A stretch of 64,000 bases of DNA from Tubulanus polymorphus (taxonomy: Eukaryota > Nemertea > Palaeonemertea > Tubulaniformes > Tubulanidae). A program made the translations under genes and the position numbers. The notes below the pieces were generated by a model. The model made no database searches. It was not told the DNA's origin and saw only the letters and a list, made by a program, of their open reading frames with translations. Positions 1 through 64,000 of the stretch are shown piece after piece. How positions within the stretch are numbered: the stretch's first letter is position 1; every line of letters begins with the position of its first letter. The stretch is from positions 18,510,153 to 18,574,152 of the forward strand of contig NC_134028.1 of NCBI RefSeq assembly GCF_964204645.1, read 5' to 3'.

Positions 1-80
1 CAGGTGCGGGTGGTGGTTCAGATATGAAATATATGATTCATCCACAATGATACAGGTTTGGAGTGCAAAATGCTGGTCCT

Positions 81-1432
81 TCGCAATAGTTCAATGGCAG
101 ATGATGATTTATATGCCAGCAAAATACACCATTTAATGAGTACTGGTGCAATTTCATCGCCCGCTTATCCTTCAAATCACAGACTCTCACAACAATCCCT
201 CAGCCACATTTAAAGTGTTTCCCGCATAGTCGACAAATGGAGCTTAGATTCTGTTGATGTCTCTCTCAAATAATGGAGCATCTCAAAATTTTGAGAGTTA
301 CTTCAATTAGAATAACTCGCGAAAGGGGGTAGGGGGTTCTGACTGCGGATTCATCACGACTGTCGAACTATCTATTTATTGTGGTGCAATAAAGATAAAA
401 TTGCATTGAATTGCAGTTTCAAATATATTTATATTACAAGCAGTAGATTTAACTGTCTGTTGGTACTTTAGATATATTTGATTGATAAATGAAGTACAAT
501 GTCGTGGTGTAGTTTGGGAAAAAAAAACATCTGTTTGGTGATGCACCATCGCGAACAAAATATTTTAAATGAAAACCACAGTTCAACAGCTTGCAGCACT
601 TTTTGTATCACCCAAAATATCTGATTACTGTCAAAACTGACGCATGGATAATTGGTGATTACGCTATGGATTTCATTAAACAACCCATAAATCATGAATG
701 CCATTACATTTGTTGCAACGGCTTCACAATTATTACCTCCATCTTCTTTGTAGTTATTCGAAAAAGTTACAAGTTCATTGTTTAAGTTGCCCAAGTCGCA
801 AAATCGGGATAATTCGCCAGTTTCTGGGCTACGTAAACTAGACCATCTTTGATCTTAACTTCATCGCAGGCAGGTGACACAAAATTTTGGTAGTCTTTCA
901 TATCATGAAAATTCAATTCATTCTTCACTAGGTTGATGAGGCAAAAATTGATACCAGACACACTATTCGAAAGATGAGTATAATCCCTCAATGTCGTTCT
1001 ATGAGGCAAGTTAAGTAATGGCGATGATCGCAATAGTTCATTAGCAGATGATGATTTATATGCCAGCAAAATACACCATTTAATGAGTACTGGTGCCACT
1101 TCATCGCCCGCTTATCCTTCAAATCACAGACTCTCACATCAATCCCTTGGCCACATTTAAAGTGTTGCCCTCATAGTCGACAAACGGAGCTCAGATTCTG
1201 TTGATGTTTCTCTCAAATAAGGGAGCATCTCAAAATTATGAGAGTTACTTCAATTAGAATGAGTCTCAAAACAGGGTGGGGGGATAAGGCCACCTGCGGA
1301 TTCATCACGACTGTCGAAATATCAATTTATTGTGAGCAATAAAGATAAAATTGAATTGAATTGCAGTTTCAAATATATTTATATTACAAGCAGTAGATTT
1401 AACTGTCTGTTGGCACTTTAGATATATTTGAT
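81..1432. repeat. Partial direct duplication, about 0.4 kb, offset 947 bp
   Basis: Bases 81-483 and 1028-1432 are near-identical in the same orientation (both begin tcgcaatagttca and end gatatatttgat). The duplicated part contains the N-terminal coding piece of the P-element-like transposase and its flank, so the transposase fragment at 468-1099 lies between two copies of its own upstream end. An unequal-exchange tandem duplication of a 0.95-kb unit with a truncated second unit would give this pattern. Confidence 0.85.
468..1099 (-). pseudogene. P-element/THAP9-like transposase fragment
   Basis: The minus strand encodes part of the RNase H-like core of a P-element type transposase. Read right to left there is the segment RTTLRDYTH, then DEVKIKDGLVY (first acidic catalytic position), then GELSRFCDLGNLNNELV, and near 530-560 DGASPNR followed by FFFPKLHH (second acidic position). 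These motifs are typical of THAP9 and P-element transposases. They sit in three different frames, so at least two frameshifts break the copy: one between VYVAQ and the GELS segment near 800, one before DGASPNR near 560. No THAP domain and no C-terminus are seen. A non-functional remnant is almost certain; the family call is from motif memory. Confidence 0.75.
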
Positions 1433-1692
1433 ATTTTTATAAAGTCTATTAGAGTTTAATTAAAATCAAAAAAAAGTTTAAAAAAAAAAACAATAAAAAG
1501 AATAAAAAGAGAATTAAAAGTTGTGATCAAAGTACACTCGTGAGAATGTCTCATCTTTGTCTGTGGCCTCTCATTAGAAAATCAATAGTTCCAACTTTGG
1601 CATGGGTCCAACAAAGGGGGGGCGGTGGGGGGTTTAAACCAATTAGACAGTTATTCTAATCAACAGAACTATTAAAATTTTGAGATGCTCCC
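1225..1692. repeat. Inverted repeat pair flanking the P-like remnant
   Basis: The stretch ggagcatctcaaaatt near 1222 (also at 271 in the duplicated copy) recurs inverted at 1649-1692 as aaaattttgagatgctcc, with further matching bases on the outer side (agttattctaat). It could be a terminal or subterminal repeat of the P-like element, but no target duplication was found. Between them lies A-rich sequence without a gene. Confidence 0.5.
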
Positions 1693-3879
1693 TAAATGAA
1701 ATCAAAAAAAAATCTGATTTACAGGTCACCTACCAATTTGTATTAAGCTTTGCGCCTAACATTCTATATCCACCGATCGTTACTTAAATATAGTCTATAG
1801 TCTGGAAAAAAAGAAATAATTTAGAGGTTAATTATGACGATTTTTCATAAAATCTGAAATTAGAAAAAAATGTAGGCCTATGTAATGTTATTTACATCTT
1901 AATTATAGAATTGAATTTTCAAGTTGAAAGGATCCAGAAAACATTGATTGAGTAGGCTACTGATTATGTTGAGAGAAGGTGATTATGTTTCTCTTTGAAA
2001 ATCCATAAGACGGACATAGTTTGACCAAAACTGATGAATTTTCTGATTGAAATTTTATACAATTTGGCATCATTTGGCGTGTAAACCATTTGGACTGATA
2101 CGAAGATGGGCTCTTTCATTCGTTTAAATGTATAATTCACAAAGGGAGGAAAAGAGTGTGACTATGCGAAATTAGACATTATATTCACCTTATATTTAAA
2201 GAATGTTATCATATGCTACCGTAAGTTAATCTGCTGTAGTTTCGCTAAATATTGTGGTATCCTCCAAAAATTTTCACTCAAACGCCGAGCACAAAGCCAT
2301 CTTTCTTATTGCGACGACTGTGCATATCTATAACGCACATAAATAGATTGTATTATGCTTGCGCATTCCCATAATCTCTTCCTGGTAGCAAGACGCTAGG
2401 CAGTTGCTAGTAACAACGCGCACCTGTTCAACGCGCAATGTAAAATGGGTATCCTATGGGTATCCAATCATGTTAAAATGAAGAGAGGTCCTGACCCCAA
2501 TAAAAATAACAGATATGACATGACCCTACAAGATCACGATGTCAAAAATTTTGTGTCGACGGAAAGTTCAGCGCAAGGGATATTTATTAGGGTTTTCTGA
2601 CTTTCGTCGAAAACCCTCTTGAAATTCTGTTGATTATTATTATTATATATTTTCCGCTGATTTCGTCAAATAAAATTCATCTTCATTCAGATTCGGCAAC
2701 TGACAGCTTCGAAACGAAATTGAATTGAATTGTTAGACAACAAGCACCGGCGAAATAACAGTTTGTGACGTCATTTAGTAAGTAAATAAAGGAGGGCTCC
2801 GAGAATTTCCAAATCACGGGGGACTATACTGGGGTTAGACCATTCAACCAAAAAGAAGATTGCTCTGATAATATCCAAATCATCTCATTTTATTTTTTCC
2901 ATCGAATACCCGGTAATTAATTTTTCCTTTCGTTCACATGCATCCAGAAAACCCGTTATCGCTGCTTTGCAGCTATATTTTGAGTTTATGTTCCGAACTA
3001 AGTTGAGGGTTAATTAATATGCTTAGACACCAGTTTTTGGCAGCTACATAGAGAAGTGAACGACAGAAAGTACTACCAGCTTTTTAGGTTAGTGCCCACA
3101 AGTAGCATTAACAACACACACTGACATTTAAGTTAGTCTATTCTAATTCAACACGTACCATGAACTATTTTATTTAGAATGACCCAGACCTAAACTGTAC
3201 ATTCATACACATTTTCTAAATCAGGTGTTATCAATGGTCTCACTAGAAGTTACACCCTGACTGCTGGGCAATTAAAGCAATTTCTATTTTATTTCTATTT
3301 AGAATATAACTGGACCAGGCTTTTTGGTTGGTCCTTACGAAAATGACCAAACTTTTTGTTAGTGTGAATGCAGCTAAAGCCATATTTTTTTTAACCGACG
3401 ATAGGCAGAATGACAGGATGAATGAAGTATACTCTACCTCCAATTTTGCTGTGATTTCTTTATTCATATTTTCATTAGTCTTTAATGAAGACTGAGCGCA
3501 AGTCCAATTCCCTTTCTGAAAAACACATCAGTCTGTCAGCTAACAAACATATATCCTCGTGACCAACAGTAGAACAATTAAGGGATACAAATAGCACCTG
3601 TGCCCACACTAAACAGTGGCTCGACTTACAAATCTGTTGAGAAGAAATAAGAGCTATTAAACACAATTATCATATGGGGGCAACTATGATCAAAATCGAC
3701 TTCAATTAAAAAATGCAAATGAACAACAAGTAACATAGGTTGTGGAATAACTGTTACCAAAATGAAAGTTCTACTATTTAGCTATCAATGTGAATCATGA
3801 CCCCCTACCTCAGTGTTTGACATGTCTTCAACCCCCAAATAATGCAGAATCCTGAACGAACTCACTTTGACGAAAAAAA
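1693..3879. other. No gene recognised
   Basis: AT-rich sequence with only short open frames, none resembling a known protein. The small minus-strand frames at 3243-3666 have no recognisable motif and no supporting splice structure. Confidence 0.5.
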
Positions 3880-4617
3880 AGTCAACCTCACTTAATTCGT
3901 ATCTCTTGGGACCGTAGTAATTTGTGTAGTGTATGCGATAAGATCACTACCATTCCCAGCTTGCGAAGTGTAGATTGCATAAATGTGTCATACAGTTGTT
4001 AAATATGTATCCTATTATAGTGTTGTCTGGGCTGACATGGAAAGAATTCCTTCTGATGCAAAATAAATTTCGCATTTTCAATTGTTTTTAAGAAAAGGGA
4101 CTGTGGATAAGGCTACAATTCACGAATTACGAATCATCTTATGGTAATTAAAGTGCATAACGAAGGAAAAATCAGGACACTCACACTTTTTTATTCCTGA
4201 ATTTTGGTCAAGGAACTTTGTAGAAGGAATTTCGTACTTCCCAGAATATTTTTGTTCTTAAATCTAAGTAATATTTGTGTTTGGCAGCCATTTTCTGTTT
4301 AGAATAGTACATTGTGTAGTGTATGTGATAAGATCACTACCACTCCAGCTTGCAAAGAGTAGATTGCATAAATGTGTCATACAGGTGTTAAATATGTATC
4401 GTATCATAGTGTTGTCTGAGCTGACATGGAAAGAATTCCTTCTGATACGAATTACATGTTGCATTTTCAATTGTTTTTAAGAAAAGGGACTGTGGATAAG
4501 GCTACAATTCATGAATTACGAATCATCTAATGGTAATTAAAGTGCATAATGAAGGAAAAAATCAGGACCTTTCATTCCTATACGAATTAAACAATGACTA
4601 ATTAAGTGAGGTTGACT
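3880..4617. mobile_element. Short TIR element with internal direct repeat
   Basis: A perfect 17-bp inverted repeat, AGTCAACCTCACTTAAT, forms the ends (3880-3896 and 4601-4617). The interior consists mainly of two direct copies of a 257-bp segment (3922-4178 and 4312-4568) differing at scattered bases. There is no coding sequence. The TIR resembles Tc1/mariner-type MITE ends, but no clear TA duplication is visible, so the superfamily is uncertain. Confidence 0.7.
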
Positions 4618-5490
4618 GTATTTTCCTGACGAACCGGTTGTGATATGCGCGTTGAATGCATGCAATTCCCCCTGGTGTCGAGAACAAACAAAAAGCTGAG
4701 TAACCAAAATTTCCTATGTGAGAAGATGACTACTAGAACAAATTAATCGCCCATGGGAAAAGTGGTTTTCCTTGAAAACACGTGGAATTCGCACATGTAC
4801 AGTACCTGGTTCAATGAAACGTTTGCCATTTCATTCGTTATTACATCAGTAGCGCAGGAATTTTGAGAATCTCCCCATTATCCCAAGAACAGCCAGTCAA
4901 TCAGGGTCATTGCAATTTTATTTGCAAGAGCTCAGAATTTTCCGGCCAAAACAGTTTTTCGGAGAAACAGGTTTTTTTGTTTGTTTCACTTTGCGTCGTT
5001 TGGTTTCCCAAGATAAAGATGATTGACCAAAGCGTCTTCAAAATTTCCATCAAAAACTTCAACAAGAGCCCCGAGGGCACTATAGCAAGCCTTTTAACTT
5101 TTCGTAACCAGAAACAAACTTTCCATGATGGTTTTCGGCTTTCAACTTGAAAAGTGAATGAAAGTAATGCAATGCATGTTTTAATTATGTTATGAAATCA
5201 AGGTAACACGTACTATCAAGTACTACCATACTATCAAGGTAAAACGTCAGTATGTATACTAACTATGGCCACTGGATACAGTCTGCTCTCGGCACAATCG
5301 ACAAGAAGGCATGACATAGGCCAAGTAAATTGGCCACAGTACATGGGGTACAACTTCACATCCATGATTCAACACAAGTGTTTTGAAGCTGTTCACAGAC
5401 TGAACCTTACGGCCAACTGATAGCTGTACCCTGAGGGCCTATAGCTTGTGTAATGATTGACCAAGTAACAGGGAAACAATATTCACCAGC
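4618..5490. other. Dispersed repeat debris, no gene
   Basis: No convincing coding sequence. Around 5000-5070 the text gattgaccaaagcgtcttcaaaatttcc closely matches 58429-58460, which belongs to the nested repeat inside the BEL element, so part of this stretch is a decayed member of that family. Confidence 0.5.
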
Positions 5491-6042
5491 AGAAGAATGA
5501 CAACATCCTGAGATCTTTAGTAGATAAGCATGCTCCAGAAATATCTCGTACTATTGTTGTGAGGGATAAAGCTCCGTGGTTCACACCTGAGACCAGAGAA
5601 GCTAGAGCCATTCATCGTAATGAGAAGAAGTGGCGAAAGGATCGTAATAAATCGCCATCTCTATCGGGCACAGTTGAATATAGTTTGCCATTTGGTAGAG
5701 AAAGCGAAAACAGATTTTTATAGTTGCAAGATCACGTCTAGTTGTAGCAAAGACTTATTTCGGATAGTTAATGATCTCCTTGGCAAGAATGCTGTCTCCC
5801 CGCTGCCAGATCATTCTGATCCACAACAGTTAGCTAAAAGATTTAGTCTATTCTTCAACGAGAAGATAGGCAGGATCCGTCAAGACTTCAATGAAGGGAT
5901 ACCAGTGGAGACTGAATCAGTCGCTGAGGTGCCGCCCATTTTAGTCCAGCGTCAGAGGCTGAAATAAGGACTTTTATTCTCTCGTTACCGGCAAAGGGGT
6001 GCTCCCTTGACCCATTACCCACAAGTCTACTGAACAAGAGAT

Positions 6043-7465
6043 CCACGGATCTTAATATCTCGGGCGCAGAATGTTATCTTTGTAATCTATAGGTGCCATC
6101 TGATTGATGCATCTTTAAGGTTTTCCTTGAACACTTCATGGATGTGTAAAATCTGCTGATTTCGGTGAACAACATCATCGAAATCTAATCAGCAGTCATC
6201 ACGGCAATACGGCAAGTTCTTGGATTAATCATTTGATGGCGCTAGTCAGAACCGGAAATTGGAACCTAAATCCGCCATGTTCCAGTTCATTTGCAATGAA
6301 AATCTCTCGCTTCAAGTTTTCAATCAGCGATATTCTACTTACTATATATCGTCACGCGAAATCCTTTAAATATGATAACCTACCGTTATGTTGGATATGA
6401 TAAAACCTCACGGCAAAGGCTAGAAATCACTATAAGTGTCCTAAAATTATCAAAAAACATTTTGCAACGGCTGAAGATGTAAAGACTGGTTGCCAGGTAT
6501 CACATGGTGGCAGCACTTGACGGTCCAATTTCGATTGCTGGTTCGAGTCCTGGTATTTTTCATATTTTTATTATGAATCTACAAGTGTAGTCCTTCAAAA
6601 ATCAATTCTATTTCATAATATTATTGCATATTTATCAGTGTAGCCTGCAATAAATTCACCTTAAGAGTCTTGAACTCAACAACAAAGTGATGACACCCGG
6701 CACCAGTCATTACATCCATTAGCTGCTTCGAGCGTCATCGCTAAATTTGTGATTTTTGGTAGTTTTTTTTACATTTCTAGTGATCTTTAGCATTCAAAGT
6801 GAGGTTTTATCAAATTCAACACATTGTCAGGATATCATACTGAAAGGATTATGCGTGCCTATGTATAGTAAGTAAAATATCGCTAACTAAAAACTTGAAG
6901 CGAGACGAGGTTTGGGCCTATTCGATTGTGCGCGCATAATCTTCCGTGAAGTAGCGTATCGATTGAATCTTCGGTTATTTGCATAATGAAATAGATATGG
7001 AGAGACGGAATCGATACTACGGCTATCAAATTAAAAATAAACATATAAGACTCTCCCATGACTGGGAAATGAGAAACTAGAACCGAGCAGATTAATAGAT
7101 GAGAAGATTAAAAGACCGGTTTGTCTGCGTCAATCGAATATGCCCTTACATTGATTGACAGCGGGAGCTCAGCCTAACGCAGGGAGCAGTTATTTTACTT
7201 CAATGTAACGTTGTACGTCGGCCTTCTAGCCGTTTTATGAAACAAAATGCTCCTTGAAATCTCTTGAAAAATCGCCACAAATTCGTCGATTTCTCTTAAA
7301 TGTACGCGATATTCAAAATTCTATTTCCAACAGATTTTAGCCGCATGATCAAGCTACATTTTGCGCATAAACATAGTAGATTGCATGACTTTGTGTAAAA
7401 GTTATAACCTCATTTGTCAGCAAAAATTCGATTTTTGGACCCATTACAACATCTCGGGATCGCCC
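6043..7465. mobile_element. Foldback-type element inserted in the L2 RT
   Basis: This block separates ...SLLNK (to 6037) from IKKCVDLLLPV... (from 7469), which are adjacent in L2 proteins. GAGAT occurs at both junctions (6038-6042 and 7466-7470), a candidate 5-bp target duplication. ATCTCGGGCG at 6057-6066 is inverted at 7461-7470, where it is half of a 20-base near-palindrome (7451-7470). Inside, an imperfect inverted repeat of about 150 bp pairs 6311-6460 with 6755-6905. No protein is encoded. Class undetermined: a foldback DNA transposon or a Helentron-like element with a 3' hairpin are both possible. Confidence 0.65.
6500..6562 (+). other. Possible tRNA-derived segment (B box)
   Basis: GGTTCGAGTCC at about 6540-6550 is a perfect match to the RNA polymerase III B box, preceded by ggtggcagcac which loosely resembles an A box. 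The T-stem does not pair well, so this is not a functional tRNA. It sits at the centre of the foldback element, between its inverted arms. Confidence 0.35.
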
Positions 7466-8998
7466 GAGATAAAAAAGTGTGTTGATCTGCTGTTGCCTGT
7501 TCTTATGCGAATAGTAAACACATCATTATCATCTGGTCGAATGCCAACCGCATTGAAGTCTGCTTTAGTGAAGCCAATTCTAAAGAAGCCTACATTGGTC
7601 AAGGAAGGTCTCGCTAATTATCGTCCAGTTTCAAATCTAACATACCTGTCGAAATTAATCGAGCGGATTATTGCGTCTCGCCTCACAAGGCATTTATCTT
7701 CAAATTGTCTTTATGATCCCAATCAATCGGCTTACTGACAAGGCCATAGCACAGACACAGTTCTCCTTCGTGTCATGAATGATATTTTGTGTTCTCTTGA
7801 TGAAGGCAACAAGTTCCTATTTGTGTTATTGGACTTGTCTACTGCTTTTGATACGGTCGATCACAGAATATCGTTAAATCGGCTCGGGAGATCCTGCGGC
7901 ATGAAGGACTCTGTACTACGGTGGTTTGCCTCTAACCTGTCTGAGAGGATGCAGTCTGTAATGGTTGCTAATGAATGTTCACGTCCTACACCTGTAGAGT
8001 GCGGAGTTCCGCAGGGGTCCGTGCTCGGACCTATACTTTTTACCATTTATACCATCCCATTAGGTGATGTGATGCGTAAAAAGGATGTCCAGTACCAACT
8101 ATATGCAGATGACAATCAACTTGAGTCTGCTGCAAAGTGCAGAGATAGGAAAGAGACCATGGAAATGGTTTCGACTGTAGAACACTGGGTCGGTGAGATT
8201 AAGAGTTGGTTGTTCAAAATTAACTATCCCTAAATGCTCCGAAGACTGATGTTGTTAATCTAGTATCGTCGCATAGAATCGGTTCCGTGACTGGTATCTG
8301 TGTTGATGGTGTTTGGATACCAACGTCAGACGATGTTAAAGATCTCGGTGTCATTACTGATAAACATGTGAAAATGGACATGCATGTAAAGTCTGTTCGC
8401 AAATCGGCGTTTGCAAATCTGTACCGTATCGGCCGCCTTAGAAAATAGCTGGACAGGTCGAGTACCGAGCAGTTGATACATGCATTTGTAACATTGCGAC
8501 TCAACTGTAATAATGGAATCTTAGCTGGCCTTCCCAGCAACATGTTAGCTCCACTCCAACGTGTGCAAAACTCAGCTGCACGAGTTGTGTGCAAGGTTAA
8601 GAAGTTTCAACACATCACACTAACATTACGTGAGCTTCACTGGTTGCCAGTCAGAGAAAGGATTGACTATAAGATTGCACTTCAAGTATTTAAGTGTATC
8701 CATGGTGCAGCTCCTAAATACCTTAAAGACCTCATTGTTCTGAAACAGTCTGCGAGAACCACCAGATCGTCATCTGGTTTAGTCGTTGATTTAAGGAGGA
8801 CAAAATCATGTCTTGGTGATAGGAGATTCACAGTGTATGGTGCTAAATTGTGGAATCTGTTACCACACAAAATCAAACTTATAGACAATATCGATCAGTT
8901 CAAACCTTCCCTGAAGTCCTTTTTATTTGTGAGGGCATATGGAGAGACGGCGCAGTGAACATGGACCTCGTCCCTGGAATAGTGCTCTATATAAGAGA

Positions 8999-9059
8999 CG
9001 ATTATTATTATTATTATTATCATTATTATTATCATTATTATTATTATTATTTTTATTAA
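8999..9059 (+). repeat. (ATT)n tail of the L2 element
   Basis: Interrupted ATT microsatellite directly downstream of the last L2 coding segment. Short ATT repeats at the 3' end are characteristic of L2 insertions and mark the 3' end of this copy. Confidence 0.85.
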
Positions 9060-12000
9060 GAATGACAGTTACGCAAGATAAATTATGGGAATTTTGGACT
9101 TGAAAAATTTTGATCCTGTGAGACAATGACATAAAACAACTAAAACTTTAAAACTTAGCATAAACTACGTACAATTCTTAGCAGGAAGTTTTTCAAATTT
9201 CGGAAGTACATATTAAACCAGGCCAGCCAGTTACTGTTGAAATCAAGTCCACCAAGTGAATGTGGCTTTCAATAGTTTTAAAGTAGCATAACTTTTAATG
9301 GTAAAGCAATTTAAGCCTAAGCTAAAAACGTTTTTAAATGTGACACGTCTTCGCAAGACCATTCAACAATTCAAATGTGGGATTGTTGATGCATGTCTGT
9401 GTACGCGACAAAAACACTAATCTGCTCCGTGGGAAGCATTATCTATTACTAAAAATTTATACACGGTTATCGCGATATTGCTGACAATGCTATCGACTCA
9501 TGCACTAGAAAAAAATCAAAATCATCAGTGTTGCCAACTAGATACAGATAATCGGGCTCCGAACACAATTCCTAATGTAAGGACATAAAAACGAGTTAAA
9601 CTGATGACACTTTATACCATATCTAATTACTTAAGAACAGTTTTCAGTGTTGCTCAGACTACGGATCTCTGTATTACTGGGTGTGGTTTTCACCCGCAAA
9701 AACGCTGGTGGGCCCTGGTGCGCTGACATTATATGGTGTTAAATAATATTTTCATCAAAAAGCTGTTTGTTTAGTGGAATATGTAATAAAACTTTGAATT
9801 CGTCACCAATATTTCTCGCGACTTTGATTGAAGCTCCCGTACTCATTAAAGGTGCTGATGGCGAGGCATTAGACTTGATCAGCGCGTACGATCAATATCT
9901 CTATGTACGTGTTCCGTATTACATGCGAGTGTATTGTGGCAACGCCCTACAACGGCTTGAACTAACAAGTAACGTTGATTAATCTATAACCAAATTTGAG
10001 CACTTATAAACATCAGAATCAAATATAAACCAAGCTGCACCATCTACATCGAGTGCAGAATATATGTGCTAATTTACAGAATAATCAGTCCACACTAACA
10101 GCTTAAATCATGTCATAACGAAACATCTACAAACAGACAGACAGACAAACATGACGACGATGCCATAGATGGGTTGGCAAACCCAAAAAAAGAAAACAAT
10201 AAAGTACCAATGGCCCAGAAGCTCACCGACATGATAATCTGAGAAGTAAAAGGAAGAAAGCGAAATATGCTTTCAAAGAAGTGGCTGCTGACCTGGTCCC
10301 AATCAGTAATTGGTCAGGAAGATCTCATCGAGAGATTAAGTCTGGCATTTTTAATCTTACCAGTCAATCCTGTGGTAACATTGAACTTTGCATTTGAAAT
10401 TGGGGTTGAGGGGGGTAATAATCAAAGCTAAGTTGACAAAGAACTGTGAGATGGAGAGGTTACACTTCATATAAAATGAAATGTTTTATTTTTTTGCAAA
10501 ATAACAAGCTAATTTTTTTACAATAACTTGAATCTTGAATAGTTCAGATGTTCCGTCGTACATGTATCTAGGTTATGGTTTCCCGTGAACGTCGCAATTT
10601 TTGTTATAAGTTTAATGACTGCTACTCGCCAGATCATTACCTAAACAAGAGGCCCTGAAGGTAAAAAAGAGAAAATATATGTTTTACTGATGCTTCTGTA
10701 TTCCATTGCCCTAATGACCAAATATCGCGAGTTGCTAAATTACGCTAAATATTAAGTTCGTTCGTATCATCTCCCAATTTCAGCCTTGCCACCCTCAAGA
10801 AATGTTTTAAACGCCTGTGCAATGTTCTATCAAAATCATTGAAGAAACTGTTTTCATGCACAAACACGCATTGTAGCGACGGATAAGAAGACAAAGCAAT
10901 TCAAACCCACCGTTCATATCGCTAAATCAGGTCTTTAATTGTGTTGTTATAACTTTTTTCGGAAATAATTCAGTAATCGCACATTCGCTATTAAAATAGC
11001 TTCAGGGAAAGCCGAAAATGTGGAGAGCTCTCAATTGGCAAGCTGGTGCCGCCATCATCAATCGCAAGGCCAGCAAATCCAAATGAGTAAAAAGTGGAGG
11101 GGTGGATGATTATTTTTTTCTCCTAATAACCTATAGTAGCAAACGATATAGCTGAAAGAAGTTTGTATTCTGATTCAGCAGGCATTATTTTTTTACAAAC
11201 GAGGTCCAGTCATGAAAAAATGAAGGCCTTTTTATTGGATATACATTGTGATTCGTTAATTCATCAGGAGAAACTGAAGACTTACCTACCTCCCTCGTAC
11301 ATGTACCATACCCGACGACTGGTGGAAGTTAATACGCTACGGTTTCTTCGAGTATCTTGACGTTGACGGTACTCTTATTTCAAGAGTCAGTGACCAAAGT
11401 ATAAAAACGTAACGTGCTTTACCGCCATTTGTTTTTTTAACAGTAATCGTCAATACACAGCTTAATATTTTACAAAATGGATCTATTTTAGCGAGGATCC
11501 ACCTATCATTCTACACAGTGTTAAGCGCATGCGCATCTGCTAATGATTATTCATGACTTACGTCATTCCAGGTCATGTCAAACTATATTAAAGCTAAGGA
11601 AATTTTCTAATTATCTAAATTTTTACAGCTTAGATCAATCACATCGCAACGAAATTCGCACAATGAGTGTCAGGCTATTTGAATCATCTGCAACAAGAAA
11701 TACGAACGGGTCTATCACCGTTTCAAAATGTGGCTTGTTAACATCACTTTCTAGCAATATTGGCACAAGACCAACTAGACCCTTGGCATAAGAAGTGAAC
11801 CGTAGGTTTGCTAAAAAGGGAAATGATGCATTCTGTGGGCTTTATTTGTCAAAATACACTCACAGCTCAGAGTCATTATCTATAAATAACACAATACAAT
11901 TGTGTTTTCATAATTAGCACATACAGCGACTGGAGCTGGCAGGAACAAAAACCTCAGATAAATCTTCTCCCTTGGTCTTATTGATTGGAATGCAGAATAG

Positions 12001-13680
12001 AAGTGCATTTTCTAAAATGTGTTCAATAACACAAAATTGAATTGGATTTGATGTTTCTGGTCAATAAAGTAAAATTGAATTTGATTTTTGCTTTTTTTGC
12101 AGAAAAAAATCTGATTGAATTTGCAGTTTGAGCACATAACTAATTAGCATATCAAGGTCATCCATCCAATTTGAGAAAAAGGTTTTTTTCCCAGACTTAG
12201 CACAATTGTCAATGATATTTTCTGTATCGACCATGAAATACAATTTTAAATCTTAAAACAAAACCCAAAAATATAACAGTAGACGATACCGCGGGTTCAC
12301 GTGAACACCTGCTGATCCCTGGGGCTTAGCCAATCATAAGGGAGGCTTTGCTTTCTGATTTGCTCTTTAAAACAGATTTTAAAAACAGGTCTTTTGCGTT
12401 CAGATTTTCGCACAAAGGCGCATATAAATTTAAGCAAAGCCCTTTTTCAAAAAATTCAGCTTCATAGAATTTGAAGAATGGATAATGCTTTCATGAATGA
12501 TTTCTATGAATATATGCTCAGTTGCACAGTCAAAGGCTCTGGAAACCATGTGATTTAAATTCACTATATTTCATTAGTGCGGGCCTAAAAATGGGTAAAA
12601 AGTGCATATTTTGGTGAATGACAATGGCTACCAGTCAGCCATGGTAGAAACATGTGTAAACCAAATATGAAGAAATTACATTTAAGCGTTTTTAAAACTT
12701 CCAAAAAAACTGGAGGTCATCTACAGACAAACGGATGGATAGGTACAAAATTAACTGTGCATAAGGAAATTCTTGGCAATAGGTGAATTAGGCAGTATCA
12801 AGGATGGTGGTACAACGAACATTGACTATATATTTCCTCTCATAAACTGAAAGTTGACAAAATAAGTTTAAACCTGAAACCTGTTGACATTCTAGGGGAA
12901 GAAGGTCACTTACTGTATCTGTTCTGAATTAATGGGAATTATTCGTGAGCTTGTATTGAATGTTGACTTGTATGTGGATAAGTGCAAGATAAACATGAAA
13001 ACAGAGCTGCCTTTTATCTTTTGCTGAACACATGTCCAAATTTACCAGTATTTTCAAAAATATTACAGTAGTCCTAAATTTTCAAACCAGAAAACATTTT
13101 CAAAATAATTATCGAGGTCTTATGTATTAGGGTTACGTTGAACAAACTCATTGTTTCCCCGGCTTATGACACCGTACTAGTACAGATGGTACACTAATAC
13201 AGTGTCATATTGAGTTTTAATTCGAGTTGACAAGAGTGATTCTGAGATTTTCCAGGGCAAATGCTATCAAAATTGTACTTTCCGTGATATTTTAACAGGA
13301 AGAAATTGAAGTGTATATATAACACCTTAGATCTGTCTGACCAAAAAAAAATACTCTAATTAACTGTCAATTAGTCATTTATCCTTCACTTGCGTGCATA
13401 TAGTTCACATATAACCCGCGGTGGAGCTATTTATGAAGCACGTGTGGCTACTAGCATAGCCTATGTATAATCGATCAAATAAACATCATTTTTTTCACTG
13501 TACATAGCGCTAATACGTTTACCATGTCATATCCAACAGTAGCAACAGTATACAATTGTAAGAGTTCAAAATCCAAAGACAATTCTTAAATGATCATATA
13601 CCCTATGAAATGGTACGGTAACCACACTCAAACATGGTGAACAGATGATAAGATAAAAACCAACTATTTGAAAATTAAAA
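9060..13680. other. Long stretch without a recognised gene
   Basis: About 4.6 kb of AT-rich sequence with only short, unsupported open frames. At 12590-12750 there is a decayed match to the repeat at 58470-58660 (shared text such as gccagtc-ggccat, catgtgtaa-ccaaatat, and the tail with acggatggat). Otherwise nothing identifiable. Confidence 0.5.
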
Positions 13681-13689
13681 GAAATCTAA

Positions 13690-14190
13690 AATCGAGAATT
13701 TATTTATTGAAACAATCTAAAAATATAGGAACACGATGTTTCGATCATACACTAGAGATCATCGTACGGTGTCAGATATTGATTAAAAACAGGGGTATAC
13801 ATACAGAGGAGAACAGGTTAATTGAGTAAATTGGTGAGTGAGTAACTAATTGGTGTTTGGCAAAGCATGAAGTAATATACTTAGAAAGAAGGGAATTGTG
13901 AGGAGAAAAGCCATTATCTAAATTGGTACTAATATCGAGTGACGAGTAATTAGGGCAGACTCAACTATGTGGCGTTTAGTGTAATTGCTCGAAGTATAGA
14001 TAATTTCGGCTTTATCAAAATTACAACAATGACCAGTGTTCCAAACGTGATTGGCTACGCCACTAGCCGGTTTTTGATTTATTATATCCTTTTTGTGTTC
14101 CGAAATTCTAGTTTTTAAATCACGACCAGTTTCTCCAAAGTACATTTTATCACAGCCAAAACAAGGAATGTTGTAAACACTGAAAATGAG
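13690..14190 (-). pseudogene. Penelope-like element 3' fragment with GIY-YIG nuclease
   Basis: The minus strand encodes FSVYNIPCFGCDKMYFGETGR, a C-x2-C-like lead followed by the GIY-YIG type core (VYNIPC ... MYFGETGR), then LKTRISEHKKDI and HVWNTGH, and ends at about 13918. This is the C-terminal endonuclease of Penelope-like retroelements, which in full copies follows the reverse transcriptase. The RT is absent, so the copy is 5'-truncated. Downstream (13690-13900) the sequence reads through the usual PLE 3' region including the ACGATGATCTC and GAAACATCGTG text and an AATAAA. The 5' break lies close to the piggyBac insertion that begins at 14245. Confidence 0.8.
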
Positions 14191-14244
14191 CCACCAGCTT
14201 ACATTATGCGGACACTCACCAGTAAAAAAAAAACACAGTTTTAA

Positions 14245-15236
14245 CCCTTACAATACCGTATGGCATACGGTACAAATTGGCAAGCTAGCATAACCGTACC
14301 CTATGATACGGTATCACTTAACCCTTCTTCTAGAAGGGTATATCTATCAGTATCAGCCGGTGCTGCCATCTGCATAAAATCCAAGATGGCAACAGCCAGG
14401 AAAAAACAATTTGGCTGGATGAAACGGTTCAGCAGCTCGTATATGATGCTGACAGTGATGCTGGTGACTTGGAATTTGGAAGTGAACAAATTGAGAGTGA
14501 CAACGAATATGACAGCAGCAGTTCAGATGATGAGACTTAGTCAGAAAATAGGTTTATAGTGCCGGCAATGATTTTGATGATGAAAATGAGATCAGATAAT
14601 TTTTTTTAGACCCTGTTGATAGGTTTGTCATGGCAACGGACACCAATAACAATAATGAAGAACAAGAAACTGTCCATCCTCAAGGTCACTTATATCCAAT
14701 AATTTGTCTTATATGTAAGCCCAATGGTTATCAACACCATGGTATACAATGTATCAGTGTCAAATACATAGGTAACAATTTTCTGAGGCCTGAAATTATA
14801 CCCCAATGAAACCCCTTACATCCGTCCTTCCGACATATCGGTGGAGAAGCTGGTAAATGAGTGGAAAAATAAATTTTTTAGTTGTTCTATTGCTTTGAAA
14901 TTTTTACTACATTAAGTAAGGATATATGGCATACAATTTCAGTTGGAATTGAATAGATCAGTGCATTTTGCTGGGATACAGAGCAGCTTATCTGAAACTT
15001 TTTCGTGAATTTTTTTCATGGCGGCCATCTTGGAGTATGTGACCTTGACCTCAAGTTCACTTATATCAAAATTATTTATGTCTACATTGTTGGCCCATAA
15101 GTTATCAACAACATGCTATATATATTTTCTGTGTCAGATACCTTGGTAACTATTCTATGAAGTTTCAAATATACCCCTTTAAACCCCTAAATTCCCTCTG
15201 GTACAGCAGCAGAGACACTATGTGGTATTGAAAGGG
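14245..15236 (+). mobile_element. Internally deleted piggyBac element
   Basis: Left end TTAA (14241-14244) followed by CCCTTACAATACC; right end GGTATTGAAAGGG followed by TAAA, so the termini are inverted (CCCTTnCAATACC) and the target duplication is TTAA with one change on the right. From 14386 the start of a piggyBac-type transposase is seen: MATARKKQ, then in another frame an acidic stretch LDETVQQLVYDADSDAGD... ending in DSSSSDDET with a stop. Everything downstream (catalytic DDD core, Cys-rich tail) is missing and replaced by non-coding sequence with two related subrepeats (about 14700-14810 and 15085-15190). Non-autonomous. Confidence 0.75.
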
Positions 15237-15301
15237 TAAATAACTGGAAACCAAACGATTTAACAGCAGCCACTGGTGTATGTATTAAGGTAATCAGCTG
15301 G

Positions 15302-15720
15302 TTGTTATACACCGATAGATTAACTCTATCAATACAACGTAATAAAGCTAAAGCGAAAAGAGCTAGAGAAAATGAATTGGCTCGAGAACGAAATAGGAAA
15401 ATGCGTGAAAGACGCAAAAGTGAAAAAAATGAAACAACAGTAAAAAAACTAAGAATAGTTTTGAATCAAACACCTCAAAAGAAAACATCTGTAAAAAATA
15501 ATGCTGCAACAAGAAACAAAGTAAATGAGCAACGTGAATACTGGTGTCAAAAGAAACGCGAGGCGCGTGCCAGATGGTCAGCGCAGAAATTGCGACGCGT
15601 GCGCGAAAAAGATCATAATAGAAAACAAACAAAAAAGGAACAAAATAAATCAAAAAGTGGAAATGATGAGGCCTGTGCTCCGATAGACAAAAGTCCTTTT
15701 ACTGGAAAACAGCAATTTAA
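15302..15720 (+). pseudogene. Basic coiled-coil ORF, 5' part (interrupted by Kolobok)
   Basis: An open frame rich in Lys, Arg and Glu (for example RERNRKMRERRKSEKNE, and YWCQKKREARARW) runs up to the TTAA at 15717-15720. The true start is not visible; the frame is already open near 15302, where the codon is TTG. After the Kolobok element the same frame resumes at 20771. It resembles N-terminal basic regions of invertebrate transposon-associated proteins that end in an LPxSPRK motif. Function unknown; probably a component of another mobile element. Confidence 0.6.
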
Positions 15721-15734
15721 AGGACTACTGAACA
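15721..15734 (+). repeat. Kolobok left terminal inverted repeat
   Basis: AGGACTACTGAACA, directly after the TTAA target site. The reverse complement is at 20753-20766. Similarity stops after 14 bases. Confidence 0.92.
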
Positions 15735-15903
15735 ATTTTGTTTTTTCCCTTGAATCAATCCAGTAAGATGTAATAAATGATAATCTAATGACCTTAGGTA
15801 TATTTGTTTTCATTTCGAATACTTTTAAGAGGTTTTTTCTTGCTACGGCAAACCAAAATATACGTAGTCGCGATGCTCAGCAATCTCGGGTAATCCCCTG
15901 TGG

Positions 15904-15919
15904 TGACGTCAGCGCGAGA
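15904..15919 (+). promoter_or_regulatory. CRE-like motif upstream of transposase
   Basis: TGACGTCAGCGCGAGA lies about 100 bases before the transposase ATG. TGACGTCA is the full CREB/ATF consensus. The inner 14 bases occur inverted at 20564-20577 in front of the second gene. It may serve as shared promoter or as subterminal transposase-binding repeat. Confidence 0.55.
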
Positions 15920-16014
15920 CGTTGAGAACCCGGAAGTATTATCAGCCTCGTTCAGATTGCGATAACAACAGGAGATAAAGTGATTATAAAAAGATTTTAA
16001 AACGATTTTAAACT

Positions 16015-19000
16015 ATGCCACGGCGTTGTGTGTACTACAATTGTAGTACACAAGATTCCTTGTTATACAAATGGCCGCGTGATCCAAATATTGCTAGAGT
16101 ATGGACTGCTTTTGTGAGTACAAAGCGAGCACAATGGAAGCCTTCGTCATCAAGTGTGCTCTGTAGAAAACATTTCACAACGGAGGCCTTCGACAATTAC
16201 ATGGAGTACAATGCTGGTTTTGCTAATAGGTTTGTATATTAAAAACATCAATCCCATAAAATAAACTGATACCTTGATTCTACAGTTTTTGAAACAAATC
16301 ATATTTAATTCTTCACTTTCGAGTGACCTGGGCCTAAGTGTGTCATGTATAATCAGGCGACTTGTAATTAGTTTGGAAACAACTGACTATTATGATGCAT
16401 TTTTCACTTCAGTCTTCGATTAAAGAAAGATTCTGTACCAACTTTGCATCTCAATGATTCTGTTGTGTCGAATTCTGTTGACTCGCCTCAGAAAGCAGAT
16501 TTTTTGAGTCCGCAGATGCAGAAAGGACGTTCAGCTTTTGAAAAGAGACGGAGGCTAGCGATGGTCAATGATGCGACTCAACCAAGTGTAGCTGAACCAG
16601 AGCTTCAAAGTATTGACTTTGAAATTGATGGTGATGGCGATCTCGATAAGATGTGGGAAACTGTAGCTGTTCAAACTGAACCTATCACATCTAGTAAAGG
16701 TAATTACATCCATTCGAAATCATGAATAAGATAGTTGCCTACCTACTTTTAATTTCATATTTCATTTGTTGATTATAGAAATTGAATTAGATTTGATCAG
16801 TATTATTCAAAAATATACTTTTAATTTCATATTTCATTTGTTGATTATAGAAATTGAATTGAATTTAATCATTATTATTTAAAAATATTTTTTCAGCAAT
16901 CCAAACTCTCAAATGGAAACCTAAGTACTTTTGTCAACGTCGACATTTCCCAAAATATTCAAAACCGAAAATCAAAAGCTACAAAATCAGACGCACCTCA
17001 CGTGGGGTTCAATGTTCCCTTCTATCCCCAAAGACAAGACCCAAGAAGCGATACAGAAAGGCTAGTCAGAGCAGTGTCTCATCAAACAAGACAGATTCTG
17101 ATGAAGAATATCGTCCAGAGTGCGACACGGAGACTGAATCGGATGATGAATTTCAAGAAGAAAGTTTGAAATTTGAAGAAATGAAGTAAGATGATCATTA
17201 CATGTAGCCTACCCTCAAGTTAGATATCATGACATAGAAATTTGTATTTGATTTTGTCGAGAGATCAATACTAAGATCTGTGAAATTATAGAAGTATTTT
17301 TACTTGCAGGAATGAAGATGACGTTGATTTTCAGGATCAGACCAAGTTTATTGTTTATCAGTCTGCTCTGCTGATACTATTTCAATTCTGCAGTATCTGC
17401 AAGGGTGAAAATCTTGTCTCGAAGAGTGTGTCTTCTACCTGTCTGACAGTTAGAACCCAGTGTAAGCTGTGTAACCACAGGACCACATGGAAAAGTGAGC
17501 CATCCATCAAGGGTATTCCCGTTACCAGTATATTATTGAGTGTTGGAATACTACTGACAGGAAGCCTAACAGCAAAGGTGATCAGGTTGTTTAAGTAAGT
17601 TGAAACCAATGCTTGTCATCAAATTGTGCCTTAATTTTCATCGACTTTTTAAAAATACATTTCAATATATAATTTCAAACATTCATTGTCAATCCAGCTT
17701 CATAAAAATTCAGTGCCTTTCAACGCGAACAGTGTATAACCATCATTCGAAATACATCCATGCAGCTATACGACAAGTTTGGGAAAGGAAACGCGAGACT
17801 ATGCTTGATAGTCTCAAATCATCTCCACTGTTGATAGGAGGAGATGGACGCTGTGACTCACCTGGCCACTCGGCAAAGTACTGCTCATACTCGATAATGA
17901 ATCTGGAGACCAATAAAATAATAACTTCTGAGTTAGTCCAAGTAAGTATGCCTTGCAGTTATTCAGGGTTTATGAATGTGGATTCGTTTTTTAGGTATTC
18001 TGTTTTTTTAATGTATAATTCAGTCAAATGAAGTGACATCATCAAATGCGATGGAACTAGAAGGCTTAAAAAGATGCGCAGAAAAACTGAAGAAATTCAA
18101 AATCACAGCTCTCGTAACTGATATGCATTTGTCCGTTAGAAAATGGGCACGCGACACTTGGAAAATTCCACATTACTATGATACTTGGCATTGTGTCAAA
18201 GGTGCGTAAGTAACACAATTTTGTAAATGGTTTCTTAAGGCTTGTTCACAAAGATCTACGTTTTGTTTATCATTTTATCTGTCAAGCGGTCACAAGAAAA
18301 CTTGAACGCCTAGGAAAGCAAAAAGACATGGAGGTTATCAAAGAGTGGATACCCAATATCAAAGTCCATTTGTACTGGTGTGCCCAATCCTCAGAATCAG
18401 GAGACCACGAGACAATAAAACAGAAATGGCTGACATGCATACAGCATGTTCAAAATAATCATGAGAACTGTCTCCACGCATCATATTCTAAAAAAAAGAA
18501 ATGGTTAATTCCAGGTATATTTTTCTATTCTCTATTTAATAGCTACCCGGTTAGATAATTAAGTGTAAATAATTGTTTTCATTTTGATTTATTGATCTTT
18601 AAATTTTTTAGGATCCAATGTTGCATCTGAATTTGAGAATCTTGCAACTAACACGCGGACAGTTAATCAGATATCCAATATGTCTAGCTATGGACAAACC
18701 AGCAGTATTGAATGCTTTCATAACATCTTAAATCATTTTGCCCCTAAGATGATACATTTCTCTTACGTCGGAATGCTCAGTAGGTATGTAAATACATGTA
18801 CAAATATGAATTTACAAAATCACATCATTGTTCTACCTGGTACATTATCATTCTATCTTCATTTCAAATTCCATTAGGATCTGTATAGCAATACTTCACT
18901 ATAACGAAAATTCTGAACGAATTCAAGCTGAAACGAAGACTGGTAATCAGCGATGGCAGGTGCACTATCCAAAGTATAAAGATGGTCACGTTTTAAGAAA

Positions 19001-19397
19001 AATTCTGACAAAAACCACTCATGGTAGGCTGAACCTAACAAAGTGTGATATTATTTACTAAAAATTACTCGGCTTCATTAAAAAAAATTTTTTTTCAGAT
19101 TACGTCAAGTTATGCTTTGCAGAAGTTTTTAACAACATAAAGAGACGCCCGCATGATTCCTCTAAAATAAATGTACCAGCCACATTGATCGCGGATCGCA
19201 AAAGGGTAGTTAAGGATGAAGCGGTAATCTACCATACATCAAGATTCAAGAAGGTTACCGAAAAGGTCAAAGGAAAATCAAAATCAACTGTCCTCGCTAC
19301 TCAACCTAAAAAGCGATTTCGAAAACTGACTGTCAACACCGAATCTATTGATGAAGTGATTCGCGAGGTTCTGGAAAGTGACTTGGTTGACAATTAA
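16015..19397 (+). CDS. Kolobok THAP-DDE transposase, ten exons, intact
   Basis: Exons: 16015-16229, 16413-16699, 16897-17185, 17310-17594, 17698-17941, 18024-18201, 18287-18514, 18612-18783, 18878-19023, 19099-19397. All introns are GT-AG and 80-200 bases long, all phases agree, and the sum is 2343 nt (780 residues plus stop) without an internal stop. Residues 1-80 form a THAP zinc domain (C5, C10, C50, H53; W30; closing motif SVPTLHL). A Cys4 zinc-ribbon-like segment (C291, C294, C315, C318) precedes the catalytic core. Probable catalytic acids: D408 in GGDGRCDSPG, D473 in TALVTDMH, E609 in SSIECFH. The C-terminus is basic (KKRFRKL). The product should bind terminal sequences in the nucleus and cut at TTAA. 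Catalytic residue assignment is inferred from position in family motifs. Confidence 0.9.
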
Positions 19398-19568
19398 TAA
19401 CCACTTGACTATTTACTGCTGTTATAGCTATCATTGTAGTTATTTGAATTCCTTGTTACTCGGCTCAAGATGACATGATTGACAACTTTTTTAATGCAAA
19501 ATATATACAAATCATTTATTCTTGTAAATTAATAAAATATTTTATACATTGCAACTAAAAATTGCGTT
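19398..19568. terminator. Convergent 3' region with polyadenylation signals
   Basis: AT-rich spacer between the two stop codons. Plus strand AATAAA lies at about 19531 (in taataaaat) for the transposase; TTTATT at about 19514 is AATAAA on the minus strand for the second gene. The transcripts' 3' ends may overlap. Confidence 0.6.
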
Positions 19569-20544
19569 TTAGTTTTCTAATGGAGGTAGACGGAATCCTC
19601 TGAATTGCTGATCCTCTTCGAGAACATCTTCTTTTGGGAAATGTGCCCTGATGCATGACACGATACATGCAGGCAATATAACTCTATTGTTTTTGCCGCA
19701 GAATCCCCAGCACCATCGAACACACTGTCTATATGCAATGTGCCTATATTTGTCTGGTAAAGGTCCCTCAAACGCTTTACGGCCATACTGCGAACGAAAC
19801 CCATACCACGCTGTTTCCAGCACCGAAACATCCAAACACACTGACTGAAATGATGGCGTATCAGTCATGCAAGTGAAATGGTCGTCTCCTGGTCTTGCAT
19901 TGAGCTGGTCTAATTTATTTTTGACCTCGGGAACCTCATGGCAGCAGATACACTCTGGCTCAGTGTCCAATATCTGGCAATGAGAGCAATGACACCTAGG
20001 AAAGAGAAAATGATTTTGAATTACCACGTTCAGTCTGCAAATTGAAAGTTAAACATCCCTAGAAACTAGCTAACACAAAGATGTATGCTACGCCTCGCTC
20101 GAGTAACGTACTACAACAACTATTGTTGAGTTCGATGACAATAACATAGGCCTATTGTGAGCAGTGAGTAATAGGCCTACCACGTTGTAATAAAAGTGTA
20201 TGGTTAGTTAGACAATACTTTTTCTTAGGAATGCCGTGAATAAAATATTTGACCTTATTATGAATAATTTTTTTTAAACAATAGTTATTCATTACCATTC
20301 ATAGGCGATCCACGTCTAATCTATTCAGTCTATCCGGCCTGTCATCAGGTCGGTCGCCCTCTTCCGAGTCGGATGCATCTGGCTCATATAAATATGGATC
20401 TAGAATTGGTTCTGCCACGTTTACAGTCTCCACAGATAATTCACTGCCCGACTCACTGTCTTCCCTTTCAATATAATTATTATCTGACGAAGAATCTTCT
20501 GAACTTTCATCACTGTTGCTTATGTTGTTAATTGTATCCGCCAT
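19569..20544 (-). CDS. P2X7 C-terminal (ballast)-like zinc protein in Kolobok
   Basis: Exon 2 (19995 down to 19569) encodes a Cys/His-rich domain: CHCSHC, CICCHEV, then CLDVSVLETAWYGF, YRHIAYRQCVRWCWGF and RVILPACIVSCIRAHFP, the pattern of the intracellular C-terminal domain of P2X purinoceptor 7, which binds zinc. No channel domain or membrane segment is present. Exon 1 (20544 down to about 20292) starts at a true ATG and is Ser/Asp/Glu-rich with EPILDPYLYEPDASDSEE. The acceptor at 19996 (tttcctag) is clear and needs a phase-2 donor; the best donor, ATG|GTAATG at 20291-20296, is preceded in frame by a TGA and is one base out of phase. If that donor is used, the joined codon would be Trp, giving the usual W-C-x-C start. 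So either exon 1 has a one-base indel or a small exon is missed. The role in transposition is unknown. Confidence 0.75.
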
Positions 20545-20563
20545 GTTTTTTTACAAAGTAACT

Positions 20564-20577
20564 TCTCGCGCTGACGT
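20564..20577 (-). promoter_or_regulatory. Inverted copy of CRE-like motif upstream of the P2X7-like gene
   Basis: TCTCGCGCTGACGT is the exact reverse complement of 15906-15919. It begins 20 bases upstream of the ATG of the minus-strand gene. An E-box-like CACGTG follows at about 20583. Confidence 0.55.
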
Positions 20578-20752
20578 TTACTCACGTGACCTGCTCATTA
20601 CACGTGGTCAGAGTAAACAAAACAGCGGAGATCTTACAAAAGTTAATTTTTTTGGTTAAAAAAACTTCATGTAAATATTTTTAGGAGTCAATATGGAATA
20701 TGTGTTACTTGATCAACAGTATAGTGGAAAAATACGATGCATATTGGAATAG

Positions 20753-20766
20753 TGTTCAGTAGTCCT
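20753..20766 (-). repeat. Kolobok right terminal inverted repeat
   Basis: Reverse complement of the left end, abutting TTAA at 20767-20770. Confidence 0.92.
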
Positions 20767-20770
20767 TTAA

Positions 20771-20909
20771 TGATGCCACTTCAAGGGCAAAAAAGAATTT
20801 ACCTAAGTCCCCCCGGAAATATGCAGCGGTTGTAGAATGAATTATTCAAAACGCGAGCCCCCGAAAAAAAGGTGCATTGGGTGACCCACTATCTTGCGAA
20901 CTTCAGTAA
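20771..20909 (+). pseudogene. Basic ORF, 3' part (continuation after Kolobok)
   Basis: Joined across a single TTAA, the frame of 15302-15720 continues without shift: AKKNLPKSPRKYAAVVE, then a TGA at 20838-20840, then IIQNASPRKKGALGD and a stop at 20907. The LPKSPRK...VV and ASPRKKGAL motifs continue the family pattern, so the TGA is probably an Arg-codon loss (CGA to TGA) and the gene was already, or has become, a pseudogene. Confidence 0.65.
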
Positions 20910-20939
20910 AAAAAATAGGTTTTTAACAGTAACAGTATT

Positions 20940-21729
20940 TTTAGTACCCACTATCAGGAGAGCACAGATAGTGCAGCGTGTGTATATACGTGAATAAACG
21001 GTGTATATATACACTTAGTCCTGCACTGAGTGTGTATGTATGTACGTTAGATATATAGATTACATACCAGCTGATTTAGTCCGCGGATTTTAATGTGAAC
21101 GCGCTGTCACGCGAAGAGTATCAATATACAGCAAAAACATCGGCAAACACTAATTACAGCAATAAAATTAAATAAATTAAGTGAGTCACAACTGAGTTGA
21201 ACCAATTAACGCTCACTTCAACAAAATCAATGCCAACCGTTTGTCCAAAAACGGCGTTGTTGCCGCCGGCTCGGCTGGCGCCATTGTCTTTTACTTTTTC
21301 TATGAAAGAATTTATTTTGTAGTCAAAATAAGACAATGACAGGACAAAGCCAAGCTAGGACTTTAGAAATTGCCATACATACCCAGTTCGAGATACTAAA
21401 TTAGATAGCCGACTCCATAATAATCCTCACACACGAAAAAACTATAAGCGAACTAAGCACGGCATACCAAGAATTTCCCGTATTCACGTCGGAAACACAA
21501 ATATAGGTCAACACAAGTAACTTATTGAAAGCGAAGAATTTTCGATGTTTTTTGCGTTTTTCTCAAAAAATATTGCATCATCCGTTCGAAGCTTACCGGC
21601 GTGACCTCCGCGTATCAATTCTTCTTGCTTCATGATAAAAGACAACCCAGTAAGTATTCCACTAAATTTTGTGCCGCAATCTCTTAGCAGACTGCCAACC
21701 AACAGCCATAACATACGTTAACCAAAAAC
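20940..21729. repeat. Copy of the 34184-35964 TIR element (5'-truncated)
   Basis: From acagtatttttagtac (about 20925) to gttaacca (21725) this sequence aligns with 35118-35964, sharing for example gattacataccagctgattta, gcaaaaacatcggcaaacac and ccaaccaacagccataac. It ends at the same right terminus. The left third of the element is absent here. Short open frames in it are not conserved between the copies. Confidence 0.75.
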
Positions 21730-22280
21730 TAGTGATCCAGGGACACCATTCCCACTTAGAAAGTGGTTTAAATGATCAACAATCTAACAATTTTGATATT
21801 CAATGCCCCTGGTGACCATATAATAACCAATTACCTTGAAACTGACCACAATCATAGAACTTGTCATGAGCAACTTTGCAATTGATTGAGGTAATAAAAA
21901 TATGCATAGGTAATAATATAATTTCGAAAAACTAAGTTATTGTATAAATCAACACCCCCTGGTGGCCGTATAGAATAACCAATGACGTTGAAACTCACAA
22001 TAATCATAGAACATGTTATGAGCTACAACTTCGCAACCGAATGTGGTAAGAGAATAAGCAAAGGTAACAATATAATATAGAAATACTTAGTACTAAGTTC
22101 TTGTATTATTCAATGCCCTCTGGTCACCATATGCAAAAACTAATGACCTTCAAACTCACCACAATTATAGAACATATTATGAGCAAGATATTTGCAATGA
22201 TTGAGGTATAAAATATGCATGAGTACCAATATGAATAGACAAATTGTATATTATTCAATATTTAACTCCCCTGGTGGCAA
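21730..22280 (+). repeat. Repeat with three 150-160-bp tandem units
   Basis: Begins with ctagtgatccagggacacc, followed by three diverged tandem units each starting near ccctggtgaccatat and containing ctcaccacaatcatagaac and aatatgcat. The same leader and unit, four copies, form the core of the nested repeat at 57468-58720. This copy lacks the right end seen there. Confidence 0.8.
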
Positions 22281-23617
22281 GAACAAAGAACTAGGTGATT
22301 CCAATTCCATGCGAGGAGATGCTTAATGTCAGTGCTAACAACAATCAAATATCAAGATGTCAAGAAAAGTTAAAACATGTTGATATTTTCATCCAAAAAA
22401 ATTTGTCCACCTACAAAATGATAAAATACCCAATGAAATGTCTAGTGAAATGACTAGGAGCAGTGAGCATTTGTCAGATATGAGGTCAGAAATGCGCACC
22501 TGCTTACATTAAAGGCCGACTTTGAGTATAAAAGGCCCATCTGTCAGACATGGCAGTATCTCTGAACCCATGGCGCAGTCAAGAGCTCCAGCCATTGAGA
22601 CTGGTATTTCCCTCATATCTCTGTCAGTTAACCGATTCGGACCCTCATTTTTGTCAGGGATATGTGTAGACATGTAATATAGTCATATCTATGGCTTGAA
22701 ATTTAGTTGAAGCCCTCCTTCATGCATAAATAAGCAATTTACTTATTAGAGCATTCTTCAAATTTTCAAATCTTTGAATGACAAGCTGGGAGGAGTTATC
22801 CATCTCACCACATAGAGCACCTGTAGTCATAAACCTATATAAACAAAACAGTTGCAGCTCTCTTTTGGGGATTAGAATACTTTTATACTTGTATCAAACT
22901 GAAAATTTATATATCATCTAAACTCCTTATCAGTAACAATGTGTGAAAATTTCATCAAAATCGAAACAAAAATTGAATAAATTGAAAATACAGATTTTAA
23001 GTTCAAATCATTATTACTGGCGGAATTCTCATCAAAAAACATCTACGAAGTCAGTGAATTTGAATTCAGAAGATTACTATGATCAAAATGATATCAAACA
23101 TAAAGGAAAATTTTTTTTTTTTTATTTGTCACTGTAATACTGTGTGATTGATGCTGGTGTGAGCCAGATTTGTTCCAGTTAACATTATAAACAAACTACC
23201 GCTTGCTAGTTGATAGTGGGATGTGGCCAGTACTGCAAATCTCAAGTACCAACCGGTGGGTATTTGGACCTTCCTTTAAGTCGGCCTTTAATGATAACAG
23301 TGAGCATTTGAAAAAACCTTATAAGATATTTTATTTGATTGGATTTGCTCCTTAATGATGAAAGGGGTCGGTATACACTCATGAATGTTTGGAATAACCT
23401 TAGTGTAAAGAACTAAAGAAGATGACAGCTCTAGTAAACTACAATGAAATAAGTCTATATGGTTCAACAATATGTCTACACAAATTTGTATCCATTTTAA
23501 TAGGCTACTTCAAAGGTATAATCTGATTACCACAAGTTACCCACTACCATGTACATGGTAGGCTAACATCTTGTCTGAACTGGGGTCACCACAAAGGGGG
23601 CATCACCTACAGAGTTT
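22281..23617. other. No gene recognised
   Basis: AT-rich sequence; I looked for further exons of the minus-strand BRCT gene and found none that I could support. There is a poly-T run at 23108-23121. Confidence 0.45.
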
Positions 23618-23650
23618 CTACAAGGGTAAGCACATCAAATTGACACATAC

Positions 23651-24229
23651 CAGGATATGTTTGCGAGGTGCTGATTCTAGAGATTGTTGCAATGAAGTAT
23701 CTTCCTCATCATCACTTGCTACGTAATCACTGTCATCATCTTCTTGCGCTGTATATAACTGGTTTGTATGTTCACGTTTCCAAACACCACCAATATCTTC
23801 TTCTGTCTGCTCTTCAGAAATGACAGCTTGATCCTTTACAGGTGGTAGTGCCTTCAATTCATATGCATCACAAGGCAATAATTCATTTGTCCGTAGGCAT
23901 TCACTCAACCACATACATTGAACAACTTTGACACTTTGGGCTGGAGTGGATTTTAGTATTTTGCAAATCTTTTCCCAGTTAAATTTTTCATCAACAATCA
24001 AATGTGTAACAGTTGAGCCTAGTGTATCACTACAACGACCACAGTGTTTCTTTATTTGTTGACCAAACAATTCTCGTCTAGATTTACTGAGGCTCCCAGC
24101 TGGCAACAGGTAGAAACAGTAGTCTTGTAACAGTCCTCTTGATTCAGGAGTGGGTGTCAACTTTATACGTTTGCAGTCAGAGGATGCCATCGCATCAGAG
24201 TCTAATTGCTTTGTTATAATGGTCGTCAC
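23651..24229 (-). CDS. POLL: DNA polymerase lambda-like gene, N-terminal BRCT exon
   Basis: An internal exon read leftwards: acceptor ttttag at 24235-24230, donor CTG|GTATGT with the exon ending at 23651. The first plausible ATG is at 24190, so the exon begins with a few bases of 5'UTR and an upstream non-coding exon must exist. The coding part is 180 residues: a lysine-containing lead, then a BRCT domain (LPAGSLSKSRRELFGQQI, VTHLIVDEKFNWEKICKIL, VKVVQCMWLSECLRTNELL), then an acidic Ser/Asp/Glu linker (EEDIGGVW, DDDSDYVASDDEED). DNA polymerase lambda has exactly this order, using BRCT to bind the XRCC4/Ku/ligase IV end-joining complex. The 8-kDa and polymerase domains are not in the window's left part as far as I can see. 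A polymerase mu/TdT or other BRCT protein is the alternative. Confidence 0.75.
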
Positions 24230-24235
24230 CTAAAA

Positions 24236-25200
24236 TTATAATAGTCGTGAAATTGAATGTATAATTGTGAACTCAAAGTGCATTGATACAAATGAGGTGA
24301 AAAGAATGAAAACCACAAATTGGTAGTACAAATACATTGCATTCTATATTATTGCTATATCATCCTATAAGCAGTACCCAGGGATGAAAAGAGAGGCGTT
24401 TAAAAATAGCGAAAAATTTTGAAATAAAGTATTAGAGGCTAACTAGCAGCTGCAAGCACCGAAGGTGCGAAGCCCCAAAAGGGGGGAGTGGGAGCCCCCC
24501 AAGAAAATTTTGAAATTTTAAGGAGTCGATGGTGCATCTGAAGCCCATTTTCCAATGACAAAATATACTGCAGCCATATGGTTGATCATTCGTTGTTTAT
24601 GTCTTGAGTACACGAAAAGAATGGCTCCGACGATATCCAAATCACTATAACATGTTCATAGTTAAAAGAACTTGTCAATAAAAAAGAGTCGCAAGAGGAG
24701 CCCCTATCTATAACTTTCCAATCTATCACTCAAGCGAAGCTTATTGCTCCTGAATAAAAACAAGGACTACTTTTAATGAGCACGTAGGCTATGCTTTGTT
24801 GAATGAATTAAAGCGTGCGACTACATATTCTAAATATAGATTTCCCCCGCGGCACTATTGCATGTATATATATTATTGATGTGCACAGTGGTTCTAGATA
24901 ACAGCGGTGTTTCGCAATGATGTTGTAAAAAAAGATTTCAGAGATCGTAGCACCGGTTTTATGAGAGGCTTTTACGGTCTGTTCTTTAAACACGCTACGA
25001 TCTAACATCAACTTTTCCCCAAGACCCTAACCCCCCCACCCCCTATCATTTTCTCAACGGACCTACATCGATCTCAAGAATGATAACAAAGGTCCAATGG
25101 CCCTGTGGCTCACCATTAAACAATTGAGTGCACATATATTGTCAAAAATATTATACTAAATATAAATTAATTTGGATTGAAGATGTATGAAGCTTACAAT
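24236..25200. other. No gene recognised
   Basis: Upstream intron or promoter side of the BRCT exon; contains G/C-rich text at 24460-24510 (cgaaggtgcgaagcccc, gggagccccccaag) suggestive of a repeat end, but no coding sequence. Confidence 0.4.
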
Positions 25201-25202
25201 AT

Positions 25203-25390
25203 GCACCGGCGGATGTGTGAGAGTGCTGTGTATACTATCATTGCCGAGTCACTGTGCCATATTTAGCCTCGTTCAGGTGATTACTAACACACACAGCCAT
25301 ATACTGTAACCTATATTCGCACATGCGGCTGACTGCTGACACGCGTATATACAAATGCACTAGCAAGCAGTATTAGATTGACCGCAATTT
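25203..25390. repeat. Copy of the MITE interior repeat
   Basis: ggcggatgtgtgagagtgctgtgtatactatcat and the following 150 bases match 27864-28050, which is inside the MITE at 27685-28309. The MITE's termini are absent here. Confidence 0.7.
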
Positions 25391-25688
25391 CACAAGTCAG
25401 AATACATCCATCCACAAAATGTCAAACATATACAAAAATACAAACATATACAGACCTTTTTTTCTAGAAATCAAAACAAATACCGGCTATGATTTAAATT
25501 CCTAAACGCTAAATAGATGTAATAATGAATTATTCTCGAGAATAAGCTATTAAGCAGCGAGTAAAACGACGTTTCGTCCTCCACGAAACCAAGTTTTCAT
25601 TTTACCGCTACCCAACCGCCATCATTTCTCGCTGCTTTGCGAAATATACACGTGTTTAACGAGTAGAAGATTTTTTTGACTCCCGATA

Positions 25689-26061
25689 ATGCAGGACCCT
25701 GATAGAGTGTCCGCTGACCGACCAGAAGGTCCTAGCCCCGGTACAAGTGGTACAGGAAAGGGGGCAGTTCACGGAAATCCATCTCGCAGCCGATCACGGA
25801 GATCGCGATCATCTCCGGAAGTCGAGCTTTCGGATGCTTTCTCCGCCGGAGGGTCAGATTTTGACTATGAATCCGATGCGTAAAGTGATAATGACTTGCG
25901 TTCAACAGTTCAATCGGCATGTTCTAATAAACGGGTTCGTAGGGCCAGTTTAAGCCCTAGTTTCAGTTCGTCGCCAGAATCGTACGATAAAACGAAACGT
26001 AAGACTAAGAGACACAGATTGAGCCGCAAACGTTCTGCCTCATCTGGGGCACAATCAGTTA
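25689..26061 (+). pseudogene. RS-rich ORF of unknown element, N-terminal part
   Basis: Starts with ATG and encodes a Ser/Arg-rich protein (SRSRRSRSSPEVELSDAF, then an acidic DFDYESDA) with one in-frame TAA at 25881; the frame continues with SDNDLRSTVQSACSNKRVRRASLSPSFSSS and a basic Lys/Arg stretch. It resembles low-complexity gag/ORF1 proteins of retroelements but has no diagnostic motif. At about 26062 it runs in frame into a reverse transcriptase fragment that starts mid-domain, so the junction looks like a 5'-truncated insertion. Confidence 0.5.
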
Positions 26062-27330
26062 AATCATCTGTTCTTGAGATTTCTTGTGGAGTACCTCAAG
26101 GTTCTATCCTCGGGCCATTATTATTCCTCGTCTATATCAATGACTTGTACATTTCAACACCTAACTTAGACTTAGTTCTTTTCGCGGACGACACTTCAGG
26201 GTTGGCGTATGACAGGGACATAAATTCTCTTCTAACAAAAGTTAATAAGGATTTAGACTCTCTTCACGATTGGTTACTTGCTAATATACTATCTCTCAAC
26301 ATGAAAAAAACAAAATTTATCCTATTCCACTCTAGTCAAGCCTTTCATTAGTAATGCATTGAGAAATCCCCTAAAACTGTTTATTAAAGGTAAAGAGATG
26401 AGTAGAGTAGATCACATTAATTTTTTAGGCATTATTTTATAAGAAAACCTTAACTGGAAACCCCACATAGCAAAAAGTTCACAAACGAATTTCACAAGGC
26501 CTGGGTATCATCTATAAATGCAGTCAAATTCTAAATCAAAAATCACCTCATCCTCATCTACAATGCACTTGTCCTTCCTCACTTAAACTATGGTATATTA
26601 TCATGGGGTCACTCACCACACACGCAAAAATGTCTTTTACTTCAAAAACAAATAACTCGAATTATTACTAAGTCTAACTTTACTGCCCACTCTGAACCAC
26701 TCTTCAAACAACTTAATCTTCTCAAAATAAATGATCTCTACACACTTAAAGCCACTCTTTTCATCTATGACACACTCAAAAACAACCCTCCAAAATACTT
26801 CAAAAACTTTTATACTGCAGATCTTCTCTCAACAAATTATCTAATCATTAAAAGCATTCACCTTGACCACAACTATTCTTCACTTACAAACCCACATTTA
26901 AAAAAAACAAAATCACCGAAAGAATATCTTACTAATATATGGAGAACATTACCAATTAGTAACGTTATCGACCTTCTAAGTAAATCATCCGTTAAATGTA
27001 TGTTAAAAACCTATCTCATCTCCACTTATAGTAACCTAACTGTTTGCAATAATATTAACTGTTATAACTGTTATTTAAGATTATTGAATCCCCAAACCGT
27101 ATAATTAATAATCAATCACATGATAATTACGCATCCACATTCTGCTGAGTCATTTTGTTAATCATATTTGTATAATTTGTGTATATTTTTGTTACGGTAC
27201 TTTGTTTGATTTTTTTGTATGGGTGCTAGCGTTAAGCGGCCTTTCTGGCTTTGCTAGGCCTGTGTAGATTGTATATATGTTTACATATTGTATTCTATGC
27301 AAATAAATCTATTGAATTGAATTGAACTGG
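26062..27330 (+). pseudogene. Jockey-like non-LTR RT fragment
   Basis: Begins at the RT palm: SCGVPQGSILGPLLFLVYINDLY, then LDLVLFADDTSG (catalytic FADD), DWLLANILSLNMKKTKF, and after stops and frameshifts GIIL, ITRIITKSNFTAHSEPLFKQLNLLKI and a C-terminal Lys-rich tail to about 27100. A 3'UTR with AATAAA leads to a TTGAA-repeat tail at about 27310-27326. The 5' two thirds (endonuclease, fingers) are missing. Inactive. Confidence 0.85.
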
Positions 27331-27684
27331 ATTCAACAGCATCATGCCTTATCTCACTGAGCTACCAAGGCCGCTCGATTGAATTCCGAAAAACTACAGC
27401 AGCGGCAAATAACCATTGCAATGTTGCAATTTACGACAAACATCGTGTAAATTAAATCACTGTTGCGGTGTTCAACGCAAGGAAAAGATAAGAGTTATTT
27501 TTCCCAGCGCGCATTACAAAGCGAGTCTGCCGAGTTGCGTAAGGGAATGGTACCGCCTCATGAGTGAGCAGGTCCTTATTGGTGATATCATATCATGGTG
27601 GTAGCCTACCATTTACCCTTTACCGTTTCGTGTCATCATGAAATGGTTTTAACTTAAGCAAAGGCGTTCCCGCGCAATTACATA

Positions 27685-28309
27685 CCGTATTTTCCGGCCA
27701 ATAAGCTGACTCGGCCAATAAGCCGAGGGCAGTTTTTTAGCCTAAAATACATGGATTTCATAAAGCTTCGCCCAATAAGCCGAGGCCCTTCATCAGAGAT
27801 TTTAATTCACTGATTTGTCAATTAGTTCGTCTTAATTGACGATTTAAGAGGCTGACAGTAGCGCCCGCCGATGTGTGAGAGTGCTGTGTATACTATCATC
27901 GCCGAGTGACTGTGCTATATATAGACTCACTCAGCTGATTACTATACACACAGCCATACACGCAGTACGCGGCTCACTGCTGATTTGCATATATACTAAT
28001 GTATGAACTGACACGTGGTAGTACGATGAACTCGCGCGTTATATAAATGTATACCATTGCCGCTGTGCGGTGATGGAACAATCAAAGTAAAAATAAAATA
28101 GTTCAAAATAGATTATAATTGGTAGTAAATAATGACCTCAAATAAATATCGACCACTTTTCTTGATTTTGACGATCATTGAGAGCATTAGAGTGGCATAG
28201 ATCAGGAAGTGATTTTTTATGTCAGATCGTATCCGCCCAATAAGCCGATCACGATATTTTGGGTAAAAATCTGAGGCTAGAAAATCGGCTTATTGGCCGG
28301 AAAATACGG
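27685..28309. mobile_element. MITE with long TIRs, TA-flanked
   Basis: Inverted ends CCGTATTTTCCGGCCAATAA at 27685 and its complement ending at 28309, flanked on both sides by TA (27683-27684, 28310-28311). Each terminus carries extra subterminal copies of AATAAGCCGA in both orientations. The interior (27864-28080) is the repeat also found at 25203. A Tc1/mariner or pogo affiliation is suggested by TA; no transposase. Confidence 0.8.
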
Positions 28310-28900
28310 TAACTTACGGGTTTCAGTCACAAGTAGGCCTGCCGTTCCACTGCTTTAGAAATAAGTATTCTGACACTGAAAATTAATCTTAATTAATCGC
28401 ATGGCTACTGATAGTTGGAATAACAGTGATATTCAAACACTATGTCAATGTCAATGCGGACATATCACTACGCGATTGTTTAACCCGCTCTCATCTACCA
28501 GATAACTAACGAGTAAAATGCGATAGAATAACTTTTTAGACAATTAAATCAGAAATCTGGCGACGCCATGTTGTGGGGAATGATTGAAACATTATTTTAA
28601 GTTGTTTTCAACTGTTTCTATTGATTTACATGAACGGGGTGACAATTTGAAGTTACTATGAAAATGAGAAAAGTCGGCACTATTATTTCGTACTACTATT
28701 TTCGTCCCATTTTACTAGCATTGGCATGACGTCATAGACGTCAACCAATGCTAAAAATAAAGCCGCACAGTGCAGCCAACATTACAAAACTTCAGTGACT
28801 AAAACACAAACATTATTCCTTGAGTGTAGAATCACTCAATTTATGAAAGAAAATACATTTCGTTGAAAAAATTTCCAAAAAGCAGAGAATTTGCGTAAAA
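28310..28900. other. No gene recognised
   Basis: AT-rich spacer. Nothing identifiable. Confidence 0.4.
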
Positions 28901-28999
28901 TTAGCATTGAATTCGTGTCAGATTTATACTGCTATGCCATGGTTAAAAGCTGCTGTGCATTTTACTGCAGTAACTCACAGAATCCTTCCCAGCTTTTAT

Positions 29000-30104
29000 A
29001 GAATACTGAAAAATGAATGTAGCAAATCGGAGTTTAGAATCCAAAATGGATCAAGTTCTCAAAGAAATGAAGGGGTTGGTGTTCAGATATCTCAGATGGA
29101 GACAAGATTGCATCAAGTGGAAAGAGAATTAGATGTCTAAAAAGATTTTTTTAAATGTCATCAACCCGAACATTTTATCAGAGAGTGGCTGGAGTGGAGG
29201 AGTTATCCGTCGACACCAAATCCTACTACACCACCAACATATCGATGTTTTAAATGTGGGAAGATCGGGACACACTGTAATAGAGACTGCCCAGGCAAAC
29301 TGTTTAGTCGTCTAGTGGAAGGATCGGGAAACCGTCCAAGGGCCATGGAGAGGGACAACCATGCCCCCAGCAGCGACGTCCAAAACCAAGACCGTAAACA
29401 AACAGCAACTCCTAAAGGGAATACAGGGGCCTGCCAGTGAAGTTGTGGTGGGCATGAATGGCTGTCAGTGTACGTCACTCATACATTTATGAACTCCTAA
29501 AGGGAATACAGGGGCCTGCCAGAGAAGTTGTGGTGGGCATGAATGGCCGTCAGTGTGCGTCACTCATCTATTTATGGAGGTATGATCTCGACGGTTTCTG
29601 GGCAATTTGCTGTTATGAGTTGGAAATTCAAGTTAAAGGAAGGAGGAGTCAATGGAGGTCACGACTGCGGGAGAACATCGGTTGCCGAACTTGGGGTTCA
29701 CTGAAGTTGAAGTTAATTTTGGGCAGCAGAGTAACTGGGTATTGTGTCTTGTAGTACCCACCACGCATGACCAACGCAGCGTTCCTGTTATAATCAGGAC
29801 TAATCTTTTGAGGCAGTTGAGGGCCCATCATGGTGAATTATTTCTGTGGAAGACTCATATGGATCTGTTGTGTAGTCTGGAGGAAGCAGTGGTCAACCCA
29901 TCCGAAGCTTTTGAAGTTCCATGGTCTGAGAAAGTTGTAAGATGGATCCTCCGAAGTCCAATCAGTGAAAATGGTAGTGTGATGACCACCCAAGATTGGG
30001 TAACTTTGCCCAGAAATCTAATAGTTGCGCCATCTGTATTGTCGGTACACAAAGACAAGTATAATTGGATTACAGTTCTGTGGCACCATACAAGTAATGT
30101 GGCA
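29000..30104 (+). pseudogene. Gypsy-type gag/protease remnant
   Basis: Shows two zinc-knuckle-like motifs: FKCHQPEHFIREW (final Cys lost) and CFKCGKIGTHCNRDC (about 29245-29290, with one extra residue between Cys2 and His). The protease region follows with EVVVGMNG repeated, and then LGFTEVEVNFG ... VPVIIRTNLLRQL, the post-active-site flap region of retroviral-type proteases in invertebrate Gypsy elements. Frames change several times. It is cut off at about 30105 by the L2 copy. Inactive. Confidence 0.6.
29407..29576 (+). repeat. Tandem duplication of 85 bp
   Basis: 29407-29491 and 29492-29576 are tandem copies (aactcctaaagggaatacag to cactcat) differing at a few bases. It duplicates the protease N-terminal VVVGMNG segment; 85 is not divisible by three so it shifts the frame. 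Confidence 0.85.
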
Positions 30105-30840
30105 CCATACACGTAATCTCGGCGTCATTTTTTATCAGAACATGTCCATGGTAAAACATGTAAACCACTTATGCTCTGTAGCTTTCTATCACCTTAGAAA
30201 CATTAGTAAGATCAGACAGTTTTTGAATCAAGGAATTGCTGAACGCCTTATTCACGCTTTTGTGACAACTCGCCTTGACTATTGCAACTCTTTACTCTTT
30301 GGCCTCCTTGACAACATTCTAGATAAATTACATGTTCAAAATTCTGCTGCCCGGATCCTGACTCGAAACTCTTTTGTCACATTTTGTCACATAACACCGA
30401 TTCTATATGATCCGCATTGGCTTCCAATCAAATACCGCATCCAATTTAAAATCTTGATTCTTACTTATAAATCCTTGAATGGTCAGGCCCCACAATATTT
30501 GAAATCATTAGTGCAATACAAGGCATCCTCTAGAGTGTTAAGATCAAACAGTCAATCACTTCTAGTCATCCCTCGTGTCAATCTAGTCTCTGCGGGTCAC
30601 AGGGCCTTTTTTTACTCCGCCCCACTACTTCGGAACTCCTTACCAGATGCAATTAAATCTAGTCCTTCTAATGACGTTTTTAAATCGCAACTTAAAACCC
30701 ATTTGTTCACTAAAGCTTTTAACTAATGATGTAAATTGTTTTTTCTATCTTTATGTTTTATATTTGTGTTTCTATATTGTAAAGCCAATGAGAATATTTT
30801 ATATGGATTTTAGGCTCAATAAATTATTATTATTATTACA
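30105..30840 (+). pseudogene. L2 non-LTR element, 3' end
   Basis: One open frame to 30724 encodes the C-terminal part of L2 ORF2: RNLGVIFYQNMSM, AFYHLRNISKIRQF, LDYCNSLLFGL, HWLPIKYRIQFKILILTYKSLNG and LLRNSLPDAIKSSPS, ending KTHLFTKAF. Then a short 3'UTR with AATAAA and an (ATT)n tail at 30825-30838. It is more intact than the 5.5-9 kb copy (no stop in 200 codons), thus younger, but strongly 5'-truncated with no RT palm. It inserted into the Gypsy-type remnant. Confidence 0.9.
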
Positions 30841-32160
30841 AGAACCAGATAACCCACTTGAGAATCAAAAGTGAGTTCAGTGCACTCTAGTAATCCTAAG
30901 GCATCATAGTACATTTTTTAAATGGTAAGTACATTTTTTTAAATGGTAAGAACAATATTAGTTCAACCAAAGTACAATAGGTGTCACTAGCTGTTCAAAG
31001 GATAATGGTTATTGTCAATTTCTATGCAAAAAGCAGATAACCCACAATTTCAAGACGGTCGCGCCCATGAAAAGGTCTTGCTCAGCAGCAAGATCTTTGT
31101 CCTTTAAGGATGTTTTAAAGAGCATATGCCATCAAAATATAATATTGTGTAAAATTCATTTTCAAATGTGATGTATTCACAAATCTCAAATATGGAACTG
31201 GTTTGAATTTTAGTTCAGCCATTACTGAGAAATATGACTTTTAAATCGGCGATTTATGCACGTGCTCACTGTTATTGTTTATCTTAGCAGGTGCATGTTT
31301 CTGACGTAATCTCTGACAAACGCTCGCGGCTTCCAGTCATTTCACTCGACATTTCATGCAATATTTTATCGTTTTGGTAGTGATATGAATTAATAAACTG
31401 TTACCATTGTATAGTGTTGCTACCGTTGTATATGACATGATAATCGTATATAAGTGAGTAGCGCTGTAGGTCAGTGAATACGGTGAACAAATGGTGTTTA
31501 TTTTATCATATATTATACATAGGCTACGCATACTAGTGCTTGTGTTGATTGTCATAGTTAACATCATAAATAGCGCCACCCGCGGGTTGAATATGAACTA
31601 TACGCACAGAGTGAAGAATAAATAGATGACTATTCCGCTAAATATTACGGCTAATTCCTGCTCCTTTTTTCAATAAGTAACATCTCAGGTCGTTATAGTT
31701 TCTTCTGGTTAAGAAATCACGGAAAGTACAATTTTGATGGCATTTGCCCTTTAAGGGAGATTGAGAGAGGTAAGTTCAGTAGTTATATTCTCTATAATAC
31801 ACAGATTACTTTGACTGACCATAAAACATCCAAAATATAGATATAAGGGCCATTTTGTGTAGTTCAGATGCGGGTTATTGGGTTATTGCAGGTAGAGTTT
31901 ATAAGTTCAGGATTTATTGTTTTATTTTATTAAATAAAAAGAAATCCTCGGGTTAATTAAATACATACAGGTAGCAGAAATTGTTGAGAGGCCTTTCTGC
32001 AATGTAAATGTCAATGGCACGAGGGTGTACAGCACCCACTTTTTTGAAAATCCATAAGTATTGGCATGTCTATATCATGTTAAACATAGAGGTGCTCTGC
32101 ACTGATAAAAAAACTACATAAAACTACAAAACTAAATGCTCCGCAATTTCCTCATATACA
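30841..32160. other. No gene recognised
   Basis: AT-rich sequence with an imperfect short repeat (acattttttaaatggtaag twice at 30915-30950). No supported coding sequence. Confidence 0.4.
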
Positions 32161-32164
32161 GAAG

Positions 32165-35100
32165 ATGGTGGCAAGCCTGAAGCCTGATGAAAACAGCAGT
32201 GCTAACGAAGATGACACATCTGTTGATTTGAGGGTGGTGATGTTTACAAGCCAAGTAGCGATGAAATGGACACACAAAGTTCAAGTGAAGCTGGAGAGGA
32301 AAATCAGGACGAAAATAATAACCTTGGTAAGAACGTGCAACCAAATTGCTCTTAGAAAATCAAATATTATCCAATTTACAGCAACAGAGAAACCTGTTGT
32401 ATCTGATCATTTGACTAAGTAAGGCTTCAGGCAGGTGTGGAAAATAAAAGGCTGTCATGGCATTTCACCATTATCAGACCTGAAGCTTGATCTTTACAGG
32501 ATCATAAGCAAGTGCTGAGTGTCTGGAGTAAACTAGAAAAAAAAATGAAACTGACTTTGTCTTCTCAGAATGCTTAATATCATAGGATATTTGAGTAAAT
32601 ACGCGTAAAATATGTGTAAATAGAAAAAGGCTATAGAAAATATGAGTAATATAGTAAATATAGTAAATATGAGTAAATATGTACACTTTAAAATAAAATT
32701 AAAATAGCAAGTAAATAGCTAGACAATATCAGGTTGCAGAACAGACAAGTGGAACAAAGAAAATGTCAGATCTTGTTTTGAATATCAGATTGCTTTTATA
32801 CATGTATGTAGCTACCAAATGTTCGGTTTATCTTTTGCTTCTATACAATGAAGTTAAGATTGAAACCACCATCTTAATTTTGTAGAGGAGTCTCCACAAA
32901 GAGAATCAATTCCTCTGGTTGGTGAATCACCCGCAAGAGGTAGACGAAGGAAACGGGATCCGGCTTCATGGAAAAGAAACATAAGGAAGAACAAACGTTT
33001 GAAAGGTGAAGAATATATGGACACTAAGGGTTGCCTCCACAGAGAAATCAGGGAGGGACCACCCTGTAATTGTGCAAAAAAACGTTTCACTAATATTAGT
33101 GCTGAGGTAAGGAAGAACCTCCACGATCAGCTTTATTACAGCTCACTGATTACTCTGCTCAGAGATTATACTTAGCATCCTGTATTAAATTCTCAAAACC
33201 GAAGAGGCATTATGAAACAAAGAATAAAAAAACAGATGGAAGCAAAAATAGAAATATCACCTTTACCTACAATATAGCTGTAGACAGTGAACATAAACAA
33301 ATGTGTAAAGCAGCATTGCATCTAAGAAAAGCTGAGGCTGCTCAAAGCCAGGTGAAATCTGATTTTGAGGAGTCCAAATCTGATGACGCTATTTGGACTA
33401 TTGCATTTGTGCATTTGATCTTCAACAAGCCTTGCCTACCCCTCATATCAATAACAGTGTAACCTTTTACTCACGTCAACTTTGGACCTACAACTTAGGT
33501 GTGCATGATAGCAAAGGGGCTGTGATGCACATGTGGTCTGAAGAAATAGCGAGTAGAGGGTCATGTAAGGTCTTATCTTCTCTCAATGCATATTTTAGAA
33601 GTGAGCATTTTACTGACGTTGGGAAAAAGAAACACCTCATTGCTTAGTCTGACTCGTGCGGTGGTCAAAACAAAAATAAAAACATTACCTTCTTTTACTA
33701 CCTTGTACATGTGGCCAAGACGTTTGAATCTATTGAACACAAGTTCCCCATCCCTGGCCACACCTTCCTTGGATGTGATAGGGATTTTGGGATGATTGAA
33801 AAGAAAAAGGTTCCTGCTGTCTATAATCCTGAGGGTTGGTACAGTTTGGTTGAGGCTGCTCGAGTAAAAAATCCCTTTAAAGTAATGAGAATGACAAGAA
33901 AGGATTTTGTTGACATAGCCCCAATGCATGAAAAGTTGATTTTCAGACAGAAAGCTACTGATGGAAGTAAAGTGGGGATCCAAAAAGCTTGTTCCGTAAA
34001 AACTAGTGCTGCTCATCCTGGTAAAATATTCATTTCCTACAGTCAAAATCAAACTAATTGTCAGGAAGTTCAAATTGGTACCAGAGGGGGACTTGGTTGC
34101 GTCAAGTTGCCTTTGCTGTACAGTACTAGGAGAGAAATAGCTCCTGCCAAGGTTAAAGACTTAATAATTAGCCATAGGCAAAGTGGTTTACCTTTCTACT
34201 ATCTAGAAGAACGTACAATTATACATGTATTCATTTTGATTTTGACTTGCGTCGTGGCTGCTAGTTTTGGTTTAGATATGTCCAGAAAACTATAAGGGCT
34301 CTGGGAAGCATGACACAAAATTTGATATTGGCTGTGATTTAGCAATTCTTTGTATTTAGCATAAAAATCCATGAAGCCAATTAAACAGTTCCAAAATTCT
34401 CATTTTAGTCCTACCAGCTCATTTTCTTCCTGATGAATGTGGCAATATTTTCCAATAGGCTTAGATTTTGTTCACTGCTCTATCCAATCATTCCAGCCTT
34501 GAATGCAGAGAGGCCTAGATGATGAGACAGCACAAATACTCACCAGAAAGTGACAAACAATGATTTATTGACTTTCTGAAATTGCCATATAATATATTTT
34601 TAGAACAAATAAATGTTGAATATTTTATCATACGGGAATCTCCTACAATTTTGAGATCTCGGAAAAATTTCAACCTCAAACATTCCGAACTGAATATTTA
34701 GTTTAAAAACAGAAAATGTCAAAACTTTATTGGCAATTAACTGTTTTTAAAACGGTTAATTTCCCGTTCTAGAAGATCTAAAAACCTTTTGAGTATGTGG
34801 AATTAAGTGGACACCTTTCACTCCTTTGCTTACCCAGATACCGTAACGTATAGTACCTATATATACATTATTGTTATGGTTTTACGTCAAGAAACAGCGA
34901 TTTTACCAGAGCTTGACTAAGTTATATAATATTTTAAGGTTACCTTAAAATATTAATGTAAGTATCCATCGACGAAGTATGTAACGAAGTTAAAAGAGGG
35001 GCACAGTTATTTATAGTTGCCACAGAAATAGTTCAAATGATTATCCACGACAATAAAGCGTTCCTAATAAAGCTTATTTCAATTAAAAACTTCTAAATTA

Positions 35101-36153
35101 GGAACAGACAGCGCACAACAGTATTTATAATACGCGCTAGGAGAGCGAAGTAGTGCAACGCGCGGTTATACGTGAAAACAGAGTATACATACACTTTGCC
35201 GTGCACTGCGGAGTGTATGTACGTACGTTAGATATATGGATTACATACCAGCTGATTTACGTAGTTCGCGGATTTTAATGTGTATGCGCTGTTACGCGAA
35301 GAATTCCAATATACCGCAAAAACATCGGCAAACACACTAATTAGCCTATGTCAATAGCAAATGAAAAAGCGCACATGTGTGGAACCAATTAACTCTCAGT
35401 TCAACAAAAATGATGCCAAACATTTGTCGACTGCCTCTCTCCAAAAACCTTTCAAAGAAAGAATGTATTTTGTACGAGTCGGTCAAAATAAGACAATGAC
35501 AAGACAAAGCCGGGCTAGGACTATATAAATCGACACACTTACTAAGTTCGAGATACTAAATTAGAGAGCCGACTCTATTATAATCCTCACAACCGAACAA
35601 ACTAACAGCGAACTAAGCTCGGCACAAATATAAAATGAATTGCTCGCCATTTTGTGACTCCCGAAATTACGTCAGAGGTGCGAAATTCCCGGAAATTCAG
35701 AGAATTTCCCGTTTTCACATCGGAAACTCAAATATAGGTCAACACAAGAAACTTATAGAAAGCGAAGAATTTTCGATGCTTTTCGCGTTTTTCTCGAAAA
35801 ATATTGCATCGTCCGTTCGAAGCTTACCGGCCTGACCTCTGCGCATCATTTCTACTTGCTTCACGATATAAGACAACCTCGTAAGTATTACCACTAAATT
35901 TTGTGCCGCGATTTAACATACTCTTGGCAGACTGCCAACCAACAGCCATAACATAGGTAAACCAAAAAGTCTCTGTGAGTACATCCCTGTTGAATATAAA
36001 TCCTTAAACCCAAGTCCAAGACGTCTCAGAATGGGGATTGATCAGCATGGAAATGTGCCGAGTGGTGATTAGGAAAGTGCTTCAGCGCCATCAGACATGT
36101 CCCAGGGTTCTGAATCAGAATCAGACAAAACATCATCTGATAGTGAGGAAAAG
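32165..36153 (+). pseudogene. Unclassified DDE-like transposase pseudogene, split by insertion
   Basis: Pieces in order: an acidic N-terminal exon (32165-32325; VYKPSSDE, donor at GGTAAG), then after an acceptor near 32884 RGRRRKRDPASWKRNIRK and an EYMDTKG/CNCAKKRF region, YLASCIKFSKPKRHYE with KQMCKAA, then [33 protein letters not shown], HLIAxSDSCGGQNKNKN, HKFPIPGHTFLGCDRDFG and NPFKVMRMTRKDF. I know this as a family repeated through invertebrate genomes, but not its formal name. HD (33505) and SDSCGG are candidate catalytic acids. At least four frameshifts break it. After the insertion at 34184-35964 the frame resumes with SLCEYIPVEYKSLNPSPRR and an acidic tail ending at 36153. Confidence 0.65.
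34184..35964. mobile_element. TIR element nested in the transposase pseudogene
   Basis: Ends TGGTTTACCT (34184-34193) and AGGTAAACCA (35955-35964) are exact inverted repeats of 10 bp. Flanks CAAAG (34179-34183) and AAAAG (35965-35969) look like a 5-bp target duplication with one change. The host reading frame continues from DLIISHRQ directly into SLCEYIPVEY when the element is removed. 1781 bp, no protein recognised. A partial copy is at 20940-21729. Confidence 0.75.
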
Positions 36154-37612
36154 TAAGGCTTAATTTAATGCTCACATGAGGTATTGAATTGATATCTATA
36201 TGGAATTAGAATGAGAAGTTTTGCATAAAAAATCAATTTTCACATCTGTGCTACCTGTTTGAAAATCTATGTTGGTTATTTGGTTCATGCACGGAAATCA
36301 TTTACGTGTTCCAAAATGCGTTTAAAATTTTAGGCAAAAATCCCAAGCTGGGGCAAATTGTATTTTATGTACATTTCGCATACTGTTCATTTCATGAAAA
36401 CATGCAATTTTTCAAGAGTTGTTGTATTTTAAAAAATAAAATTCTATCTTAAAGAATCTTTTTGCTTTTTCTCAAAATGAACATTTTGTGGGTCGTCTGG
36501 TTTTTGCATGGTGCCACAGAGTTGTTTTACACAATGTTGTTTGACAACCATTGGGGTCTCTGTGAAAACTCCTATCGCCGATATATATCAGGTAGATGCG
36601 GTTCGTTTGGCTGGCTGCGATTCGAATTATTCAAATTTAAATTCAGTGAAACAAGTAGATGGTCTTGGAAACTGTACCTGTGACGTTAATCCAAGCGATT
36701 GTCAAGTGTCGTTGATTAATGGAAAAGGGTGGAATTCAGATCAGAAGTACCGTCGTTTGAAGATAATGCATCGTTTAGAAAGAGTCTTCAGGAGATAATA
36801 TAAAACCGGACTGAAACTTAACCCAAAAGTGCCTGTTCGGACGTCGTTCTTTAATTCATCACAGTCATCGGATTTTGTACCAGGGATTGAAGCAGGTTCA
36901 TTGAAAGTGGAAGTGATTACGAAGTGGCCGACGCTGAAAACAGTAGAAGTTCCGGAGTTCATTTACCGACTACTATCGGAAATAAGGTAGTATCTTGGGT
37001 CCTTTCCTAGTATCCCATGGACTCCGGTAACGCTACCCAGATCCGGGAATAGAATATTCCACAAATGAGTCAATTTTTCGCTTAACTGTAACCAAGGAAC
37101 TGCTTCCATACCGTCGCACACTTTGTCAACAATGTAGAATAGCTGATATCCTAGAACGCGATCAGGATTACTAAAATGACCGATAGTGAGATCAGCGACT
37201 TTTGATTCCGCAGTGACTTGGGACTGTCGAATACTTTGACCTTGAATTGTTTGCTTTTTCGTTTTCAAATGACTATGCCCTGCTGCCACTTTCGAACTAA
37301 CATAACTAATATCGCAACATTCATCTATAAATACGATAATGCATTCTTTATATTCGCCATCTCCAATAAATATCGGAACTGTTCACATACCTATCATGTT
37401 TTTCTCACGACTATCGACTGTGAATGTAAGCAATGTGACTTTCGTTTGTTTCGGATTAGTTTCTGATGACAATTGTTCTAATTCTGGATTTCTGTTATTG
37501 TTTTCGGAATTGTCATTACTGCTAACTGGATTCTGAGGAGTCAGTTTTCTATTTCTATGCAGTAAAGGATAGTGCGACAGCTTACATCCAGACATATTAC
37601 ACTCGTTACTGG

Positions 37613-37747
37613 TGTTATGTATTTGATATTGTATACACTGTACAGTGATGACATCTGGTGGTAACAATATAAGTTAGATTTTATCTCCAACATGGCTTCC
37701 TTGTTGTAATTGTATTTTGAGCTCTAGGACAACTCAAGGATCTAACA
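37613..37747 (+). repeat. Gypsy 5' LTR (135 bp)
   Basis: TG...CA ends; two differences from the 3' LTR (A/T near position 25, A/G near position 123). Unusually short for a Gypsy LTR. Confidence 0.95.
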
Positions 37748-37795
37748 TGGTGTCAGAGTAGTGATTGGACCAGAATCGTAAGTCATCTGTTAAAT

Positions 37796-38670
37796 ATGGA
37801 GCTCCTGCAACCTCCGAAGTTCACTGCGAACAAAGCTGGTCCCAATTTAGCCAAAGAATGGGCTGATTTTATAAGCGAATTCGACATCTACCTCGTTGCT
37901 TCCGGCAAACAAGATGGCGCAAAAGACAATAAAAAAATCGCCCTCCTGTTGTACGCGATGGGGCGAGAATACCAGACTGTATTCACAAACCTTACATTTA
38001 CCGAAGGTATGGATAAAAAGAAATATGATGTCAAAGGGTCATTTAACGACTATTTCGAGCCCAGAAAACTCCGTAAGGGTTATATTACGTTATTTCAAAA
38101 CCGGAAGCAAAACGCAAATGAGTCCATCCAAGAATATATCACCGTTTTAAAAGACTTGGCCAGTAAATGTGAATATATTGAACCGAATTTGTCCGAACAA
38201 CTGTGCGTGGCACTTAGTAACGGCATCAGGGACAGTAAATTACGTGAGAAATTATGGGCGGAAGATCTAAAACTGTCATACGAAAAGCGATACAATTCGA
38301 ACAACAACAATTTATGAGACCACTATACGATAGGTCGAACCCTCCTAGCGCAGACATAAATGCCTATAGCCGTGGACGCAGCACGTTTAGAGGCTATCGC
38401 GGGCGTGGTGGTGGTGCACGCTCACGCGCACCGTCCCAACGTGGTCGGGGAAATGGTACGACTACAAGTTTCGATAACCGGATTCAGTTTTCACCACGTG
38501 GACGTGGTAGATGGCAGCAATGAGCTGGCTATAATAATAATAGTGGTAATTTTAATAACGCGTGTGTCCAGTGTGGTGGTCGCCATCCACCTGCACGATG
38601 CCCTGCGTATGGTAAGACCTGCAGACACTGTCATAAATACAACCATTTCGAAAAATGCTGCAGAACTACA
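37796..38670 (+). pseudogene. Gypsy gag
   Basis: ATG 48 bases after the LTR. Encodes a capsid-like region (EWADFISEFDIYL, KRKQNANESIQEYITVLKDLA, LREKLW), then, after a frameshift near 38260, an Arg/Gly-rich stretch (RGRSTFRGYRGRGGG) and, past a TGA at 38521, the nucleocapsid knuckle pair CVQCGGRHPPARCPAYG and CRHCHKYNHFEKCC. Confidence 0.85.
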
Positions 38671-38676
38671 AATCGT

Positions 38677-41600
38677 GTGTACGAAAATTACGCTGACATA
38701 AACGAACAATCCAATTTGTACGATTATAATGCTGATCAGTACGTCTCAGCTGATCGACTGCAGTCTGGAGTATGGCAAGCGTCCGTACAGAGAGCAAACA
38801 ACCGAGAACCGAACAACTGGAGCTTTAAACTGCAGACTCCAGGTTGTGGCTACGTCAACTTTAAAATCGATACTGGGGCTGAGATCAACGCTATTTCAAA
38901 AGGTTGTTACAACAGTATGAGAATTAAACCTCCGATTATGTACAGCGATACGATAATTTACGGCTTTGGTCAACAAACAGTGAAACCGGTTGGATGTGTG
39001 AAGATTCCTGTAGTGTACAAAAATAAAGGAGAAACTTTACGATGCGAAATAATAGACGGCGAAGTACCGAACATTTTGTGTTTAAACAGTAGTATTAAAT
39101 TAAATCTGGTGAAACGTATCTATTCCGGTACTAACAAGGAGCACCAAGGTCCAGTATTAAAAAACTCTAATGACATTCAGAATCAACAGAAACATGAAAA
39201 TATCGAAAAATGTACGGATCCGAAGATAAAAGAACTCTTGTATGAATATATTGATGTATTTGATGGAATCGGTATGATTCCCGGTAAAGTATCGCTCAGG
39301 TATGACCAGCATGCCACACCCGTTTCACACCCTCCTCGAGGCGTTCCTGTGCCATTGCGCCTTCCCTAAAAACGGAAGTTAGAGGAACTAGTGGGGCTGG
39401 ACATACTTGAGAGAGTACCTGATGGTGAAGAAACACCATGGTTAAGTAGTGTTCACGTTTTATTAAAGAAAGACAATGTCGATGTTAGAGTTACTATCGA
39501 CCCTAAAGATTTAAATGAAGCCTTAATAAGGGAAGTTTTTCCTATGACTACTGATGATGAAGTGCTCACCAGGGTTCATGGCAGCAAACTATTTACGGTT
39601 CTAGATGCTAACTCTGGGTTTTATCAGCTGGAATTGGATGATGAGTCAAAGGCTTAAACTAGTTTTAACACACCTTTTGGCCGTTTCCGATATAAAAGGT
39701 TGCCAATGGGTATAAAATCGGCACCGGAATTATTTCAACGCCGAATGGTTGATATCTTTGGTGATTTGCCAAACGTGAACATTATAGTTGATGATATGTT
39801 GTTAGACTCTAAAGATACTATTGAACATTACCGTGTATTAAAAAGTGTTCTTCAGAGAGCGAGAGAAAAGAATGTTAAATTCTCATTACGGAAACTGGCA
39901 GCTTGTGCGAGCTCAGTTAAATATTCAGGTCATATCTTATCTGATGAAGGTTGTAAGATTGACCCCGAGAAGGCAAAAGCGGTCACAGAAATGCCTATGC
40001 CCAGTTCAGTAGGCGAAATTCAACGGTTGCTAGGCATGGCAACCTACGTCTGTAAATTTCTACCTCACCTGTCACACATCACAGAACCGCTTAGGCAGTT
40101 AATAAAAGAATCCCATAAAGAGGATTTCATGTGGCACTTTGATAAAATCCACAGTGACGCTGTTAATAATATTAAGCAGGCGATGACCAGTGCACCTGTG
40201 TAAAAATTTTATAGTGTAACCGATCCGATATTGATCCAATGTGACGCTAGTCAATCTGGTCTAGGTTGTATATTGATGCAAAATGAACACCCTGTTGTTT
40301 TTGGGTCTAAGGCTCTTACTGATGCTGAATACGCATATGCCCAAATAGAAAAAGAGCTTTTAGCTATTGTGTTTGCGTTAAGAAAATTCCATACGTATGT
40401 ATATGGTAGACAGGATATAACTGTCGAGACCGATCATCTGCCACTTATAAGAATTTTTCAAAAACCTCTTAACCAGGTACCTCTTAGGTTACAAAGAATG
40501 CGGTTGAAATTGCAGCAGTATGATTTCAAAATTGTTCATGAAAGCGGAAAAGATATTCCAGCTGCAGATGCCTTAAGTAGGGCATATTTACCCGAAACAG
40601 GTCCAGCTCTTAATGACTTCAGTCACATATTTTCTATATCGAGTAACGAAGTAAAAATGGTGTACTATTTGAATTCTCAAAAGTTAGATAAGGTTACATT
40701 AGAAACTGGGAAAGACGACTCATTACAAGAATTGATTAAGTATGTAGTATCTGATTGGCCTGCAAGTAAGCAGAGCCTTGATTCTAGAATTAGAAATTAC
40801 TATGATTATAGAGAGGAAATTTGTTATACAGATGGTATTTTGTTTAAAGGGGAAAGAATTATCATTCCCTCTACATTAAGACATACAGTATTATCGGACA
40901 TTCATAGTAGCCACCAGGGTATTGTTAAAAACAAGAACTTTGCGAGAGAATTGTTTTTCTGGCCTGGAATTACCAAAGAGGAAGAAGACATGGTAGCAAA
41001 ATGTGAACGTTGTCAGGAGAACAGAAGACAGCAAGAAAAGGAGCCTATGATTGCATCTCCAGTACCAACGTTACCATGGAAACATGTGGCTGTAGACCTA
41101 TTTGATTTTGAAAGTGAGAAATGGTTGATATGTGTTGATTACTATAGCGAGTACTTTGAGATAGAGAAATTATGTCCAGATGCTACTGGTCCAACAGTCA
41201 TCAAACAGCTGAGAAAATGGTTTTCGACACATGGTATACCAGATACAGTCACGTCGGACAATGGCCCACCATTTGATAGTTTTGAGTTTGGGAGATTTGC
41301 TGAACGATATGGATTCAAGCATGACCCATCTTCACCGAAACATCCGCAAGGGAATGGTCTCGCTGAGAAAGCGGTAGGCATAGCTAAATCAATGCTGAAA
41401 AAATGTGCACAAACTAACCAAGACCCCTATTTGGCTTTACTGGTTATCAGAAATACACCTCGTGACAATATTGTGGGTTCACCTGCACAGCGAATGTTCA
41501 GTAGGCGTACGAAAACTCACTTGCCAACAGCACCCGCTAGATTACAGCCTGAGATTCGAGAACCAGAAGCTGTGAGAGCCCATATGGAACATCACAGGGC

Positions 41601-41982
41601 TAAGGCTAAAGCCTACCACGACAAAGGAACAAGACCTCTCGATAGGCTGAATACTGATGACACAGTCAGGATTAGAACTGGTAAAACTTGGACTCCAGCA
41701 CTGATGTTACCAGAAGAAAAACAACCCCGGAAACCCAGATCATATGCAGTATTAACCCCTAATGGCACTATTTTTGATAGGGCAGAGAGGATACATACTG
41801 ACAACGACGCTCAAGAGGTTGACCCTCAGGACATATCAGACCACAGGGTACTAAATGTTCCAAAACAAAATGCTCCAAAAACACCGATCAGGGTTCCTGC
41901 GACTCCTGAAGCCAGAACTCCTGATATTCAGCCTCCTATGCGGCACAGTCCTATTCCTATGTTAGTAGATAATTTCCCTTAA
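38677..41982 (+). pseudogene. Gypsy pol (PR-RT-RH-IN)
   Basis: Protease: FKIDTGAEINAIS (active site DTGA) at about 38855. Reverse transcriptase: RVTIDPKDLNEAL, FTVLDANSGFYQL, PFGRFRYKRLPMG, IIVDDML (catalytic VDD). RNase H: LIQCDASQSGLGCIL to VETDHLPL. Integrase: HSSHQGIVK...CERCQ zinc part, then VDLFDFESEKW, TSDNGPPFDS and PQGNGLAEKAV (DDE). Stops at 39367, 39655 and 40201 break an otherwise continuous frame; from 40231 to 41982 it is open for 583 codons. Recently active, now dead unless the stops are sequencing errors. Confidence 0.93.
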
Positions 41983-42315
41983 CCTAGTGTTCAACCTAGT
42001 CCTATCTCTGTCAAAGCAGATTATGGTCAAAATACTACTAGGTCAAACAACCCGCTAGGTATCTAAACACTATTTGGGTAAAATTGGAACCCCCTGATAA
42101 GTAATGGTCGTAAAGTGTTATTATGCTTATTTTCTATATCAGACAGTTTTTACTTGTAACTAGTTCAGTTAACAGGCTGGTTTTACTATTTTTGAGTATC
42201 CCAACCTATTTTAGTGTACGTTAGTGTTTAAGTTGATTTGTGTAATTTTCATATGGTTACTGATCATTGTTATTTTAGGATATTACTTTTCTTTAATTTT
42301 TGTTAAAAAAGAAGA

Positions 42316-42450
42316 TGTTATGTATTTGATATTGTATACTCTGTACAGTGATGACATCTGGTGGTAACAATATAAGTTAGATTTTATCTCCAACATGGCT
42401 TCCTTGTTGTAATTGTATTTTGAGCTCTAGGACAACTCGAGGATCTAACA
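42316..42450 (+). repeat. Gypsy 3' LTR (135 bp)
   Basis: 98.5% identical to the 5' LTR by eye (two substitutions), preceded by a purine-rich tract. Confidence 0.95.
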
Positions 42451-42980
42451 ACTGGAACTACAATTCGAACCGAGATGACTGGGTAATAAACAGCGGAAAC
42501 ATAAGCCAAATTTCTTGGCTGCAAGCCAACGATCATCAACACTTCTCGACTTAAACTGATAACATTTGGGTGCGCAGTGATTCTGACCACAAATGTGATA
42601 TTTCGCAACATTTCCGACAAAAGTACCTCGCCTTCTCGAACTATCTCACGATCTTCGTTTTCCCACATTGGAATCAGTATTTCTATCGCCGCTGACAGTA
42701 TGCAGACCTCTAACTGATTCATGCGCTCTAATTTTTCTATTGATGATTTCGGCAAACCATTCACTTAATGTTGAGCAATCTTTCCATATATTCAAACATG
42801 CAACCAAACATAACGATTCATTCAAAGTGCACAGTGTCACTGGACAAAGTAACATCAATTTGATTGTTGTGGAAGGCAAGTATTTAGTACATTTTTCGAC
42901 TCCCGGTTTTTGTATTTAATTGCTTACCATACAGTGCTGCGACCAGGGCACTTGGTACTACTTTTGGCGGTTAATTCTGT

Positions 42981-43368
42981 TGTATATTAAGCCGCCATAG
43001 TTGTCGTTAGTGAATAAATGGTGTGTTGATATTCTTATAAATATCTCTTATGATTCATTTATTTCTCTAGGTAAGTGTATTGTTATTATTGACGTTATAT
43101 GCAGCTCGGTTAAAGCGCGTAGGATGGTGTATAAAGGTATCAATTATAGTTATTCTTTGAAGATCAATATGGCTGGCCTATATGAGTCAGTGCGTGCTAC
43201 ATTTGTAAGTAGAGTGAAACTATGAATATAATGGTGCTTTATAAGTCTAGTAAACAATTATAAATGGTGAATTCGGTTGTATATTAAGCCGCCATAGTTG
43301 TCGGTAGTGAATAAATGGTGTGTTGATATTCTTATAAATATCTCTTATGATTCATTTATTTCTCTAGG
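42981..43368 (+). repeat. Direct repeat, 91 bp, 297 bp apart
   Basis: 42981-43071 and 43278-43368 are almost identical (one change), running from tgtatattaagccgcc to ttatttctctagg. The end tttctctag resembles a splice acceptor in both. It may be a tandem duplication or short terminal repeats of an unknown element; no inverted ends or TSD seen. Confidence 0.7.
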
Positions 43369-43369
43369 A

Positions 43370-44686
43370 TTAAACCGAGGTCTAAGGTGTGAGGTTGTCC
43401 ATCTTGCAGGTGTGGCGCTGGGAAGTGTGTCAAAGAACCTGTGAATAGCAGCTCTTCTGGTCCCCACACGTCAGAAACTCGAACGATCGATTAGGCCTCA
43501 CTGCATCCGTTATGAACCGGTTCAAAGATCATTAAGGCCGACTGAGTTTAAAGGCATCATTCCTGGCTGTTATATTGTGATAAAAAATTAAGTCACATAG
43601 CTAGCCACAAACAATCTACGTCACACATAACAAATGTTACAAAATCAATAACTGTACATACTCATTTCTTTTCACGGATGTATCTGATAACAATGTTTTT
43701 TACAGTTTGAGGCTTCTGCAACAAAATTTCAAGTCCCAAATCGTATATGGACTGGCCATGCTGTCATTATTCATCATCCTGTTTTCAATTTCACCATCGA
43801 AGGCATACACGTCATTACCACCAGACATCCATTCATACCGCTGGACTCCATGCCCAAATTCATACAAATGTAACAACTGAAGATTTTGCTTCACCAGCCT
43901 CATTACTTTCTACCACGAAGATGTTCATGTCAACGTCAGAATTGATGATTTGGTTAAAACCTATGGTGGCTTCGTATGTGATGGACAACACAGTGCCCCA
44001 GTCTCTCATGTTTTATTCTCGACAAGGGGCCATCTTCTACATTCCTGAGAAGTTTTGAGGTCGTCGGGGTCGAAATAAAGGTTTGACAGTCCCCCGAAAA
44101 GTGGTTCCCCAAATATCGGGACCTAAAAATTGGCCTCCGGAAAATGGTTATAATTCCCCTCGCGAGGGTCTGAGGTACTATTAACTCATTTGCGCACTAG
44201 CACCAGGCCTTCTACTATATGCCTGAGAAATTTCAGCAAGTTCTGAGTCGTTTGAAGGGTTATAATAATTTTTAGAAAATAGTCACTCTCGGGCCTAAAA
44301 ACGGATTCGCCGCTATTTTATTTGACTGTTTTAGTATAGTTCCTTGCTGTAAATAGTGCGTTATCGATCGTCTGCTCGACCGGAGCTAAAATTGAGAAAA
44401 TTTACCGGAACTATTTTTGATCGATTGCGCTGTAAATAGGACGAATAGGTAAGGGTTTTTAATCATTTTATCATCCAAATTGTACATAAAAAAGGTCTAT
44501 GATAGTTTTAAACAGTTTAAGATAGTTTAAAGCGTAATATTTGAGAATTTTTGAACTTTTTATAGGATGAATGCTCATTGCAGGTCACTGTGTCCCAATT
44601 CAATAAAATTTTACTGAAAAGACTACTAGACCCGCTGTCAAATTTTGTTCTATGAAATTAGATGTTGTGAGGTTATTCATAAAATT
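43370..44686. other. No gene assigned; one exon-like segment
   Basis: At 43706 an acceptor (ttttttacag) opens a frame of 54 codons with NRIWTGHAVIIHHPVFNF and IHVITTRHPFIPLDS, followed in another frame by VHVNVRIDDLVKTYGGFVCDG. It reads like real coding sequence but I do not recognise it. 44060-44680 is AT-rich, non-coding. Confidence 0.35.
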
Positions 44687-45113
44687 TCAGGACGCACGGT
44701 ACCCTAAAAATATTTTTCATACCCCAAAAACCCTGAAATATTATCATTTTAGGAGTCATTTGGACCCGCTGGTTTTTGGTTGATCCGAGATCCGGTGTCG
44801 TATTTTTCTACGATACATTAGATACTTTTACGTGTACCCTAGAAGTTTCAGGGCACTCGGTACCCTAAAAATATTTTTTAGACCCCCAAAATGCCTTAAA
44901 TTGGCAAAATATTGATTTTTTCAGAGTCATTTGTACCCGCTGGTTTTTTGGTTGAACCGAGATCTGGTGTCGTATTTTTCAATGATACATTAGATACTTT
45001 AACGTGTACCCTAGAAGTTTCAGAGTGCCAGGTACCTTAGAAATATTTTTTAGACTCCCCGAGATACCACAAATTTGCAAAATATTGATTATGTATTGAT
45101 GTCTTTCATTTCA
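44687..45113 (+). repeat. Tandem repeat, about 165-172 bp, 2.5 units
   Basis: Units begin at about 44687, 44848 and 45020 and share ggtaccctaaaaatattttt, gtcatttg-acccgctggtttttggttga and gataca-ttagatact-t-acgtgtaccctagaagtttcag. The third unit breaks off and leads straight into the splice acceptor at 45113. Confidence 0.85.
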
Positions 45114-45777
45114 GCAGGGAAGCGGATTCTGATTACGATCCATTCGCGGATGAATCCACAAATATCGACACGGATGGTTAGGATCTTACTGCCATCTATG
45201 GTTTTGTACTACTGAACATACTTCTAATTACAATTTGACTCAATTTCAGTATCAAGCGATGAGTTGGAGAAGTCGACTCCGTCCAAGAAATTGAAGCTGA
45301 CTACGTCGAAGTCGACTCCATTGAAAAAGATGACTCTGTCGAAAAAGATGACTCCGTCGACGAAGTTCTATGAAAATTCGTGAACCGAACAAAGCTGCGA
45401 ATCCAGTCCCGGCTCCGGCCCCGGCAAATCAGTTGCGTCGGAATCAACTGGACTGGAACGACTTCCAGTATGCGATTCCCCCTGAAAAGTTTGAATTGTA
45501 TGTCCATCAAATAAGTTTGATGGAGTTGCAACTGTGACGAAATCGGCGTGGCGATACACTGACAAATCACCGTTATTACCTGATTTCATCACATATCTAT
45601 CTGGAAATTTGATGGAAGTGAGTACCAGATATCTTATTGTCACAATGAGATTCCACGTATATTTGTATGTTACCTTTTATTTCCAGCTTCTGACCGCAAC
45701 CACCGTCGATACACTAAAGCGACTCGACCAGCACCTCAAAAGCGTGCACCGAACCATTTGCCCTCGCGTCAGGGAGA

Positions 45778-46090
45778 TGTTAGAATCTATCTAATTATAT
45801 TGCTATTGTGATCTAACTTCTTTCATGTCTCTGTATCTAGCTGCCACCTGTTGGTAATTATGTGAACTTGTCAGACTATCCTTAAGATACTGACATTACT
45901 ATATATGGTAATGCAGCAAGTCACTGCACCATTATGAATATTCATGAGATGATGATATTTCTGTATTTGGAGGAATAAAGTTTAGTTCTGGTTTAGGCTT
46001 CAAGAAGTGAACATCCTTGTTGCTGTTGTCTCTCTGGTTTTGGTCTATCCACCATCAAGATCTACCATGGACGCCTCCTAAGGTTTAACA
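45778..46090 (+). repeat. Copia 5' LTR
   Basis: 313 bp, TG...CA, ends directly before the primer-binding site. Confidence 0.93.
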
Positions 46091-46106
46091 GGTTATGGGC
46101 CCAGGA
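46091..46106 (+). promoter_or_regulatory. Copia primer-binding site
   Basis: ggttatgggcccagg matches the known half-tRNA (initiator Met) priming site of Drosophila copia; gag coding follows within about 30 bases. Confidence 0.85.
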
Positions 46107-46109
46107 GGC

Positions 46110-46826
46110 TTGTTTTTGATGGTGAAGAGAAAAATTATGAACTCTGGGAGATAAAGTTTATGGGCTTTATGAGAATCAAAAAGTTGATTAAAATCTTCGA
46201 GCCAGCCCCTGATGCTAATTCAGATGATGCTTTCAACAGCTGATGAAAAAGCTCAGACATTCGCGGAATTAATCCAGCTGTTAGATGACCGCAGCTTATC
46301 GCTAGTAATGAGGGACGCTAAAGACGATGGCCCGAAAGCATTAGAAATATTGCGAGAACATTATAGGTCGAAAGGTAAACAGCGCATTATCGGACTTTAT
46401 ATTGCATTGACCAACCTAAAAAATGGATAAGATGAAAGTATAACGGACTATGTGATTCGTGCAGAAAATTCTGTGACTACCCTGAGAAGTGCTGGAGAAG
46501 AAATAAGTGACAGTCTCTTTATCGCGATGGTGATGAAAGGTTTACCGAGTGAGTATAAACCTTTTAATATTGTAATTACTCAGAATGACAGTGATAAAAA
46601 GATGTGGTTCAGTGAATTTAAAGTGGCACTAAGATCATTCGAGGAATCAGAAAAATGTCAGCAGGGTGCCAGTGCTGGTGAAGACAGTAGTCATCAGAAT
46701 GTCATGAAAATTCAGGCAGGACCTATGCCTAGAAAAAACATTGTATGTTTCCGTTGTAACAAAACGGGACATAAGGCAGTGAACTGTTATTGTAATAAAG
46801 GCAGAAATAATATGCCAAAACCGTGA
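46110..46826 (+). pseudogene. Copia gag
   Basis: Contains the gag_pre-type region (LVFDGEEKNYELWEIKFMGFM near 46108), then ALEILREHYRSKGKQRIIGLY, a stop at about 46428, ITDYVIRAENSVTTLRSAGEEIS, FIAMVMKGLPSEYKPF and the CCHC knuckle CFRCNKTGHKAVNC; ends at a stop at 46824. Two internal stops or shifts. Confidence 0.85.
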
Positions 46827-46877
46827 CAAAAATGGTGTGGAAACTGTAACTCCCATAATCAAAACGAGTGTAGAAAA

Positions 46878-48161
46878 TTGAAAGACACATCAGGCATTAA
46901 ATCAGTGGATGATAGTGAATCTTTCCATTTTAATGTTCGTGTCGGTCCTGGACATGAAAGGCAGAGTGATGACAGCCTTCTTGTCGTTAGTGGGGCTACA
47001 TCACACATTCTCAATGACAGATCAAAATTTGTTAAGTTTGATCCAACGTTTGATCCATCCAGGTATTTCATTGAGCTTGCAGATGGTAGCAGGACAAATG
47101 AACTGGCAAAGAATAAAGGTGATGCGGAAGTATGTATGATTGACAGTTTGGGGATTCCCCGCAAATTTGTAATGAAGAATGCATTATTTGTACTGTCATT
47201 CCCGGATATATTCTCTGTTCGTGCAGCTACAGAGCAGAGTGGATGTACTGTCTCGTTCAAACCCGATTCATCGGAAATAATCACTCGTGATGGAATAAAG
47301 TTTGACGTTGAAAAACATGGAACACTTTATCATGTGAATAACATGATGTCAACATTCAATGATACGAACACACTAAAGGAATGGCATGCGATATTAGGAC
47401 ACTGTTACGTCGAGGATATTGTGAAACAAGAGTCAGTCACCAAAAGAATAAAAATAAAAGGAGATAAATCGGATTTTCAATGTGAGCCTTGCGTTATGGG
47501 AAAAATGGCACAATATATAAACGGAACTCCGGACAAACGTGCAACTCGTGCATTTCAATTTGTGCATTGCGACCTTTCGAAAGTGGAACCAGCATCAAAA
47601 GAAGGTCACCAATATGCTTTGTGCTTCATTGACGATTATTCAGGGACATTAATGACTTACTTTTTGAAAGAGAAAAGTGATGCAGTTGAAGGATAAAAAC
47701 GTTTTCTGGCGGACAGCGCTTTGTAAGGAAAAGTCACAAGTCTAAGAAGTGACGGTGGTGGTGAGTTCATTTCTGAACACTTTTTTAGGGTTTTGGTAGA
47801 AAACCATATCAAATTTGAGAAGAGTGCACCTTACTCTCCCCACCGAAATGGCACGGTAGAGAGAAGTTGGAGGTCCCTTTTCGAAATGGCAAGGTGCATG
47901 TCTCTCGAGTCTCAAGTTCCTAAGTATTACTGGACATATGCAGTAATGGCAACAGCATACATTCGGAAAAGGTGTTTTAACCGTAGGCTTGGTATGACCC
48001 CTTATGAGGCAATTCTAGGTAAACAGCCCGATATAAGTCATATGCATCCTTTTGGTTTGAAGTGTTATGCCTACATCAATATCAAGAAAAAGTTAGATGC
48101 AAGGGCTGAGCAGGGTATTTCCCTTGGTTATGACAGGCACAGTCCTGCATATCTTGTGTAA
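46878..48161 (+). pseudogene. Copia protease and integrase
   Basis: Protease active site reads LVVSGATSH where the family has DSGATSH, so the catalytic Asp is replaced by Val (GTT). Pre-integrase zinc motif EWHAILGHCY...CEPC. Integrase core FVHCDLSKVE (first Asp), FIDDYSG, then after a stop at 47694 and a frameshift SDGGGEF (second Asp) and SPHRNGTVERSW (Glu), ending with a stop at 48159. Inactive. Confidence 0.88.
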
Positions 48162-48261
48162 ATTAAAGAAAAAAATGTTGTAAGGGCAGTCAGATGTGTA
48201 AAATTTACTGACAAACCAGTAGTTGATTTTATTGCCAATGATTCTGAAGAGTTAATACCTG

Positions 48262-48330
48262 ACACCCCAGGATTCGAACCCCGAACCTCGAAAAGAGGAA
48301 GGAGACGAGAGGCGCTACCCACCTAGGGAA
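48262..48330 (-). other. tRNA-like (SINE-head) segment inside Copia pol
   Basis: On the minus strand ggtgggtagcgcctc resembles an A box and GGGGTTCGAATCC is a perfect B box 35-40 bases later, between integrase and RT. Copia coding (PTYLKDYE) resumes just after it. A short SINE head insertion is likely, chance similarity possible. Confidence 0.4.
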
Positions 48331-48408
48331 CATAAAAAGCCAACCTACCTTAAAGATTATGAAACAAATGATGATAAAGCAAATTGTAGTGTAGATTATA
48401 CGTATAAG

Positions 48409-49941
48409 GTGTTGTATCATGTACCCTCAAATTATGAAGAAGCAATGTCCTGTAGTGATTCGAACCTTTGGCAAAAGGTTATGGACGAGGAAATGGATTC
48501 TCTCAAAGAGAGCAATACTTTTACATTGACAGCCTTACCCCCAGGTAGAACTCCAGTGGGGGGTAAATGGATTTATGCTATTAATGAAATACCACAAGGA
48601 GTTAAGAGATACAAGGCTAGGTATGTAGCGAAAGGGTACAGCCAAATAAAAGGCATAGATTTTGAAGAAACCTTTTCACCTATGGCAAAACTAACATCAT
48701 TACGGGCATTAATGCAAATTGCTGTACAGTATGATATTGTTTTTCATCAGATGGATGTGAAGATGGCATTTTTAAATGCACCTATAGATGTAGAGATTCA
48801 TGGTTATTTTGTTGATTCAGATACAGGTGAAACTCTTGTTTGTAAGCTGAATAAATCTATTTATAGATTAAAACAGTCCGGTAGAAACTGGAACAGTGTT
48901 TTACATGCATATCTTGTTGACAGTAGCTTTCTTCAGAGCAAGGTTGATCCGTGTATATACATAAAACATGTCAAAAATGATGTAATTGTGATCCTAGTAT
49001 GGGTTGATGATTTACTTATAGGGTCTACTAAAGAACCCTTATGCTCTGATGAGAAAGAAGGTCTTAAAAGAAGGTTCAAAATAAAGACTTAGGTTTATTG
49101 AATTATTTCCTAGGTATGGAATTTGTACAAAATGATAATGAGATTACAATGTCTCAGAAGCAATATGTATCAAAGTTGATTGAAAAATTTGGGATGTCGG
49201 ATTCAAAACCTAGAAGTACCCCAAGTGAGTCAAAGTTTATATCTGTCTCAGATAAAGAGGTTGATGAAACATTGTATCGTGAAATTGTTGGAAGCTTAGT
49301 ATATGTTATGATATGTACTAGACCAGATATCAGTTGGACCATAACAAAATTGTCACAGTTCTTGTCAAAACCAACACATGATAATTTTGTAGCAGCTAAG
49401 CATGTACTTAAATTTCTCAAAGGTACAATCGATTATGCTTAGAAGTTTAAGAAATGTGAAGATGGTTTACAAATAGTGGGCTATAGGCGATGCTGACTGG
49501 GCATCGTCGTTAGAAGACAGACGAAGCAAAACAGGATATTGTTTTGGTCTTAGTCAGACAGGCCCTCTTATTTCATGGAAATCACGTAAACAGCCTACTA
49601 CAGCATTATCTTCATGTGAAGCCGAATATATGGCTATAGCAGCGGCTGTTCAAGAAAGTTTGTATTTGATTCAGCTCATGAAAAGCTTTGATTATAAATG
49701 TAATTATGATTCATGTACTGTTTATGAAGACAACCAGGGTACAATAGCATTGTGTAAAAATCCTGTAGATCATAAGCGATCTAAGCATATTGACATTAGG
49801 TACCACTTTATTCGTGAAAAGTTGGCCAGTGGAGAAGTTGATATAGTATATTGTCCCACGGATTGTATGGTTGCAGATATACTTACAAAGCCAGCTACAA
49901 AGTGTAAATTGAGCAAGTTTAAAAACTTCACGTTCGGGTAA
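48409..49941 (+). pseudogene. Copia RT and RNase H
   Basis: RT: NYEEAMSCSDSNLWQKVMDEE, GKWIYAINE, KARYVAKGYSQIKGIDF, ETFSPMAKLTSLRALM, QMDVKMAFLNAPI, WVDDLLIGS (catalytic VDD). A one-base frameshift occurs near 49090 just before GLLNYFLGMEF, and another near 49440. RNase H: CEAEYMAIAAAVQE, VYEDNQGTIALCKN, KHIDIRYHFIREK and ADILTKP. Ends at 49939, 150 bases before the 3' LTR. Confidence 0.92.
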
Positions 49942-50087
49942 ATCCTATTAAGTATCGTTTACTATCCAGTGTATGTTTTTCTAGAATCAGCTGATAATAT
50001 CGCAGTGTTTTGAAATTTTTTCAGTGTGTCAATGTTATTTGTATATAGCCTATGTTATTATTGAAAGAAGATAAGATCAAGTGGGGG

Positions 50088-50389
50088 TGTTAGAATTTAT
50101 TTAATTATATTGCTATTGTGATCTAACTTCTTTCATGTCTCTGTATCTAGCTGCCACCTGTTGGTAATTATGTGAACTTGTCAGACTATCCTTAATATAC
50201 TGACATTACTATATATGGTATTGCAGCACGTCACTGCACCATAATGAATATTCATGAGATGATGATATTTCTGTATTTGGAGAAATAAAGATTAGTTCTT
50301 TTTGAACATCCTTGTTGCTGTTGTGTCTCTGGTTTTGGTCTATCCACCATCAAGATCCACCATGGACGCCTCGCAAGGAAGGTTTAACA
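50088..50389 (+). repeat. Copia 3' LTR
   Basis: 302 bp, preceded by aagtggggg. Differs from the 5' LTR by scattered substitutions and a short deletion. Confidence 0.93.
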
Positions 50390-50650
50390 GGAGATGCTGA
50401 TGGCGATGTACAGTAAGTTTACTTATAGAATACCATTACAGGAAGGAACGGACATGGTTCAATTTTGATACACTGTTATTATTTTCAGTCGACATCGCTG
50501 AAAAGAAAAACTTGTTAGACGCCGAAGAAAGATGGATCAGATTCAACAAAGTTTTTAAGTTATACTAACAGTCACTTTTCAATGTAGCAACTTACTGTAT
50601 GAGATACATTGCAAAACGAACATATTTCAGTATGCGGACGTGTGAATGCA

Positions 50651-53393
50651 ATGAAAAATTCCGGCGATTTAATCGGTATGGCAGTTGAATTGTTTTGAGT
50701 TCATTTGCCTTTAAACTCGTTCTATTTGAACTCGTTCTAGCTTTATGTTTTGTTCTACTTGGAAGTTAGTGCTTGTTCAATTGTTTTTCTCTTTGTGAAT
50801 TATCCACTCATGTTCCACTGTAGAAATCGACGAAGAGTACTTTTTTAATTTTTCACGAGAGGCACCAATAAACACGGAATCGACGCCGATGAAAATACGC
50901 AAAACGACATCCAAAACGAAAGGCAAAAAACGCAAGGGCAAAGTAAGTATTAGCCTAATTATTTGATCTTCTATTGTGAAAAATCTTTTGAAAACGCTAC
51001 TTTTCTTCAGCGCAAGCAACACGCCTGCCCGGTTTGTTCAAAAATGATAACGCAAATGCCGGAGCATTTGCGAAATAAACATGAATGGAGCAGGGAAAAT
51101 ACACGCAACTGGCAACGTTTAGAAGGCTCGTCAGGAATGGCCCCTCGTTCCAATCTGCGCGGAAAATATCGGCAGTTAAAACAGTGCGCGCAGTGTCGGT
51201 TGTTTTTGTTGGCTGGGCGAGCATATCCGGTGCATGCCAGGTCAGTGATAGAAAGTTTTGACGATCTTTGCAAGTGCATTTAGGCGATGAAATGAAATGT
51301 TTTTCTCTTTTTTGCTTAGTCGACCCTGATGACAATAAATCGACAAAGGAACCGAAAAATGACGTCGACAAAAAGCATGATTCAGATCCGCTGCCGACGG
51401 ATTCAGATTCCGATCCTGTTTCATCTGTGAATGTTAGCTACAGCAGCGGCGGCGGCGGCAGCAGCAGACTAGCGAATCGGATGAAGTTCCCGTTGTGCTG
51501 TTGGAAAGTAAGTCCCTACTTATTTTTTCTCATATTTTGTGTGAGCTGCATTAGGTGTTCGTTGTTTTCCTTGCAGAGTTTCAGGGAGACTATCGCGAAT
51601 GGCTGAAGCAAGTTTCAACAGACGAGAAACCGGTCACTGGATATATTCGAGACTCTATGAATTATCTTAAGTTTGCTAAAGGCAAAGTGAATGCAAACAG
51701 CGCATCCTTGTGGATTTCACAAGAAATGGAAACGAAACAGCCGGGAAAGATTCGGAGTTATATGTACACACTTCGAAAGAAACTTATAGAATTTATGTGA
51801 GATCTGAGTATTATTACAATATCAACATTAACAATGTTTCAACTGAACACATTGATGATTGTGACTTTTAGTTTGGACTAGAAGATTGCGGCTGCTCCGA
51901 AGAAATCCTAACCAGATTAGAACGTCGGCTGGTTAGGTTGGCGGAGGTCAATGAACAGGTCCACAAAGAACGATTCCATGAGGTCCATGAACTCCAGAAA
52001 GGTGGGTATTATTATTTGTAACCCTTTTGCACAAATATCGACATCTGTTTATATTCTGTTTTCATGAAGCGCGACTCCTGAAACTAATGATATAAAGCAG
52101 ATTTTGAGTTCTGACATGTCCATCGAAGCTGTTCAACTCCTCAAGAACCCTCATGTAGATTTTACCCCGGAAGGTTTTCGCTTAGTGCGAAACTTTCTGC
52201 TCTTTGTCGTCACAGCTCTGGGTGCGAACCGACCCTCGCTGACAATAGGGATCACCCTGAACCATTTATTGCAGGCGAAACACGACGATAAGCGTGATCT
52301 GTACAGCATCAATGTATTTTGAACTATTTATTCATTGAAGAGAGTTCCAAAAATACATGTAAAACTTTTTCAGGTTGTCAGACACAAAACAACTGCTACA
52401 TACGGGGCCGAATTCATCCATCTAGAAGGAACACCGTATCGCATGCTACTTCTATTTGCCAAGTGCCTCTATGAAAGAACCGCTGATAAAACAATGTGCC
52501 GCACAAACAAGGGAGTGGAACTCAACGCCACATATCTCAACAAGTAAGATAAATATACATTTTATTAACAAATTCAATGGAAAATATTTAATGTTTTCTT
52601 TTCTTAGACCGTTAGCCAGCTACCTCAGTTGCACCATCGAAAAAAAAAGCATTACGCCTACTTCAATACGTAAGAGTATCATGACAGCTATGTGCAATAC
52701 TGACGGTGCTACGCGAACCAAGCTAAGTCGATATATGTTACATCGCCCTCAAACCGCAGAAAGATTCTACAACCTGGAGGAGGGACATCTACACACAATG
52801 GACGTTGCGCGTGATTTAAGGAGAACATTTGGAGTATGTATATCGACTCAATACAACTTGCATTTAAAGGTTCCGGCAAGCATGACATTTCACTTTTTTC
52901 TGTAGTTGGACTGTGGCGTTTTGGAAACGTAACGAAGAGGCAGCGCCATGGAATCGGCGGGCAAAGCCTCCAGCGAGCCCGCAGCGGTAAGTGACTTCTC
53001 ATTCGATCAATGACAGCTTTCTATTCACAGCAGCTGCTTCAATCGTCAATGTTTATCCTCTTTTTCAGACGGTTACGAACGAAGAAAAGTGTCTGACAGA
53101 ATCAAAGGGCGATGAACCAAACCAATCAAGCTCGAGCGAAGAAACAGAATTGGACAAGGGAGCATTATATTTGCCATCCCCCCGAAGAAAAAAACAAGGG
53201 TAAGTGTGTCGCACAGGAGGTGTTATCATTGATGAAATGGAAAATCATACTCATTCAACTTCTTTTTCAGTCAGGGCCAGTAAAGCGACAAAAATAAACT
53301 GCAATTGAGCAGAGAGTGATTCGCCGCACATTCCACGAATATCGTTCGACAGAAGAAATCAGGGCTGTTACAAAAAAAGAATGGTTTGATTAA
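50651..53393 (+). pseudogene. Crypton-like tyrosine recombinase, about 12 exons
   Basis: Exons: 50651-50675 (ATG), 50824-50942, 51011-51240, 51320-51507, 51577-51796, 51872-52001, 52101-52313, 52374-52543, 52608-52833, 52906-52986, 53069-53199, 53271-53393. N-terminal part basic, then a C2H2-like finger CPVCSKMITQMPEHLRNKH and CAQC. Core-binding region GDYREWLKQVS to GKIRSYMYTL. Catalytic region: Arg in GANRPSLTIG, Lys in VVRHKTTATYG, Arg in PTSIRKSIMTA, His in MLHRPQTAERFY and the Tyr nucleophile at its end, all in order. C-terminus RVIRRTFHEYRSTEEIRA is Myb-like. Exon joins from 52101 to 52833 are in phase; earlier joins (51240/51320, 51796/51872, 52001/52101) are off by one, there is a frame break in a GGC/AGC run at 51450-51470, and stops at 52930 and 53295. 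Decayed but recent. Confidence 0.72.
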
Positions 53394-53629
53394 TAAAATT
53401 GTTGCCAAATATCTAAATGGGGTTGAAAAAATGCGCCAATTTCTGAGAAATCTTTGAAATTTTTGTACATGGACATGAAATAAACATGATTTTGCTGATT
53501 TGAAAAGAATATTTTTTGTTTGTCATAAACTTTGAGTCACACTACCAGTTTCTGCTTTCAATGACTAGGATCCTTCTCACTGTGGAATCGTAACAGTAGG
53601 CAGCATTAAAAAGCTTAATTCTTCTTAAT

Positions 53630-54488
53630 TCGAACCCAAATCTCTAGGGTTAGTGCTGTCTTCTAACCCGGTTGGCCTTGGTGCACGGTTGACTTAAATG
53701 AATATCGGGATTCGAACCCTAATCTCTAGGGTTAGTGCTGTCTTCTAACCGCTTGGCCTTGGAGCACGGTTGACTTGACCGTTTTTCCAGCGTAGTTCTT
53801 AGACGATCGTGACAACGTTTTGAAAGCAGTAGCTTCTAGCTACTAGGGTATTGAGCACCAAATAGCTCTCACTTATCCTACGCCCATACCCCCAGTGTCA
53901 CCTAGAAATGGTGTTAAATACCCCTCAAAAGTGAACCGAGACGTTAGAGCTGTCTTCTAACCCTTGGCCTTGGTGCACGGTTAATTTCGGGATTCGAACC
54001 CACATATCTAGGGTTAACTCTGTATTCTAACGAGTTGGCCTTGGGGCACGGTTGACTTTGTCATTTTTCACCGAGTTCTTCGCTGGCAAGAAATCGGTTT
54101 TAATACCCCCTTAAGTGATCAGGCGTTAGGGCTAAGCACGCGTAAGAGTCATTGGTCTTGGCGCATAGTTGACTTTGTCGTTTTTCGAAGAGTTCTCCGA
54201 CGCCGAAGGTAGGTTTTCAAAGTCCGCCCTTAAGGAAACTAGAGTCTCGAGCACCAAATTACTATTACCTACCCGAAGCAGGCACCCCGACTATAGGCCG
54301 GAAACATATGGTTACGGTAGAAAGCCTAGAAATCGTTTTAAATACCCCTTGAAAGTGGACCAGAAACGTTTAGGGTTAGAGCTGTCTTCTAACCCTAAAC
54401 CTTGGTGCACAGATTTCTTTCGAAGGTTTTCGAGGGACCGAGCTTAAGCTTTATGGGTTTAGACTACCGAAACGTTATCGTTTACCGA
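53630..54488 (-). repeat. tRNA-like satellite array, left part
   Basis: Several tandem, diverged units contain on the minus strand ggccaagcggttagaagaca (A-box-like) and GGGTTCGAATCCC (B box), for example 53632-53692, 53703-53768 and 53986-54047; further units (54120-54180, 54370-54415) keep only tcttctaacc...ccttggtgca. Spacing is irregular. They look like amplified tRNA-derived heads, not functional tRNAs. The BEL element interrupts the array at 54488. Confidence 0.6.
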
Positions 54489-54923
54489 TGTTCGAGGTTA
54501 TATAAGCTGTAGATTTGTATCGAGTATTGTACTGTGTTTGTGTGACTGAGAATCTATTATAATGTCACTTTGTAGGGTCTATGTAGAGTTCAGCTCAGTT
54601 TAGTATAAACATTCCTTCTCAACCAATCATGTTAACTGTTGAATTTTGAGATTATCTAAACCTCAGAAATGCTTAACACATTTTGTACTGAGATTTTATC
54701 ATGTGAGGACCTTCAGTTCAGAGTGCAAAATATTACGGTATGTTCAAACTAAAATTGATTTCCATTGTTTATTTGAATCTGAATTTACTATAAGTGTTAT
54801 ATTTGAAGTCTAAAATTGTATAATTATTATGTTACAGTTAATCGTCAAAATCGTCATCGAAATAAAGAAGTAATTAAAGCAAGGACGCATCAATGTATAT
54901 TTTGGTGAAGAAAGGCCCTTACA
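54489..54923 (+). repeat. BEL 5' LTR
   Basis: Same ends as 61122-61558; carries 10 extra bases (aaggccc region) near its 3' end. Confidence 0.9.
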
Positions 54924-54939
54924 TTTATTAACGTAATAT

Positions 54940-56579
54940 GGCATCGAAAGAAGATTGGCTTGGAACGGAAAGTCAAAATACCAGCACACGAGGTAAAACG
55001 TACACAGAAGTTGGACTTAGTTATCCAAAAGAAGTTAAAAGAAGTTAATCCATTATCAAGATCGCTGCAAAGAAATCATGATGCTTTGCAAAGTTTGGTA
55101 TCTGGAGAAAGCAGTAATTATTCTAAAGCCCAGACTTCATATTGTTTATGGGCTAATGAGTATGACCTCTATCTCAGAACGAAAGAACAGTACTGCAGTC
55201 TGCTCACGAAAGAAGAAAAACGCGATTACTCAATGGAAACCATGGAATGTGATAAAAAATTACGGCAGATGAAATCGTCAGTTGAACATGATTTGGTTGA
55301 AATGTCGTCGGAGGCTATGCTAATGAGGCCTCAGGACTCTGCATCGCAGCGGTGCCAGTCTCACTCAGCGACATCACGATCAACTCATCGTTCATCAATA
55401 AGTATAATGTCAGCTAAGTTAAAAGAAGAACAAAGAAAAGCTGAATTAAGTGTTCTTTTGAATAGTATGAAGAAGAAGCAAGACCTTCGAAGGAAGCAGC
55501 TCGAATTTCGACAATTAGAAGAGACACTAGATTGCGAGACTCAGATGGAGATTTCTGAGGCAAAAGGTCCAGCTAATGATATGATAGACGGGATATCAGA
55601 ATGCGAATCATCAACTAAAAAAGAGAAAACTTTGCAGGTTGTTAATTTCCCTGTGGATCCACCGCCGCTGAATCCACAGGTACCAGAATTCATTCCATAT
55701 CAGCCTCTGCGTCAGCCTCCAGTTACCAGCCATGATTCTTCTACTGCTGAACTCGAGACCATCGTCAAGCATATCAAAAGACCAGCGATAGAAATTAGGA
55801 AATTTGACGGGAATCTTTTGGAATTTCAAAAATTCAAACGGCAATTCTTATCCGGTATTGTTGCGAACACAGATCGCGACTACGAACGCTTGAATTACTT
55901 TGATCAGTACACAACAGGAGCAGCCAACAAGATAGTTTCTGGCTTGAGTTACTTGGAGCCATCCCGAGCATACGAGGTGGCATTACTTGAGTTTGAAGAA
56001 AGATATGGTGGGCCTAAAATTATTGCGAACGCTTTCATCAATAAAGCTGTCAACTGGCCCAATATAAAATATGACAACTGCAAGGGTCTTGATGAATTCT
56101 CGTTGTTTCTGATGGAGGTTCATAATGCGGTAAAATACATCCAAGCTCTGAAACTATTAGACTATCCTGAAAATCTTCGTAAACTGATCTGTAAATTACC
56201 GCAAAATTTACAAGAAAGGTGGCGCTCTGTTGTGCAATCTACAAAATCAACTGGTAATGCAGTTTCATTAACGACGCTGGTAGACTTCGTTCGAATAGAA
56301 TCGAAGAAAGTGAACGACCCTACCTTTGGGCGAGATATGATGCGTTTTTATGATGAAAGAAATACGTTGAAGCCCCAGAGAGCCGCAAGAAGAGGCTTCA
56401 CCGCGGCTATTGTTTCTAGCAGCTGTAGAGAACATTGTGTCTACTGTAAAAATGATCATATGACAAAAGACTGCAAATCAATGATGAAAATCCCATATAG
56501 AGACAGAGTGGAAATACTTTTGAAGAATGGTTTGTGTTGGGGTTGCCTAAAAACCGGGCACCAACTCTATCTGTCATGA
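54940..56579 (+). CDS. BEL gag
   Basis: Open frame of about 540 codons; the true start may be the ATG at 54938 in another frame or an internal one, since the frame's first codon at 54960 is TTG. Coiled-coil-rich N-terminus with Gln/Lys/Glu (KLKEEQRKAELSVLLNSMKK), Pro-rich hinge (VPEFIPYQPLRQPP), then the DUF1759-type gag core (IRKFDGNLLEFQKFKRQF, ALLEFEERYGGPKIIANAF) and zinc knuckles HCVYCKNDHMTKDCKS and LCWGCLKTGHQ. Terminates at TGA 56577-56579, where pol would be expected to continue. Confidence 0.85.
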
Positions 56580-57467
56580 TAAATTGTTATGCCAGATACG
56601 TAAACGACTCCACCCAACAGTCATGATGAGAACCGGAGTTTCCTGCGTAATCGTGAGCAATCTGACCAATCAAAATTGTCTACAGATGCAATGCTGTAAA
56701 TAGCTCAGAAAATGATAATGGAACCTGGAGGAAAGATTACTCATCAGCTACTAAAGCTAAAGACCGGTTTGGTTTCTGTACTATGGCAGTAATACCTGTG
56801 AGAGTAAGATTGAAAGGAACATGTAACGATGTACTGACATATGCATCTCTAGATCCTGGGAGCAGTGTGTCCTTTTGAGTCTCTGATGACAAGGCTCAAA
56901 GTTAGTGGCAAAAGGGTTAAATTAGATCTTCAAACTATGAACCAATCTGGCCCGATAGATACGCAAATGTTGAATGGTCTAGAGATTACGAGTATGGATG
57001 AGAGTAGTCCAGTTTCATTACCAGTTGTGTACTCAACCGAATCGATGCCTATAACAAAATAGCTCATTCCAACTCAGAGTGACATAAGCAAATGGTCTCA
57101 GTTAAATGATGTAAAATTACCTCCAATGATGGATACAGATGTTGGACTTTTGTTGGGCAATGGAGTTCCTGATGCATACTCACCACTCGATGCCAGAACT
57201 GGGCCGAAAGGCACTCCGTATGCAGCGTTGACAAGATTTGGATGGGTTGTGTGGAGTTTAGTAAGACTCCAATGTGAAGAGAAAGCTACAGATAAAGTGA
57301 AACTGATGAATATGGTTATTTCCGACCGAGACGAACTTCAAAATTTGGATCGGTTAGTCTGTGGAGCTGTTAAATTGGACTTTCCCGAGTGTACGTCTGA
57401 AGAAAAACATCATTGGTCTGTTGAAGATAAAACATTCATGATGAAGATGGATGCATCTTTTATAAAC
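56580..57467 (+). pseudogene. BEL protease and connection to RT
   Basis: Retropepsin-like LTYASLDPGSSVSF around 56830-56870, where the family has a D-x-G-S/A active site (here DPGSS), followed by a stop, then MDTDVGLLLGNGVPDAY and YAALTRFGWVVW. Stops at 56578, 56868 and 57060. Confidence 0.8.
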
Positions 57468-58720
57468 TAGGGGTCCAGGGACACCATGCCCACTTGGGAA
57501 GTGGTTCCAAATGCTCAACAATCTAACAATTTCAATATTCAACGCCCCCCTGGTGACCATAAACAAAAACCAATGACCTTGAAACTCACCACAATCATAG
57601 AACATGTCAGCAGCTATGATTTTGTAATTGATTGTGATAACAAAATATGCCTCGTTACCAATTTAATATGGAAATACTAAATTACTGTATTATTCAACAC
57701 CCCCTGGTGACCATATTCAAAACCCAATGACCTTGAAACTCACCACAATCATAGAACATGTCATGAACTACAACTTTGCAATTGATCATGGTAACAAAAT
57801 ATGCCTAGGTACCAATATAATAAGTAAATACTGATGAATTCTACTATTCAACGCCCCCTGGTGACCACATAGAATAACTAATGCCCTAAAAACTCTCCAC
57901 AATAATAGATGATGTCATGAGCTACAACTTTCCAATTGATTGTGGTTACAAAATATGCATAGGTACGAATATAATATAGAAATGCTAAGATATTGTATTA
58001 TTCAACGCCCCCTGGTGGCCATATACAAAATCCAATGACCTTGAAACACTCAACAATCATAGAACACGTTATGAGCTACTACTTTCTAATTGATTGTGGT
58101 GACAAAATACGCTTAGGTATCAATATAATGTGGAAAAACTTTTTCCCACTTACGAATGAGTACTGGTGACACCAAGATGGCCGCCAATTGCGTCATAACT
58201 GGTTGATGAAAAATACCTGTATAAAACATCCCTTTCCAAAGAATACCCATCACAAATTGCAATGAGAAATGGCAAACTAGTAGGAAGCTACAGGACTCAG
58301 AAGTCGGGCCAAAATTAACATTTTTGGGCACTAAAAAGATTATAGGACAGCCATCTTGAGTCCGATCGGCCGAATTTTTGTTAAGCTGATGGGTCCTGGG
58401 GGGATTCACATATATCCGTAAGATCATGGTAATTGATCAAAGCATCTTCAAAATTTCCCTCAAAAAGTTCAAAAATGTGTAAAAAGTGCTGATTTTGGCG
58501 AACAACAATGGCTGCCAGTCGGCCATCTTGATTCTGACAGGGCCAGTTTTTGGGCTGAAGATGTGTCTAGGGTAGATACATGTGTAACCCAAATATCAAG
58601 ACATTACCTCTAAGCGTCTTCAAAACTTCCCAAAATAACTGGATTCCGTCTACGGACGGACGGACGGACGAAAAGTGAACGCAATAGCCCGCTGGGACTA
58701 AAGTTCCAAGTGGGCTAAAA
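57468..58720 (+). mobile_element. Nested repeat with four 155-bp tandem units and short TIR
   Basis: Splits BEL pol between MKMDASFI and DNDYQLPLPW. Ends carry GCCCACTTGG (57488-57497) and its complement (58706-58715). Interior: four tandem 150-155-bp units (about 57540-58140) and a tail with ggccatcttg, then gacggacggacggacg. The junction has TAAA on both sides, a possible short duplication. Related sequence is at 21730-22280, 12590-12750 and 5000-5070. Confidence 0.8.
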
Positions 58721-60360
58721 AAGATAACGACTATCAGTTACCATTGCCTTGGCGAAATTCTGAAATTAAGCTGCCAAATGATATCCACCTTGTACAGAAA
58801 AGATTGTCAAGTTTGAAAATGAAGCTACAAAGAAATGAGAAATTTCGTTCTGACTACAATGACTTCATGGAAAACATTATCAACAAAAAATATGCTGAAC
58901 GAATCCCTCCGGAAGAAATTGAGAATTGCTGCAAACAAGTAAGGTACATTCCTCATCATGGTGTGTACCACCCTAAAAAACCAGAAAAGGTCAGGGTGGT
59001 TTTTGACTGTACAGCTTCATACAAAGGGATGTCATTAAATGACTTACTGTTACAGGGACCTGATCTAACGAACAACCTGGTTGGAGTCTTGATTCGTTTT
59101 CGTCAAGAAAGTATAGCATTTATGGGCGATGCAGAATCTATGTTCTACCAAGTATTGGTCGACCCATGTGATGTAGATTCATTGAGATTCCTTTGGTGGC
59201 CTGATGGAGATATCGCCAAAGACGCAGTTCCATACAGAATGCTAGTACATTTGTTGGCGCCATATCTTCCCCAAGCTGTTCTAATTGGGCGCTTCGAAGA
59301 ACGGCCACAGATAATGTCGATAAGTATGATTCTGAAGTCATAAACACCATCAATAAGAACGTCTATGTAGATGACTGTTTAAAATCGAGAAGAAATGATG
59401 GTACAAATGTAAGTTTCATTAAAGACCTGATATCTTTGTACGCTGATGGCGGATTCCGGTTGACAAAATTCATCAGTAATGAAGTATCTGTAATGAAAGG
59501 CTTACCAGAAAGTGAGCTAATCAAATCGTGTCAACAATAAGAAAAAAGCTTGGATTTTGGTTTACCCACAGAAAGAGTTCTCGGAGTTCATTGGAACTTG
59601 GTGCACGATAGCTTTTGTTTCAAGATCGTAATCAAGGATAAACCAAATACCAGAAGAGGAATATTGTACGATATGACCCTTTAGGATGGGCAGCGCCATA
59701 CGTCTTTCCTGCAAAGATACTTCTACAAGACTTATGTAGATTAAAAATTGGCTGGGATGAAGAGATACCGGAAGAATATCTGAATGTATGGTTAAATTGG
59801 AAGAAAGATGTGTCGAAACTGGAGAAGTTAAATGTCGCGAGATGCTACAAATCAGATGTATCAGATGAATTGAGATCGTGTCAGTTACACCATTTTTCTG
59901 ATGCATGCGAAGTTGGATATGGTTCAGCCTCATATCTTCGCATAGAAGATAAAGATGGAAAACTGAGTAATTCCCCTTAAAAAAACGTTAACCATACCAC
60001 GCTTGGAGTTAACTGCAGCAACGTTACTCATCAAAATCAACAAGATGGTCTTGAGTGAAATTGAATACCCAATTTCAGAGGTACACTTCTGGACTGATAG
60101 CACTGCTGTATTAAAGTTCATCATTAATGACACGGCCCGCTATAAAACTTTTGTAGCGAATTGAGTGAATACAATAAGAGAAGGCTCAGATGTCAAACAA
60201 TGGCATCATATCGATGGTAAACTTAACCCCGCTGACATGGCTTCGAGAGGATTATCTTTAAGAAAGATTGAACCAAACAGTGAAGTCTGGTTAAATGGTC
60301 CCTCTTTCCTGAGACATCCGGATTTCCATCTCACAGTGGAATCAGAATCGGATTCATGAT
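58721..60360 (+). pseudogene. BEL RT and RNase H
   Basis: RT: KKPEKVRVVFDCTASYKG, LNDLLLQGPDLTNNL, FMGDAESMFYQVLV, FLWWPDGD, and after a frameshift YVDDCLKS (catalytic VDD). RNase H/Pao domain: RVLGVHWN, PRLELTAATLL, VHFWTDSTAVLKFI and the linker NPADMASRG, which closes at 60358. At least six stops or shifts. Confidence 0.9.
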
Positions 60361-60974
60361 TCTATGCTACAACATAGTGTTTAGTGGGAGTTTAATCCTC
60401 CCGGTGCCTCTCATTTTGGGGGTGTCTGGGAACGATTGATACATTCAATCCGGAAAGTTCTATACGCTTTATTAAAAGAACAAGGTTCACACCTTACCGA
60501 TGAGAACCTCAACACATTGTTTTGCGAGATTGAATATATATTGAATAGCCGTCCGATATCTCGCATGAGCTCCGATCCGAACGATTTAGATTCGTTAACT
60601 CCGATTCATTTGCTATTACTTCATCGTTCATCTAATTTTCCTCCGGGCGTATTTGATCATTCAGATACGTATGCGAAACGACGTTGGAAGCAGGTTCAAT
60701 ATCTGGCGGATATATTCTGGCGAAGATGGGTTGGTGAATATTTACATATGTTGCAGGAATGTATTTAATGGACCCAAAAACGACGGAACGTTAAAATCGG
60801 TGATATCGTTTTGATTGTCGACAGCGCCGTTAGAAGTTCGTGGTCGATGGTTAGAGTCGTAAACGTATGTTGCGATAAAAATGGTTTTGTCCATTCGGCG
60901 ACTATTGAAACAAGTTCGAATATAATTCGGCGACCAATCGACAAGTTATCTATGCTAATTGAATCCGACATTTA
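60361..60974 (+). pseudogene. BEL integrase 3' half (5' half deleted)
   Basis: Starts abruptly at [19 protein letters not shown], the region holding the integrase catalytic Glu, and continues with [40 protein letters not shown] and the DUF5641-type KIGDIVLIVD. The zinc-binding domain and the first two catalytic Asp positions are missing because of a deletion joining 60360 to the middle of the core. Confidence 0.88.
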
Positions 60975-61121
60975 GTTGCTTTATTATGTACGCAAAACAT
61001 CGTCTGCTCGCGCTGTATTGTGAGATATATTAAATTAAGAATTTTGAATTATTACTAGGGTTTACTGTAGTTTTGATTATATTGATTCAGTAATTGAATT
61101 TCCTCAATTAGGGGATGGGGT

Positions 61122-61558
61122 TGTTCGAGGTTATATAAGCTGTAGATTTGTATTGAGTACTGTACTGTGTTTGTGTGACTGAGAATCTATTATAGTGTCA
61201 CTTTGTAGGGTCTATGTAGAGTTCAACTCAGTTTAGTATAAGCATTTCTTCTCAACCAATCATGTTAACTGTTGAATTTTGAGATTATCTAAACCTCAGA
61301 AATGCTTAACACATTTTGTACTGAGATTTTATCATGTGAGGACCTTCAGTTCAGAGAGCAAAATATAACGGTATGTTCAAACTAAAATTGATTTTCATTG
61401 CTTATTTGAATCTGAATTTACTACTTAGTGTTAAGTGTTATATTCGAAGTCTAAAATTGTATAATTATTATGTTACAGTTAATCGTCAAAATCGTTATCG
61501 AAATAAAGAAGTAATTATAGCAAGGATGCATTAATGTATTTTTTGGTGAAGATTTACA
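61122..61558 (+). repeat. BEL 3' LTR
   Basis: Preceded by a purine tract; differs from the 5' LTR at scattered sites and by a small insertion (cttagtgttaag near 61425). Confidence 0.9.
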
Positions 61559-62130
61559 ACTGATGCTAGGTATCCCCATGTCGCGATGTTCGACGACCTT
61601 AGAATCGGTTTAAAGACCACCCTAAAAATCGACCGGGCGTTAGGGTTAGGCTTAAGTTAGAGTCATTGGCCTTGGGGCGCGGTTGACTTGGTCGTTTTTC
61701 GAGTGGTTTCCAAGCCCTCGGGGTCCAACTTTACCGCCCTACCATTGGTAATTGACATCGGGTACCCCGAGTCCATACCCGGTCTACCATTCGGTAATTT
61801 GGCGTCGACGTCGACCGACTATAAGGCGTTTTTTAAAGCCGCTCAAAATAGCCGACGGCAAAAAACGCGTTTCGGAAATCCTCTGGACCCTCTTCTCACC
61901 CTCTTGACACTAATCCTCTCCTCTCTAGACCATAATCCTAAATTCGATATAAAACCGATGTAAATATAGAATTTACGACTGCTTTACGACGCCGTAAATA
62001 TAGCCACTTTGTTCAGGGTAGGCCTAAAAAACATGTTTTTTACTAGTCTGAATACCAGTCATTATTACCAGTTCCCTACAACGTCTGACGCTTAAAGTAT
62101 CATAAAGAGGTTAACTCCTGTTAATTGCAA
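61559..62130. repeat. Satellite array, right part
   Basis: Resumes after the BEL target duplication with tcattggccttgg-gcgcggttgacttggtcgtttttcgag, the same text as 54145-54195. A GC-richer, weakly repeated stretch follows. Confidence 0.55.
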
Positions 62131-62167
62131 TGTAACAACTGAAAAAATTATCGCTGGTTTTAAGTGA

Positions 62168-62979
62168 ATCCTCCATGAACGCATTGTAGAACTCACCAAT
62201 GAATGTAAAGCGCTCACGCGGAGTAACGCCCAGGAATGTGCGACTCCCCCCAATGACACACCGCAGTCAGTCGCCCCTTTTCGGCTTGCTAACCACTATT
62301 CGAAGAACAATGAAGCTGACAGACATGAACCGGTGGCTGAAACGGTCACTCTGTTTTTGGGGGAAAGCATGTCAAAATTTATTGACTTAAAACAAATCGA
62401 AAACAGCTATAGGAAACCAATCGAGGTCCGGAAAGCAGCAAGAATTAAGAGCATCCCTAAAGGAGAAGAAATCTCGAAATCCTTCCAGAACGTAATTATT
62501 CAAACGGGTGTCAATGATTTGCGTAACCCAAAAGAGGGAGTGGAGCCAATTTCGACGGCCTTTGTTGATCGAGTGAATGATATTTCGATTCGTGATGGTT
62601 GCATGATCCTAGTGTGTTTACCGATTGTGTCCATGGTCGATCCGTTCAACTATCGTTCGTCTGATCGTAATCCATTCGACTGTAGTCCGTCCGACCGTGA
62701 TCCGCTTGATGGTAGTCTGTCCAACAGCAACCTGCTCGTCCGTAGTCGTCGGGTCGTTACCCGCCCTACGATAGTCCATCTGGTAGTAATCCGTCTGATC
62801 ACAAACGGCTTGGTCATAAACCACACGCTCGTAATTCGTCTAGAAGAGGGAACCGAAACCCCCCTAATAGAAATACCAGCTGTGTCACAGATCATCTAAG
62901 ACATGACAGCCACCATGACATCAAGGGGAACTCCGCTCTCCTGATTAAAACTCTTATCCACGCGTTAAATAAATCGTGA
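62168..62979 (+). pseudogene. Non-LTR retrotransposon ORF1 with SGNH-hydrolase domain
   Basis: Frame open from 62168. A coiled-coil-like start (ILHERIVELTNECKAL), then the esterase domain: LFLGESMSK (block I, GES in place of GDS), NVIIQTGVNDLR (block III, GxND). Then a run of ten-residue repeats (DRNPFDCSPS, DRDPLDGSLS) encoded by a 30-bp minisatellite at 62640-62740. A frameshift near 62750 leads from the 62899 frame into RPYDSPSGSNPSDHK and a C-terminal LLIKTLIHALNKS ending at 62979. This ORF1 type occurs in CR1/L2-related elements. Confidence 0.65.
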
Positions 62980-63743
62980 TGAAGCTCGGTGCTTTTCATC
63001 GCGTGGTACAGGATACGTCCTATAGTCATTAGTTAGAGATAAAGAAAAAACCGCATCGGCGAAAAAAATACGAAATGGAAGAAAGAAAATTGTATCAATG
63101 TTAGTTCTTTTATCCCTATACATATATGTTCTGATACAACTTAACGCATACTAGATCAAAGAACCCTTATCGGTGCATTTTCAGATTCGAACTAATAAGT
63201 AAAAGCATTTAAGTACTCAGTTTTGAATCTCTTTTATCAATGTATGTGCAGTTTCAACCAAGTGTTATCACCAAATATTTGGTTTTGTATCTTTTTTTTT
63301 TTATGTATGTTCAGATAAAGCATATCAAATTCTATCATAAGTATTCGGTTATGTATGTTTTTAATGTATGTTCAGATACAGCATATCAAATTCTATCATA
63401 AGTATTCAGTTATGTATCTGTTTTTAATGTATGTTCAGATACAGCATATCCAACTCTATCATATGAATTAGGTTATGTATCTCTTATATCACTTTTTAAT
63501 AACCACAATGTATATAGAACTATGAACATAAGGTCTCTTAGAATGCTGATTGAAGCATTGCTTTACGGGTTTGTGTTTTAAAGAAGAACCAAAGCCTTCG
63601 TGTAAACAGTACAAGTTTATTTTATCCCATTTGTGACTTTAGTGTCAACTAAAAATTGTTACTGGTTGTAAGTCTAATCACCCTGTTACTATCATTCCTC
63701 AGGTGCTCTTGAAGTATACTTATTACTGGCTTTTAATTTTACT
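62980..63743 (+). other. ORF1-ORF2 spacer with 63-bp tandem repeats
   Basis: 63290-63485 holds three imperfect copies of a unit of about 63 bp (tgtatgttcagata-agcatatcaaattctatcataagtatt). No coding sequence. Confidence 0.7.
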
Positions 63744-64000
63744 ATGTCTTGTAATAATAGGTATAAGCTTTCAGTGAGTAGTTGGAACTTTCATGGTTTG
63801 TAATACACTGACGAAGATAATGTTCTTATGTGTAAGTTGGATGATCCTCACTTTTCTTTGAATTTCAAGGAGGACATAATTTGCTTACAAGAAATTAAAG
63901 CGGGTGAAAGGGATGTTTGATCTCTTGAAGGGTATCTTTCTTTAAATAAGGTTAGAAAGAAGCGTGAGACAATACTCCTCGTTCTCTATGAAAAATAAGG
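63744..64000 (+). pseudogene. Non-LTR ORF2 start, AP-type endonuclease, runs off window
   Basis: ATG at 63744, then LSVSSWNFHGL (the SWNVNGL motif), a TAA, and in the same frame CKLDDPHFSLNFKEDIICLQEIKAGE, which holds the catalytic Glu of LQE-(I/T)K, another TGA, then GYLSL. These are the first conserved blocks of the apurinic-like endonuclease of non-LTR elements. Two stops in 80 codons show it is dead. The rest lies beyond 64000. Confidence 0.75.

Follow-up and report, generated by a model that had tools for sequence, protein, structure and literature searches.

The window analysed here, a 64,000-nucleotide stretch of the genome of the palaeonemertean ribbon worm Tubulanus polymorphus (C4:18510153-18574152; the genome searched comprises 267.8 Mb in 77 contigs), contains a Kolobok transposon with two convergent genes. 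As delimited by its ends and by the reading frame that it interrupts, the whole element spans 15717..20770 (5,054 bp, both TTAA copies included; neither the element nor the TTAA copies are assigned a strand). The TTAA target site duplications (15717..15720 on the left and 20767..20770 on the right) flank perfect 14-bp terminal inverted repeats (TIRs), namely AGGACTACTGAACA, with purines first, on the plus strand at 15721..15734 and its inverted copy on the minus strand at 20753..20766; an inverted-repeat search returns the TIR arms as 23 bp at 91%. The element cuts an unrelated plus-strand ORF, the left part of which lies at 15302..15716 and which resumes at 20771 and continues to about its stop (20771..20842). 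When the flanks are joined with a single TTAA, this foreign frame is open through to a stop, and at C1:19738338 the genome contains a related sequence that lacks the interruption and differs by 3 mismatches (one match in the genome, none for a reversed-pattern control). With TTAA and a TIR at both ends and a foreign frame interrupted by the insertion, the boundaries of the element are clean. The interrupted ORF itself (15302-15716 plus 20771-20842) is a basic frame.

The plus-strand gene (16015..19397) encodes a transposase of 780 amino acids with THAP and DDE parts in ten exons (exons 1-5, 16015-16229, 16413-16699, 16897-17185, 17310-17594 and 17698-17941; exons 6-10, 18024-18201, 18287-18514, 18612-18783, 18878-19023 and 19099-19397). 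All introns are of the GT-AG type and the frame is open across all ten exons. The spliced product is strongly basic (net charge +38) and contains a THAP domain (PF05485, E 3.8e-10), its sole Pfam match at E up to 0.1. The alignment with 120 relatives gives the catalytic residues as D408 (120/121), D473 (119/119) and E609 (103/109) and the DxxH motif as D493 (117/119) and H496 (119/119); between DxxH and the last E, the residues H553 (110/112), H558 (111/113), C561 (111/112) and H563 (111/111) are kept as well, and we infer that they form a zinc finger. Pfam searches of the spliced transposase and of five of the six ORFs of at least 80 amino acids that overlap the element detect no His-Me nuclease, lambda-type exonuclease, DEDDh nuclease or RecQ helicase domain (KolobokP/E/D/H). 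At E up to 0.001, P2RX7_C is the only family matched by these five ORFs, which comprise all but the one at 19577-19831.

The minus-strand gene consists of two exons and corresponds to KolX, the second protein that, together with the transposase, defines the Kol0 lineage of Kolobok according to Kojima and Bao (2022; PMC9587614), who also assign the ballast fold to it. Exon 1 (20296..20544; ATG at 20544, GT donor after 20296) encodes an acidic N-terminal part rich in Ser, Asp and Glu; the corresponding tail of a relative, the Tubulanus gene model P0001, has a net charge of -20 over 87 residues. Exon 2 (19569..19995, frame open, stop at 19569) encodes the P2X7-ballast domain, with a match to P2RX7_C (PF20478) at E 2.2e-9 and 37.9 bits for a cut-off of 23.5. 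A search of solved structures with a single KolX sequence gives P2X7 as the best but weak match (E 0.0072) and, at E 1.1, two chains that are unrelated to it; with a profile of 19 KolX relatives, the four hits at E 1 or below are all P2X7 (E 1.9e-5 to 3.3e-4). KolX matches P2RX7_C only, and no P2X channel domain was found by Pfam in the ORFs scanned. A reading of the same DNA from the sequence alone had described a channel-less minus-strand gene at 19569..20544 that carries the P2X7 ballast domain, lies within exact transposon boundaries and is convergent with the transposase; all of this is borne out by the PF20478 match, the Pfam searches, the TTAA and perfect 14-bp TIR pair at 15717-20770 and the opposite strands of the two genes.

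The KolX copy of the window is slightly broken, whereas the transposase next to it is open. Exon 1 of this KolX is slightly shorter near the 3' end than those of three other copies (L010, L011 and L012), and a TGA immediately upstream of the splice donor closes the exon 1 frame, so that this KolX is probably not made intact. Stops in exon 2 are found in other copies of the same family (family A; C4:17471038, C5:10950514 and C1:16172583). Since the window copy and several of its sister copies are broken, they need not make KolX protein.

A search of the genome with KolX exon 2 yields at least 84 matches that merge into 69 places, fragments included, and 28 of these (the window, the next best 20 and seven weak ones) were examined. 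Transposase exons are present at 26 of the 28 loci and are convergent with KolX at every one of the 26; the other two, L030 and L032, have no transposase exons. A TTAA/TIR pair encloses KolX together with the transposase exons at 14 of the 28 loci, all in different places (with one TIR mismatch in L019), and the same anatomy recurs with different TIRs in three families: A, to which the window belongs, C (AGGATTTGTGACAC) and D (AGGGTAACTGACACTTTT). Public gene models correspond to some of these copies: P0001 is the gene of L014, P0002 is that of L016 or of a near copy, and P0006 matches L034, a member of family E (95% over 39 residues). One could suppose that KolX is an unrelated host gene that came to lie between TIR-like sequences by chance, and the presence of relatives as ordinary genes in public gene models is the one point found in its favor; given 14 enclosing TTAA/TIR pairs and 69 places in the genome, such a coincidence is extremely improbable. 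On the strength of the repeated TIR-bounded copies, both the host-gene and the chance-TIR readings are rejected, and among the 28 loci the domain is not found mainly as host genes away from TTAA/TIR ends.

The association was also counted from the TIRs, which were taken from KolX-bearing copies: the genome was scanned with each TIR at up to one mismatch and neighboring ends were paired, the tallies for family D being based on 100 of its 178 ends. On this basis, KolX is present in 19 of the 20 pairs that are 3-9 kb long (A 5/5, C 4/4, D 10/11), in A 1/1, C 1/1 and D 0/3 of those of 9-16 kb, and in none of the 20 pairs below 3 kb, all of which belong to family D and most of which measure about 1.44 kb. 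Thus, in what was examined, copies of autonomous length almost always carry KolX. Same-family copies that lack the gene do exist, namely the 20 short pairs, one family D pair of autonomous length (6,967 bp, C7:12736015-12742981) and three further D pairs without a KolX match (C4:5843071-5856417, 13,347 bp; C8:2875592-2888953, 13,362 bp; C7:9947585-9962746, 15,162 bp). The sequence-only reading had named such copies as grounds against its proposal; 19 of the 20 short pairs are below the 2.3-kb length of the transposase frame and cannot hold it either (the remaining one measures 2,585 bp). The near-equal lengths of the 13,347- and 13,362-bp pairs perhaps go back to an insert shared by both within a derivative of 1.44 kb, or else to a large element of composite make-up. 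A separate arrangement is seen at C5:8610971-8664760, where four TIR ends of family A share the minus strand, with gaps of about 27.1, 13.3 and 13.3 kb between them, and look like a tandem array.

Copies that have lost transposase exons bear on the possibility that KolX is a self-limiting regulator, such that copies losing the transposase and keeping KolX damp the full ones, as truncated P-element proteins damp the activity of full copies. Two TIR-bounded family D copies fit this description, L023 with no match to transposase exons 4-6 and L027 with no match to exons 4-7, both with an open KolX exon 2, whereas L020 has the exons in question. These copies, however, come from a search with KolX as the query, which would overlook loss of KolX with a retained transposase; the mere position of KolX places it outside a central deletion; and conservation across phyla would also fit a required partner. 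We consider a regulatory role of this kind unlikely.

Where copies have diverged enough, KolX is under purifying selection, both within family C and between families B and C. In family C, dN/dS of exon 2 is 0.10-0.17 in seven pairs, which have copies in common and are thus non-independent (L015/L016/L017, L018 and L026; 8-10 nonsynonymous and 12-19 synonymous changes), and three comparisons of B with C give 0.07-0.08 with dS near saturation. The transposases of the same seven pairs show dN/dS of 0.19-0.54, values inflated by some stops in L018 and L026. In these pairs, the constraint on KolX is no weaker than that on the transposase, a point in favor of a role for KolX in the life of the element. 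Near-identical copies are uninformative on selection: 15 pairs in family A give 0.15-2.39 on at most 11 nonsynonymous and six synonymous changes, and three pairs in family C give 0.13-0.81 on at most three and two such changes, respectively. Together with the consistently convergent orientation (26/26) and the occurrence in 19 of 20 TIR pairs of 3-9 kb, this selection supports the earlier proposal that KolX is a regular cargo or accessory protein of the transposon.

The KolX sequences of families B and C are closer than their transposases: exon 2 of L014 (B) is 77-79% identical to those of L017 and L018 (C), compared with 43-50% for the transposases over the codons compared. The KolX tree groups B with C (support 98/96) and appears discordant with the transposase tree, and the right TIR of family B resembles that of family A. 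An exchange of KolX between families was considered and is not claimed, because the transposase data are compatible with a B+C grouping and do not reject it (p-AU 0.124).

By all these features the element is a Kol0-type Kolobok that carries KolX, a member from Nemertea, the assignment to Kol0 being based on features rather than on a tree with Repbase references. It has the TTAA duplication, the 5'-RR...YY-3' termini (AGG...CCT in families A, C and D and at the right end of B), a DDD/E transposase with DxxH and the conserved residues of the inferred zinc finger, as well as a second protein with similarity to the P2X7 ballast, and thus shares with described Kol0 elements the target site duplication, the ends, the transposase type and KolX. 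In Kolobok, the third C of the zinc finger between DxxH and the last E is extremely conserved (absent only in Kolobok1). Kojima and Bao (PMC9587614), who trace Kol0 to Kapitonov and Jurka, name vertebrates, annelids, cnidarians and sponges as the hosts of Kol0 in the passages concerned, in contrast to which Nemertea is a new phylum. In the literature searched, KolX appears in PMC9587614 alone, and Kolobok in conjunction with P2X7 appears in that paper and in a review; a paper on Xenopus Kolobok (PMC6004289) yielded no useful passage on P2X, ORF2 or accessory proteins. According to Kojima and Bao, P2X7 arose by the fusion of a P2X4-like gene to KolX (PMC9587614), so that a transposon source for the P2X7 tail is already in print and is not a new idea; the present data are consistent with a transposon origin of the P2X7 domain.

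Short proteins with a C-terminal ballast domain and no channel, as in KolX, are also known as nanor-like or ZCD proteins (Rump et al., 2020; PMC7016195), but these are few host genes, whereas the Tubulanus KolX is present in dozens of copies, mostly transposon-borne. It could be argued that an old animal ZCD/ballast gene came first and was captured later by Kolobok as a passenger; ZCD genes with two common neighboring markers from sponges to sea urchin are described by Rump et al. (PMC7016195), and this could be an old host locus. Such a capture seems improbable to us: a convergent KolX, under selection where measured, recurs in several families that have diverged from one another, the fewer than ten genes per species counted by Rump et al. 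do not fit the 69 places (fragments included) of the present genome, and Kojima and Bao argue for the opposite direction (PMC9587614). KolX is almost certainly an accessory gene of Kol0.

Both ends of the element carry matched subterminal sequences. In the window, the left subterminal repeat (15906..15923, plus strand; about 190 bp from the end, repeat identity 94%) overlaps a CRE-like TGACGTCA box, and the right repeat (20560..20577, minus strand; about 195 bp from the end) contains a CRE-like half box just upstream of the KolX ATG. Across 14 copies of families A, C and D, the box (TGACG/CGTCA, with the full TGACGTCA at some ends) is located about 160-215 bp inside 27 of 28 ends, the one without it being the right end of L013, and the right end of family B has a box at 193-196 bp too. 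Because these ends belong to near copies within three families, the number of independent cases is about six. The rate of the box in the inner parts of four elements, 0.0015 per bp, corresponds to about 0.08 expected per 55-bp zone, which serves as a guide and not as a test because the box was chosen after looking. In families A and C, the boxes are located upstream of the ATGs of both genes and within a longer shared repeat (14 and 18 bp, respectively; 40 mononucleotide shuffles give no more than 10 and 12). In family D, the KolX start is not fixed, and the longest word common to both subterminal regions is 8, no more than in shuffles. The simplest reading is that the boxes are matched promoters of KolX and the transposase, and the alternative is that they are transposase binding sites. 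On the former reading, each subterminal region would hold a promoter that mirrors the other, and the two genes would be activated jointly.

The KolX domain retains a set of cysteines that matches the P2X7 ballast. Among the relatives that cover each position, the cysteines are C3 (75/75), C5 (76/76), C8 (75/76), C19 (124/125), C20 (124/125), C44 (125/127) and C112 (126/127); these seven were equated with the P2X7 zinc ligands by pattern (CxCxxC and CC...C...C), and HMMER aligned the CC pair differently. Two more near-invariant cysteines, C55 (126/127) and C116 (120/127), lie outside the seven-cysteine zinc pattern. The shared features thus comprise the CC...C...C cysteines, the RHxAYR stretch and the equivalent of R578 (P2X7 ballast, PF20478; PDB 6u9v), and the differences of KolX comprise the lack of a detected P2X channel, a longer stretch from CC to the next cysteine, the extra C55 and C116, and the loss of the R574 and K583 equivalents. 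An AlphaFold2 model of KolX, with a fair mean pLDDT of 78.4, has five helices. The protein may fold as a zinc-stabilised helical domain.

In rat P2X7, GDP is held by R546, H547, R574, R578 and K583, and beyond deuterostomes only R546 and R578 of these are said to persist (Rump et al., 2020; PMC7016195). Contrary to the latter statement, the H547 equivalent is kept in KolX, including the window copy, P0001 and P0002. In the best-listed 127 KolX relatives, four of which are Tubulanus models (P0001, P0002, P0006 and P0162), R86 (equivalent to R546) is present in 125/127, H87 (H547) in 126/127, R118 (R578) in 121/127 and Y90 in 127/127; the two other contacts are not kept, with V in 126/127 at the R574 position and P in 113/127 at the K583 position. 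The P element offers a parallel for a nucleotide in such a system: it likewise combines a THAP domain with a DDE core, its transposase (THAP, RNase H and a GTP-binding insertion) requires GTP as a cofactor, which the inserted domain binds (PMC7776569), and a guanine nucleotide is possibly part of the transposition machinery in both. The GTP domain of the P element lies inside the transposase, whereas KolX, with a different domain and putative nucleotide binding, is encoded by a gene of its own. By this analogy, the kept guanine-nucleotide residues could let a nucleotide tune the assembly or activity of the transposition complex.

Taken jointly, the data are very probably explained by a Kol0-type Kolobok in which KolX is the standard second gene. 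Both genes would be expressed together, and KolX would be a zinc-folded partner of the transposase. As for the individual parts, a trans-acting partnership with the transposase, rather than carriage as passenger cargo, is the moderately favored role of KolX, and its acidic tail might suit contact with the basic transposase. A nucleotide-tuned role is a tentative and on balance doubtful suggestion by analogy, and the stricter version, in which KolX would be the guanine-nucleotide-binding subunit of the Kolobok transposition complex and the counterpart of the internal GTP domain of the P element, is slightly more doubtful still.

The passages of PMC9587614 on KolX contain no statement on its role for the transposon, and what the Tubulanus copies add is evidence of KolX as a regular, selected partner of the transposase. 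The functions of the zinc and nucleotide sites of the P2X7 ballast are described as unknown in PMC9859053, and the role of KolX would tell what this domain first evolved to do. If KolX were indeed a nucleotide-binding subunit, the nucleotide site in the P2X7 tail would be a leftover of transposon biochemistry. With several families that include close copies, T. polymorphus is a workable place to test the need for KolX and guanine-nucleotide binding.

Relatives of both genes are found in other animals. A KolX profile search yields 785 relatives at E<=1e-3, and the names among the best 120 include corals, sea anemones, hemichordates, echinoderms, nemerteans and fish; KolX-like gene models are public for another nemertean, Lineus longissimus. 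The transposase has its best relative in the pipefish Corythoichthys intestinalis (LOC130927604, 39% identity over 94%), and the same fish has a KolX relative with the consecutive NCBI gene number, LOC130927605, suggesting that the two genes are neighbors. In the transposase tree, family E of Tubulanus (L034) joins the pipefish protein (99/95), and in the KolX tree, P0006 groups with two pipefish proteins, a goby protein and two from the acorn worm Ptychodera (93/93). KolX and the transposase appear to move together, perhaps even between species. When rat P2X7 is included in the KolX tree, the rat fragment falls beside a Tubulanus row, but its branch length of 7.6 changes per site makes this position uninterpretable.

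The names 'P2X purinoceptor 7-like' and 'P2X purinoceptor 7' given to KolX-like gene models of corals, a sea anemone and Tubulanus are misleading; models of the 'P2X purinoceptor 7-like' kind in corals and worms can be transposon genes. Finally, two ORFs of other kinds lie beyond the right end of the element in the window. A minus-strand ORF at 23618-24229 with a BRCT domain (PF00533, E 2.4e-10) is likely an exon of a host gene beside the Kolobok, and the ORF at 25896-26351, which contains a stretch, GVPQGSILGPLLF...FADDT, that we take to be reverse-transcriptase-like, is probably a fragment of a non-LTR retrotransposon.
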